This document shows positions 1-64,000 of a stretch of DNA of 64,000 nucleotides, piece after piece. Source of the DNA: Pratylenchus scribneri (taxonomy: Eukaryota; Nematoda; Chromadorea; Rhabditida; Pratylenchidae); contig JAQSEB010000004.1 of the NCBI GenBank assembly GCA_030063045.1, positions 806,001 to 870,000 of the forward strand, written 5' to 3'. Position 1 is the stretch's first letter; each line of letters starts with the position of its first letter. The position numbers and the translations under genes were made by a program. The notes beneath the pieces are model-generated. The model was not told the DNA's origin and did not search any database. It saw only the letters and a list, made by a program, of their open reading frames with translations.

Positions 1-5
1 TTTAG

Positions 6-569
6 AATTTTTGTGAATTTGGCCGTCAACGATGTTTAGCGGAACGCAGCAGAGCCCACAATTTGACTATCATTTCATATTCGGCTTGCCCCGGTTTACA
101 TTGCCCAATGGACAAATGCGAATCAAGATATGAGCCAGTTTGTGGCACAAATGGCAAGAAATTTGATTAATGATGGATTAATTTAATAAATTCAAGGTAA
201 AACATATGCAAATTTGTGTGAATTGGACAAAAGTGTTTGCATTGTGAGGAGTGCAAAAATGAGAAAACGAATGGAAGAACAGGAGGATGGCACAACATTC
301 ACATTGGCATTGGATTATATTGGTTGGTGGAAATTAATACGAAAATAAAATGATTTTAAATTTAAGGAGAATGTTGTGAGACGGCAACGGAATGCACAAA
401 CATTCAAGGGAATGGAGGGCAAATTTGTGACAATTTGGGCAGAATATATGCGGATGAATGCGCATTTAGGCGGATGGCATGTTTAAAAAAGAAAAGGGAT
501 GGCCAAACATTGAGGCCAATTCAATGCAAAATGTTAAAACATCGAAGAAGGCATAGAAGAAGGAAATGA
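6..569 (+). CDS. Kazal-repeat protein, 3' part (agrin/follistatin-like)
   Basis: This is the 3' end of a gene that enters from the left edge. Exons are 6-153, 197-322 and 367-569, with stop TGA at 567-569; a splice acceptor AG sits at 4-5. Joined, they give the end of one Kazal domain, a full one (CPMDKCESRYEPVCG, then NGKTYANLCELDKSVC) and a last one (ECCETATEC, then ICDNLGRIYADECAFRR), followed by a basic tail rich in Arg and His. Kazal domains are extracellular and act as serine-protease inhibitors or as structural modules in agrin and follistatin. The first intron (154-196) has a GC donor; splicing there is needed to rebuild the second Kazal domain, because read-through hits a stop. The cysteine spacing is convincing. 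Which Kazal family it belongs to cannot be told from this fragment. Confidence 0.8.
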
Positions 570-1460
570 GAGGAAGAATATAGAAATGAATGAATTTAAA
601 ATATTTTGAATAATTTAATTGGAATAAAAAAGTATTAAATATTTGTAAAATTTGAATGTTTGACCAATTCGAAAATATCCAGCTGATTTTGGCCCCGAAT
701 TCATCCCCATCAAAATTTTGTTCATTTTTTTCATTCTTTGGCCACTTTTTTCACCACTATCATCAATTTTGGCACGAAAATGGACATAACCAAACAAATG
801 CCCATTATTGTCTAATCCCCATGACAACCAGAAGAAAAAAGCACCGGAAAATAATGTCCATTTTGTGTGATGGTCAACAGCAGGCGGAAGGCAAAGAAAT
901 AATGGAAAAAGTGCCCGAAATAAAATGTTTATGGCATCAAATTGGAATTCCTCACACAAAATCCAATCATCTAGCCCAAATCCGCTTTTTATCTTCATTA
1001 TTTTCTATTCAACACAAAATTATTTTTACATTATTTTTTCCAACACTTTGCCAATGTCAATATTCCATTCCCGGCATGTTTCGTGCCATCGAAGATGCCA
1101 CTATCCCTTTCCCCCACTACCTTTAAAGAAAGCACTTATCTCCCTTAAAGCCAGTAAACCATCATTCCATAGTCCATATACCTCCTTCTTCGTCATTTCC
1201 GTCATTTTCCTATCCTTTGATATGTTTCCTAATTGACGCCTAATCCTCCCTTCCAGCATAGAGAGGGGTGCCTAATTGAACGACCTCGGAAAGATGCTTA
1301 TCAACTGCTGACTGTGAATGGTGCTTTTGCTTTAATCCGTCCTTGACTGGCTCCACCAAATCCCTTCAATCCTCCTTCTTCCTTCATCCAAGTTCGTCGT
1401 CGTCGTCCCCTTCTTGGGCCCATCCACCCTCCATTCGATGCCGTCGCCCGTCCAAACTTT
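570..1460. other. Intergenic, no gene supported
   Basis: This stretch is AT-rich. Open frames here on both strands overlap each other, have no recognisable domain and show no matching splice pattern. It probably holds the 3' UTR of the Kazal gene and the promoter of the lectin gene. Confidence 0.5.
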
Positions 1461-4400
1461 TTGCGCCAAATGCCCTTCTCCTTCTCCTACTCATGTTCAA
1501 CAACAACAAATCAATTTCATATTTTCCCGGTCATCCTTTTGTTGTTATTGGCCATTCAGCCTTGCAGTTCATCCCAACAATTCCTCTTCAATATGGACGG
1601 ACCACAGCCTTGTCCAGAGAATCCAATCCGTCTGAAGGCCCACAGATATCCACGATACATTTATTCACCATTCGATGAGCATCGGCTCTATCCTCCGGAC
1701 ACGGATTGCCAATTTCTAATTGAAGTTATTATTGTGGCCAAATATTCATTTTTGGTATTTTTTGTGGATATAGGTCAGCGACAAATCCAATCGAATCCAT
1801 TTGACCGTTTTGGAAAGTGAATTGGAGGAGCCACTCTTCACGGATTGCAACGATTTTGTGAGTATTCAGGACATTGAAGGTGAATATCAATGGAATTGGA
1901 GGGAAATGATTTTATGGCATTTTTACAGTGAATGGGACAAGCAGCAGGAAGGAGATTGTCCGTTGGTGTGGACAAGGCTGGTTTTGATGGATTGGCCATT
2001 GACATTTGAATGATTTCCCCTATTTTATATAGATTTTCCTGCGGCAATAACCAGTGCCTCAAATTCCATTCTTGTCCATTTTCATTCAGATACGGTGCGT
2101 GAATGAGCTACATTATTTTTTTTATTTTTTAATTGTTCAAAAAATATTTCTAAAAATTCCAACATCTCCTTTCATCTTTTCTTTTTTCTATCATTCAGGT
2201 CATCCAAAAACGTGGATTCAACATTTCATTTGTTCAATTTGGTTGGTAGCCAATTTTATTTTTTGACTTCATTTTTCTATTCCAGAAATTCCTGGATGCC
2301 CGCCAGAATGGAAATGGGATACCGCATCGCAATTTTGGTGCTAATTCCTATCAATTCCTTTCACTTTTTTTATTATTGTCCTAAATTTTAAGCTATAAAC
2401 AATTTGTCCTTCCTCACATCCTGCCATGGGCTGATGCCCAAAAAGAATGCACTTATGAACGAGCAAATTTAGCCGTTTTTCAAAATGAACAGGATTATAC
2501 CTTCATTATAGGCAAGTCCATCCAAATTCCTTTTTAAATGAGAAGGAGAGGGCGCTTTATTATTTTAGTGTCAAAAAATTGGATAGGATTAGGAACATAA
2601 ATCTTGTCTTCTTCAGCTATAAAACAAGCGGAATTATGTTTGGGGCAAATAAAACAGGCGGAATTATGTTTGGGGCAAATAAAACAGGCGGAATTATGTT
2701 TGGGGCAAATAAAACAGGCGGAATTATGTTTGGGGCAAATAAAACAGGCGGAATTATGTTTGGGCAAATAAAACAGGCGGAATTATGTTTGGGGCAAATA
2801 AAACAGGCGGAATTATGTTTGGGGCAAATAAAACAGGCGGAATTATGTTTGGGGCAAATAAAACAGGCGGAATTATGTTTGGGCAAATAAAACAGGCGGA
2901 ATTATGTTTGGGGCAAATAAAACAGGCGGAATTATGTTTGGGCAAATAAAACAGGCGGAATTATGTTTGGGGCAAATAAAACAGGCGGAATTATGTTTGG
3001 GCAAATAAAACAGGCGGAATTATGTTTGGGGCAAATAAAACAGGCGGAATTATGTTTGGGGCAAATAAAACAGGCGGAATTATGTTTGGGGCAAATAAAA
3101 CAGGCGGAATTATGTTTGGGCAAATAAAACAGGCGGAATTATGTTTGGGGCAAATAAAACAGGCGGAATTATGTTTGGGCAAATAAAACAGGCGGAATTA
3201 TGTTTGGGGCAAATAAAACAGGCGGAATTATGTTTGGGCAAATAAAACAGGCGGAATTATGTTTGGGGCAAATAAAACAGGCGGAATTATGTTTGGGCAA
3301 ATAAAACAGGCGGAATTATGTTTGGGGCAAATAAAACAGGCGGAATTATGTTTGGGGCAAATAAAACAGGCGGAATTATGTTTGGGGCAAATAAAACAGG
3401 CGGAATTATGTTTGGGCAAATAAAACAGGCGGAATTATGTTTGGGGCAAATAAAACAGGCGGAATTATGTTTGGGCAAATAAAACAGGCGGAATTATTTT
3501 GGTGCAAATAAAACAGGCGGAATTATTTTGGTGCAATTAAAACAGGCGGAATTATGTTTGGGGCAAATAAAACAGGCGGAATTATTTAGTGCGATATGTT
3601 TATAAGAAAATAAAAACACAAAATGTTTTAAGAAAAATTGAGAGCAATACAAATAAAAATTTCTTTTCCTTGCCTGCAGCTATAAATGAATAGAAAGGAA
3701 AATACATACAATATCGTATTCTCTTACTTGAAATTAAGTGCAAAAACTTTAATATGAAATAAAATTATTGTACCCTCTACCCTATTTGGGAATTGAATAT
3801 TCATTTTTTGACTATTTTTTCAGAAAAATTCTCGCAGACCCATTCCTTCCCCTGGATTGGTTATTCTGATGCTAATATGGAAGCAGGTATTTTGTTTAAA
3901 ATAATCCACAATAATATTTGATCCATATTTTCAGTGTTTGAAGCCGTTGATAGGAGCAGCCCAATTTGGCCTGAAAAGTAAAATTCAAATTGGAAATAAT
4001 AAATTAGTAAATTATTTTGTAAATTTTTCAGTTTTCCTCTGAAGCAAGAGAATGAAGGGAAGGATTGCGTCTTTTTGGATTGGAATAAACGTGAAAAATT
4101 TGTGCATTACGAAATTGACGATTGCCGAACTCGAAGGCCTTTTCTATGCAAAAGGCGAAAAGGCACAATTCAATGACATATTTTAATTATTTCAACAATT
4201 CATTGTCAGATGGAACCGACGAGCCGGTGATCCTTCCTTCTGGCTTAATTCGACGTGGATTTCGCGACTTCTCCATTGATTACACAATTTTAATCGGTGT
4301 AATCATTCTTTTGCTTTTGGCCCTCGTTGTTGGCTGCGTTTTTTACCAAAAATTCAAGGAACGTTCTCGAGTGATGAATGTGGATTTGAATCAAAGATTG

Positions 4401-5393
4401 GTTCAACATCAACAACAACAATTGGGCAGCAGTTCCTCAATTTTGGGCTCAAAAAGAGGAGGGGCGGCGCAGTCAAAAACATTTTCTGGCCAAAAGGCAG
4501 CAGCGGCAGCCGCATTGGCCAAAGAGAAGGCAAAAGAGAAGGAAAGGAGGGAAAGGGAGCAAAGATATGAACAAAAAGGGACGGTGGGCGGAGGAGGAAA
4601 GAATGGAGGAATGACACCAAAACCATTGGAGCCACAGGACAGTTCCGCATCATTCCCGATGCAATTAATGCACGGATTTACTCGAACAATGCAACAACAA
4701 CAAATTGAGACAATTTCCCATCAACAAAGGGAGGAGGCAACCCAAGGGATGGGCCAAGCAATTGAATCACCGTCCCAACAATCGCCGAGAATTAGTTTGA
4801 GTCCAAATCAGCCCGAAATTATGGAGAAAAGGGAAATCAGGAAAGAAGAAATGGAAGAAGAAGAAGAGGAAGAAAGGCACAATATGGGATATGAACCGGA
4901 TTCGGAGGAAGAAGAAATGGGAAGAAGAAGGGAAATTGAGGGAAGAAGGAGGAGTAGAAGGGATGAAAATGGAAAGGAAGAGGAAGAATATGGCCAAGAA
5001 GGTGAATTTGAAGAGAGAAGAGAAACGGTGAAGGCGGAAATATACGAAAATGAAGAGGAATTTGTTCAAATGGAAATAATGGAAGAGAAGAATGTAGGAG
5101 GAGGAGTGGCCGATGAAATGTTGGGCAAATTCCAAACGGCACCAGTCACCGAACATCCATTACGGCCACCAATTGAATTGATGCGAGGAGGAAAGATGGA
5201 AGTGGTGGACGGAGCACCGAATCGAGAGGCCACAATGTTCAGTAGCACCGGAGGAATAGAAAGTGGAACTGGGACAGGAGGAGGGCGAATGCGCACTAGA
5301 CGGAAATCCTTCGATAGGCCACCTCCGGTTGGGCCATTGGACAATGTTTCGGCAATTTCGCTGGATGAATTTTGGCAACAAAATCAAAAATGA
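1461..5393 (+). CDS. CUB + C-type lectin single-pass membrane protein with long acidic tail
   Basis: Ten exons: 1461-1724, 1774-1879, 2033-2094, 2199-2241, 2286-2337, 2393-2511, 3824-3886, 3935-3977, 4032-4162 and 4210-5393. The start gives a signal peptide (VILLLLLAIQPCSS). A CUB domain follows (YPPDTDCQFLIE, FPAAITSASNSILVHFHSD), then a C-type lectin domain (CPPEWKWDTASQFW, LPWADAQKEC, SFPWIGYSDA, DDCRTRRPFLC). After it come a transmembrane helix (ILIGVIILLLLALVVGCVF) and about 340 cytoplasmic residues rich in Glu and Arg, ending in SAISLDEFW. Such proteins are usually surface receptors or adhesion molecules; the ligand is unknown. Introns 2512-3823 and 4163-4209 use GC donors, fixed by frame and domain continuity. 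The first holds a minisatellite of about 1 kb. ATG 1461 was chosen because it opens a clean signal peptide; the Met at 1470 is equally possible. Confidence 0.85.
2626..3590 (+). repeat. Minisatellite A, 29/30-bp units with CAGGCGGAATTA core
   Basis: About 32 tandem units lie inside the GC-AG intron of the lectin gene. Each has the core CAGGCGGAATTA followed by TGTTTGGGGCAAATAAAA or a one-base-shorter form with GGG. The 29- and 30-bp forms alternate in higher-order blocks, as expected from unequal exchange. The last units diverge (TATTTTGGTGCAA). Open frames through the array are repeat artefacts. Confidence 0.95.
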
Positions 5394-5967
5394 ATGTAAA
5401 GGAAAAGGAGAATGGAATGAATGATTAAATTAGTTCCAATTAGATTAGAATATAAAAATGCATATCAATATCAATTTGCCGATTGGCTTACAAAAAAATA
5501 TTGTTTTGTCCCTTCCAATCCATCCATATTCAATTCAATAATTTCCCATTTAATTTGTTTAATCCTGTTTTTATTCAGTTTTAATCCCATTTTATGCCCG
5601 TTGATCAATAATATTGGCATTTTCGCAAATAAATGAATTTCTCCTAATCCGGACTTTCCTCTTGACTCGCGCGGTGCGCAGTTCCTTGTTGGTTTTGGAT
5701 GGGATTGGCGGCTTTCCTCTCCTTTGGGTTAACCCCAATTCGTCTTGGGTCATGGGCATCGACTTCCTCTCCATCATATCCATTTTTGTCCGGGGCTTTT
5801 CCTGTTCCTTTTCCCCTCTCCTTTTTTCTCAATCATTTTTTTCCAAACCCTAAACCCCCAATTTCCATTAATAAATGCATTCAAAATTGCCATCATTTTT
5901 CCTTTTTGCTTGCCTCATTAATTATGCAATTTTGGTTGAAATTGTAACCAGTGTTCCCAAGAATCAA

Positions 5968-6830
5968 ATGGCCAAAATGGAAATTGAGGCCGGAATTGAT
6001 AGTAAAAATAAATGATTCAGAATTTAATTGGTTCAATTTCTTATAGAGGATTTGATAGCATACAAAATGGAAGACCAACCTAATTCGAAGGAGGTGGATC
6101 AACAAAAACCGTTGATGATTCGAATGTTCATGCCGGAGGTGAAAGAGAAGAAAACAATGAGAATATTGGATGAGAAAATGCCATTGGCTGTTGTGGATGT
6201 GGACATTGTGGCAGAAAAGGAGGAAGAGGATGAAGAAAATGGGAAGAAGAAGAATGAATCGGAAGAATTTACTGCCGAAGATTTGAGCCAATTTGAAATG
6301 GAGGAGAAGGAAATTCGGAGGAAGCAACCTGTCAAACAAAGAATGTCAATTTTGAAGGGATTGAAGAAAGCGGGAAACATAAAAAGAAGTGAGTGGATTA
6401 TGGTACATTCAAAATACAGTATTTTTTCTAGTTTAAGCCCACTCCCAAGTAGAATCCCACTCTCTATGTAGTAAAAGCCCAAGAGAAGCTCCGAAAAATA
6501 TAAACCCATGGGCTTCTAATAGAAAAAACGGCAATTTCAGAATCAGTTAAGCTGCCTCCATTACATGTGCCACAGGCAAAGGCGGCTCCAATTTTGCGGG
6601 CAACAGCAGAAGAAAATAATTTGGTTGAAGAAGAGAGAAAGGACAAATTGCAACAACCACAACAAAGTGGACGGCAATTTTGGGTGAATGCGTTGAAAAC
6701 ATTGTTGCTGGAATTTCGTCGAATGCATCCGGAAATAGTGGCCAACAATAATAACAAAAAGAGGAATTTGATAAAGGAAGAAAAGAGCAGAAAATGGGCA
6801 AATGGAGAAAATAATAATAATATGGTATAA
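5968..6830 (+). CDS. Hypothetical charged protein
   Basis: Not recognised. Three exons (5968-6001, 6047-6388, 6541-6830) join in frame with GT-AG introns. The protein starts MAKMEIEAGID, is rich in Glu and Lys (KEEEDEENGKKK), contains QRMSILKGLKKAG, and ends in an Asn-rich stretch. No signal peptide or membrane segment is seen, so it is probably intracellular. The frame is open upstream of 5968 with no earlier Met, so an additional 5' exon cannot be excluded. It lies 575 bp downstream of the lectin gene on the same strand and could share its transcript. Its similarity to the acidic cytoplasmic tail of that gene is compositional only. Confidence 0.55.
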
Positions 6831-6976
6831 AAATAATGGAAAGCATTTTTTTATTCAAATAAAGGCGAATGGATTATGCCCTGGAGGAATTTCAGGGGGA
6901 GGTCATTTTGTGGAAAATGAAGCGAAAGACAAATGAAAAAATAAAAGGAAAAAGTAAATTGGCATAATTTGGCATA

Positions 6977-11360
<4,384 letters not shown>

Positions 11361-11560
11361 AGTTGGTGGTGGGGAAATTGGCCTTTCCTCCCTGCTACTC
11401 AATGTTGGCATTGGCAAATCCTCCTCAATTGAATAGCCATAAATTGAATCGGCGATTGATTTTGATTGCGGTGAATGGAGGGAGAAAGGAATTTGATGGA
11501 AAAATGACAACAAAATTGCCAACAAATTGGCAAATGTGGCAAAAATTGGCGAGGACATTG

Positions 11561-12131
11561 GTGGCGGAAATTATTTAAATTACAAATTTAAAACATTTTG
11601 GAAAGCTGGGAGAATGTTTTTGCTTTTTTTTGGATGGGCCGAATGACTTTAGCCATCCATCCGTCCAAAAATATGGATGTGGAGAGGGGAAGTGGCGGCT
11701 TTGGCATTGTCAATTCCAATGCCCCTTTGTGTTGTGGCCTGTGGCGGCCATTTATCCAACAATCCCAAGGACGGCACATTAGTCAGCATAAAAAACGGAA
11801 GAAAGGATGGGCTAAAAGAGTGCATTTTGTCTCGGCTGTGGAAGCAATTCGGCGGAAGTCCACTTTGGCATTGGACAACAAAAGAAGGGGAAATAAATCC
11901 ATACAACTATTGTGGCCATAGAATGTGCACTATTATTTAAAATATTTTTTATTCAACATTTTTAGCCAATTTATTGAAAGTATTAATTTGTTCCCTATCA
12001 TATGTATTTTGGCCAATAAATAAATATTATATTTATATCTATATCCTTTTGTTTATTAATTATGAATAAATTATTATGGAAAAAATGTGCGATTAAATAA
12101 TTTATAATTTATAACAAATAAAAATTTATAA
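11561..12131. other. Intergenic between cholinesterase-like gene and PIG-S
   Basis: Short overlapping frames on both strands (11588-11940) have no recognisable domain. The right part is very AT-rich and includes the 3' flank of PIG-S. No gene is supported. Confidence 0.5.
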
Positions 12132-13570
12132 TTAATCAATTTTTGTGTCATCCTTTTCTCCTTCAGTTTGTTTCCTTTTATTCTTCCATTCTTTGAATTT
12201 TGCAATTAAAAAGAGGAAAAATAGAGTCAAAGGTTGAAAAATTGGTGCCAAAATGGGCAAAAACAATGGCACATAAATTCCATATTTTTGATCGGCAGGG
12301 AAATTGAGCAATTCCAGGAGGGAATGATGGCCATTGGCAAATTCGGCTAAACGCCTTGCTTCGGACGCAGATTCGGAATCTAAAAATAATTTGGGGAAAT
12401 ATTAAAATTTATTGATTTAAAATTTTACCAAATTTTCCATTTTGTTTGAGGGCATTGTAGGCTTTGAAAAATTGTTTGCTTGATTCTTCTGCAAATTGGG
12501 CAACTTCATCCGAAATGACCAAATCTTCAATTTTTGATGCCACTAAACAATAAAAAATATTAAAATTAATTAATTAATAATTTACATTGATGCAATGAAT
12601 TAAGCATTTGAACAGTTTGGAGCATATTTTTGAGGCAAATTCTTTGTTGATGTAATTTTAATGCCATTTCCAATGTTTCCATTTTGCCATTTTCTTTGCC
12701 AATTGGTGGAATTCCAAATTGCAATTGAAGATTGGCCAAAATTGAATTCAATAATAATTCAATTTTTTCCTCTTCAATTTGATGGAAGAAAAGGCCACCC
12801 CAGGAGGCGATGGCAATTCCATCATTTTCATTTTGTTTATTTTTGTCAATTGTATTAAAAAATATTGAAATTTTGAGCAATGTTTCTTTGCCAACCGGCG
12901 GCGAACTAATTTTGTCCAATTCAGTGGAAATTGCCGAGGCAATGTTTTCATCAGCAAAATTAATATTTGCAGCCGGCCCGAAATTAATGAGCAAAAATTC
13001 GGCCAAATTAAAATCCCAAATATTCTCGGAACTGAGGCCCACTAAAAATTAAATTTATTTTTATTAATTAAAATTAATTAATTACATTTAATTCCAATTG
13101 GTCGAAAATATTTTTTCGAAAATGAATTTATTTTTTCCAAAATTATTTTTGCCGAATTTATTCCATTTTCGGCATTTGTTGCATTTTGAATGAAAATAAA
13201 ATGCAAATTATAATCCGGCGATTGGCCCAAATTATCCCAAATTCCATTGCCACTTGAATTTGGTTGAATTAATTCCAAATCCTTAAAATATTTTTATTAT
13301 TTTAAAATTAAATTAAACTTTTTTGAGTGTTTCCAAAATTGTTGGCTCAATTTTTGGCAATTTTGCTCGATATGGGGTGGTGGCTATCCACCAAATTTGA
13401 ATTCCAATTAAAATAAAAATTACAAATGATTGGAAGGAAATTCGTCGCCATTTTGCCTCCAAAATTTCTTTTTCATTGAATTCCGTCTAAAATTAAATTT
13501 TTAATTAAATAAATTTAAATAAAATTGCCTCATTGTTCAAATAATTCTGAAACTGTTGGCCAAAGGACAT
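12132..13570 (-). CDS. PIGS: GPI transamidase subunit PIG-S
   Basis: Reverse-strand gene, ATG at 13570 and stop at 12132-12134. The N-terminal exons give MSFGQQFQNYLNNE, then WRRISFQSFVIFILIGIQIW, a membrane segment followed by WIATTPYRAKLPKIE. This is the PIG-S pattern of a helix, W-W and YRA-LP. The C-terminus has DQKYGIYVPLFLPILAPIF and a second membrane helix (LTLFFLFLIAKF). PIG-S belongs to the ER complex that attaches GPI anchors to proteins. The middle (12566-13042) is lumenal and diverged. Intron 1 has a GC donor (13528-13527), since no GT lies where exon MSFGQQ...NNE must end. At about 370 residues it is shorter than typical PIG-S. Confidence 0.85.
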
Positions 13571-13988
13571 TTTGGGAGGCTTTTTGGCCTTAAAACATTT
13601 CTCAATTTTGGGAATAAATATGCAAAAAATAGTGAAAATAAAATTAATTTAATAATTCATATTAATCCACAAATAATTAAAGCATAATTTATTCAAAAAA
13701 ATTCAAATGCGAATAGGAATTAATTAAAAATGAGTTCAACGAAAAAATGTGGGAAAGGCATTATCAATAAAATAAAAATGAGGTGAAAGCCAGAGAGGAA
13801 GGCAAAATTACACAAAATAAGTATATTTTCAAATATTAAATATCTGTTTAGGATAAGTTTTGGTTGGATTTAAGTCAATAAAGTGAAAAAATAGGAAATG
13901 AAAAATTAATGGCAATTTAAATGTTTTTGGAATTTGGATGGCAGAATGGGCAATTTGTTGGGCTTTTCCCATCAAAAATTTGTCATAA

Positions 13989-15246
13989 TCAAATTTGTCG
14001 ATTCCACTTGGATCGTTGCGCAAAAATGTCACTTCTCAAGTCTTGGGCAAAACAAATTCCAAGGAACTAAAATGAGAATTAAAATTTTATTCAAAAATTG
14101 AATGAATTAACCTGAACGACGGCGACCACAAAAATGGCCGCACCAACATAGAGGAAATTATTATTCAGCCAATATTGCAATTTTGGCAGGCATCCTTCCG
14201 TGTAAATATTGCTGTGATATGATTGCTTTGGGCCCTAAAAATCAATTAAAAATTATATTTAAAAATAAATATTACATTGTCCATTTGGCTAATTCGAGTC
14301 CGATAGCCGCATGCATAATTGATGAGAGCAGTGTCAATATTTTTGCAACATGAATAGGGCACACCACCGGCCTACAAAAATAATAATTAATTTAAATTAA
14401 TTATTATTAAATAATTACTTCAGGTGATTTCAATGCCATTGCGGAAGAATTGAAGTAAATATTTTTATCCCAATCTTTAATTAAAATAATCAAAATTATT
14501 TTTCTAAAATATAAAAAAATGAACCGTCTGGGTCACTAATTCCGCAACATTGGAAATCCATTTGCATCCAGTCAATTATTGTTTGCAAATCCGGGTCATC
14601 TCGATAATGGAAAATCTAATAAATTAATTAAATGTTTAATATTGCTCAATGAATTTAACCATATAGTCGAGTCGATTATTCAAATCACCCTCGATAAAAT
14701 CCTTGGCCACAAATGCCAAAATAACAATCAATGCCTCGGAGAGGAGAAGAAGGCCAAGAATTGATGAATAAATTGCCAAAAAACATGTATTTTCACGTAA
14801 AGCTCCGACACAGCCTAAAATATAGAAAATTTAAGGCTATAAAATATTAAAAAATTATTACCACTAAAGCCGATTGACCAAATAATTGCCCCAATAATAA
14901 TCAATATCCAAGCGGGGTCGAGATAAAAGAGTGAAAGTTGGCTGTACAAATTATTCTTTTCCAATCTTGACCAAGTTCCAACTCCTAAGAGCAAAAATCC
15001 AAGAGCCCAAAAGACCACATTGAAGCTATAAATTCATTATTAATATTATATTTCTAATACATACCCAAAAACGGTATATTTGACACAAAAGCTAATTTCC
15101 GATCGATTCCTTCGACGTCGATTGACGCTTGGATTTCTAATCTAAATTAAAAATATTAATTAAAAAACATTTAGCATTAAAATTACCCCATGATGGCGTT
15201 GATGATTGATGTGGTTATTATTGCTATTAAGCCTTCTATTTGCCAT
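13989..15246 (-). CDS. Tetraspanin (TSP-12/TSP-14-like)
   Basis: Reverse-strand multi-exon gene, ATG at 15246 and stop TGA at 13989-13991. The protein starts MANRRLNSNNNH with a basic N-terminus, then CVKYTVFGFNVVFW (TM1), WILIIIGAIIWSIGFSGCVG (TM2) and CFLAIYSSILGLLLLSEALI (TM3). A large loop carries FQCCG, VPYSCC, ACGY and EGCLPKLQ. TM4 is FLYVGAAIFVVAVVQFLGIC, followed by FAQDLRSD. The CCG motif and following Cys residues identify a tetraspanin, a membrane organiser. VPYSCC and CGYRTR resemble the TspanC8 group that escorts ADAM10, but I count six loop cysteines rather than eight. It is transcribed away from FNIP across an 800-bp gap. Confidence 0.88.
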
Positions 15247-16054
15247 TCTCAAACATTTGATGATAAAAACAGTGAATAAGTAGATTAATTTATAAATTAT
15301 AAGCAAATTTTAATAATTTACATCTACCTGAATTTATGCAAAATTATTTTAAAAAGCACCATGGTTCTAGTTCTAGGTCTAGATTTTAGGAATTATTCAA
15401 TTTTTCTCGATTTTTTTTTGCAAAAATTGTTTTTCGTACTGTAGTGGGAATTGCTATTTCTTTTAAATTTATGCAATAAAAAATTATTGGCATAATGTTT
15501 TTATTTTGGCTTGGCGCCAGCGGCCAGCCGCCAGCATCAGAAGGCAGAAAGCAGCAGAAGCGGCTGGCGATGGCGGCGGCGGCTGGCTGAACAGCCACAT
15601 AATGATGACAGCCGATGCTAGCGAGCGACTGGCTGCTTGCCAATCCTAAACATTCATTGGAAGTAAAGCATGTCATACATAAATGTACAGCCAGCAGTCG
15701 TTCCACTTCACTGGTTGCTTCATTTCCTTTTCTCAGTGTCTGTCTACGAATTTTTTTTTATTTGGTCAGTTGCCAATCACGTGAATTCTTTTTTTTTTAT
15801 TAACTGCCATAGTCATCATACCTCTTCCACTTCCATCCTCAAAAGCTCAAACCATTCATATTTTGGCTAGTTAAAAATGGCAAAAATTTTGAAATTTTAA
15901 ACCTTAAGCTTTAATTATCCATGTTCGTCCCTAATTTTATTAATTTCTTCCAATTTTTTTCAGATTAATTACTACAATAAATAATAAATATTTTATTATA
16001 ATTAAATTGATATGTCAGTACTCGCAATTAGACTTACGAAGAAGAAAACAATAA
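15247..16054. promoter_or_regulatory. Divergent promoter region with GC-rich island
   Basis: This gap separates the reverse tetraspanin and the forward FNIP gene. It contains a GC-rich block (about 15510-15625) with repeated GGCTGGC and CAGC steps (CAGCGGCCAGCCGCCAGC, GGCTGGCGATGGCGGCGG) in otherwise AT-rich DNA. A long reverse frame through it (15386-15706) has no recognised domain and is not called. The position suggests a shared promoter; no TATA or initiator is claimed. Confidence 0.4.
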
Positions 16055-19000
16055 ATGGCAATATTCAAGAAAATATTTATTGTTGAGAATTCATCACAAA
16101 ACCAAAAGATCTCCACCAATACAATTACTTCTATTACTCCAAATTCGGCGGCGGGATGTAAAACGCAGCCATCATCATGCAGTTCCAATAATGAAAGCAC
16201 TTCTCTAAATGGCGAAATCATCGTTGAAGAAGAGATTCCAGAAAATATACGAGATTTTTGGTATTTTTATAAATCAATAAATAAATTAAAAATAATTTTA
16301 CAGTTGTCACATTTACCTCCGACTTCTAAAGCCAACCGACATCAGACTTATTGTATTTTCGGAGAAAGATTTCCGGCTTATTTATGACTCCGATACAGTT
16401 GTAGCTGTTTCGGATCGAATTGTCCCCGGATCGCATAGATCTCAATGTGGCCGTTTTCAGGTAAATTATTTAATAAGCTCATTAATTAATTAATTTTATA
16501 GTTTTTACCGCACAAATATGACACATTGAGGATAGCAAAAATGCTATTTGGAACACTCCCAACTTCGCTAAATTCTGACAGCTTAAAAATCCATTCATTG
16601 AGGTATTTTTAATATTTTTTAATTAATTTAATGATTATTAAGGGAATCCGATTCAATAATGATATCGAGGATTTTTTCAATTCCAAAATTTGGAAAGAAT
16701 TTTTCACCATTCAAATCCAGGTTGGAAAATTGCAATAAAAATAAATAAATTTTCCGTTTTTTCACCGACTAAATTCACTTAAAAATTAACTAATTTTTGC
16801 ACCAAAAAATTATAAAATAAATGTTAATTATTTGGTACTAAAAATAAATATTTTTTAATATTTTAGAGACCTATACAAATGCATGGTTGGCAGTTTGAGT
16901 TCAACCGATTCGGACAATCAATCAAATTCAAATTATTCCACAATTCGCTCATTGGAAGGAATTCGAGACAACAAGGATTGCACAAAATTTCCACTAATTT
17001 CCTCAAAAACATTTACAAATCCTGATCCACCGGAAAAATTCGTTCGTGTCCGGAATTCATCCCTCCAATTGGAATCGAATGCAATGGGGGATTTAATAGA
17101 GGAGCTGCGTGCTTTTTCACCGAATCGGCTGTCCAGGACACGTCGACGGCAACTTTCACAATTTGGAATGGATGACAGTAATTAATAATTTATTTATTTA
17201 TTCAAAAATTAATTTTTTGAAGGCCTTTCCGTTCGACTCAGCAATCGAAGCAGATTGAGCAGTTGTTCTTCAATTGGTGCCAGTGATTCGTCGGCCGAAT
17301 GCCATCAAGGCTATGGACTTGCCATCATTTTGCCAAGTTTTATTTTTACTTATTTTTTAATAAATTTATTTTTAGGCGAATTTCGTTCATTCATTTTCCA
17401 ACATATCATTCAAATTGAATGCGAATTGGACATTTTATCAATTCAAATCCATAAAGCGGTTCAGGACAAATCACAATTTTTCCAACAAATTTCGGAAGTA
17501 AATTAAATAATTAAAATAATTTAATAATTAAATAAATATGTAGGGTTGGAAAGGAATTTGTCATTCACTTTGTCTTCTTTGCAATTCATTTCGACTCAAA
17601 TCGCCAGTTTGGCTAAGTTTGGCCGCATCCACCGAAAGTGGAAAAAGGGAATTAATTGCTGCCCATTTTTGTGATCAATTGGCCGAATTAAATGAATGCT
17701 TAAATACAAAAGAGACAAAATTGTTTGTTTTTTAAATAATATTAAAATTATAAATTTCTGCATTTTAGCTTTTTGTCAACACTTTTATCGGCTATTTTGA
17801 TGAACCAGCTGACTTGGGTTGCCAGTGTAGCACCGCCGGAAAAATGTTCATATGACCAACGTTCACTCCTATTGGGAATGGTATTAATTTTAAATTAATT
17901 AAAATTAAAATCGCAATATTTTTTTTGGGTAAAATTTGCCAAAAATGATTCCGTTTTTGTTTAAATTTTTTTTGCAATTTTTAATCAAATTTTCTCCGAA
18001 AAAATGTCAAAATAGATTTTAAAAAAGGCCAAAAATGGTCAAAAACATAAAATAAATGATCAAAAATATTAATTTTGTGCTCTACTAATCAAATCTGATA
18101 AATTAAAAAATAGATTTGAAACCTGAAATTTTTATTTTAATTATTTTCAGAGCGTAATTGACACAAAACAAATGTTCTATAATCCAACGGTTGCCCAACT
18201 ATTAGAATTATATTATGGAATTGGGACAACATCAACAAATCAAGGTGGAATCCGGCGATTCACAAAAATTGTTATTATCGGTGAAAATTCAAATTTAATT
18301 GCAAAATTGCTGCAAATTCTCTCATATTTTATTCGATGTTCAAGTGTTGAAAATCAACGAAAAGGTTTAAAAATTTGATAATTAAAAATTAATATTTTAA
18401 AGAACCAATTGAAATTTGCATTTCCACCGATGAAAATGAGGAAGAATGCCTACTGGATTTTGGGCATTCACTGCTGGCCGGTTTTTGTTCCGCATATTCA
18501 CCACATTTCGTCCTATCAGGTTTGAGAATTAAAAAAAATAGTGTATAACGTGTAAAAACAAAGCAAAAAAAGCCTACCAAGCCTCGAAAAAAATAACTTC
18601 CCATGAGCGGATTTGAACTCGCGACTTAAATTTTACAAAAATGGAGGGTAACCCATTTAGCTAAAAATTCAGGAATTTTTTGGCAAATTTTTATATTTTA
18701 TGATTCCAATGACCCATAACACTCGAAAAGCAAAAATTATTTTTTTCATAATTTTCTATAAATTAATTCAGGCATTCAAGCGGATCGGAACTCATTTAAT
18801 GGCCAAATCCTTTCCTCAATATTTGAGGATGTTCGCCATCCAACGGGGGAGCCGTGCACAAATAGCAAATTAATGTTGAGCCATCTTTCACCGAGCCAAT
18901 CCCACACAATTGCCATTACCTCCCCTTCATCTTCATCTGAGAATCAACAAATGAATAACAAATTTTCGCCGACTTCAACCAAAAGTCCAGAGAAATTGGC

Positions 19001-19930
19001 CAAACCACAAATGGCGGAGGGAAGAAGGGATTCGCTGATTGTCCTAATTGATATGTTCGATTTTGCAGTTCGGGTAATTTTTGCGATAATATTAGCAATT
19101 TCTTATCCATATTTTGGTCAGATTACAGTATTTTATACTGAAATATATTTTAGAATTAGTTTAGAAATGCATAAAAGTAGAAATCAAGTCAGAAAAAATA
19201 GCTTACTCCAAGCGAGTTCGAACCAGAGACCTAAATTTTCCAAATGTAGATGTAGAGGGTTACCCATTTGGCTAAAAAAGTTTGAGTGAAAATTTTTTGT
19301 AAGATAATTAAAATTCTAACCAATCCTAAACAATTTTAATTGTCAATTTTGATGCACTTTTATACATTTTTACAATCATTATCTGACCCAAAAAATTAGG
19401 AAAGAAAAACTAATCTATCCATTTTTTGACCATTTAAAAAATAAAAAAATTTTTTTAGATAATTTCCGCCGAAAATTGTCACGTCGAAGATGTCCCATTC
19501 ATTTGTCCATCCGATGCGATCACATCAATGTTGGAGGAATTCGCTGAATTATATGAGTAAGATTATTCTTTTAATTTTAAACTATATTTAAAAAAATTAG
19601 ATACAAATGTGCACCCGACTTTTTGCTATCATTTATTGAAGACAAACTCAGCTCTTTGGTATCCAAATCGAATGTGCTTGTTAATTTGATCACAACAGGT
19701 TTTGAAATTTTTTTTTGGAAATTTCTAATTATTTTTGGGAATTTAATATTTCTTAAATTTTTAAAATATTTTTGAGAATAATTTTTATTTTATTTATAGG
19801 AATGGAAGAAGAACCGCTTTCAATGGAACAAGTCTCGTCCATTTTGGATTGTTCAATTTCCGATCTCCGATTGATTTTGAATATTGCCTCCGTTTGGGCT
19901 CCCGGAATTTTAAAAACCACCATTGTCTGA
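16055..19930 (+). CDS. Folliculin-interacting protein (FNIP)
   Basis: Multi-exon forward gene, ATG 16055, stop 19928-19930; first exons 16055-16260, 16304-16460, 16502-16602, 16643-16720 and 16867-17177. Diagnostic segments are KPTDIRLIVFSEKD and LRIAKMLFGTLPTS followed by SLKIHSL (FNIP N-terminal longin-type region), then FYNPTVAQLLELYYGIG, KIVIIGENSNLIAKLLQILS and YFIRCSS (middle), and ILDCSISDLRLILNIAS near the C-terminus. FNIP binds folliculin and regulates lysosomal Rag GTPase/mTORC1 and AMPK signalling. The folliculin partner is not in the window. Two introns, at 18.5 and 19.1 kb, carry tRNA-derived repeats. Every segment appears in the order expected for the family, so the call is firm although some exon edges are approximate. 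Confidence 0.88.
18596..18666 (-). repeat. tRNA-derived SINE-like copy
   Basis: On the reverse strand it reads an A-box-like TAGCTAAATGGGTTACC, about 30 nt, then a B-box-like GAGTTCAAATCCGCTC. The order and spacing are those of the internal RNA polymerase III promoter of a tRNA. There is no paired acceptor stem, so it is a tRNA-like repeat and not a functional tRNA. It lies in an FNIP intron. Confidence 0.6.
19200..19276 (-). repeat. tRNA-derived SINE-like copy
   Basis: Reverse strand: A-box-like TAGCCAAATGGGTAACCC, then B-box-like TGGTTCGAACTCGC. It is clearly related to the copy at 18.6 kb through the shared TGGGT(T/A)ACC and AAAATTTA stretches. It lies in the next FNIP intron, in the same orientation. 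Confidence 0.6.
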
Positions 19931-20454
19931 CTTTCACAAAATTAATTTTAATTAATTTGCCTCAAATTTTTCTTTTGGCTTACTTCCAATCTTTCCTCAA
20001 TTTTATGACTTTTTTCTCTTCTTTAATTTTGCAATTTGAAGTGAAAACCTCTTCTGAAACAGTCAACTTTAATTTGACTTATCCTCATTTATTCTGCTTC
20101 CCTCTGTGTACATATAATAATGTGTAAATGTAAAAATGAATGTATCTATATTTTTCATTCCATCTTTTGCTCATCCACCAACTAGTTCGACCTTCTTATT
20201 ATATATAAATGAATTGTTTTGTTATTTTGAATCAAAAAAATGTATATTTTTGCTCAAAATTGCACAGAGATTCTTTTTGTTTATTTAAATTAAACAAATT
20301 ATTTTGAATATATTTGAATATATTATATATAAAAATAAAGAGCTATAATAAAAGAATAAAGATTTTCTCATATTTTTGACAACATTTTTGAGTTTAATTT
20401 AAACTATTAAATATTTTATCGAAGAAATAAAAAAGAGATAATATTAATTTGGCA

Positions 20455-20690
20455 AAAAAAAACACTGAATTTGGCAAAAATCTTTCGTGTCGAAAAATAT
20501 TATATTTTTGCGGCCATATAACTTGGCCATAACTAGGGGTTTAGGGCTAGGGTTAGGGTTCAGGGCAGGATGGGATTAGGGGCTAAGGGCTAGGGGTTAG
20601 GGAATCTTAAAGAAGTCTGATTTGGCCAAGTTTTATATGGCCTCAAAAATATAATATTTTTCGACACGAAAGATTTTTGCCAAATTCAGT
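20455..20690. mobile_element. Fold-back MITE-like element
   Basis: Two arms of about 60 bp (20467-20528 and 20625-20689) are near-perfect inverted repeats, starting GAATTTGGCAAAAATCTTTC and ending with the complement. The centre is G-rich, with GGGTTTAGGG and GGGTTAGGG steps. There is no coding capacity. A diverged relative lies at 29.4-29.6 kb. Confidence 0.7.
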
Positions 20691-20692
20691 AT

Positions 20693-21415
20693 TAATGCCC
20701 ACCCTGCTATTTTATTTCAATTTGCCCACCTTTCAATTTGCCCACTTTCAAAAAGCCCACCACCTATTTTATTTCAATTTGCCCACCCCCCTATTTTCTT
20801 TCAATTTGCCCACAATTTTTGCCCACCTTAATTTTTATTATTCCCAGCGTCATCCTAAGCTTATTAGGTGCCAAGTTTAGTCTACCCTAGGGTTTTCGAC
20901 CATTCCGGATCCGATTCTGGTATCGGTTTTTCGAAATTTTTTAATCGGAGCAAGTTATTGCCATTAATTATCAATTAAAAATTTAAAATTAGTTGTTCAA
21001 AATTAGCAATTACCAATTATCAAATATCAATTAACAATTAACAAATTCATACGTGGCTTTTTATTTGGCAATTTTTCCATGCAAATATTCCAGCAAATTA
21101 AATCTAATATCGTCATAATCGAAGTCAGCATGTTCGAAAAACTAAGTGACTACGAAATTGCCCGAAAATTCACCCCCGAATGTCGAAATAAATGAAAAGT
21201 AGATGGGTGGGCTTTTTGAAAAAAAATAGGAGGGTGGGCATTTTGAAAGGGGGCAAATAGAAATAAAATACGGGGGTGGGCAAATTGAAATAAAATACGG
21301 GGGTGGGCTTTTTGAAATGTGGGCATTTTGAAAGTGGGCAAATTGAAAAGTGGGCAAATTGAAATAAAATAGCAGGGTGGGCAAATTGAAAGGTGGGCAA
21401 ATTGACAAGACGCCA
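20693..21415. mobile_element. Fold-back element with TTTGCCCAC repeat arms
   Basis: The left arm (20697-20835) repeats CAATTTGCCCACC and TATTTTATTTCAATTTGCCC. The right arm (21195-21412) carries the complement in reverse orientation. About 360 bp of unique AT-rich DNA lies between. Frames such as FNLPTFQFAHFQ are repeat artefacts. It lies between FNIP and the sugar transporter. Confidence 0.65.
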
Positions 21416-21538
21416 TTTTTTTTGCCAAATTAAATGACTCCCAATAAAAAATGATTAATTGGTAATTTATTCGAATAATTTTTAATTAAAAGAGATGTAA
21501 TCAATTTATGCAAATTTTGTTCAAAAATTATTAAAAAA

Positions 21539-22726
21539 ATGGCCGCAACAACAATTTGGGCATTGACCAGTTGTACATGCAACACAATTACAATGGAAAT
21601 GATTAGCCGGTTTTTATTTTTTACATTAAAATTTAATTTAAAATTAATTTAGGAATTCAGGAAATTCATCATTTAGCCTACTCACATTTGGAATATTCAT
21701 TTTTATGACCGTTGAAGGATTTATTCGGCATCCAGAATTTATTTGGAACAGGCGAATTCCATTAAGGTTTTATTACTATTTTTAATTAAATTTATTTCAA
21801 TTTTTTTAAGAACATATCTTCCAATAATATTAATTTTCTTCATCACCAATGTGGCCAACAATCGAGTGTTCACTTTTGAGTCCATTCCATTCCCATTAAT
21901 TATTATTTTTCGATCGGTTTGTTTTTTTTAATTAAAATTTGCAATATAATTTCATAAATTAAGGGTACACTGACAGCAAATGTGATTTTGACTTGGCTTC
22001 TACAAAATAGACAATTCTCTGTGGGAAGGATTTGTTCTGTTTTGGCAATCACTTTTGGCATTATTTTATTTACATTGGCCGCAAATGAACAAAAAATCAA
22101 TAATTCAACATCATTTGCCTCCGAAAGGACTTCTTTATTTTTTATAGGTTTTAATTAATTCAATTATTTAATTAATTATTATTTTAAGGAATATTTATAA
22201 TGATTTTGACCACATTTGCTTCCGCCTATTTGGGAATTTTACAAGAGAAAATATTTATGCTTTATGGGAAACACCCCGAAGAAATGATGTTTTATGTGGT
22301 TCGCTTTTTTATTTAATTTAAATTTAATAATAAATTAAAATTAAGCATCTCTTCTCATTGCCGCTGTTCATTTTTGTGCACAATGAAATTACAAATGATT
22401 TTACTGAATTATTTATTGGCCAAGGAAATGCTCAAATTTCTTTATTATTTATGTTCTCTTCAATTCTTTTTCAATATTTTTGTATTCGAAGTGTTTACGA
22501 ATTGGCCGCTGAGCTGAATTCCCTTCAAGTCAATTTGATTTTATCCTTACGCAAATTTTTGAACATTTTTTTCTCTGTGATAATTTTTAAAAATGATTTT
22601 GGCCTTCAACATTTATTCCTAACATTGTTGGTTTTAATTGGCACTTTTACATTCTATGATGGACATAATAAATTGTGGAATTGGTTTAAAGATTGGAAAA
22701 ATGCGGAAAAACAAAAGAAATTATAA
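21539..22726 (+). CDS. SLC35B4-like nucleotide-sugar transporter
   Basis: The start MAATTIWALTSCTCNTIT opens at ATG 21539; the gene is forward and split by short introns. Successive hydrophobic exons carry TYLPIILIFFITNVANNRVF, FPLIIIFRS, a GTLTANVILTWLLQNRQFS stretch, and YLGILQEKIFMLYGKHPEE followed by MMFYVHLFSLPLF. The last exon has NSLQVNLILSLRKFLNIFFS and LLVLIGTFTFYD. The YGKHPEE-FY and LRKF motifs and the roughly ten-helix layout fit the UAA/SLC35B family. SLC35B4 imports UDP-xylose and UDP-GlcNAc into the Golgi or ER. A HIRA-type gene starts only 138 bp downstream on the same strand, which suggests an operon. Confidence 0.85.
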
Positions 22727-22864
22727 ATTATTTATTGTTGTTTTTTAAATTGTTATTATAAATTTTATTATATTTTAAATGATGATTTTTTGTTAATTGA
22801 TGGATTTTATCCATTTTATTTCTATTAAAAACATAATTAATTATATTTATTAAATTAGCAGTAA

Positions 22865-25765
22865 ATGAAAAGGCCAACTGTTCAGCATTTGACCGGTGAT
22901 ATGCAAAAAGAAGCGCCCAAAAAACGAAAAATTCAGCCAGTTTTTCTGGGATGCATTGGCAGCGGATTGGAACAGCCACAACCACCGGGGTTATTATTTA
23001 TAATTAATTAATTATAATAATTAGGGGCACAAAAATGGAAAATAGTTGTTTATTTAGTTTTTAATTGCCAAAAAGGATTTCGGGAGCATTAAAAACAGAC
23101 AATTTTTAGTTGCAAAAATATTTTATAAAGAAATTATATCACAAAACATGAAATAAAGGTCATTTTTGTACTTTTCTCATCAAATCCGATACAAAAAATA
23201 GATCAAACCTTAAAAATCCGCCACCGACTTTTAATTATATTCATTTTATTTAATATTTTAGACCATCATTTACACCGAATGTTTTAACTTCAACAACAAA
23301 AGAACAACCACAACAATCGGAAACAGCAATGCGAGCAAACCCTTCATTGATCGACAGAGTGGGCAATGAGGAGGAAGCCGGAACAAATAATAAAGAAATA
23401 TTGGACATGAATGAGGATTCAATGAATTTTTCCACATCATTTTTGAATGCATCCGTCGACAATAATGACAAAAATCAGGTAGAAATTTTAGGCTTAATTT
23501 TTATTATAATTTATTTAATATTTAAAAGGATGATAAATTACGCCAATTGCCTGAAATTATTCCGGAAATTGGTTGCGAATTGAAGCCATTCCCTCAGACA
23601 ATTAATTTACAAAATATTGCAAATGTTCGGTTGCCGACCCCTCAAATTCGCCGAAATGTTTCCATTCAAATTCCAATGGTATTATTTTTTAAAATTATTT
23701 TATTAAATTAATTTTAAGGGCCCAAAATGTGGTGTCGACCAAATTTTGGCAAAAAATGTGCTGAAAAGAGGAATAAAATATTCAAAAATGCAGGCAAAAT
23801 TTGGCAGAGAATTGAAATGGGAACGAACAATTGGAAGTCCATTAATTTTGATGCAAGCAAATTAGTTAGTTAAATTTAATTTAAATATTCCTCAATTTTA
23901 AATTTTATTTAGTGATTGGACTTGTTGCACACACGAGGACAGCAATTTGATCGTTTATTCCACTCCAACCGGCAAAATTTCATTTTCAATTCACACAAAT
24001 TCCTCAATTGCCATTTTGGAAATTCGAAATGATTTGTGTTTGGCAGTGGGCATTGAAGGGGAATTGACAATCTGGTTTGTTTCATTAATTTAATTAATTC
24101 ATTTAATATTTATTTAAAGGGATTTGCGGAAATCAATTCGTCTATTGCAAACTTCCATCAAAACTTTGCTTCTTGGCTGTACTTCAGGTAATTTTGGTTC
24201 CGTCCAATTACCTAAAAATATCGAAAATATTGCGTTTCCTAAAAAATTAATAAAGGGGAATTGATTTTTTATGAGCTTATTTATTTATTTATTTTTAATT
24301 TAGTAGTTAGTACCATGTTTTTTAGTCTAAATATTATTTTTGGCCTAGATTTGCATAGTATAATATATAAAAGTCGATAAAAGTGATAAACAGGTCCGAA
24401 AAAATTACCGGACTGTGAGCGGGTTCGAATCTGTGACTTCAATTTTACAAAAAAAGCATCAAACTACTACGCTAAAATTGTCGTTTTTAGTCTGGTAGTT
24501 AAATCTTCATTATTAAACCTCAACCAATGTAAGGGTCCTCGCCTAACAGTGAGAGTAATTCTAATTAAATGTTTTTACAAATGATTGTAATTGTAAATGT
24601 TTTACAAAGGATTGTAATTGTAAATGTTTTACAAAGGATTGTAATTGTAAATGTTTTACAAAGGATTGTAATTGTAAATGTTTTACAAAGGATTGTAATT
24701 GTAAATGTTTTACAAAGGATTGTAATTGTAAATGTTTTACAAAGGATTGTAATTGTAAATGTTTTACAAAGGATTGTAATTGTAATTGTAAATGTTTTAC
24801 AAAGGATTGTAATTGTAAATGTTTTACAAAGGATTGTAATTGTAAATGTTTTACAAAGGATTGTAATTGTAATTGTAAATGTTTTACAAAGGATTGTAAT
24901 TGTAATTGTAAATGTTTTACAAGGGATTGTAATTGTAATTGTCAATGTTTTTACAAAGGATTGTAATTGTAATTGTAAATGTTTTACAAAAGATGGTAAT
25001 TAAGTTTTCCGGTATTTTAGTTAAAGACTAATTTTCCATAAAATTTTAATTCCCTCTCCCTCATCTCATCAATTCATTAAAATATTCTTTTCAGGCACTC
25101 TTCAAATCATCCATGCTACCATTTCCACGAATGGTGTTCCCATTTTGGTGCTCAACAACGGTGATGCCTTCCTCTTTTCAAGTTCCCTCCATTCTTGGCT
25201 TTCTTTGAATTTGAGCGGGGATTTTCTGCTCTCGCACATGACCTCATTCCAATTAATTTCCCATTCATTGCCGAATGGATTGATTTCAATGTTCATTGAA
25301 CTGTTGAATTGTGGCAAATTGGCCCCAATCTCAACGCAAATTGATGACCAACAAATGGAATTGGCCAACAGTGATGCCCAAATGGAAATGTTGCTTCGTG
25401 CCGTAAGTTCATTTATTCTATTTTTATCCTAAAAATTGGATTCAATTTTCCACAGGCAACCGAATTGGGAGCCCCAGAGGAATTTCGACTATTGGCTGCA
25501 ATTTATCTTCAAAAACTGATTAAAAATGGTAAAAAATGTTTCAATTCCTTCATTTTTAATTATTTTTTTAGGCAAATTTGAAAAAATGCGCGAATTCATT
25601 GAGGAAATGAAACAATGCCCAAATATTCCAATTAATCCGGAGATAATTTTGGCCGATGTGAAACCAATTTTGAAGCAAAATGAACAAAAATTGGATGAAA
25701 TAATGAAGAGAAGGGGAAGAATGGGTGAATTTGAATCCACTCTTTCTTTGTTGGAATTAAATTAA
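22865..25765 (+). CDS. HIRA histone-chaperone protein, C-terminal half only
   Basis: ATG 22865, stop 25763-25765, several exons. The N-terminus has a HIRA B-domain-like KKRKIQPVFLG, then an Asn/Glu-rich linker. The HIRA C-terminal domain follows: LKWERTIGSPLILMQ, YDWTCCTHEDSNLIVYSTPT, ELTIWDLRKSIRLLQTSIK, ISTNGVPILVLNNGDAFLF, ELGAPEEFRLLAAIYLQKLI and GKFEKMREFIEEM. HIRA deposits histone H3.3 independently of replication. Known HIRA proteins begin with a seven-blade WD40 domain. Here the codon before ATG 22865 is a stop and the transporter gene ends 138 bp upstream, so the WD40 half is missing. The intron near 24.2-25.1 kb holds a tRNA-like repeat and a minisatellite. Confidence 0.85.
24408..24480 (-). 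repeat. tRNA-derived SINE-like copy
   Basis: Reverse strand: A-box-like TTAGCGTAGTAGTTTGATGC and B-box-like AGATTCGAACCCGC, with AAAATTGAAGTCAC between them as in the FNIP-intron copies. It lies in a HIRA intron, antisense to the gene. Confidence 0.55.
24570..24995 (+). repeat. Minisatellite C, unit AAATGTTTTACAAAGGATTG
   Basis: About 15 tandem units, each AAATGTTTTACAAAGGATTG plus one or two TAATTG steps, inside a HIRA intron. The same unit forms a second array at 31.4 kb in the BIRC6-like gene. Confidence 0.95.
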
Positions 25766-27913
25766 TTGAATCCAGACTTTTTTATTGACAAAATATTTAT
25801 TAATAAAATCCAGAATAAAATTAATTTCCTCATCAGAGGCAGCCACAATACTTATTCTATTCATTTCATTCAACAATAAGAGATTGAGGAAATGAAAAAT
25901 ATAGGTAAATAAAATACGTTATTAGTTGGTCTTTAATGAATGAATGAATACTTTTTAATGAGCAAATTAATCAAACTCCTTTTTTATATACGATATTCCC
26001 TCGGGCAATATTATACATATACCTATTGCCGTCGCTTGGAAATTGTTTGGAATTATTATTATTTCCTGACAAAAAAACATTGATAAAATGTTGACTATAA
26101 ATTAATAAAAAATAAAATCAACCCATTTCATCGTCATTTTGTGTATTGGTCTCTACAAAAAAATGTCCAAAATGTAATACCGCGAAAGGACCAATTAAGT
26201 GGTTAATTTAATACAAAAACATTCCAATTTGTTAGCAACTTTTCCGAGCCTTCAATAACTTATTCTCTCTCCCTTTTTATTATATATGATATTCCCTCAG
26301 GCAATATTTACATATTTTGACTTTCTTACTTAAAATTATTATTTCCTGTCAAAAATATTTGATAACATTTAGTAGATAAAATGGCACAATTTAACCGGCA
26401 ATTTGTTTGTATTTAGCCTACAAAAAAATGTTCAAAATATTGCAAACATTTTAAGAAAAGAGCCAATTAATTTTAAATAAATAAATGCAAAAACATTCCA
26501 ATTTATTAAAATTGAGTCAGCCAGCCTCCTTTTCTAGTAAGCACTCAATAAACTTTTTTTTTATTCAATTCCAATTTCCACATTCCCTCATCAGACATTT
26601 ATTCCCATTAATTTCCAAGTAAAAAACATCCTCCTCCCCCACTTTTTGCCCTTTTCCACACACTTTAAAAAATTCCACCTGCTTCTTCTGTTGGTGACCC
26701 GACCATCATTTTGCGCAATAGCCGGCAAAATGGTCGGGTGTTGTGAATGAACCGACACCACGATTTGTCGAATTCGAAGGAACTCTAATGGGAGGGCAAA
26801 CATGTGTTTTTGATGGGTGGATGGAAAAGTGAATTATTGGGTTGGCCCCCGAAGGCATTTGATATAATTACCCACACAGAGGGCATTGGTGTCCTTCCGT
26901 CCCCTCCCACTTCAATTTTCCAATCCATTTTCGGTGGCCAAATTTGCCGAAAGCACAAACATTCACATTGCGCGCCTTCTTTCGATTCCAATTACACAAA
27001 TTTTATTATGAATTTTGGCGATGGCAACCGTAAATTTGGTGGAAAAGGGGTATAATTTAAATTAATTTTCACTTTTCCATACCCAACAATTTCATTCGGT
27101 CACATTCATTTTTACCTTTTCTTCATGATGTCCAATGATAAATGACAAATCCCCTCCCTTTCACCCAAAAGCCAAAATGTCATTCATCCATTTCCATTTG
27201 TTTTTATTTTCATCCAAAATTTGCGCAACAAAGATTGGCCAAAGTCAATTTATTTACTTTTTGTGCCATCCCAAAATGTACAATTTTCATGGATTTTTTA
27301 GTGTCAATGCCATCCGTTGGACGGATTGTTTTGTTTATGACTACTATTAGGCCCCAAAGTTAAACAAATAAATTTGTTTTTCATTACCGATTGCCGCGCA
27401 TTTTTGTATTCCCCGTCCAACCATTGATGAATCAATGGGTGCCCTTTTCCATTTTACCTACTGTCTTTGCCGCCAGACTACTCCAAATTTATTTAATATC
27501 ACCGAATCCGCACACCACAATTTTCCCAAATAATTCAATTTGAAATGAAAATGGTAATAAAAAGGAATTGAGGGGAATTTATTGAATATATTTAAAGTAC
27601 TTGATGTTTTTTGAACATGTAATTAAATGGCCATTTCATTCATTCGGCCAAATTCCGCTCAATTTGTGGCCATTCATTCACTCTCCTCCAATCATTCTCA
27701 ATTTTTCATTCATTTCTTCCTTCCAAAAAATTCCTTGGCCTCATCATTGCTTCATTTCCGCTAACCCCCTTCCCTCTTCTATTAATCTATAATTTACTAA
27801 AAATTTCTTTTTCAATTTTCAGTCCAATTCATTCATTTTGGCCACCTTCCCCACCAAAATTAACCATCCATAAAAGGCCATTCCCCTCCATCGGATTTGT
27901 CTACTTTGCCCAA
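25766..27913. other. Gap after HIRA; no gene recognised
   Basis: A repeated piece (CGATATTCCCTC-GGCAATATT at about 25990 and 26286, each followed by TTATTATTTCCTG) indicates a local duplication. An imperfect hairpin lies at 26697-26742. Frames on both strands between 26590 and 27360 look partly coding, but I could not link them to a domain or splice model. The part from about 27826 opens after a TTTTCAG acceptor and may belong to the next gene. Confidence 0.4.
26697..26742. repeat. Imperfect hairpin
   Basis: ACCCGACCATCATTTTGC pairs with GCAAAATGGTCGGGT across a loop of about 10 nt, with a two-base bulge. The stem is GC-rich compared with its surroundings. It is short for a miRNA precursor. 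Confidence 0.5.
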
Positions 27914-30900
27914 ATGGATGCAAAATTGGCCAAAGTCCATTTTGACACGGCGGATGCCGGCGAAGGAACATCCAAATCCAAATTATTTTGCTGTGGAATT
28001 TGTAAGTATAAATTAATGGGGAAACGATGAATAAGCCCGAATTGATGAAAAAGGATAAAAAAAATTGTAGGGGAAATGTCATTGGTACGTCATTTTTTGG
28101 TAGAAAAATGTGCTCAATAAGTTTTAATAATTCCGCCTGTTTGACTAAGTTTTAAATAATTCCGCCTGTTTGACTAAGTTTTAAATAATTCCGCCTGTTT
28201 GACTAAGTTTTAAATAATTCCGCCTGTTTGACTAAGTTTTAAATAATTCCGCCTGTTTGACTAAGTTTTTAATAATTCCGCCTGTTTGACTAAGTTTTAA
28301 ATAATTCCGCCTGTTTGACTAAGTTTTTAATAATTCCGCCTGTTTGACTAAGTTTTAAATAATTCCGCCTGGTTGACTAAGTTTTAATAATTCCGCCTGT
28401 TCTAATTCCGCTTATTTCTAATAAGAATAAATATCCACCTGTTTTTTTTTCCTATCTCACCTCAATTTCATCCCCACAGCAGATATCAAGCTCATTGCGT
28501 AAGGTACGATGTTTTATCTGTCTCCAGATTTTTTCACTCCAAAATTCACTCTACATTACCCCCAAAATTGGTCATAAAATTCTAACCCTAAAATTATGTA
28601 TTTCATCGCTTTAAAATCAAATATGAATAATAAAATAAAAATTTTATAAAATTTTTCATATCTGAAGACAGATAATACGTAAGTAACCCAATTTAATATG
28701 GGAAAACGATGAATAAGCCCGAATTGAATGAAAAGAGGGCATGAAAATTGTAGATTTTGAGGGGACATGGCAATGGCACGTCATTATTATTTGTAGCAGT
28801 AAAATTTGCAGTGTGCACACATTTTTCAAATTTTTGTGAATTTTTGAATTCTAAAATATATTTAAAATAAAATGAATTTATTTTAGATTTCCATCCTTCG
28901 AAATAATTCCAATTTTGGATATTTTTATTCTATTTTTGCTGTACAAACCACCCTCCAAATAAATTCCCCCAATACTCCAAATTTTATAATAATTTTCTTA
29001 TAATATTTTTTCATTTGCATTTTTCCAACCAAAATTTTGTATTTTCCCAATCAATTTTTTGTGCTAACCAAACCACCAATTTTGTAGTCCCATTAATTGG
29101 AAAATGGCACGAAATATATGCCAATGCCAAACGGTGGTCCTCCACCCAAAAAGATTGTACCCATTTTGTGTATGCCGTGGCATTCCTCACTTCATTCACA
29201 TTTTTGCCCCATTTTACTCCATTTTATAATTTAAGGTAAACCAAAATCAATCCAATTCTTCCAACTTCAATATTTCTACCCAAAATTAATTCATTCATTT
29301 TTCCCCTCTCATTGGATTGTCTGTCGGTTTTTTTTATTCACTTCATTCATTAAAGAATTATTTGTACAATGGTTGTGGCCAAATAGGAAAATATATTAAA
29401 TTTGACCAAAAAATATTTATTAGAAATGGCGTAAAAAACTTTTTCTTGTCGATTGCCTTGAGGCAATATAACTAGGCCATAACTACTTATTTGAGCTCAG
29501 AATTAAATTAAGCACAACGATGGGGTATAGGCTTAATTAGGCTTATATAGATATGTTAGAAATCATTAAATAAGTCTGCTTTAGCCAAGTTATATGGCCA
29601 CGAAAAATATATTTTTCAACACGAAAAGTTTTTTACCATTCCATTATTTTTTCGCCAATTATACTCTCCAATTTAATATAATGCATTCATTTTTTCCATT
29701 CCAACTTTGGATCACTGTATCTGTAGTTCTATATTCTTCATTTTATTATATCCAATTTGTAGCCGCCTTCCCTACCTGCCAATTTAAATATTATACTGTC
29801 CTCGGGTGAAAGGAATATGCATGAACTATGACGACAATACGTGCTTCTGATTCTGATGAACCCTTTCCCACCTTCCCCCCTAATTTACCCTAAAGTCGTC
29901 ATCAACCCTTCCTCTCCACTTTCACCTCTTTCTTAGCTTTCTGTCAAATTAGAAATTTACCTTAAAGCAAATTTCATTAAAAATTTCTGAGACGAGCGAA
30001 TTTATTCAATTTTGACCAAGCAGAAAATTGCCCTTTTCCAATTAAATTTGACAAAATATTCACAAAATAATATTAATACAAAATTGCAGTTTGTCCATTG
30101 TCAATCAGTCGTTTGGTTGGCCAATTGCTTGATTCATTGATGGGCGCTGTCCAATCCTCATCGACTTCTTCCCCCTCTACCTCCTCCTATTCCTCCCCAT
30201 GCCATTCCCCGGAACGTCGACCAGCCACCCTGGATGCCACAATTGAACTCATTTTGAAGCTGTTGAGAAGGAAACCGGTTCGCCAAAATTACGGGATGCA
30301 AAGGGCCGTAAATTTGTTGGCAATGGCCACACCGGAGGAGAAAAAGCTGATGATGGAAAAGGGAATTTTACGGCAAATTTGTACGCTAATCACGGAATAC
30401 AGCAATTTGGATTTACCGCCAATTTTGGACAAATCCCAAAGAGTGGCATCCGTGAACAGTTTGGACGTGATGACATCTTCGGGGGAACAATCCGGCGAAG
30501 TTGGAGGCGAAGAAAGGGAGGGACGAAAGAAGTTCATTGTTGGCGGAGGAAGCGAAAAGAGGAAGCCGGGAAGAAGAAGCAGTACAACACAAGGAGGGGG
30601 ACAAGGCAATGCCGAAAAGGGGGCAGGAGGGAAAAGGGCAGGCCAAAAGAGGCCTGGCAGTGCGGAATCAGTTAAAAATAATGGAATTGGATATGGCCGT
30701 GGCTCAACCAAATCCAAGTGGAAGTGAGTAAAAAATGATGGAATTAATAATTGGGTACCGCTGATTGAATATCTGTTACATTCTTTTGGCCATAGCTCAA
30801 CAAAGAAGCAACAAATTCAAGAAGGCGATATGCCATTTGAGAGCCCAAAATGTCCTCTAAAAAGTGGCCACTTTGTAGAAGACTCTTTGGGCTTTCCATC

Positions 30901-33900
30901 GGTATATCGCCTTCCAAAATTGGTTATTGCCTCGTTAAGCTATGGCCTAAAAATCGATGCAGTACTCTATCGTCAGAATTCAAGAATCCCCCACCGAATG
31001 GCCACAAATCAATTAATTCATTCAAATTCAGCATTGAACGTGCCGTTTTGGAGCGAAATTTACAAGAAGAACAGTTAATTTGGCTCTTGTCGGCATTGAT
31101 AGGTTTCCTTTGGGGCGATCAATTGATGGAAAGAATTGGCGATTGGGAAATGGCATTGGGCCATAAAGGTGGCGAACGACGACGATCAGTGCCAACAATC
31201 TTTATGGCTGATTTGCCCTCCCATTTGATGGAGGGCGCATTGGCCGAACAAATCCTCCAATCCGCGGTTATTCCATTACTTGGCCATCATCTCAGCAATG
31301 ATTCGGTGTTGGATGTTAGCCAACATATGGAATTATACCAAGTTCGTCTTTTTTCTTTCATTTATTAATTAAAAATTTTCTGGAAGGATTGTAATTGTAA
31401 TTGTAAATGTTTTACAAAGGATTGTAATTGTAATTAAAATGTTTTACAAAGGATTGTAATTGTAAATGTTTTACAAAGGATTGTAATTGTAATTAAAATG
31501 TTTTACAAAGGATTGTAATTGTAATTAAAATGTTTTACAAAGGATTGTAATTGTAAATGTTTTACAAAGGATTGTAATTGTAATTAAAATGTTTTACAAA
31601 GGATTGTAATTGTAAATGTTTTACAAAGGATTGTAATTGTAAATGTTTTACAAAGGATTGTAATTGTAAATGTTTTACAAAGGATTGTAATTGTAATTAA
31701 AATGTTTTACAAAGGATTGTAATTGTAATTGTAAATGTTTTACAAAGGATTGTAATTGTAATTGTAAATGTTTTACAAAGGATTGTAATTGTAAATGTTT
31801 TACAAATGATTGTAATTGTAATTGTAAATGTTTTACAAAGGATTGTAATTGTAATTGTCAATGTTTTACAAAGGATTGTAATTGTAATTGTCATTGTTTT
31901 ACAAAGGATTGTAATTGTAATTAAATAATTTTATTCCATTTTAAGGTTCTTTTTGAATTGACCGCCGGTTTGGCCGGAATCCCCGCCCTTTTGCCCCACA
32001 TCGTTTTGCCTCAGGGTCCTTCGTCAAAGTCGATTGCCAAAGAATTAATTCCCCAATTTCGGGATAACCTGAATAATTATCCAATATTGGTGAGGGGAAT
32101 CAGCGATGCCGATGTTTCCTTTATGGATTTTATTCGCAAAATCAATGATTTTTCAGAGGTTTTAAACTTTTTTGGTCCCATTATTTTAATCTACCCTTTT
32201 TAAAGGTCATACTTCGAATGGCCCGTCAATTTGAACGGCAAATTCCCATTGAAAAGCGCATTAAAACATCCTATGCCGCCCGTTTCAAACTTCGAATGCA
32301 GCCAACAGGCAACGGTGGGAATGTTGCCCGAAGACGAAGTCTCATCCCAATTGGCACTGTGGATTCCTCCAATTCGCTGGCCAATATTTCGGAATCCAAC
32401 CGTGAAGGAGGCCATTTGCCTCATTCAACTTCCTATAATGGATTATTCAATGCGGCCACCCTCCAATCGGCAAGGCAAAGAACTGGCCGAGGCCAACGCC
32501 CAATGCCAAGACAAATGAGCCGAGAGGAAATTGAGGAATTGGGTGGCAAATCCATGAATGAACAGTACAGTGAAGTGCTCAGGGAAATGCAAATGTGCAC
32601 TTGGAAGTGAGTTTGGCGAGAGGGAAAGCATTCAAGGAAAAAGATGTTTCAATACCTAGGCCATTATTTTAAGCCATAACTCGACGAGGCGGTAATCAAT
32701 TCGAGAAAGGGATATAGATCATTCAATGTCCTTAATTATCCTCTAAAAAGTGGCTATATATTCATTTTTATAAAACGAAAATATTTTATAAAATAAACGG
32801 CTTTTCCTTACTAAATTCGGATCCATCAAACTAAAACACATGAAGCTTTTTTAAAAGTTGAATTTCTTAAAATTGAAATTAGCCTAATTGTAGAGGACAC
32901 TTAGGGCTTTCGATTAATATATCGCCTCCCCATATTGGCTAATGCCTTGGTGAGATATCGTCCAAAAATTACGGATTGGATAATCAACGGAGGGGAGTTT
33001 GTGTTCCTTCGATTTCCAATACCATATTCTCTCTTCCACAGAAGAAGGGAAAATATATGCCCTCTCAATTTTGATGGATGGGAAACATCGCATTCTCTTT
33101 TCTTCTCATTTATAGCTAAAGAAGGGAAAATTTGTGTTCCCTTCCATTTCCAACAAAGAGGGACAACTACGGATTGAGCCTATATTAGTTTTTGGCCCAT
33201 ATTTCAGCAAGGCATTAACCAATCAAAGAAAGCAATATACCAATAAAAAGCTAAAACTTTCCTCTTTAATTTAGCCAATATTTAGTAAATGAAATTCAAC
33301 TTTTAAGAAAGTTATATGCCATTTAATATAATGGACCTAAATTTATTAAGGAAAAGCCGCTTATTTTACAAATTATCTTAATTTTCTAAAAATGAGAAGA
33401 GCCACTTTTTAGAGGACATTTAGAGCTTTCAAATGACATATTGCCTTCCAAAATTAGTTGCTTCCGTGTTGAGATATGATCAAAAGAATGGTCCATGTAT
33501 TGAAATGGCTCATTGATTATTTCTTTGCCATCTTTCTTTGAATTAATTATTTAATTAATTTACATATTCAGATTGATTAATGATGCCGGAAAACCGGTGC
33601 ACGGATTTAGCTTCAAAAAGGAACTTCGTTCGGTGAATCCATTTTCGCCAACCCACAAAGACAGGACAAAAAGAATTGCAAAGTGAGTTGGAAAAAACAC
33701 TCACAAAAATGAATTAAAATGAATTAATTCCTTTCCAGGGAATTGGCCTCAATGCATAATTCCCTCCCGCTGAATGCCTCAAATGCCATTTTTGTTTGTA
33801 TGGATGAGACCCGTTGTGATATGCTCAAAGTAATTTTTGGGTGGAAAAATCCACTTTATTCCATTCATTTGTGCAGGTTTTGATCAGCGGACCCGACGAT

Positions 33901-35971
33901 ACGCCCTATCAGAATGGCCTCTTCGAATTTGATGTTTTCTTCCCAGTAAATTATCCACAACAACCACCAAAATGTTCATTTTTGACCACCGGTGCGGGGA
34001 ATGTTCGATTCAATCCGAATTTGTACAATGATGGCAAAATTTGCCTGTCAATTTTGGGCACATGGGAAGGGAGGCCGGAGGAGAAATGGAATCCATTTTG
34101 TTCACTTCTTCAAGTGCTCATTTCCATTCAGGTGCGTTCATATTTTTTAATTATTTAATTCCCCTCCAGATTTATTTTGAGAAACTTTAGATTAGATTTT
34201 ATTTATATTTCTTTATTAATTATGCGGGAAAATATGATAATAATGATAAGGGAAAAAAGAAAGCATACGTAGAGGAAAAAAAGGTGGGAGTAAAAATACA
34301 GATTGGGGGCAATATTTGATTGATAGATGAGGTAGGGGGCAATTGGGCAAAAAGTGGGGGGAGGAAAGGTGCTTACTTAGTTAGGTGTTGTTGGCATTGA
34401 CACACCTAATAAAGCCACAAACCTTATACTCAATTCAATCGCTAAATATTGTTGAGAAATATTTTTTGATAATTGATTTGACATGGGTTTAACTAATTTA
34501 CATTTTAAACCAAAAAAAGCTTAATTTTTGACCAAACCATGGCAAATTATATACCATTCGACGCGCCTTGATCAGCTTTATTCAAATGTATATGATTTAT
34601 GGTTTTAGGTCAACACCTTAAAGCGTTATTATCATTTTGGCCTTGTCTACTCTCCAACAAATTAATATCCTATTTTAGGGCCTCATTTTCGTCCGTCAAC
34701 CCTATTTCAATGAGCCAGGCTTCGAGAAGTTCCAAGGCACATCAAAGGGCGAGGAATTCTCGCGAAAATACAATTTACACATTGAAAATGCCACATTGGT
34801 CTATGCAATCTATGAGCAATGGAAGAATGGGCCGGCCTACTTCCAGGACATCATTCGCCGCCATTTTTGGCTGAAAAGGGACACCGTGATAAAGCAGGCG
34901 GAACGGTGGCTTCAAGAGGTGGCCGAGGACATCAAAAATAGTTCGGGACAGTCCAGGGAGGAAACCGACGGAATGATTGATGGCATTTTCACAAATCCAG
35001 TTGTACAGGTGGGATTTTGGCGTGAATAATAGGGGAGGCAGCCGAAAATTCATTAGATTTTAATCTACATTCACACAAATGGATCCGACCCCCATCGGAG
35101 TCAACAAAAAATTTTGAATCGTACAAAAAACTTTTTGTAAGAGACCAAAAATAATAATTTTTATACCAAAAAATAGAGGGCACTTTTCTGCATCGGAATG
35201 TAGAATTTTAAAAAATTTTACCCCCCTATAAAAATTTTATAGGGCCAATTCCGACAATTCAAATTCACTTGCATCGTTGGAGTCGGTGTCGGAAAAGACC
35301 CTATAAAAATTTTTTAAACGTCAGAAAATTTTTAAGCATTATACTCTCCGATGCAGAAAAGTGTCCTCTATTTTCGAATATAAAAATTTATTTTTTTTTG
35401 GTCAAGTAGAAAAAATTTTTGTGGAGCCTACTAATGTATTACACCGACACGTCGGATCCATCTGTGTGAACGCAGCTTTAACCACTCTTAAACGAGAGTA
35501 AACCTATTCCTAAACCTAATCTTATCTAACCCTAAACCCATCCGGTCCTATCCTAAATTTTATCTTACCCTAAAAAAGCTTTGTTTAGGTACCGGATAGG
35601 GTTTAAGGTAGATTGCTAGGTCAGGAAGTTTAGGGTAGGAGAGAATTAGGTTTAAGATTAGGCTAGTTTAGACTTTCAGGGCTTGGAACTTCCTCTTATT
35701 TTGTTATACACTCATTAAATTACCTGGAGAGGCAGAATAATGAAATTTTCGGCTACCTCCCCCATTAATTAATTAGTACCCTCAAAGTAAATTGGAATTT
35801 GGAAAATATATTTTATTTTAGCGAAAAAATGTGCGAAAAATGTTGGAAGAATTCCGGAATATGCCAAATCCATTGTTGCCTTCAACAGAAGATTTTGCAG
35901 AGGAATTGGGGGAGACAATAAGCCAAAATGGGAGTGGCCGAATCATCGAATCTACAATTGGAAATGAATAA
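27914..35971 (+). CDS. ubc-17: BIRC6/UBC-17-like E2 ubiquitin-conjugating protein
   Basis: Supported exons are 30090-30723, 31032-31341, 31946-32158, 32206-32606, 33572-33682, 33739-33829, 33877-34131, 34679-35008 and 35822-35971, all phase-consistent. They give [18 protein letters not shown] (conserved BIRC6 region) and a UBC domain: [55 protein letters not shown] and [14 protein letters not shown]. The catalytic Cys is present in GKICLS, so it should be an active E2. Human BIRC6 is a giant E2/E3 inhibitor of apoptosis; the nematode form is much shorter and no BIR domain is visible here. A probable first exon (27914-28001, [12 protein letters not shown]) ends in the phase that exon 30090 needs, but the 2.1-kb intron is unproven; the start could be Met 30140 or further upstream. 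Confidence 0.8.
28117..28402 (-). repeat. Minisatellite B in reverse orientation
   Basis: About ten units read TAATTCCGCCTG-TTTGACTAAGTTTTAAA. This is the reverse complement of the unit in the 7.3-9.0 kb array, with T in place of C/T before GACTAAG. It lies in the first intron of the BIRC6-like model. Confidence 0.95.
29410..29640. mobile_element. Diverged fold-back MITE-like element
   Basis: The left side has AAAAAACTTTTTCTTGTCGA and ATATAACTAGGCC. The right side has AGCCAAGTTATATGGCC, then ATTTTTCAACACGAAAAGTT. These are inverted repeats related to the arms of the 20.5-kb element. Confidence 0.55.
30776..30960. mobile_element. Palindromic repeat (family R3) in BIRC6 intron
   Basis: The left arm runs TTTTGGCCATAGCTCAACAA through GAAGGCGATATGCCATTTGA to CCTCTAAAAAGTGGCC. 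The right arm is its inverted complement (GGCCACTTTGTAGAAGACTC, then TATATCGCCTTCCAAAATTG). Related pieces occur at 32650-32960, 33190-33490 and 37085-37930. Confidence 0.6.
31384..31922 (+). repeat. Minisatellite C, second array
   Basis: About 20 units of AAATGTTTTACAAAGGATTG plus TAATTG steps. It is the same family and orientation as the HIRA-intron array 6.8 kb upstream. It fills the intron between BIRC6 exons 31032-31341 and 31946-32158. Confidence 0.95.
32650..33490. repeat. Degenerate R3 copies in BIRC6 intron
   Basis: The 965-nt intron 32607-33571 is made largely of two diverged inverted R3 units. Recognisable pieces are GGCCATTATTTTAAGCCATA, CTCTAAAAAGTGGC, GGGCTTTCGATTAATATATC, and GCCACTTTTTAGAGGACATT near 33400. 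Confidence 0.5.
35069..35472. mobile_element. MITE-like fold-back element in last BIRC6 intron
   Basis: The ends are inverted: TTCACACAAATGGATCCGAC at the left, and GTCGGATCCATCTGTGTGAA at the right. Internal arms also invert (GCACTTTTCTGCATCGGA against TCCGATGCAGAAAAGTG). It is about 400 bp and non-coding. No clear target-site duplication was seen. Confidence 0.7.
35500..35690. repeat. Imperfect inverted repeat of CCTAAACC/TTAGG steps
   Basis: The left half is rich in CCTAAACCTAATCTTA and TAACCCTAAACCC. The right half carries GGATAGGGTTTAAGG and TTAGGTTTAAGATTAGG. The halves can pair around AAAGCTTT. It directly follows the MITE in the same intron. Confidence 0.5.
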
Positions 35972-38900
35972 AATTGTGGCAACAAAAACGGGGAAATATG
36001 TACAAGAAAAACAATCACAAATTTACATTCATATTTTACATTTATTCTAATTCATGTTGAATCAATTTATTTTATAATTTTTTAAATAAAATTTAATATG
36101 TTAAATTAGGAAACGATTTGCAAACAAGAAGTCTTGCATTAAATTCGATAGTAAGTAGAAGGAGAAGGTATAAATTGGAATTTTGACTTACAAGTTAATA
36201 TTCATTTTGTGCCTAATTTTAGTCCAGAGTATGCCTTCACCTATAAGGTAATAAAACCTGTTTTTTTTTCAGAATTTTTGCTACTAGTCTATATCAGGCA
36301 TCCTACGGATTAAAAGTAGACGAAAATTTCATCAAAAGTGGCCAACCTAATGTAAAGGATTTCCTCTAAGCCAAACTCGAGGATTTGCTTTATGATTGGG
36401 CCAATGAATGCTTTTTAGGCGATTTGTGCCACTAAAGAAATTTTTAGTGAATCTTAAAACAATTTTTTGATCCATCTCTCATCATTCAATTTCAATGTGA
36501 TCGGCACACTTTTTGCACAGAAAATCATTTATAATAGTCAAAAATGGGAATAAATCAACAAATTTTCTCCGTTTCTAAATCTTCCCCAACAACATCCATA
36601 CAAAATATTTTTTGGTCATGTTTTTTGTGTGTTTTCGAAAGATGGGCACAATTTGTGGGATGCCAGCTGCCATCTTCCCCCACCAATTCATCCACTCCCT
36701 TACTGTCCCATTATTTATTTGTGCGCAATTTTTGCATGCTCATTTGTCGACTTGGAATTGGGAGGAGGAAATGGCAATGAATAAGGGCAATGGCACATGC
36801 CAATGCCAATCCAGGGAAGGGAGGATATGGGTGGAATGGGGTCGTAAAAGATGTAAAAATGTTTGGTGGAAATAAGCGCACATCTGTCCCTCCTTCCACT
36901 AACGAAAAACCATCAAAATTGTCGCATTTTTGCATGTAAATTTGCACATAAGCCCAAAAATGTGATGTATTTTTGTGTCCCTTGGGGGAAATGTGGGGAT
37001 CAACACAGTGGACTAATCATCAAACATGACGAATGGGAATAATGTATTTCTTTAGGCACAATTGGTACTTTTGTAGATTGTGAATAGAATATGAAGCGCA
37101 TTAAGATATTTGGTCGTTCTTTTGGACATAACTTATCAAGGAAGTAACCAATTTAAGGAAGCGATATGCCATTTAAAAGCCGTTAAAATTCTCTAAAAAG
37201 AATCTATAAAATAAGAAATTCTTTGACACTTTTTGTTTGTGAATTAAACAGGAAACGCAATAAGAAATTGTGCCGTTCTTTTAATCATAGCTCAACAAGG
37301 GATTAACCTATTCGGGAAGGCAATATACTTTTGGAAAGCCCTAAATATCCTCAAAAAAGTGGCTTTAAAATATTTAGAAAATCCATTCAATTCATTGCCC
37401 CATTGGCACTTTTGTAGATTGACATAAATGGTGAATGAAATAGGATGAAACTCTAGCAATTCTTTTGGCCATGACACAACAAAAAAGAAATCAATTCAAG
37501 GAGGCAATATTCCATTATAAAACCTTAAATGCCATCTAAAAATTGACTATAAAATATTTATAATATTCACCATTTTAAAAAAGTTATACGTTTTTGACTG
37601 CTTGCAAACCTAAATTTTTGAATAGAAAGTCGCTCTGTTCTTTAAGTTATTTTACTTATTAGTTTTCAAATTTCAATAAAATTTTTATTACTTCTTTTTA
37701 GAAGACATTTAGAACTTTCGTTTGGTGTATCGCCTTCCAAAATTAGTTGCTTCCTTGTTAAGTTATAGCCGAAAAATTCAAAAAGAATGCTTCAATATGG
37801 CCATTTCTGTAACTTTGCTATTCTTTTGTCCACAGATCAACGAGTAAGCAACCAATTCAGGAACGCGATATCCATTTGAAAGCCCAAAATGGCCTCTAAA
37901 AAGTGGCTTATTCTAATTTTTTGAAAATTTAAAAAAATTTGTGAAGTAAACTTTTTTCCTCAAGAAATGTTGTATATTTTATACATCAAATCGAATTGAC
38001 ATTTGCCTCAGCAATTCATCATCGAATTCTAATATCATACTATATTTAATATTTTTGAAAAGATTAATAGAATCCAATTGGCTAACAATTTAATGGAACA
38101 TTAGGATTTAGAATGGAAATTTTGTGCCAAAGTTTTGCAAAGATGTTTTTACTGAATCAACGGGTCCATCCAAATTCCAAATCATGCTTCATAATACAAT
38201 AAATTTTTTTGTCAGTGGCATCTTCCTCTAATTATCTTCCATCTTTTGGTTTCAATTCAATCAACAATACCCAAAACTCCACATCACCCTACAATTCCCC
38301 CATTCTTTCACATTCTTCCCCCGCAATTTGTTTTGTCTCCCCACCCAAATCCACATTCATTCATTCCATTCTTCCACGGTTGTTTGTCCATTCCATCCAC
38401 CAAATGTGGCGCAGTGGCACATGCCAAGGGGCCAATCCTGCGCGCAAATCTGCCCCCAACATCCCTTTCCCTCTCTTTTATATTTTCCATTTACCCCCAC
38501 AACAACATTCCCTCCTCTTCCATTCCAAAGTGCCCATTCCCGCACCCCTCCCCGAACCCGAATGGCCCCGAATGTGCCCGAATGCCCACTTGTTGACCGT
38601 TGCATGGCCAGTGGCCACAGCAGCTGCCTTTTGGCCCCATCCTCCCCCGCGCAAAGGAAGAATGACACGAAACTGCCGAGGGAGGAGAGGAATGGCCCCA
38701 TTGCCCGATGAAGCACAAAGAGGGCAAAGGAAGGGAAAGGGGCCAAATAGATGGATGGGAGGAAGGAACAGTCCATGGAGAGGAGAATGGAGGGGGAAGG
38801 GGATAAGACGAAATGAAATGAATGAATGCATCAATGAAGAATGAATGGAAGCAAAAACAAGAAATATGATAAAAATGGAATGGCACAAATTTGAGGGCAA

Positions 38901-41134
38901 ATAAAATTGGATAAATTAAATAAAAAAATAAATTTTCTCAATTAATGCATTTGAAAATATTTTGAAAATTAAATTTAATCAAAATAATTTATCAACGAAG
39001 TGGATCTCCTGCTGATGAAGCCTGAAGGCACTAATGAAAATGAATGGGAATTGGAGACAAAAACAAGGATTACGATAAAAGAGAATGAGCAATGGAATAG
39101 CATAAATTTGAGAGGCAAAATAAATTTTGGAAAAATACAAATAAAATTAATTATAAATAAACATTTTTTTTTCAATTCTGTCCATGAAAATATTTGTTGA
39201 AATTTCTATTAATTTTTTTTTCATCAACGAATTAAAAAGGGAATGAATGGATGAGGCCAATGTTCTATTGCCCGATGAAGCCCAGAATAGAGCAAAGAGC
39301 AAAATGGATGAGAATTGGGAAGGAAGGAACAGAACGGGTCCATTGATGTGAGAGGAGAATGGGGAAAGGGAATAAACTTGAATGAAGGCATTAATGAAAG
39401 CAAAAACAAGGAATAAAATATAATGGAATTAGCAATGGAATGGTAACATTTTGGGGAGCAATTTAAATTTGGAAACATTAAAAAATAAATATTTTTAAAA
39501 TTATTTTCAATTCGTTTTTATGATTTTATTAAATTTTAAATAATTTATCAATGAAGAAAATTCACTTCCAATTCAAATGCCCTTTCCCAAGATGACCAAA
39601 ATACATTCTTCATCACAAAGCAGATAGAAAAATTTCAAATTTTTTTCGGCTTTCGACCCGTAAAGAGGCGGCCTTCACTTTTGTGATTTTCATCATATTA
39701 CTATATAGTATATACATATTTGGTAGGTGATGAGAGGGATTTGGACGAATGGATGTGGGCACAAAAATGCACTAGAAAATGTGGAAGAGGAGGAAATGAT
39801 TATTTTGTTTTGACCGTTCATTGATCTGTCAATCCATGGAAGGCGATTTTTTAAAGGCAGAGTAATTAAAATTTTAAACAATTATTAATCAAATAAATCT
39901 TAATCTTAATGAAAAATTGGATTGGAAGCATTTTCTTTTGTGCATATAGAATAAATCCTAACTTGTGGCCATTTATAAGAAATTCATCAAGAACTCCATC
40001 TTTACACCCATCAATTCGATTCTAGCGTATTTGGCCACGATTCACTCTATACGAAGTTGGTGCAATTAGCTGCGGGATATGTGTAGGCCAATTTTGGCGT
40101 GGAAATGTTGATGAATGTCAAGAAAAATTTACGGAAAAGAAAATGGATGAACAAAACTTGAACATTGTAGGGAGGAAGAAATAAAGAAATCGAAATCCTC
40201 TTCTTGTGGCTTTTTGTAATTGCAAATCTCTTATGGAAATTTCCAAAAACTAATCTGAATTTTTGTTTTTTACATTAATTTATGGTATATTTAAAGGGAA
40301 AAACGCAAAAGATGAGTCCTAAAAACAACTGAAATGAAAATAAATAACTGATTGCAAGTTGCAGCTGATTGTTTCGATCTTGTTTCTGACGATATATACG
40401 ATTGTTTCTCCAGCCGGTAGCGGTGAATGCTCTTTCCAATGTATAATAAAAACAAAAGTATCCACGGATAACAACAATTGATTTTAAGATGTTTGGCCTA
40501 TCAACTTTCTTTATCAAGCATTCCAAATTCAGTTTTTTTGTTGACTTTACCATCTTTACCATTTACCACTTTTCTTTTTTTACTTCTTTTAGTTGGAAAA
40601 GCAATTTCCCAGGCATTTTTTCTTATCGGAGTTTTTGATCTTTCACTGCGGCTGGTAGCAAGTGACAGAACATTTAATTTCACATCACAATTTTCCAGAA
40701 ATGAAAAATTGCCTTAAGGAATATTCTCCTAATAAAATCAGAATTTCTTCCAATAAAAGAAATGAGTAACGATCAAAATGTATTTAATTCTAATTTCCTA
40801 ATAAACCATTTAATCCATTTTCCCGATCACTGAATGCACTCTGTATTTTCGATTTTAAGAAATAATCAGCTCGAGTAAATAATATTTCCCTCACTAAATG
40901 GAATTCTCTGAGAAATTTACCATACTGTAGGCTTTTCCTCCCCCATTTCAATTTGATACAGTAATCACTATTTTGATTTTGCCTTGAGGTTTGATTGAGC
41001 TTTGAGCAATATAGAAGATATGCGTGAGATCTCCTGGCTGAAATAAGCTTTTAATTTCTACAAATTATTATTTTTACGAATTTCTTAATAATTTAGCCAA
41101 ATTAAAGTGGTTTACAATTTAAATTAAAATTATT
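35972..41134. other. Repeat-rich gap; no gene firmly supported
   Basis: R3 palindrome pieces fill 37085-37930. A GC-rich stretch (38209-38844) is open in several overlapping frames on both strands, which argues against any single one being a gene. A degenerate local triplication covers 38690-39480. A short Lys/Arg-rich reverse frame at 40501-40683 (FPTKRSKKRKVVNGKDGK, NLS-like) could be an exon, but no gene model could be built. Confidence 0.45.
38690..39480. repeat. Degenerate local triplication
   Basis: Three blocks (about 38690-38940, 39000-39200 and 39240-39480) share TTGCCCGATGAAGC, GAGGAGAATGG, GCAAAAACAAGGA and CAATGGAAT elements in the same order. A further fragment (GGGGCGAAATAAACTTGG) lies near 45.28 kb. 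Confidence 0.5.
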
Positions 41135-42304
41135 ATGGCTCACCATCAAAACAATCCTCTCCAACAAAACAATGAAATTAAGCAACAAATTATCGATGCT
41201 CTGGTGAACACTAATCAATTTTGGGCTGGAAATGATGATGCTGTTCGGACTGCTCGCCAGAACATCAATGATGACGTGTATCAAGCGATCCGTCAAATTC
41301 TTCTTTTGCGACAGAATGACATCGATCGTAAGAATCTTGATTCTCTATAAAAAATAAAGCACTAATGGAACATTTGCCCCAAAAATATATTCCTTAAATT
41401 TTTTAATATTAAAGGTGTTCGCGCCGTTTACCGCGCTATGCATTACTCACAAAATGTCTTGGGCATTCGTGCTAACATTGCCAGCATGAACAAGCGGGAC
41501 ATTCTGGATCTCAGTGGACTGCAACAACAGGAATGTGTGGCCCTTCAAGGTGAAGCTATTGGACAGGAGAATTTGGATGAGGTCATGGCTCGTCTTGCCG
41601 GTGGCGTCTTTTTCCGTCTTCGTAAACGTCTCACCCTGGGTATGTTAACTTGGCCAAGTTAAACTTCTTTAAGATTCCCCAACACCCAACCCCTAGCCCA
41701 GAGTTCTCAGATTAATTTTCAATTAATTCAGTAAAAAGGGGGCATTTTGGAGCTATATTCGAAAATTCCCACTTTTTAAGGAAAATTCGCCCCCAAAATG
41801 CCAACTTTTTAAGGAAAATTCGCCCCCAAAATGCCAACTTTTTAAGGAAAATTCGCCCCCAAAATGACAACTTTTTAAGGAAAATTCGCCCCCACTCCCA
41901 ATTGCCTCCAAACCTCCCTTTTTTATTAAAGGTATCAAAAAATGAAAAAATGGTCAAATTGCCAAAGGGAGCAATTATAGGGGGCATCTCGCATCTCCGC
42001 ACGGTAGTCAAAAAAGAGGATATCCTAAAAAGGGGGAATGCCATTCGGCGGGAGGTTATTTGAAAGCCCTGCTATTGCCCCTAAATCCATGCCTGCCCCT
42101 AAACCTAACCCTAATCTCTAAACCAAAAACATGCTTTGCGGCATTATATCCTTTTCGACATTTTCAATCTCTTTTCGGCAAATCAATTATTTTCGATTAA
42201 TTATTATCCCCATATTTGAAAATTCCCAATATTTTAAGAATAATAATAATTGTTTGTCTTTTTAAGTCGAGGTTCTTCGCTTGCAAATGAATTATTGGCC
42301 ATAA
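41135..42304 (+). CDS. Hypothetical small protein (about 150 aa)
   Basis: Not recognised. Exon 1 starts MAHHQNNPLQQNNEIKQQ and ends at a GTAAGA donor. Exon 2 carries VRAVYRAMHYSQNVLGIRAN, DILDLSGLQQQECVALQGE and VMARLAGGVFFRLRKRLTL. Exon 3 (42267-42304) adds VEVLRLQMNYWP and a stop. Splice phases agree throughout. The protein is helical and Gln/Asn-rich at the N-terminus, with no signal peptide or membrane segment. Codon use is more GC-rich and even than in nearby DNA, which supports real coding. Its second intron holds a short tandem repeat. It may be a lineage-restricted nematode protein. Confidence 0.65.
41755..41893 (+). repeat. Short tandem repeat, four 33-bp units
   Basis: Four copies of TTTTTAAGGAAAATTCGCCC plus CCAAAATGCCAAC, with one A-for-C variant. 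It lies in intron 2 of the gene at 41.1 kb. Confidence 0.9.
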
Positions 42305-42376
42305 TTCGGGCATTGGTCATATGCATGGACATGGAAATGGAAAAATGGATGAAATGAGGATTTTTATTTTTAAAGA

Positions 42377-42566
42377 TTAAGAACCAGCGGGGCAAGCCCG
42401 CTGGTTCTTAAAGCGGTGACGGAAGGAATACGTGGGGAAGATGTGGGGAAAGCGCTATCGCGCTTTAATAGATTCCTAGAAGGGTTATATGACATTTCAG
42501 AATCCATTTCCCACTTTTCTGATCAAAATTCATCGCGCACAACCGGTTTAAATCTTTAAACCGGTT
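42377..42566. repeat. Cluster of three perfect hairpins
   Basis: First, a 15-bp stem with a 5-nt loop (42377-42411, arms TTAAGAACCAGCGGG). Second, AAAGCGC-TATC-GCGCTTT near 42448-42465. Third, 12-bp arms AACCGGTTTAAA around two bases (42541-42566). A tRNA-like sequence follows within 70 bp. Together they may be the end of a non-autonomous mobile element. Confidence 0.65.
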
Positions 42567-42629
42567 TAATTCGCAAAATAAACCTCAAATTCGTAATCCC
42601 CATCATCGAAAACCTCTAAAAAAATTATT

Positions 42630-42700
42630 GGCCTTTGGTGGGATTCGAACCCGCGACCTATGCTAACTCCCTCCATCTTAACCATTCGACCACGAGGGAA
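42630..42700 (-). repeat. tRNA-like sequence (SINE or tRNA pseudogene)
   Basis: Reverse strand: A-box-like TGGTCGAATGGTTAAGATGG and a strong B-box GGTTCGAATCCCACC. The 5' flank TTCCCTC does not pair with the 3' flank CAAAGGCC, and the T-stem has a mismatch, so a working tRNA is not called. Confidence 0.5.
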
Positions 42701-43998
42701 AAAATGCAGACTTGGCCACAAAGTATCGAACAAAAGTACCCTTCATTTTGAGTTTAGACCCCATAAACCATATATCATTCGAAAGCTGAGATTCTCAAGA
42801 TGATTCCTGTCTCCCGGCCTAAAACCGTAAAATCAAAAGGAAAAAAGTTTTACCTGAGCAAACCGAAAAAGTTCAATTTTTTAAACCGGTTTTTGGCTAA
42901 TATCTCGAAACCGAAAAATGATTTTGAAAAAGTTGAAATTTTCTGGTATGTCCCATCTATAAGGGAAATTTTTAAAAAAAAAGATCTCGGAAATTGACCG
43001 TCTAGATTTTGCAAACTTGAAAAGAATTAACGTAACTCAAATTTTTTATATATATATATAATATTTGATTTAAAATAACACATATTTTTAATAATCAAAC
43101 AAACATATTTCATATATCATAAACATGAATGGATTAAAAAATGAATAATTGATTTCTTTATTGAATTTTTAAATGTTTTTTTTTCTCGAAGACAAAGATG
43201 AAGGAAGTGTTTTGACAGAGTTGAGGGTGTTCGAATTCCAAATCCCCCATTCCACATATTTTTGGTCCTTCTTCACTGGCGGTGGCAGAAATAAAATTGA
43301 TGGAAATTTGTCGATTCCACTAATTCCGTATATTCTAAAGCCATATTAGAGTATTGCCCAAAATTATGAGCATAATTTACTCCTTTTCCACATACACTTC
43401 CCGCATTTATTCCAGATACATAAAACATAATAAATAAGAACTAGCCAAGATTAGTCATTTTTGGGGGAAATTCCTTTATTAGTAAAAATTGGATTTTTAT
43501 TCAAAAACACAAAAAAATTTTTTAAAAAGTGAACATTTTGCCTTTTTATGCATATTTTATTTATGAGCATTTTTCTCTATTTATATATGCATAACTATCT
43601 ATCCAGGTTTATTCATCAATCGTCATTCATAATCATTTTGATCAAATCAATTTTCTTCAAAAACATGTCCAAATGTTCGTTGAATTCTTCCTTGTCCTTT
43701 TTCAACGTTGCTGAAATATTTTTAAGGGATTTGATCGATTTTTAAATTTAAATGAGAATAATTATTCCATATAAAACACAAATCCAATCTCCAATCAAAA
43801 AAATGACAAAACTTTCGAAAGATAGTTGAATTAATGCCAAAAACTTTAAATCAGTAATCAGCTATTTTTTTTCTCATATTTTAATTTAAAAATATTTTAT
43901 GTTCTATATTAAAATTGTAAAAATTGGCATTGTTTCTTTCTTCTCGAATGAAGAGTTTACATTCAAATTTCTCTTCTTAAAATCGCTGCTACAAAAAT
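42701..43998. other. Intergenic, no gene supported
   Basis: AT-rich, with a TATATATA run near 43050. Forward frames at 42800 and 43548 have no recognisable domain. Confidence 0.5.
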
Positions 43999-44595
43999 TT
44001 AGTTTTTTGGAACAATTATTCTCATTTGTAAACTAAAATAAGAACCAAGGAGAATCCATTGTTTCAATTGAATGAATATATCATGATCATGGCCAAAGTG
44101 CATTTTACATTGTGCAATTAATTCATTTGCCTCTTTGCGATCAAAATGTGCAAAAAATTTGAATTTGTGATCATCATCAGTCAAACGCACTTTAGACTGT
44201 GTATAAAATTGTGCATAATATTCATCGTGCACGTCTTTTAAGTTATCGCTCTTGAACAATATTTCTGTAGCGAATAAGATTTCATAGATGGTTCGAATTC
44301 CTGTGTAAAAGTATTTTGTAAAAAAAAACAATTTTATTATGAATTAGACTGATTCTTTGATTCATATTCATGTATCTTTACTTTAGCTTAATTCCACTAT
44401 ATTTTCATTTAATATTTTCTTACTTTCCACACTGTCCGGAATTGGTCCTTGCATCATTAAATCGAATAAAAACTTTGGTACGTGTCCATAGCAAATCTCC
44501 TTTTTCGAGGCGGCATTAATGCTTTTAGTATCCAACTTATTCCGGCCAAATAATTTTAAAACTTTTTGCAAAATTGCTTTAGCAATTCTTTTCAT
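43999..44595 (-). CDS. Hypothetical protein (about 175 aa)
   Basis: Not recognised. Exon 1 (from ATG 44595) encodes a basic start, MKRIAKAILQKVLKLFGRNK, and VPKFLFDLMMQGPIPDSVES. Exon 2 encodes IRTIYEILFATEILFKSDN, DDDHKFKFFAHFDRKEANEL and FGHDHDIFIQLKQWILLGSY, ending at 43999. The join preserves frame only if the donor is GC (TTAA-GCTAAAG), a weak GC site; otherwise the two are separate frames. The first 15 residues could form an amphipathic helix. It might instead be a pseudogene fragment. Confidence 0.4.
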
Positions 44596-46345
44596 TATTC
44601 GATAAAGTAAATTTGATCTTAAAAAATTAAAATTCTAAATTACTTTAATAATGTTCGGTTCATTAACACTTAACCAAAAAAGTAATTCAGTCAGTTGAAG
44701 TGGAACAGGGAAGGAACGCCATTATAGAAAATTGAATGAATTTTTTGCACAAAAATATTTCTGGCATTTTTCCCATAACTTTTGAATGAATTATTCTTCG
44801 TCAAATAATCCTAATAAAATAAAAAATACCACAATTTTCTAAATGGATGAATGAATGGATGAATTTAATAAGGGACAAACCCTTTTTAAACCATTATAAA
44901 ATCCATTTTTCTTTCAATTTTACCACATAACCCATGAGGCCAATTCCCTGTGTGTGTGTGTTTCCACCCGGAATAAAATGGTTCGAATGCCCTCTTGGTG
45001 CCCGTCCTTGTACTGAAGCTGATCACATCTGATAAACCTTTAATAAAGAAATTCTGTGCTTTTCAAAGGCAATTTATTTGAATTCCAAAATCATTGAATT
45101 GGCGACGATACTTTGAATTGAAGAGAGACAATAATGGCCCGCCGATGAATTTGCTGGAATGGTTGGATAAGATTGTGCCTGCCCAGTCATGTGGGCCTGC
45201 ATTCCCAGAATTTGACTATAAAAACTTCAATTTATTAAAATTATCCACCATCTTTCACTTCCAATTCACAAATTCAAGGGGCGAAATAAACTTGGAAAAA
45301 TTAAAAAATAAATACATTTCTTTAAATTCATATTCTCCAATTTTTTTTAATTTTTAATAGGTAATTTTTGTCAAAATGCCCTTTTCCCAGAGATGACCAA
45401 TACATTCATTCATTCATTCATCGCCACAGCAGTAGCACAAATTTATCGACAAAAAAAATGGACCGGATTAAATTGCCAATTTTCCTCTCATCAGCCGTTC
45501 CCATCGCAGAACAAAAATAAACACAAAATATGGCCACACTGCCGTCGCCACTTTTTTGCCTTCCTAAAAAGAATAAAAAGGCGGAGCATCCGTCGAAATG
45601 AAATGACGGGATGGAATTAATGAAGGGGAAATGGAATTGACTGGGCCGATTGTATTGCACATTGGAATTGGATTGGGGGATATTCACTATGTGAGAATAA
45701 AATTAAAAAACAATGATGAAGCCATTCCATTCAATGTGAATATTATATGGCTTCCTCTCTGCCATTTTTGCTTTCTCGATCATTTCCCCAACAAAACATT
45801 TTAACCCCATTTTAGTAAGATGGGTCAAAGCTGATTTTAAACCGGGATTTTTGGTTTTAAAAATTTCGGTCATTCGGTTCTAAAAAAATGTTGCCGATTT
45901 TCGGTTTCTCCTATCTTCGGTTCTTTTAATCATTAATTTGCAATTTAAGTATTTTTTTTGTCAATCAACGGCAAATATGCCTTAAGGTTCTTTCCCTTTT
46001 GTCCTACTGTATACCCACACTTTTTGCATAATCCCCCTTCACCATCTATCAATCAAATATTGCCCAAATCCATATTTATAAACCAGCCCTTTTTCCTCTA
46101 CATTATTATCACATTTTCCCGCACAATTAATTTAGAATAATTTTAACTCGAATTTTCACCTTCGTTCATTGGGCCAATTGGGGGGGGGGGCGGGCTTATT
46201 TAGGTCTTCGCACAGCTTTTGCCCGAAACAACTTTTGCCCTAGATTGGGATTAATAAATTTCATCGACCGAAACCCAACTTTGACCAATCCTAATTTTTA
46301 ATCCTTTCCCTTCCTAATTATGCCAATTTCCCCTTGATCTTTTAG
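44596..46345. other. Gap with no firm gene
   Basis: Contains short forward frames (45094-45357, 45393-45620), a (GT)n tract near 44950 and a G10 run near 46180. Upstream exons of the 46.3-kb membrane protein may lie here, but I could not define them. Confidence 0.4.
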
Positions 46346-46771
46346 CATTTTTGTGTGAATATCCTAATCCCAATCCCAACAATGATCAGTGAATGGATTC
46401 TGTTGCCAATTTGGGCATTCATTGTTTGTTTGGTTGTGATGTGTTGCCTTACAATTTGTTGTTCCTGCTTTGCACTTTGCTGCTTTGGATGTTTTGTCCG
46501 CAAAAAGGAGCGCAAACCTTCTTGGGACAAAAATTCGGGTAAGAAGCAAATTTTTGGGCAAAATGCTAGGGTTTAGGATTATTCATCCCGAAAAAGGCTA
46601 AATTACGACTACATCGTAACTAATGTCAAATTTTTGCTACTTCGTTATTATGTTTCCTACTGTAGCAGCGACTGCCTATCGGCCATCCTATAGCGAGGGA
46701 AGCTCCGCGGCGGTGGGGAGGGGTCCGCCAGCCGACGGCGACTCTCGCTCTCGACTCGGCGCAGCGCACTG
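46346..46771 (+). CDS. Cys-rich single-pass membrane protein, 3' exons
   Basis: Not recognised. The first visible exon starts after a TTTTAG acceptor (frame CVNILIPIPTMISEW). It continues into a Cys-rich transmembrane segment (LPIWAFIVCLVVMCCLTICC) and a membrane-proximal CSCFALCCFGCFVRKKERK, likely palmitoylated. A GTAAGA donor near 46539 joins in phase to an exon after CTACTGTAG, giving ATAYRPSYSEGSSAAVGRG and a stop TGA. Either M at ISEWILL is the start or extracellular exons lie upstream. The 3' exon is unusually GC-rich for this window. Confidence 0.45.
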
Positions 46772-48404
46772 ATAAGGACGCCCCGAGGGGAGGAGGGGGA
46801 AAGGCGGAAGGAAGGAAGAAGGAAAAGTTCGAAAATGCCCGGGGCCAAGTTTCAATGCCTAAAACTTGTCCCTCTATAACTTTTTACCCACTGGGCCAAT
46901 TTTGCTCATCTATACCTTAATCAAAAGGGCATTCACGTGTGCATCTCGTGTACATAGAAAATTAATTAAATTTAAAATTTTAAAAAGTTCAGAGAGGGAA
47001 GTCAAAAATGGTAAATTAGCTTAAAAAAAAGTAAATTTACTCGATAAATAATTAAAAATGCAATTTGAACTTTACGAAAATTGGTGCAGTAAACAAAAGG
47101 ACGTTCGATTTCCTCCTTCCTTCCCCTTACCCCTCTACCTTCTTCACCCTCTTATCAGCTATTGATTTCCAAAATGGTAAAAATGGACAAAAATGAAGAA
47201 TTGAAAAGTAAAAATGAGGACTGTCAACAAAAAATGAGGGATTGTAAAGTGAAAATAAATTTAAAATGAATAAACAATTTAATTAAATTTAATTCAAGCA
47301 ATAATGTAAAGAAATGATGGATAAATATTAAAAAATATAACTTCGGAATTTACTAAATTTTTTCAATTTTTTTCTTACTCATTTGATTAAAATATATAAA
47401 GAATAAGCATTTCTTCAAATTTCCATAAATTTCATTTCAATTCGTACAAAACATTTCTCTTAACTTAACAAAAACAATCAATCGATAAAAACCGACGCTT
47501 TCCAATTTCATCATAATGTGGTTGGGGGCCGGCGGACCCCTCCCCTGCCCCTTACCTCTACCCCTCTCTTATCGATAACTGTCTCGACCAAATCATTCGT
47601 CATTTTAATACCCCCCTCCCCTCCCACTTGTTCATTGCACTTTTGGGAGCACGCCGCCGTTATTGATAAATTATGGCTGGGAGGAAATGGGGGAAACAAA
47701 AAAATTTGCATTGGACAAAACGGGGATCTTGTAAAAAAAAATTTGACTACTATAATGGGAAAATGGATGGAAAATACTTATTGAAAATGATTGTACGACT
47801 CAATGAGAGTCATTTTACTTATTATTATATTTACAATTCAAATATGGCTAAAGATTAAATTAATCTCAAAAACAATATGTTAAAAAAGTTTGGCATTTTA
47901 CCACATATATGTGGCATTTCCTCCAATTTTTAATCTCCTTTTTTCCCAAATTTATCACCTTTTTCCCCACATTTTGACTTACTTCACATTTTTATTTTCC
48001 ATAAATTTTTCATAGCTATGCCACTTTGCCAGACCATATGATCATAAAATTTTTAAAATTTGCCACATCATTTTGCCATATTTCCCCAACATGACCTTTG
48101 CCAAATTTTTGGCCTGACCTTTATGGTCACAATAAACCTAAAATCCTTTTTTCCCCCCAAATTTTGCCATTTTCCCACATTATGACATTACCCACATTTT
48201 ACACTTTTTTGACTTTTTTTGATTAATTTTTAACTATACTGCCTTTATTGGTCTAATTTTCCCCTAACATAATTTTCCCTGAATGACCATTTTGAGGCAG
48301 TTTTTCCAGTTTATCACTGCTAGACCAATTTTCTAATCCCTGTTAAAAAGTGAAAATTTCGAAAAATAAAAATATTATCTAATAAATTTTATATTAAATA
48401 GAGA
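46772..48404. other. AT-rich gap before the virus-like element
   Basis: Pyrimidine-rich blocks (CCTTACCCCTCTACC) recur near 47120 and 47540. The second is partly inverted relative to GGGGAGGGGTCCGCCAGCC at 46.72 kb. TTTTGCCA/CCACAT steps are frequent from 47.9 to 48.2 kb. The left end of the mobile element probably lies here or just downstream; no terminal repeat could be defined. Confidence 0.4.
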
Positions 48405-48408
48405 ATAA

Positions 48409-48590
48409 TTGATGGTTCATAAGATTTCATAATAACTATTCCCTTACTCTCTTTCGAAATTATTAATGATGACTCATAATATTTCGTAATAACTGTTTTT
48501 TTACCCATAAATAATGACTTGATATATTTCGTAATTTGTTCTTTTACCCCTTTTTCAGTTTTTACCCAATTTCGTAATTAGGTGTTCTCT
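48409..48590 (+). promoter_or_regulatory. Repeated promoter motif upstream of DNA polymerase
   Basis: Three to four diverged copies of a motif are seen: TTGATGGTTCATAAGATTTC, then AATGATGACTCATAATATTT with CGTAATAAC, then ATAATGACTTGATATATTTC with GTAATTTG. Each is followed by a TTTTTACCC-like stretch. The best copy carries the AP-1-type core TGACTCA. The same motif recurs at 61.5-61.7 kb. Confidence 0.55.
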
Positions 48591-48656
48591 ATTATTAATT
48601 ATTAATTAATACATTTTTAGATAAATTTACTTCAAATCTACAAAATAATTGAAAAT

Positions 48657-51600
48657 ATGGATGAAAACAATGTTTCAACACCTCAAAATATGCTGGATAT
48701 GGATATGCCTGTTTTGACACCCCAAAATGTGAACATGGATAATGGAAATGATGAAATGGAATTAATAAATAATGGAATTACTTCGACACCCAAAATGCCG
48801 TCGAAGGTAAGGGAATTTTTAATTTTTAATAAGTTTCAGGTAAAATATAATTTATCAATAAATTATAGTCTAATTTCAGGTAAAATATGTTCAAGTGGGC
48901 CATGGGAAAATCAGGCGAAAGCTGGATCGCGCAAGAGCAACGAGACGTCGCCTATTCCCAGCGAATGCACCACTTGACCCTCGAGATTTTAATGGGCCAG
49001 GCTGGGAATGCCTATCAATCGGTGAAGCTAATGCCGGCAGATTCTACAAGGGTGGGATTTTACAATAAAAATAATGAAAATAAAGTTTTATAGCAATCCG
49101 AATCAAAGGCATTTTCCTTCTTCTGAATATTTTGGTTGAACAACTCCAATTTAACTACCCGGAAGAAAGGATTAAAGCAATTTTCGGCAAAATGGTGGAA
49201 TGCCTCAAAAATACTGTTCATCAGAAGGGATTCAAGCCGCAGCATTATATTGTGGGCCTAAATTCGGAATTGATGGAAAGTGCTAAAAATCTCCATGTTC
49301 ATCAAATCGACGAAGACATTGCCGATATCCTCTTAAATTGGTTCATCAAAATCGACCAATCAGGAATGCTCAAACACCACAAGGACTCGCTGACCTTGCA
49401 ATCTTTTGAGATTGATATTTTGGCAATTGAATTGTGGAATGGACCGCAACAACAAAAATTCAATATCGGCAAGAAGAAGCAAAAACGGCACCCAGGAACT
49501 GGAGGCCCCATCAAATTTCGTCACAATATTAATTTGGACGCTATAATGGAAATTGACAACAATGACAACTATTGTCTTTTCCGCAGCTTTGAAATTCTCC
49601 GTCACAGAGCAACAATGAGCCGACAAAATTTTGCAGTATATAAGAAAAATGAAAAACGACAATCAAAGGATGTTCGAAGTCTAATGCTTGAATGTGGAAT
49701 TCCAAGGAACTTGAAAACATATTCGATTGAAGAATGGGGCGAGAAAATATGGGAATATTATCAGAAGAAACATCCAAATCTCTTTCGGCTCTTTGCTTTC
49801 CCGGAAATTGGCGAATTGAAGGTAGATATTTTTCTTTATTATTTGTTTATATTCTTTTAGCCCTTCTGGGCCAGCAAAAATGAACAATATGAGCAAGAGG
49901 AGCTTTGTGTTCTTTTCACAGAGAGGGAAAATGGAGGGCATTATGAACCAATTTTCTATCCTGGCAGACTTCTCGGTGAATCGAAAATTTATGATTTTGG
50001 GGTAAAATTCTTATTTAATTAACTTATTTATTAATATATTATCAGTGTTTGATGCCAATCAAGAATGCTTTTGAGCATGATTGGAATTGCGGCTTCAAAT
50101 GCAGAGAATGTGGCCGAGTAGGCTTAAATTTCAAAAAAAATAAATTATTTCTATTTTAGCTTGGTATTAAACATAGTGGAGGATGCCGCCCTGATGGAAT
50201 GGATCCAATTTGTTGCATTCATTGTCAAAAGACATTCGTTTCAAAAGATTGCTTTGATGAACACAAAAGAACAAAGAACATTCCATCTGGTCTTTCCAAA
50301 AGTGTCTGCGAAAAACATGTTCAATGCCCAACATGTGGCGACAAATATGTTGTTAAACAGCAAGAAAAGGATGGCAATAAGCATATTTGTGGGGAACGTT
50401 ACTGCAGAAGATGCAAAGGTAATTTTTTTAATTAACAAATTTAATAACAATATAGGCTATCATGGACCACGTCCTTGCTTCATCAAGCCATTTGAATATG
50501 AAGAAGGTCCTGAACGGCGATTTGTGATGTATGATGTGGAAACCACAACGGACTTGAAGCCAGAGCCAAATATTGCCCGTTTCAAGCATCAGGTAAATAC
50601 CAATTTAAATAAATTTATCTAATGGATTTAGGTTAATTTCATTTGGGCAATAGTCTTTTGTACAATGTGCCTGAAAGAAAAAATTTGGGACAAGAAATTG
50701 GAAAATGATTGCATCATATGTGGCAAATATCGTTCCTTCTCATGGTGTGTGGGCGATTTTACAAAGTCCGATTTTGATGTCAAATTTGTGACTCCAACGC
50801 CAATCAAGGATTTTGTTCAATGGCTTCTCAAATTTTGGAAAAAGAATCCAGAAAAGAAGAAAGGTAGGTAATCCTATTTGCCTAATACTCATTATTTTCT
50901 TATTAGGACCAAAAAACAATAAAAAATCCAAAACAATGGCTCGAAGAAATGCCAACAAGAAGGATAAATGCCGTCGTCAACCCAATCAATTTATTGATTT
51001 TGAAGCAGAACAAAGTGGAGAAGAAGCCGAATATTCCGACTATGAAGATGAAGAATCCACAATTGACAGGGAATTTATTGACGATGATATTGAAATGGAT
51101 GAAAATGAGGATTTGCCTCCAAATCCCTATTTGAATTCTGGCTTCTTTGAACGAATTGAGCAATCAAATTCTCCATCAATGGACCAACCGTGCTCTTCAA
51201 ACTCGATGACTGACCGGCAAATTCTTGAAAAAGTCTGGGCTCAATCTGAGGCACGAATGAGGGCACAAGGCATTATTCCATGGGATGAGCAGGAGATCAG
51301 AAAAGAAGAAGAAAGAAAAAGGAAATTGGCAGAAGAAGAAGAGAAAAAGAAGAAAAGGCTGGAAAGACGAAATATGAGGGAAATTGTGACCTATGTTTAT
51401 GCACATTATGGACAAAAATATGATCATGTAAGAAATAATTACAAATTAAATATCAATTTTCAGGTTTTTTCAATGTATGAACTTTTCCAAATGGGCTATT
51501 GCCCCAAAGTGATTATGCAAGGAAAACGTTTTTACCAAATTCAAGTCCGACGTCGCGGTGTCGTCACTCCAACAATTTTTCGTGACACGTAAGATACTTG

Positions 51601-54532
51601 GAAATTTAAAAAATATTAAAATTTTTAGGTATCATTTAATCCCAATTAAATTGGAGGCATTTGTGTCAACCTTCAAATTGGAAATTCCAGGAGTAGAAGG
51701 GAAGGAAAATTTCCCCTACAAATTTAATAAGGTAATATTCGTACTGCAATAAAAATAATTGGTTAATTATAGGAAGAGAATTTGAACACAATTCAAGACC
51801 ATCTACCCAGTTTGGAGGACTATTGCATTCGTGGAATGATGCGAAAGAAGGCTGAAAAAGTTCAAGCATGGCATCAGGACAATTATAATACAAAGTAAAG
51901 TTAAAATGATTTTCAATACTAATTGCTTTAGATTTGAATTAAATGAAGCATTGGCGGCCTATTGCAAATCCGATGTGGAAATTCTTGCCCATGGCTTTGT
52001 CAAAATGCGGGAAATATTCATGCAGGCCACAGGGTTGGACAATACCCGCTTCATTACATTTTCCGTAATTAATTTGGATTATTTATACATATTTTGATAA
52101 TAAAATAGGGTGGTGCCATGAAATTTTTCCGCACATTTGTTCCCGAAAATTTATTGGCCTTAACACCTGAAATGGGCTATGAAAAGTGTGATAGATCAAG
52201 TGGATTGGCACGACAATATCTTAAATGGCTGGAATATTCCTTAAAAATTAAAATTCAAAATGCGGACACTTTTGAGGGCGAAAAGAAAATTGGAAAAGTA
52301 TGTTATTTTAAATGGCTTATGATTAAATATAATTAAAAAAGTGGAAATTGGATGGCTACATTGAGAGAGATGAGGAGGATGGTGGGCCCATCGCAATAGA
52401 GATAAATGGATGGTAAGAACGTTTAGAATTTTGCTTAAAATTATATTTAGTTTCTGGCATGCATGCCCTCGTTGCAATAAAGGCATAAGAGAAGAACACT
52501 TTTTGGGCCGCAAAAATGTTGGAGAAATTTGGAAGAAAGATTTGGAAAAACATCAGGAAATTCGGAAAACCATGCATCTTTGGGTCATATGGGAATGCCA
52601 GTGAGTTTTTATTCTATTCATTCCTTATTATTTATTATATTTATTTTAGAATCCGAAGAGAAATGCAGGATAATCCAGAAATGGAGGCATATATGGATAA
52701 CCTTGAAGATATTGGCCCAATAAAATTGCGGTAGATTTTTATTTATTTTTCTGGAAATAGTCTGATTCAGTGATGCATTTGTTGGTGGGCGCACAGGCCC
52801 AGAATGGTTATTTGCAAATGCCCCGGCTGATCAAAGCCGAGAGGCTATTCATATGGCAAATCCTGATCAACCACACACCACTATCAAAGTGAAAGACTTC
52901 AAAAGCCTGTATCCATCCGTGTATGTTTTTCAAATTATCATTTAAATAGAAAAAATCTATATTTAGCAATTTTGAATCGGAATATCCTATTGGGCATCCA
53001 TGGGCAAAAGTCAATGAAGGGGCCGCCGTGTATGTTAATTGGACGAAGCCGGATGACCTCCCATATTATGATCAACTTTTGCAAGTCTATGTTGTGCCTC
53101 CTCGCCATGTGGATATTCCAGTGCTGCCCATTCGATATGTTGGAAGAAAGGAGACCCGATTGCTCTTTAGCCTTTGCAAGTAAGAAAATTGATGATTTTT
53201 CGATAAAAATATAATTTTAAAGGGCATGTGCTCGGGCAAATAAAGAAGGCCTTTATGATCCTGGGTATAATTGCCCACATTTTGAAGATGAAGAAAGGGG
53301 TCATAATGGCACTTACACAAGGCCCGAATTGGAAAAGGCCTTGGAAGCTGGGTAAATATATCCAGTTTTTATTTATAAGTTTCGCATTCAAGATATCGGG
53401 TCACAAAACATTATCGATCATATGTTTGGGATGGGGATATTGACAAGGAATACAGCACAGAATTGTTCAAGCCCTACATTCGGGCAATTATGCGATTGAA
53501 ATACATGGCAGAAGGCTGGCCTTCATCAATCACTTCCCTCCCTGAAGAAGAACAAGACATGGCCAAAATCCGATATGTGATTGAAGCAGCACAAATTTAT
53601 GGCATTGAATTCACGATTGAGTATGTCCAGAACAATCCTGGACTCAAATTCATTGCCAAACTGTAAGTTCAAATAAATTAGCTTGATTATTTATCTCATT
53701 TTTAGCCTTCTCAATTCGCTTTGGGGTCGTTTCGCCTTGCGTAACCGTCTCTCGATGACAGTTTACGCAAGCGACGACCTCACTATTGCCAAATATTTAA
53801 ATGATAAGAAGATAAAAATTGAGCGATTTGAACAAGTGACGGAAAAAATTTGGATGATCGTGTACAAGACCAAAAAAGAGCATGTTCGCGAGCATGGATG
53901 CTCAAACCTCATTTTGGCATTATGGTAAATTAAATTAAAATTTAATTTATATAGATTTTAGGACGACATCCATGGCACGGCTCAAACTTTTGGATGCAAT
54001 GCATAAGGTCATGAAGCGACCAGATGCTCGGATCCTTTATTATGGTAAATAATTAAAATTACTTTGAAGTAATTTGAAATTCTTAGACACCGACTCAATT
54101 TTTTATCAATATGATACGGAATTGGGGGACCCAATTGAGGATGGAAGACATTTGGGGGAATTGACAGGTAAATTCACACGGATAATTTAATTATCAATTT
54201 TATTAGACCAATATCCGGATCATGTTATCACTGAATATATTTGTTTGGCCCCAAAGCTTTATTCCCTCAAAATGGTCAATAAAAAGACTGGGGAAATTGA
54301 ATTTGAAACCAAGGCCAAAGGTCGTCAGATTTTCATTTTTATTCTCTAATTTGGACTTATAGGCTTCACTCTGGACTGTGAAAATGCCGATAAGCTGAAC
54401 CATGAAACCATGAAGGCTCAGCTGATGGAATATCTTCGAGGGGAGCAGGTCAAACCCATCGAATGCAATTACCCGTACAACAATTTTCGGGTCACGAAGA
54501 AATGTGAAATCTTCACTGTTCCAATTGATTAG
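48657..54532 (+). CDS. Family-B DNA polymerase (Maverick/adintovirus type)
   Basis: Forward gene of about 20 exons, ATG 48657, stop TAG 54530-54532. It replicates the element's DNA, probably protein-primed as in relatives. Seen in order: an Asn/Asp-rich start; an N-terminal region with DNNDNYCLFRSF and GGHYEPI; Cys/His fingers (FKCRECGR, CCIHCQKTF, CPTCGDKYV); exonuclease motif I (MYDVETTTD, about 50.53 kb); an acidic insert with a Glu/Lys coiled coil (51.0-51.4 kb); CFWHACPRCNKG; DAFVGGRTGPEW; polymerase motif A (DFKSLYPSV, 52.9 kb), motif B (LLNSLWGRFALRNRL, 53.7 kb) and motif C (YYDTDSIFY, 54.1 kb). All catalytic Asp residues are present. The introns are short and host-like; no frame break was found. 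The promoter lies at 48.4-48.6 kb. Confidence 0.92.
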
Positions 54533-55414
54533 AGTCATAATAGGCAGGATGACTGAGGTTGGGAAAAATCGGCTATCATAATTAATCAAAACTTGGGGCT
54601 TTACTGATTCTTTGAGAGGGAATAAATAAAATGGAACTTGTTTAGAGGGGGAATCAATAACTTTGAAAAATTTAGTCTCATTATGATTACAAATAGGCAT
54701 GAAATATAGAGATTTATCAGTTAACATATAAAGGATATGGCGATCAATTACAGTCCAAGAAAGAGGATTTGAGATTTTCCATGAACACAATTTGACATAT
54801 CCAAAGGGGATGCTTGATTGAATTGGGTAAAAACGAAAATCACGATTCCAAAGGCCATCAATAAATTTTGGCGAAATTTGAAAAAAATCATCACCAATTC
54901 GGGCAACCAGCCATTCAGTCAAATGATCAAAACCCAATTGGTCATAAGGGAATTCTCGAACCAGTTTCACGTTTTGACCCCTTTGGATTGTCGTCATATT
55001 CAACAGCTTATGTCGGCTGAGCACAAATGTGTATCCATTGAAGTGGAAGCAACTTTGTGGTTCAAAGTAGTGAGCATGACGCTAAACTTATAAAAATAAT
55101 CAAAATACAATAGCTGAACATGCCTGATCCATTCCAAAATCCATTTTCACTGGACTTGTCTGAACCAAAGTGAAGATGTTTAAAAGATGAAAACGAAAAA
55201 AGCCATCGTCCCCTCGAACAATTGTGCAAATTTGATCCCGGGAATGGGCAAAATTGTAGACTCGATTTGGCACATTCGGCATTTCGGGATTAACCAATTG
55301 CAACTCAGTGCCGTTCAATCGGATTTTCCAGAGCCTTTCAGAGACAATCCTCACGGACTTTGCCGAAGGCAATGGGAAAAAGATGAAAAAAGGAAATAAA
55401 AATGAAAAATTCAT
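54203..55414 (-). CDS. Secreted or membrane-targeted protein of unknown function in the element
   Basis: Not recognised. Exon 1 (55134-55414) begins with a signal peptide (NFSFLFPFFIFFPLPSAKS), then RLWKIRLNGTELQLV and YNFAHSRDQICTIVRGDDG. Exon 2 starts at 55081 and carries CFHFNGYTFVLSRHKLLN, EWLVARIGDDFFQISPKF and WTVIDRHILYMLTDKSLYFM. The intron 55082-55133 has a GC donor (CAG-GCATGT), the only choice that keeps frame. The ATG overlaps the protease stop by four bases (ATGA). The frame stays open to 54203, antisense to the last polymerase exons and introns; the true end may be nearer 54540 by an unseen splice. A structural or surface role is possible but not shown. No C-terminal membrane anchor is evident. 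Confidence 0.55.
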
Positions 55415-55915
55415 TTATTTATCTGAAAATTTACAAAATTACGGACAAATTGATCGGGTTCATTACAACGTTTCAGCATTGAAATAATGCTAGTAAAATC
55501 AAAACCAAGGGACATAAAATAGATAAAATAAACACAATAGTGACCACAGACATCGGAAAATATCGATTGTAATTTCGCCCCACTTCTATACACTTTACGA
55601 AATTTTCTCAGTGTCTGCCCAATCAATTCGGTGGGCCGCTCGCCAAATGAATCAAAGTAATTGCATTCCTCTGGACTTTGGACCCAAAGAGCAACCCAAT
55701 GTGTGCCTGGACCAAAGGACGAGTCCTAAAAAAGGACGCTAATTTCGTAATAACCAATTAATAATTGGCAACTTGCCAAATTTATGACCATAGAGCAAGG
55801 GAATTGCTTGCACACGGGGACCTTATCAGCGGGAAAGCATCCTTTGTAATATCGGTTGGTCACCGTGTTCCTCTTCAGGAGATAATCGATTTTGTTTGTG
55901 TCCATTTTTCAATTT
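55411..55915 (-). CDS. Adenain-like cysteine protease (capsid maturation)
   Basis: Two exons, 55777-55915 and 55411-55725. The start MDTNKIDYLLKRN is followed by RYYKGCFPADKVP (the adenain N-terminal pattern), then THWVALWV with the catalytic His, NYFDSFGERP with the acidic residue, and SIFSDVCGHYCVYFIYF with the catalytic Cys after an oxyanion-side Gln (LQS). This is the C5/Ulp1-type fold used by adenoviruses and Mavericks to cleave capsid precursors. The 51-nt intron has a GC donor (TTG-GCAAGT); only this donor restores INLDSSFGPGTHW. All catalytic residues are intact. Its start overlaps the small membrane-protein gene by 90 bp and its stop overlaps the next ATG by four. Confidence 0.92.
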
Positions 55916-56095
55916 ATTCATAACATTGCCGGCAGATAAAAAATATGCCGCACAAAAGAAAATGGTACAAATAATGAAATACAAAATACAAAAAATCAGT
56001 TCAAAATTGGGTCGATTTAAAATTTCGGGGAAATTGCACCCAAATGGTAACGGGGCTTCCAAACGAATTTCTTGTTGATTATTTATTGGGGCCAT
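55826..56095 (-). CDS. Small single-pass membrane protein of the element
   Basis: The 89-residue frame starts MAPINNQQEIRLEAPLPFGC, has one hydrophobic helix (FELIFCILYFIICTIFFCAA) and ends with a basic, acidic-patched tail (NRLSPEEEHGDQPILQRML). Its ATG touches the major-capsid stop (TAA then ATG), and its 3' end overlaps the protease start in another frame. Small membrane proteins at this spot occur in related elements. The function is unknown; an inner-membrane or virion-membrane protein is one possibility. Confidence 0.65.
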   Translation of the reverse strand: MAPINNQQEIRLEAPLPFGCNFPEILNRPNFELIFCILYFIICTIFFCAAYFLSAGNVMNKLKNGHKQNRLSPEEEHGDQPILQRMLSR

Positions 56096-57724
56096 TTAAA
56101 GTGACAAATCACTGGTGATTGTTCGGTTTCTATCCACCATAATGAGCCCATCGGACTCCGCATAGGCAATCATTTGGATACCATTTGCTGGGACAGCGGA
56201 TCCAAATCTTTGGCATTTTGTTAATTATTTATTTTGGCGTAAATTCAAACCTTATGTTGACACTTGTTGTCCCATCTTTCACTAATTCAAAGCCTGGGGA
56301 ATCCTCTTGGCCATTCGTCAACATAAAAACAAAGAAACAAAATCCGTTCGGATATTTTGCATAGTTTATTCCATTTGATTCAGTTGTGTTTGCAAATCCC
56401 AAATATTCTTGAAAATCATGATAGGCACGAATATAGTTTTTGGCCCCGAAGTTGAGGTTATATGGCTGCTGAGGGTAAATCCTTCCATTGGCTATTAATT
56501 CAATGTCTCTAATGTTGAAATGCTCAAAGTAGAATGGAGTGTTGTTCTTTGATTTATCTCCGACAAAATAGTCATTCTTCACAAATCCAATGATCACCCT
56601 TCTTGGGACTTCGGCCTCGAATAAGACTGTGCTAAAATCTGTTCGGCCTTGACTTATAAAAACATGTTTGATGTCGGTCTTCCTAATTGAATAACGTGCG
56701 GGCTCTATATCTAATTTTTTGGCAATTTCAAGTGAAAGTCCATCCATCAAGTCAACTATAATAAATTTTTGCATTTTCATTGGTTTTTTTTTTGAAACCT
56801 GTCTTAACAAGTAGACTTATATTTTCAATAATGAGAGTGAACTTTCTTTCGGGCCCTACTGGAGCAGGTGGTGCTTGTTGACCATCAACAGCCTGGGGTG
56901 CCTCGACCGCTGCATTCACTTTCTCATACATCAAAATGAATTCATCCGGCTGAGGAGTTATCTCAATCTCCAATTCAGTACCGGTGATTAAGAATAGGTC
57001 CTAGGTAAGTAATAACTCGAATTTTAGAAATTATTAACCTGATTAAAAATATCACAATCTAGTTTATGGATCAGTTGAACAACTTTACTACTAGAGAACA
57101 TATTTTTTCGCTCAATATATCCCGGATCGGCATAGCTTTTGGGATTAGTTTCGATGCCATATCCAGAGGCTGATAAATAGGATTCTTTTACGGCTTTCGG
57201 ATAAGATAATTCCGTGTCCAAATAAGCTTTAAAACTATATAGTTGATTGGAATTGTAAATCTCCCGTTGATTGATCAAGACTCTCAAACTTAAAAGTAGA
57301 AACAAAAGATAAATAAATAAGATAACTTTTTGTTGACTTTTTGATGAAAGTTCCTCCGGGCATTTGGATTGGAGCCACAACATCATTGTGAATATCCACC
57401 AGCGAACCATCCGGTTCGACTTCACGAATTTTCATTTCAGTCAAAACATAAATTTTGGAAAGGCCAATAAAGGAGGTCAAGGGAAAAATTTTAAAGAGGA
57501 AGGGCTTTGTACTAAAAAATTAAAATTGCAATTAAACAAAATTCAAACAAACTTTATTGGATTTAGGGTACTGTAGATTCTCCACATTGAGTTGCTTACG
57601 GCACAATTGGTGGGTGGGGTGGAGAATAAATCTTAACAGAAATTAGAGAAAAAGATTGATAAAATATACCCAAAGCAGCCGTAACACTATTGCTCGATGA
57701 GGCATCAATTTTTTTATAGAGCAT
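56096..57724 (-). CDS. Major capsid protein, double jelly-roll
   Basis: Seven exons: 57669-57724, 57553-57631, 57338-57511, 57039-57288, 56799-57000, 56251-56755 and 56096-56207. The start is MLYKKIDASSSNSV, then DLFSTPPTNCAV and IGLSKIYVLTEMKI, followed by LRVLINQREIYNSNQLYSFK and YLDTELSYP (first jelly roll). The second half has EIEITPQPDEFILMYEKV, SIRKTDIKHVFISQG, VPRRVIIGFVKNDYFVGD, PFYFEHFNIRDIELIANGR and, at the end, IQMIAYAESDGLIMVDRNR. These match Maverick/adintovirus hexon-like capsids. All introns are 37-60 nt GT-AG type; without the last splice the frame would end early at 56229. No disruption was seen. Confidence 0.9.
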
Positions 57725-57748
57725 TTTATTTGTGGATTAATATTCTTT

Positions 57749-58279
57749 TTAATAATATCCAAGACTGTCCACACGTCTTTTCTTAACTAATGCTCTTCCG
57801 GGAACTGACTGGGGTTTTAAAATGATTGTGGCCAGGTTGCGGCCTTTCCTTTTCGTTAAGGCAGTGGATCTCCTTTTTCGGCCACGCCCACTTCCTTTTT
57901 GTTTTAGCTTAGTCTGGGCCTTTGCCAATAAATTTTGTGCACTTTGGTTGGCATTACTACTAATAGAGGATTTTATGTCTTCGCCACGTGACACATCCTC
58001 TAGAGTCTTTGCTGCGGCCTTTAGACCTTCTTGACCGATTTCCTTCATCGCTCCAGCGGCGATTGGGGCAACAGCACTCCCCAATGGTTTCAAATATCTC
58101 CAAATGTGTCTCAAAACTGAACCGACCCCGGCACCCCGTTGTCTGGCGAAAGTAGAAAAATGGCCATGACCTCTTTGAAAATTTTGAAGGGCCTCAAAAT
58201 AATTTATTGGTCCGCTTCCTGTTTGGGGATTATTAATTGTAGCGAGGGATAAAGTACTCCCGTCAAATATCACATGCAT
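57749..58279 (-). CDS. pVI/pX-like basic virion protein
   Basis: The 176-residue intronless frame begins MHVIFDGSTLSLATINNP. A Gly/Arg-rich stretch (FARQRGAGVGSVLRHIWRYL) leads into an Ala-rich helix (PLGSAVAPIAAGAMKEIGQE, then GLKAAAKTLEDVSRGEDIKS) and a strongly basic tail (GSGRGRKRRSTALTKRKGRN). Maverick and adintovirus genomes carry such a protein next to the capsid genes, compared with adenovirus pVI/pX. It may bind DNA or disrupt membranes during entry; that role is inferred from the family. It ends 24 bp before the capsid start. Confidence 0.75.
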   Translation of the reverse strand: MHVIFDGSTLSLATINNPQTGSGPINYFEALQNFQRGHGHFSTFARQRGAGVGSVLRHIWRYLKPLGSAVAPIAAGAMKEIGQEGLKAAAKTLEDVSRGEDIKSSISSNANQSAQNLLAKAQTKLKQKGSGRGRKRRSTALTKRKGRNLATIILKPQSVPGRALVKKRRVDSLGYY

Positions 58280-58307
58280 TTTAAAGAATATTTATTTATC
58301 TAAAAGT

Positions 58308-59579
58308 TCAAAAATAAATTTGTTTCTTGAATAATAGGGTAAGAATAACAGTGCCATAATCAAAATGAACAAATCGTCCGTCCATAGAACGGATTTCAAC
58401 ATCAATTGAATCAATTTCACGAGAAATTACTTTATGCATTAATGGGTGTTGGAATTCTTTTTGAACAACATCTCCGCTCTTTCCTTCAATTCCCACAATC
58501 TGGAGTAAATTTGTGAATTTGTTCCCGAACATAATGTCCTCAACCAGTCCACTGTTTAAATAGACACAAAGATGAGAGACGGTCCCTCGTAAATCAGGTG
58601 GATATTTTGCCACATCCCCATTTTTCAGCTGCAATCCCTCCTCGAAGCCCAGAACATAGGAAATTTGATTAGTCAACTCAATTTTTAATATGTTTGAATC
58701 AGTCAATTTAATTTCGAATCGTCCAATTGTCTCATCGTATTCTATTTTTATGGCCTTTGCATATTTCATGAGCTCCATGGCTGTTTGTTTATTCAATGGA
58801 GTGCCCAAACGTTCTTCAACAAGTCGATATAAATTTCTGAATTCATCAGAATGTGCTATAATATGGGCTTGAAGATTTGGACTATCCCTTTTGACTTGTG
58901 TTCTATATTTGATCAAATAATGTTGAAGCGCCTGAGCATAGACCCATTCATTGCGATCCCGTAACCAAGTGATATCTCGCCCCAATAATCTAAGTTTGTA
59001 TTCGGATCGGGCCGTGGGCTCGTGTTGCTGTTGTTGTTGCTCTTGTTGTCCAGAAATATGTTGAGTAGTTGTTGTTTCTGTTCTTTGGATTTGTCCTGTT
59101 GAGCCTTTTGCTGTTCCGCCAATTCCTGCAGGATAGAGTGGTGGTTCCCCATCGGCCCCTGGTTCAGCTGCTCTTTTGGCCCTTACTTCCTCATTGTCAT
59201 CGTCCTGATCTTTGTCAAATGATCTTTTAAAACGTTTCACGGAGTCTTCAGGCTTTCCAATAAAATCGATTTCCTGTTCAAGTTCCCTAATTGTTCCAAA
59301 ATGGATGCCCTTTTCCAATTCTTTAGCAGTGTGATAATTGCCCTTTGGGATTTTAAGATGGCGAACATCCCCATTTTTCAAGTATAGAGTGATAAATTCT
59401 GACTCATGACTTCCAAATGTAGCCCAACTATTTGGATAAATTATAGAAGCTAAGCCAATTTGCCATCCATGGCCTTCCAAGTGTATTTTTCTCGGCAATT
59501 GGATTCGAAATTTATTTGATTTGGCGTTTTGCTCAGTACTACCAGTACTTGGCAAAATGATATAAAATGAATTATTCAT
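58308..59579 (-). CDS. Minor capsid (penton-like, single jelly-roll) protein
   Basis: Intronless 423-residue frame. The N-terminus is SFYIILPSTGSTEQN, then FRIQLPRKIHLEGHGWQIGL and IPKGNYHTAKELEKGIHFG, the pattern of Maverick minor capsid proteins. A low-complexity middle (AKRAAEPGADGEPPLYPAG, a Gln-rich run) may be a flexible or cleavable linker. The C-terminus has LRGTVSHLCVYLNSGLVED, LLQIVGIEGKSGDVVQKEF and DGRFVHFDYGTVILTLLFKK, matching the penton-type end. It is the first gene of the reverse-strand capsid cluster, transcribed from the 59.6-60.1 kb gap. Confidence 0.85.
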   Translation of the reverse strand: MNNSFYIILPSTGSTEQNAKSNKFRIQLPRKIHLEGHGWQIGLASIIYPNSWATFGSHESEFITLYLKNGDVRHLKIPKGNYHTAKELEKGIHFGTIRELEQEIDFIGKPEDSVKRFKRSFDKDQDDDNEEVRAKRAAEPGADGEPPLYPAGIGGTAKGSTGQIQRTETTTTQHISGQQEQQQQQHEPTARSEYKLRLLGRDITWLRDRNEWVYAQALQHYLIKYRTQVKRDSPNLQAHIIAHSDEFRNLYRLVEERLGTPLNKQTAMELMKYAKAIKIEYDETIGRFEIKLTDSNILKIELTNQISYVLGFEEGLQLKNGDVAKYPPDLRGTVSHLCVYLNSGLVEDIMFGNKFTNLLQIVGIEGKSGDVVQKEFQHPLMHKVISREIDSIDVEIRSMDGRFVHFDYGTVILTLLFKKQIYF

Positions 59580-60165
59580 TTGGTGCTAAAATTTAAATTT
59601 AAAAAGGAGGGAAAGGGGCATAGAAAATCAATAAATAATCAGCTGGGGTTGTCTCTTTCTCTGATAGGGTAGTTATATGTTCTCTCTACCCAGGCGGCCA
59701 TTAATTCCCTCTATGCTTAGGCAGACATTAATTCTCTCTCTCTCTCTCACTCCCTCCCTCACTCCCCTCTTTCTCTCTCACACCCACCCTCATTCTCTCT
59801 CTCTCTCTCTCTCGCTCCTTCCCTCTCTCACTCTCTCTTTCACTTTCTCTCACCTTCCTCAGCACTTACATTTGGCGGTAAAATTATAATTTAAATTGTA
59901 AAGGAAGTAAATCAATAAATTATCGGCTTGGTCAGACACATCTTGCCTCTCTCACTGACCTGGGCAAGCCCTATCCTATCTGTTATCTCTACCTTTCTCT
60001 CTTTCCCATACACTTATAGCTCTTTTTTTTCTCTCTATCTTTCTCTTCACTATTTCGATTTCTTTCTTCCTTAGTTTGGAGAGTTAATAACACATTCATT
60101 TGGAAAAATAAATTAATCATTCATTTGCAAGATTTATTACCCAATATTATTTTAAAATCGTAATA
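59580..60165. promoter_or_regulatory. Divergent promoter gap with CT microsatellite
   Basis: The gap separates the reverse capsid cluster and the forward gene at 60166. It holds a long polypyrimidine tract, mostly (CT)n with CCCTCCCTCACTC interruptions (about 59650-59855), and a second pyrimidine-rich block to 60075. The frame 59677-59889 is a repeat artefact. The TGACTCA motif found at the other two promoters is absent here. Confidence 0.5.
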
Positions 60166-60686
60166 ATGGTGGAGGATTGCCGCTTTCGGTTCTATAATCC
60201 GGGATATATGCCTGATTCCATCAAACAAAGTAATTTATTCTCCCTGATTCATTCCTATTCAATTCTCTATACATAGCTATGCTCAAGTGCAACATCAATG
60301 TTTTGGAAATGTACTTTTATGGGAAGGGGCAGCAGGACGATCCATACATGATCGAGATTTATCAAATGCCCGGTGCTCAACTCAACAAAAATCGTTACAT
60401 GCCAAGGAATGATGCCGTTCACACCCACTCATATGGATTTGATATAATGCCCGATGAAGTGGTCCAAGGTAATTTCAACTTCTATTTTTATCAATAAAAG
60501 AATTATTCAGCACTGAAAGAGGAACGCCATAAGGATTGTGGAAAAGTGATCAATCTTTGGTACAAGCCGGAATATTTCCGTGTTCCCCATCTGAAGGAAA
60601 TCATTTTGGTGCCAAAGGAGAAAGATGAAGAGATGGAAATTGAAGAGATTGTGATGGAACTTATGGAAGAAGATTTTGATTATTGA
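60166..60686 (+). CDS. Hypothetical acidic protein of the element
   Basis: Not recognised. Exons 60166-60229, 60277-60468 and 60511-60686 join in phase. The product begins MVEDCRFRFYNPGYMPD, contains NINVLEMYFYGKGQQDDPYM, YGFDIMPDEVVQALKEERH and VINLWYKPEYFRVPHLKEI, and ends in an acidic tail (EEIVMELMEEDFDY). The middle looks like a small beta-rich domain; there are no membrane segments. It is the first forward gene after the divergent promoter. It could be an early accessory gene, but no function is assigned. Confidence 0.65.
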
Positions 60687-60788
60687 AGACAAAAAATTCA
60701 GAATTTTATCATTTATTTAAATAATAATAATATTTGAATTGAATAATGACATTGAATAAATATCGAGTTTATCTTTGGATTTTTCTGC

Positions 60789-61245
60789 TTATTGATTCTT
60801 GTTCGATTCCTTGAATGCATTGTCCGGGTAATGGGGATCGGCATGATGGAGTTCACGATTGGCCAAATCAATGTTGAGGAGAACACATTCATCGCATAAT
60901 GATTGTGTGACACGGAGCCGTTCACCATCCAATTCAAATCTTGATTTGCCCATTTTATAGTTGAAGTTTTGGCATTCTTTGCATAAAAGGATTTGATGGA
61001 CTCCGTATCGGGGCTTTGTCAACTTCCAAAATTGCTTATCCCATTCCAAAACATGGGCCAAACGTGTTCTTTCATATTTGTTCTTCTTTATCTCAACCTC
61101 ACTATCATCACTGTCAGATGTATCACTTTTCTCTAAAGTTTGATTTGAATATGAATTTAAATTTCATTTTTTTACCTCGCAAATTTCGTTTTGTCGCCTT
61201 TGATTTGTTTTTCACAAACTTTTTCACTGATTTTTCCTCTCCCAT
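60789..61245 (-). CDS. Zinc-ribbon-like small protein of the element
   Basis: Two exons, 61176-61245 and 60789-61132. A Lys-rich start (MGEEKSVKKFVKNKSKATKR) leads to an acidic Ser stretch (SDTSDSDDSEVEIKK). The following domain carries CKEC and, 34 residues later, CDEC, with WDKQFWKLTKPRYG before them. Paired CxxC motifs suggest a zinc ribbon, often seen in nucleic-acid or transcription proteins; metal binding is inferred. It is transcribed away from the PAZ gene across the repeated TGACTCA region, so both are likely controlled together. Confidence 0.6.
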
Positions 61246-61394
61246 TTCTTCTTTCTGGGCTTTATTCTCTAAATTAATTATATTTAAATTTTTCTGGAAA
61301 TTTTATAACCTTTTTGGTGGACCATTATTTTTCAAAGAAAATTTATTATAAAATTTTGACAAAGTGACTAATCGGCAGAGGATTAGTTAAACGA

Positions 61395-61730
61395 AAAAAT
61401 TATGAGTCATCTATTGCCTATAAATGACGTCACTCGATAAGAGGGTCCGTAGGCGTGGTTTATTTTTGGCGGGAAAAAGGGCATCGATTTCGCAATAGCC
61501 AAAATAATGTACTTTGTACTTTGGACTTTGTCCAAAGTGATGACTCATCGATTTCGCAATCACCAAAATGATGTCACTGATAAGAGCACAACGTACTTTG
61601 GACCTTACCCAAAAAGGATGACTCATCGATTTCGAAATCACCAAAATGATGTCACTGATAAGAGCGGGTATTTCAACGAAATACTTTGGACCGGTGATGA
61701 CTCATCGATTTCGTAATAACCAGGCAGAGG
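61395..61730. promoter_or_regulatory. Repeated AP-1-like/CRE-like promoter cluster
   Basis: This lies between the reverse zinc-ribbon gene and the forward PAZ gene. GATGACTCATCGATTTCG occurs three times (near 61538, 61618 and 61696), each followed by CAAT, AAAT or TAAT and CACC/AACC; a fourth, shorter copy (ATCGATTTCGCAATAGCC) is near 61484. AAAATGATGTCACTGATAAG follows twice, an inverted ATGAGTCAT is at about 61402, and a consensus CRE TGACGTCA is at about 61424. TGACTCA and TGACGTCA are bZIP sites (AP-1/CREB/ATF class), and GATAAG is a GATA site. Spacing between copies is near 80 bp. Confidence 0.65.
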
Positions 61731-61817
61731 CGTGGTCTCTTTTAGGAAAAGAAAAACCGACTGGCTAAAATCATTCATTAAAGGGACTTTCTTAAAAATA
61801 AACAGCTGCAAATAAAA

Positions 61818-62410
61818 ATGAATTCCTGCGGAATACATGGCATTCCCTTGCTCAAATATATTGCCCAATTTTTGGGATGCGAGGAAAGTGCAATACAAGA
61901 AAAGTTGAATCACCCCATGATTTTCGATCGGGTCAATAGATATTTGGGTGGAAAAAAAGTTAGGACAACATATCTGGATCGAAAAGGCGAGCACCATGAA
62001 TTCAATTTTGTGCGACTTTCATTCAAGACCAATTTGGAGCAATATGCTTATGAGGGTTATTTGGGTGTAAACCTTGTCCAGCATTTTTACTGCAAATATA
62101 GGTAAGTTACTCCCATTAAGAAAAAATTGGCTATATTATCCCTTAGAATCCGTTTACAATACCATCGAATGCGCTGCGGCATTGAAATTACCAAATCCGG
62201 GCACAGCAAATACTATCCCCTTGGTTGTACCCATTCCATTTACTAATTCAATCATCTAAAAATTTAGAACTTTTGGAAATACTCCACGAGGGCGAAAAAG
62301 AAAATTGTTCCGACTGTGGACCTGATTCCCCTAGTCCAAATAAATTCAATTGTAATTGCAAAGAATCTGATTATTTTGTGAATTGGTGCAACGGCCTACA
62401 AGCTTGGTAA
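61818..62410 (+). CDS. Stand-alone Argonaute-type PAZ domain protein
   Basis: Exons are 61818-62101, 62147-62223 and 62268-62410 (167 residues). The frame begins MNSCGIHGIPLLKYIAQFLG, then VNRYLGGKKVRTTYLDRKG, EHHEFNFVRLSFKTNLEQYA, YEGYLGVNLVQHFYCKYRIR, LQYHRMRCGIEITKSG and HSKYYPLELLEI. This is the Argonaute PAZ layout: GxxVRTTY strand, basic-aromatic middle, QxFxxKYxIxLxY, and a closing YxPLExxxI. PAZ binds the 3' end of small RNAs. No N, MID or PIWI domain follows; a Cys-rich tail of about 40 residues (ENCSDCGP, FNCNCKES) ends the protein, and a new gene starts two bases later. The final splices are needed to join YYPL to ELLEI. In an Argonaute-rich host such as a nematode, it could sequester small RNAs; that is inference. 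Confidence 0.85.
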
Positions 62411-62411
62411 A

Positions 62412-62828
62412 ATGGCTAAAGAAACAACAACAAAGGCAAATGGCAAAAATGGAAACGGAAATGGTGATCAAATGAACATGCTTGGGATGGCTGGGCCAGA
62501 ATTTCCCGATATTGATTTTGGCCTCTCAACCAATGGCATCACAGTGGCCTGCCCCAAATTATTCAAAACAACAAAATTTTTGCCGTGGGATATTCGTGGA
62601 CCTTTTGCTCATAATGAAGTGGTGGAATGCAACTATGTCATTGAGGCCGATGGATTGATTATCTTTTCCAATCGCTTCAAAAAGGGCAAACACATTAAAT
62701 TCGATGCTCCACTTCTGTTGCGAAAACATGGCAATTTTCGAATGTGCGGGAAAATGCTTCGTCGACCGGAAATGAATGATGCAGCCACCCAAACGGAAAT
62801 CATTATGAACAAAGAACAAAAACCATGA
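62412..62828 (+). CDS. Hypothetical protein of the element, co-transcribed with PAZ
   Basis: Not recognised. The 138-residue intronless frame starts MAKETTTKANGKNGNGNGDQ (disordered), then a folded part with FGLSTNGITVACPKLFKTTK, EVVECNYVIEADGLIIFSNR and HIKFDAPLLLRKHGNFRMCG. Its ATG follows the PAZ stop after one base (TAA-A-ATG), typical of coupled viral genes. Beta-rich content is suggested by the alternating pattern. A link to the PAZ function is possible from position only. Confidence 0.65.
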   Translation: MAKETTTKANGKNGNGNGDQMNMLGMAGPEFPDIDFGLSTNGITVACPKLFKTTKFLPWDIRGPFAHNEVVECNYVIEADGLIIFSNRFKKGKHIKFDAPLLLRKHGNFRMCGKMLRRPEMNDAATQTEIIMNKEQKP

Positions 62829-62922
62829 TTGTCCTCTCCCCACATTTATTTAAAATGATCCTTCTTTTGCTTTTATTAATTTTCCATTTTTTTTATTTTT
62901 AAATTCAGAATAAATATAAACG

Positions 62923-63617
62923 ATGGAAGCCGAAAATGTTGAAACCAATGATTTAAAATTCCCAATCCCCTCAAATATTATTGTCTCGGGCCCGTCAAAT
63001 TCTGGCAAAACCCAATTGGTTTTACGAATCCTTAAGAATGCCAATGAAATGTTCATTCCTCCACCCAAGGCGATTGGTTAGTGGTTAATGTAAAAATGAT
63101 TTATTTCGCACTTTAAGTATGGGCCTATGGCGAATATTCAAGTGTGATTACAGATTTGGAGAAGAGTGGGGTATATGTCCATTCGGGTGTTCCAAGTGAT
63201 GAATGGTTAAGTAAAATTGAGAGACCATTTATCTACGTTTTGGACGATTTAATATGCGATATTGAACAGCGAAAATTGGAGTCCATATTTGTGCGGAATT
63301 CTCATCATCAGCAATTTTGCACGATATTCCTAACCCAGTCACTATTTGACAAGAAGATGCGAATACCTCGAACTAATGCCCATTTTATTTTCTTGTTGAG
63401 ACAGCCCAATGATATGCTTTCAGTTAGGAATTTATCCACACAATTATTCCCAAGGGAAGGAGCATATTTTATTGATGCTTATAAAAAGGCTACCGAGAAG
63501 CCTTATAGTTATTTATTGATTGATTTATTTCCCAATCGCGTGAACCGAAATTTACGATTAAGAAGTCACATTTTCCCAGACGAATATCAAGAAGTGTATT
63601 TACCAAGGAATGGCTAG
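62923..63617 (+). CDS. Genome-packaging ATPase (FtsK/HerA, A32-like)
   Basis: Exons 62923-63076 and 63118-63617 with a 41-nt GT-AG intron. Walker A is IIVSGPSNSGKTQLVLR (about 62980-63030), Walker B is FIYVLDDLICDI (about 63228-63263), and the sensor-like CTIFLTQSLF follows. The spacing and a size of about 217 residues fit the compact packaging ATPases of Mavericks and adintoviruses, which pump DNA into capsids. Both catalytic motifs are intact. The stop overlaps the next ATG by eight bases (ATGGCTAG). Confidence 0.9.
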
Positions 63618-64000
63618 ATCCAGATATAATGGACAGCCTATTGGCCCCCTTATTTTAAAGCATTATCCCTTTCTAAATTCCATTTGTAAATCACGTTCCG
63701 ATAAGAAAAGAAATAAATTGTTGAAAGAGGCAAATCGTGAACAACTTTTATCTTTGGTCGAAGTCTGCCATAATATTTTATCATCAAATTTTAAATTGTC
63801 TGAAAAGCAGAAAAGGAAACTTCTTCCTTTTGCCGATACTGTAAGAAAGTTGGCCAGAGCCCGTTCGGAGAAGAGAGCCAAACAAATCATTTTTGAACAA
63901 CAGACAGGAGAGGGAGGACCGGCAATTTTTGCATCTTTATTAGCACCAGTTTTATTTGAAGCAGCACAGCATTTAATTTCCAGATTTGTCAATAAGAGGA
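63610..64000 (+). CDS. Conserved basic element protein, 5' part
   Basis: The frame starts at ATG 63610, inside the ATPase stop region, and runs off the window without a stop (130 codons seen). It carries MARSRYNGQPIGPLILKHYP, a Lys/Arg-rich helix, LLPFADTVRKLARARSEKRA, and GGPAIFASLLAPVLFEAAQH. The pattern LxPF-LRxLAR-RS followed by a Gly-rich hydrophobic end resembles a small conserved protein of Maverick and adintovirus relatives whose role is not settled. A virion or DNA-associated role is plausible because of its charge. Confidence 0.6.
   Translation, partial: MARSRYNGQPIGPLILKHYPFLNSICKSRSDKKRNKLLKEANREQLLSLVEVCHNILSSNFKLSEKQKRKLLPFADTVRKLARARSEKRAKQIIFEQQTGEGGPAIFASLLAPVLFEAAQHLISRFVNKR

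Follow-up and report, generated by a model that had tools for sequence, protein, structure and literature searches.

The PAZ domain of Argonaute proteins (PF02170, AGO1/AGO2 type) holds the 3' end of small RNAs, and worm-specific Argonautes are expanded in nematodes. Maverick/Polinton (adintovirus-like) elements have terminal inverted repeats (TIRs), a 6-bp target site duplication (TSD), an integrase with a chromodomain and a Walker A ATPase, together with a polymerase, a protease and a capsid. Envelope-bearing BEL/Pao retroelements have a Pao peptidase, a reverse transcriptase (RT), an integrase and a phlebovirus G2-like envelope. As a class, viral suppressors of RNA silencing have small RNAs or Argonaute as their targets, a trait that the gene described here would share, and we know of no such suppressor that is an Argonaute PAZ. 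A literature search of titles and abstract openings, with subscription journals mostly outside its scope, listed no paper on PAZ genes in either Maverick or BEL/Pao elements.

Here we analysed a 64,000-nucleotide stretch of the genome of the root-lesion nematode Pratylenchus scribneri (the window) in which a PAZ gene lies inside a Maverick element. Unlike the AGO1/AGO2 type, this PAZ is free-standing, has no PIWI nearby and is encoded by a mobile element; it also differs in a Tyr/His exchange in the pocket and in an extra disordered tail. The element has the TIRs, the 6-bp TSD and the integrase with a chromodomain, weak matches to a polymerase, a protease and a capsid, and a putative packaging ATPase recognised by its Walker A motif; what sets it apart from described Mavericks is an Argonaute-type PAZ as a frequent gene.

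A free-standing PAZ gene within a Maverick element

The features of the element are listed in Table 1. The PAZ gene has three exons joined across GT/AG introns and encodes a product of 167 residues. Both splice junctions are spanned in the alignment by intronless relatives, and in 10 of 10 fetched loci of the window type (82-99% identity) all three exons are open and the Cys pairs and the final Trp are retained. Thus, the initial annotation, which had described an intact three-exon gene for a free PAZ with a short Cys-rich tail, was right about the gene.

Table 1. Features of the Maverick element in the window (window coordinates unless C4, the contig of the window, is given).
Feature	Position	Strand	Observation
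6-bp TSD, TAAATT	46599..46604	.	second copy at C4:873872-873877, outside the window
Left TIR	46605..47313	+	inverted partner at C4:873174-873883, 83% identical
Family-B DNA polymerase region, in pieces	48621..54532	+	weak DNA_pol_B_2 in two pieces (E 0.0088 and 0.001), below cut-off
Adenain/Ulp1-like cysteine protease piece	55411..55725	-	Peptidase_C48 E 0.015, Peptidase_C5 E 0.021, both below cut-off
Double-jelly-roll capsid-like region, in pieces	56229..57519	-	DJR-like_dom E 0.0035 (56229-56810), below cut-off; other pieces placed by position only
176-aa ORF	57749..58279	-	no Pfam or PHROG match; presumably minor-capsid-like, by resemblance
423-aa ORF	58308..59579	-	no Pfam or PHROG match; presumably penton-like, by resemblance
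Upstream repeats, unit 78 bp	61516..61713	+	three exact ATGACTCATCGATTTCG copies, chance expectation 0.01
PAZ gene exon 1	61818..62101	+	spliced model
PAZ gene exon 2	62147..62223	+	spliced model
PAZ gene exon 3	62268..62410	+	spliced model; end of PAZ, then Cys/Trp tail with final Trp; stop included
138-aa ORF	62412..62828	+	starts 1 base past the PAZ stop; no Pfam or PHROG match
ATPase, two exons, presumably packaging-type	62923..63617	+	Walker A GPSNSGKT visible; no relevant Pfam match
ORF leaving the window at its end	63610..64000	+	from the ORF list

PAZ is the sole Pfam match of the window protein (residues 34-128, E 4.9e-5), and at 23.7 bits it falls below the cut-off of 28.8. When the window protein was searched as a single sequence against the PDB, nothing significant was found, the best match being the human AGO1 PAZ (E 0.33). 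The window match alone is a hint; the identity is firm because the family matches. All 14 rows of the family alignment (A1) match PF02170 with E <= 0.01 (best 2.2e-10), and the A1 profile retrieves the human AGO1 PAZ (E 1.8e-10, profile positions 3-129). The proposed Pfam assignment therefore holds for the family, while the window protein alone stays under the threshold. The structural resemblance to Argonaute PAZ that had also been proposed was found in two close database relatives, P0003 and P0041, and is a result for these relatives rather than for the spliced window protein; the structure matches listed (50 rows per search) were all Argonaute or PIWI-protein structures.

To the right of the gene the next ORF follows within one base, which suggests a transcript shared by PAZ and the 138-aa ORF, perhaps also by the ATPase. 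Among the 105 Piwi matches listed for the genome, the only ones on the same contig are about 2 Mb away, in agreement with the claim that no MID or PIWI lies nearby, and no continuation into MID-PIWI exons was found. We rejected a truncated Argonaute with exons running on into PIWI, as no listed Piwi match was found near the gene in the window or within 15 kb of 115 of 116 ATPase-linked PAZ loci. We conclude that the product of the gene is an Argonaute-type PAZ followed by a Cys/Trp tail, and no other part of an Argonaute. Shortly 5' of the PAZ start codon, the ATGACTCATCGATTTCG copies are spaced 78-79 bp apart, and their TGACTCA core presumably resembles a bZIP site.

The element spans C4:852605-873871 (21,267 bp), from window position 46605 to past 64000. 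Window positions 46593-47313 recur inverted on C4 in a match of 749 columns (83% identity). Beyond the window lies an integrase (C4:871163-872098, rve E 3.5e-11) with a chromodomain (E 1.8e-4, below cut-off). On contig C33 we found an empty site in which both flanks are present without the element (77% identity, 436 columns). The TIRs, the 6-bp TSD and the retroviral-type integrase place the element among Mavericks/Polintons, as the Maverick-like gene cluster had indicated. A host gene merely beside the element was rejected, since the TIRs, the TSD and the empty site enclose the PAZ gene. Sibling elements on C79, C41, C72, C97 and C260 have the same TIR, and the left flank of the window element had no match on these five contigs among the best 40 of 712 candidates, which points to separate insertions. 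A PHROGs search with ten window ORFs gave no match. Other Maverick lineages of the genome have a polymerase over the cut-off, the longest frame being 1,503 aa; the listed rows include no window-type locus.

Recurrence of PAZ in Mavericks and selection on the gene

The second-exon piece of the ATPase, for which the genome search gave at least 152 matches, served as a marker of Mavericks. In a first count, 116 of 200 merged PAZ loci lay within 15 kb of an ATPase; no Piwi was listed within 15 kb for 115 of these, and one locus lies near one. Once more divergent PAZ loci were included, a PAZ lay within 16 kb of 124 of 150 ATPases. Counted from the other side, 124 of 254 PAZ-like loci, a set that includes host Argonautes and weak matches, are near an ATPase, compared with a mean of 15 when ATPases were placed at random up to the top listed coordinate of each contig. 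The second marker behaved similarly, with a PAZ-like locus within 16 kb of 56 of 72 polymerase loci. The offset of PAZ from the ATPase clusters tightly at about -1, -3, +8, +9-10 and +13-15 kb, with a few single values elsewhere, and 117 loci fall at these clustered offsets. Within the 16-kb range PAZ was detected near neither 26 of the 150 ATPases nor 16 of the 72 polymerase loci. The ATPases without PAZ (C25, C33:3005648, C36, C37:711898, C38, C120 and others) form a natural comparison group.

These counts are lower bounds, since a genome search scores about 150 candidates at most. They were made with 132 PAZ loci, with 87 Piwi rows out of 105, with 150 ATPase matches out of 152 and with 72 polymerase loci drawn from 158 matches, the unused Piwi, ATPase and polymerase rows being extra pieces of the same loci or unlisted. 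Counted by eye, 123 of 138 genome matches to PF02170, host Argonautes included, are over the cut-off. According to its description, the assembly has 41.4% duplicated BUSCOs (PMC10138993), so the loci are not all independent insertions.

We then compared synonymous and non-synonymous changes. In exon 1 (87 codons; 9 of the 10 window-type loci, L014 being excluded by a motif filter), 16-18 synonymous changes and 7 non-synonymous ones separate the window copy from its sister group, giving a dN/dS of 0.09-0.11 (Fisher p 8e-7 and 5e-8). Among 12 pairs of single-exon siblings, dN/dS of the core was 0.15-0.27; in the 10 pairs with a tail value, the tail was higher than the core in 8 and lower in 2. 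Taken together, most of the Mavericks examined in this nematode have a PAZ gene of this family, located at one of the clustered positions, and these genes are under purifying selection. Sibling elements carry the gene too; what was first read as one odd capture is instead a recurrent gene of the Mavericks of this genome.

A functionless fragment of an Argonaute trapped in the element is almost certainly not the explanation. The window copy is under the Pfam cut-off and the TIRs of its element are only 83% identical, as could be expected of a fossil, but a dN/dS near 0.1, for which Fisher p is as low as 5e-8, contradicts it, as do the open frames of the window-type loci and the number of loci at clustered offsets. 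A chance ORF or decayed fragment was rejected on the selection signal and the open frames.

The main-group Maverick PAZ ORFs that were read contain the domain without an intron, and loci of the window type, B-type and C-type (L020, L031 and L012) do not appear to share the same intron positions in this gene. From this variation in position and presence, it appears that PAZ introns were gained or lost inside the elements.

The intact PAZ gene in most of the Mavericks examined suggests an evolved decoy against small-RNA silencing. Judging from the sequences, we consider it somewhat probable that the PAZ protein acts as an Argonaute decoy. It would hold the 3' end of host small RNAs, or compete for them during Argonaute loading, and transcripts of the element would thereby escape small-RNA silencing.

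PAZ in BEL/Pao-type elements and the origin of the gene

A PAZ-like stretch was also found in 15 BEL/Pao-type loci with frames of 439 to 3,674 aa. Twelve of these loci were fetched, and all 12 match the PAZ profile built here, one of them weakly; against Pfam, two of four PAZ pieces were over the cut-off and two under it. In 12 of the 15 loci, PAZ lies 1.1-1.5 kb past a same-strand match to a phlebovirus G2-type envelope; for 10 of them, the envelope and PAZ are in a frame of equal stated length. Pieces of four loci contain Pao peptidase, RT, integrase, DUF5641 and envelope domains in varying combinations. The BEL/Pao identity was examined by Pfam for 3 of the 15 loci, with Peptidase_A17 in all three (best 3.6e-46), RVT_1 in two and integrase domains in two. 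Thus, PAZ is also present in some BEL/Pao-type frames that bear a phlebovirus-like envelope domain. These long-frame pieces resemble known envelope-bearing BEL/Pao retroelements in their other domains and differ from them in the PAZ past the envelope, which was counted by eye at 12 of 123 envelope matches.

The BEL/Pao-type PAZ loci, L059 (C46:516500-521500), L060 (C223:245500-250500) and 13 more, have PAZ near the end of the frame and represent at least three PAZ sequence types. The three loci outside the envelope-linked 12 are C21:2485709, C46:1066791 and one on C234. The PAZ stretches of the first two are 98-99% identical to that of C223. On C234 a Pao peptidase is in the stretch preceding PAZ; DUF5641 lies about 0.4 kb before PAZ there, and no envelope domain was found in between.

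We favour the decoy because Mavericks and BEL/Pao elements share exposure to small-RNA silencing and because a PAZ without the remainder of an Argonaute is what a decoy would look like. The recurrence in BEL/Pao-type elements strengthens a role as a silencing suppressor, which is plausible. On the other hand, PAZ could serve the element's own cycle by gripping 3' ends of element nucleic acid (replication intermediates, a primer or the packaged genome) or as a virion protein, with silencing not the target. PAZ adjoins the packaging-type ATPase in window-type elements and is inside the polyprotein frames of BEL/Pao-type elements, and according to PMC6361761 the AGO2 PAZ can also be bound by DNA. 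Against this, the two element classes have unrelated modes of replication, the place of PAZ relative to the ATPase varies by cluster, and some Mavericks appear to be without PAZ; we regard a role in the element's own cycle as unlikely.

In a tree of 89 columns, a branch with support 96/99 separates 16 host-side rows (13 host loci, two reference AGO1 PAZs and one locus of unknown context) from all other rows, and the Pao PAZs form one group. The Maverick PAZs resemble the PAZs of worm-type Argonautes of the same genome (WAGO-like, a label used here) in the TTH/TTY start of a strand, in a GLT..A motif, in His or Tyr at the 309-equivalent and in Phe at the 277-equivalent; they differ from the sampled host-side PAZs by that branch. 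No terminal branch of the tree is longer than that of the window row, which is weakly joined to the other Maverick PAZs. Grouping host and Pao PAZs together was not rejected by the AU test (p-AU 0.568), and one or several captures both fit. No close host parent of the Maverick PAZ was found among the sampled host PAZs. Capture from a host Argonaute, as originally suggested, would still be the natural reading.

An IMG/VR scan with A1 yielded 12 stretches that matched a pattern, of which none encodes a relative; no phage record with P0003 was found, and no predicted viral protein matched at E <= 0.001. A protein search with a further alignment, A4, added three proteins (P0046-P0048).

The 3'-end pocket, the C-terminal tail and possible functions

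We compared the pocket with residues of human AGO1, which we take from AGO1 structures; the F292 column was left out because of a one-position misalignment next to a conserved Tyr. All 32 sampled rows of the main Maverick group have Tyr in place of His269 and retain Pro at the 321-equivalent, and 31 of them have His in place of Tyr314. In a second Maverick type, His269 is conserved and position 314 is His (12 of 12). In the window copy, Tyr occupies both the 269- and 314-equivalents and His the 309-equivalent, and Pro is lacking at 321 and at 324. The positions are mostly aromatic or His, and for the most part they have been exchanged among these rather than lost. The QHFYCKY stretch alone is no sign of a broken pocket: among eight sampled host PAZs classed here as worm-type, His occupies the 309-equivalent in four, and the second Tyr is kept in all eight.

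Sibling tails vary widely. Among 42 database relatives (the exon-1 fragments P0001, P0002 and P0045 being excluded from the count of C-termini), 29 have a C-terminal Trp and 30 have a [CL][ST]Q motif within the last 45 residues; the figure for Trp makes the evidence look stronger than it is, because these relatives are not independent and many are in near-identical Heterodera sets. Of 19 closed genome ORFs (L039, cut at its 3' end, excluded), 7 end in Trp and 12 do not.

If the protein is a decoy, the Trp that often ends its disordered tail may, in the manner of GW-type hooks, insert into the Trp pockets of host Argonautes. Several results count against a decoy. The pocket is remodelled, both by the exchange at His269/Tyr314 in the main group and by the lack of the Pro321 and Pro324 equivalents in the window copy; the window PAZ and half of the BEL/Pao pieces compared with Pfam are under its cut-off; PAZ is undetected at a part of the ATPase and polymerase loci and present at few envelope loci; the window row is long-branched and weakly joined to the Maverick PAZs; and the Trp count is inflated by related sequences, with a minority of closed ORFs ending in Trp.

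The remodelled pocket and the frequent terminal Trp and [CL][ST]Q motif would also suit a PAZ fold that is a scaffold no longer binding RNA, with the tail (Trp, Cys pairs and CSQ-like motif) binding a host protein. We consider this quite unlikely, given that the tail has the higher dN/dS in most pairs, that pocket residues are mostly swapped among aromatics and His, and that the tails vary widely and often end without Trp. Less likely still is a role in which the protein would recruit small RNAs or Argonautes of the host for the benefit of the element, for example to license expression or direct localisation. Nematodes possess licensing Argonautes (CSR-1), and the fold is of Argonaute type; nothing specific speaks for recruitment, and no catalytic or guide-loading domain was found.

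Returning to the decoy, we tentatively propose, at somewhat less than an even chance, a new anti-silencing class in tylenchid virus-like elements, in which a PAZ-only decoy would have spread across Mavericks and into envelope-bearing BEL/Pao elements, its PAZ capping small-RNA 3' ends and its Trp tail docking on Argonautes. If this is true, two unrelated kinds of virus-like element carry the domain by which a host silencing protein holds small-RNA 3' ends, a direct and testable case of a piece of RNAi turned against RNAi, which might help explain the high copy number of such elements in plant-parasitic nematodes. Free PAZ genes should not be tallied as Argonautes in nematode gene surveys.

Among sibling tails such as those of L039, L043 and L053, some have repeated CxxCGxxH-type motifs that could bind zinc, and others end in CSQ...W. 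P0037, a Heterodera trifolii relative of the Maverick PAZ, has the source name 'Effector protein'.
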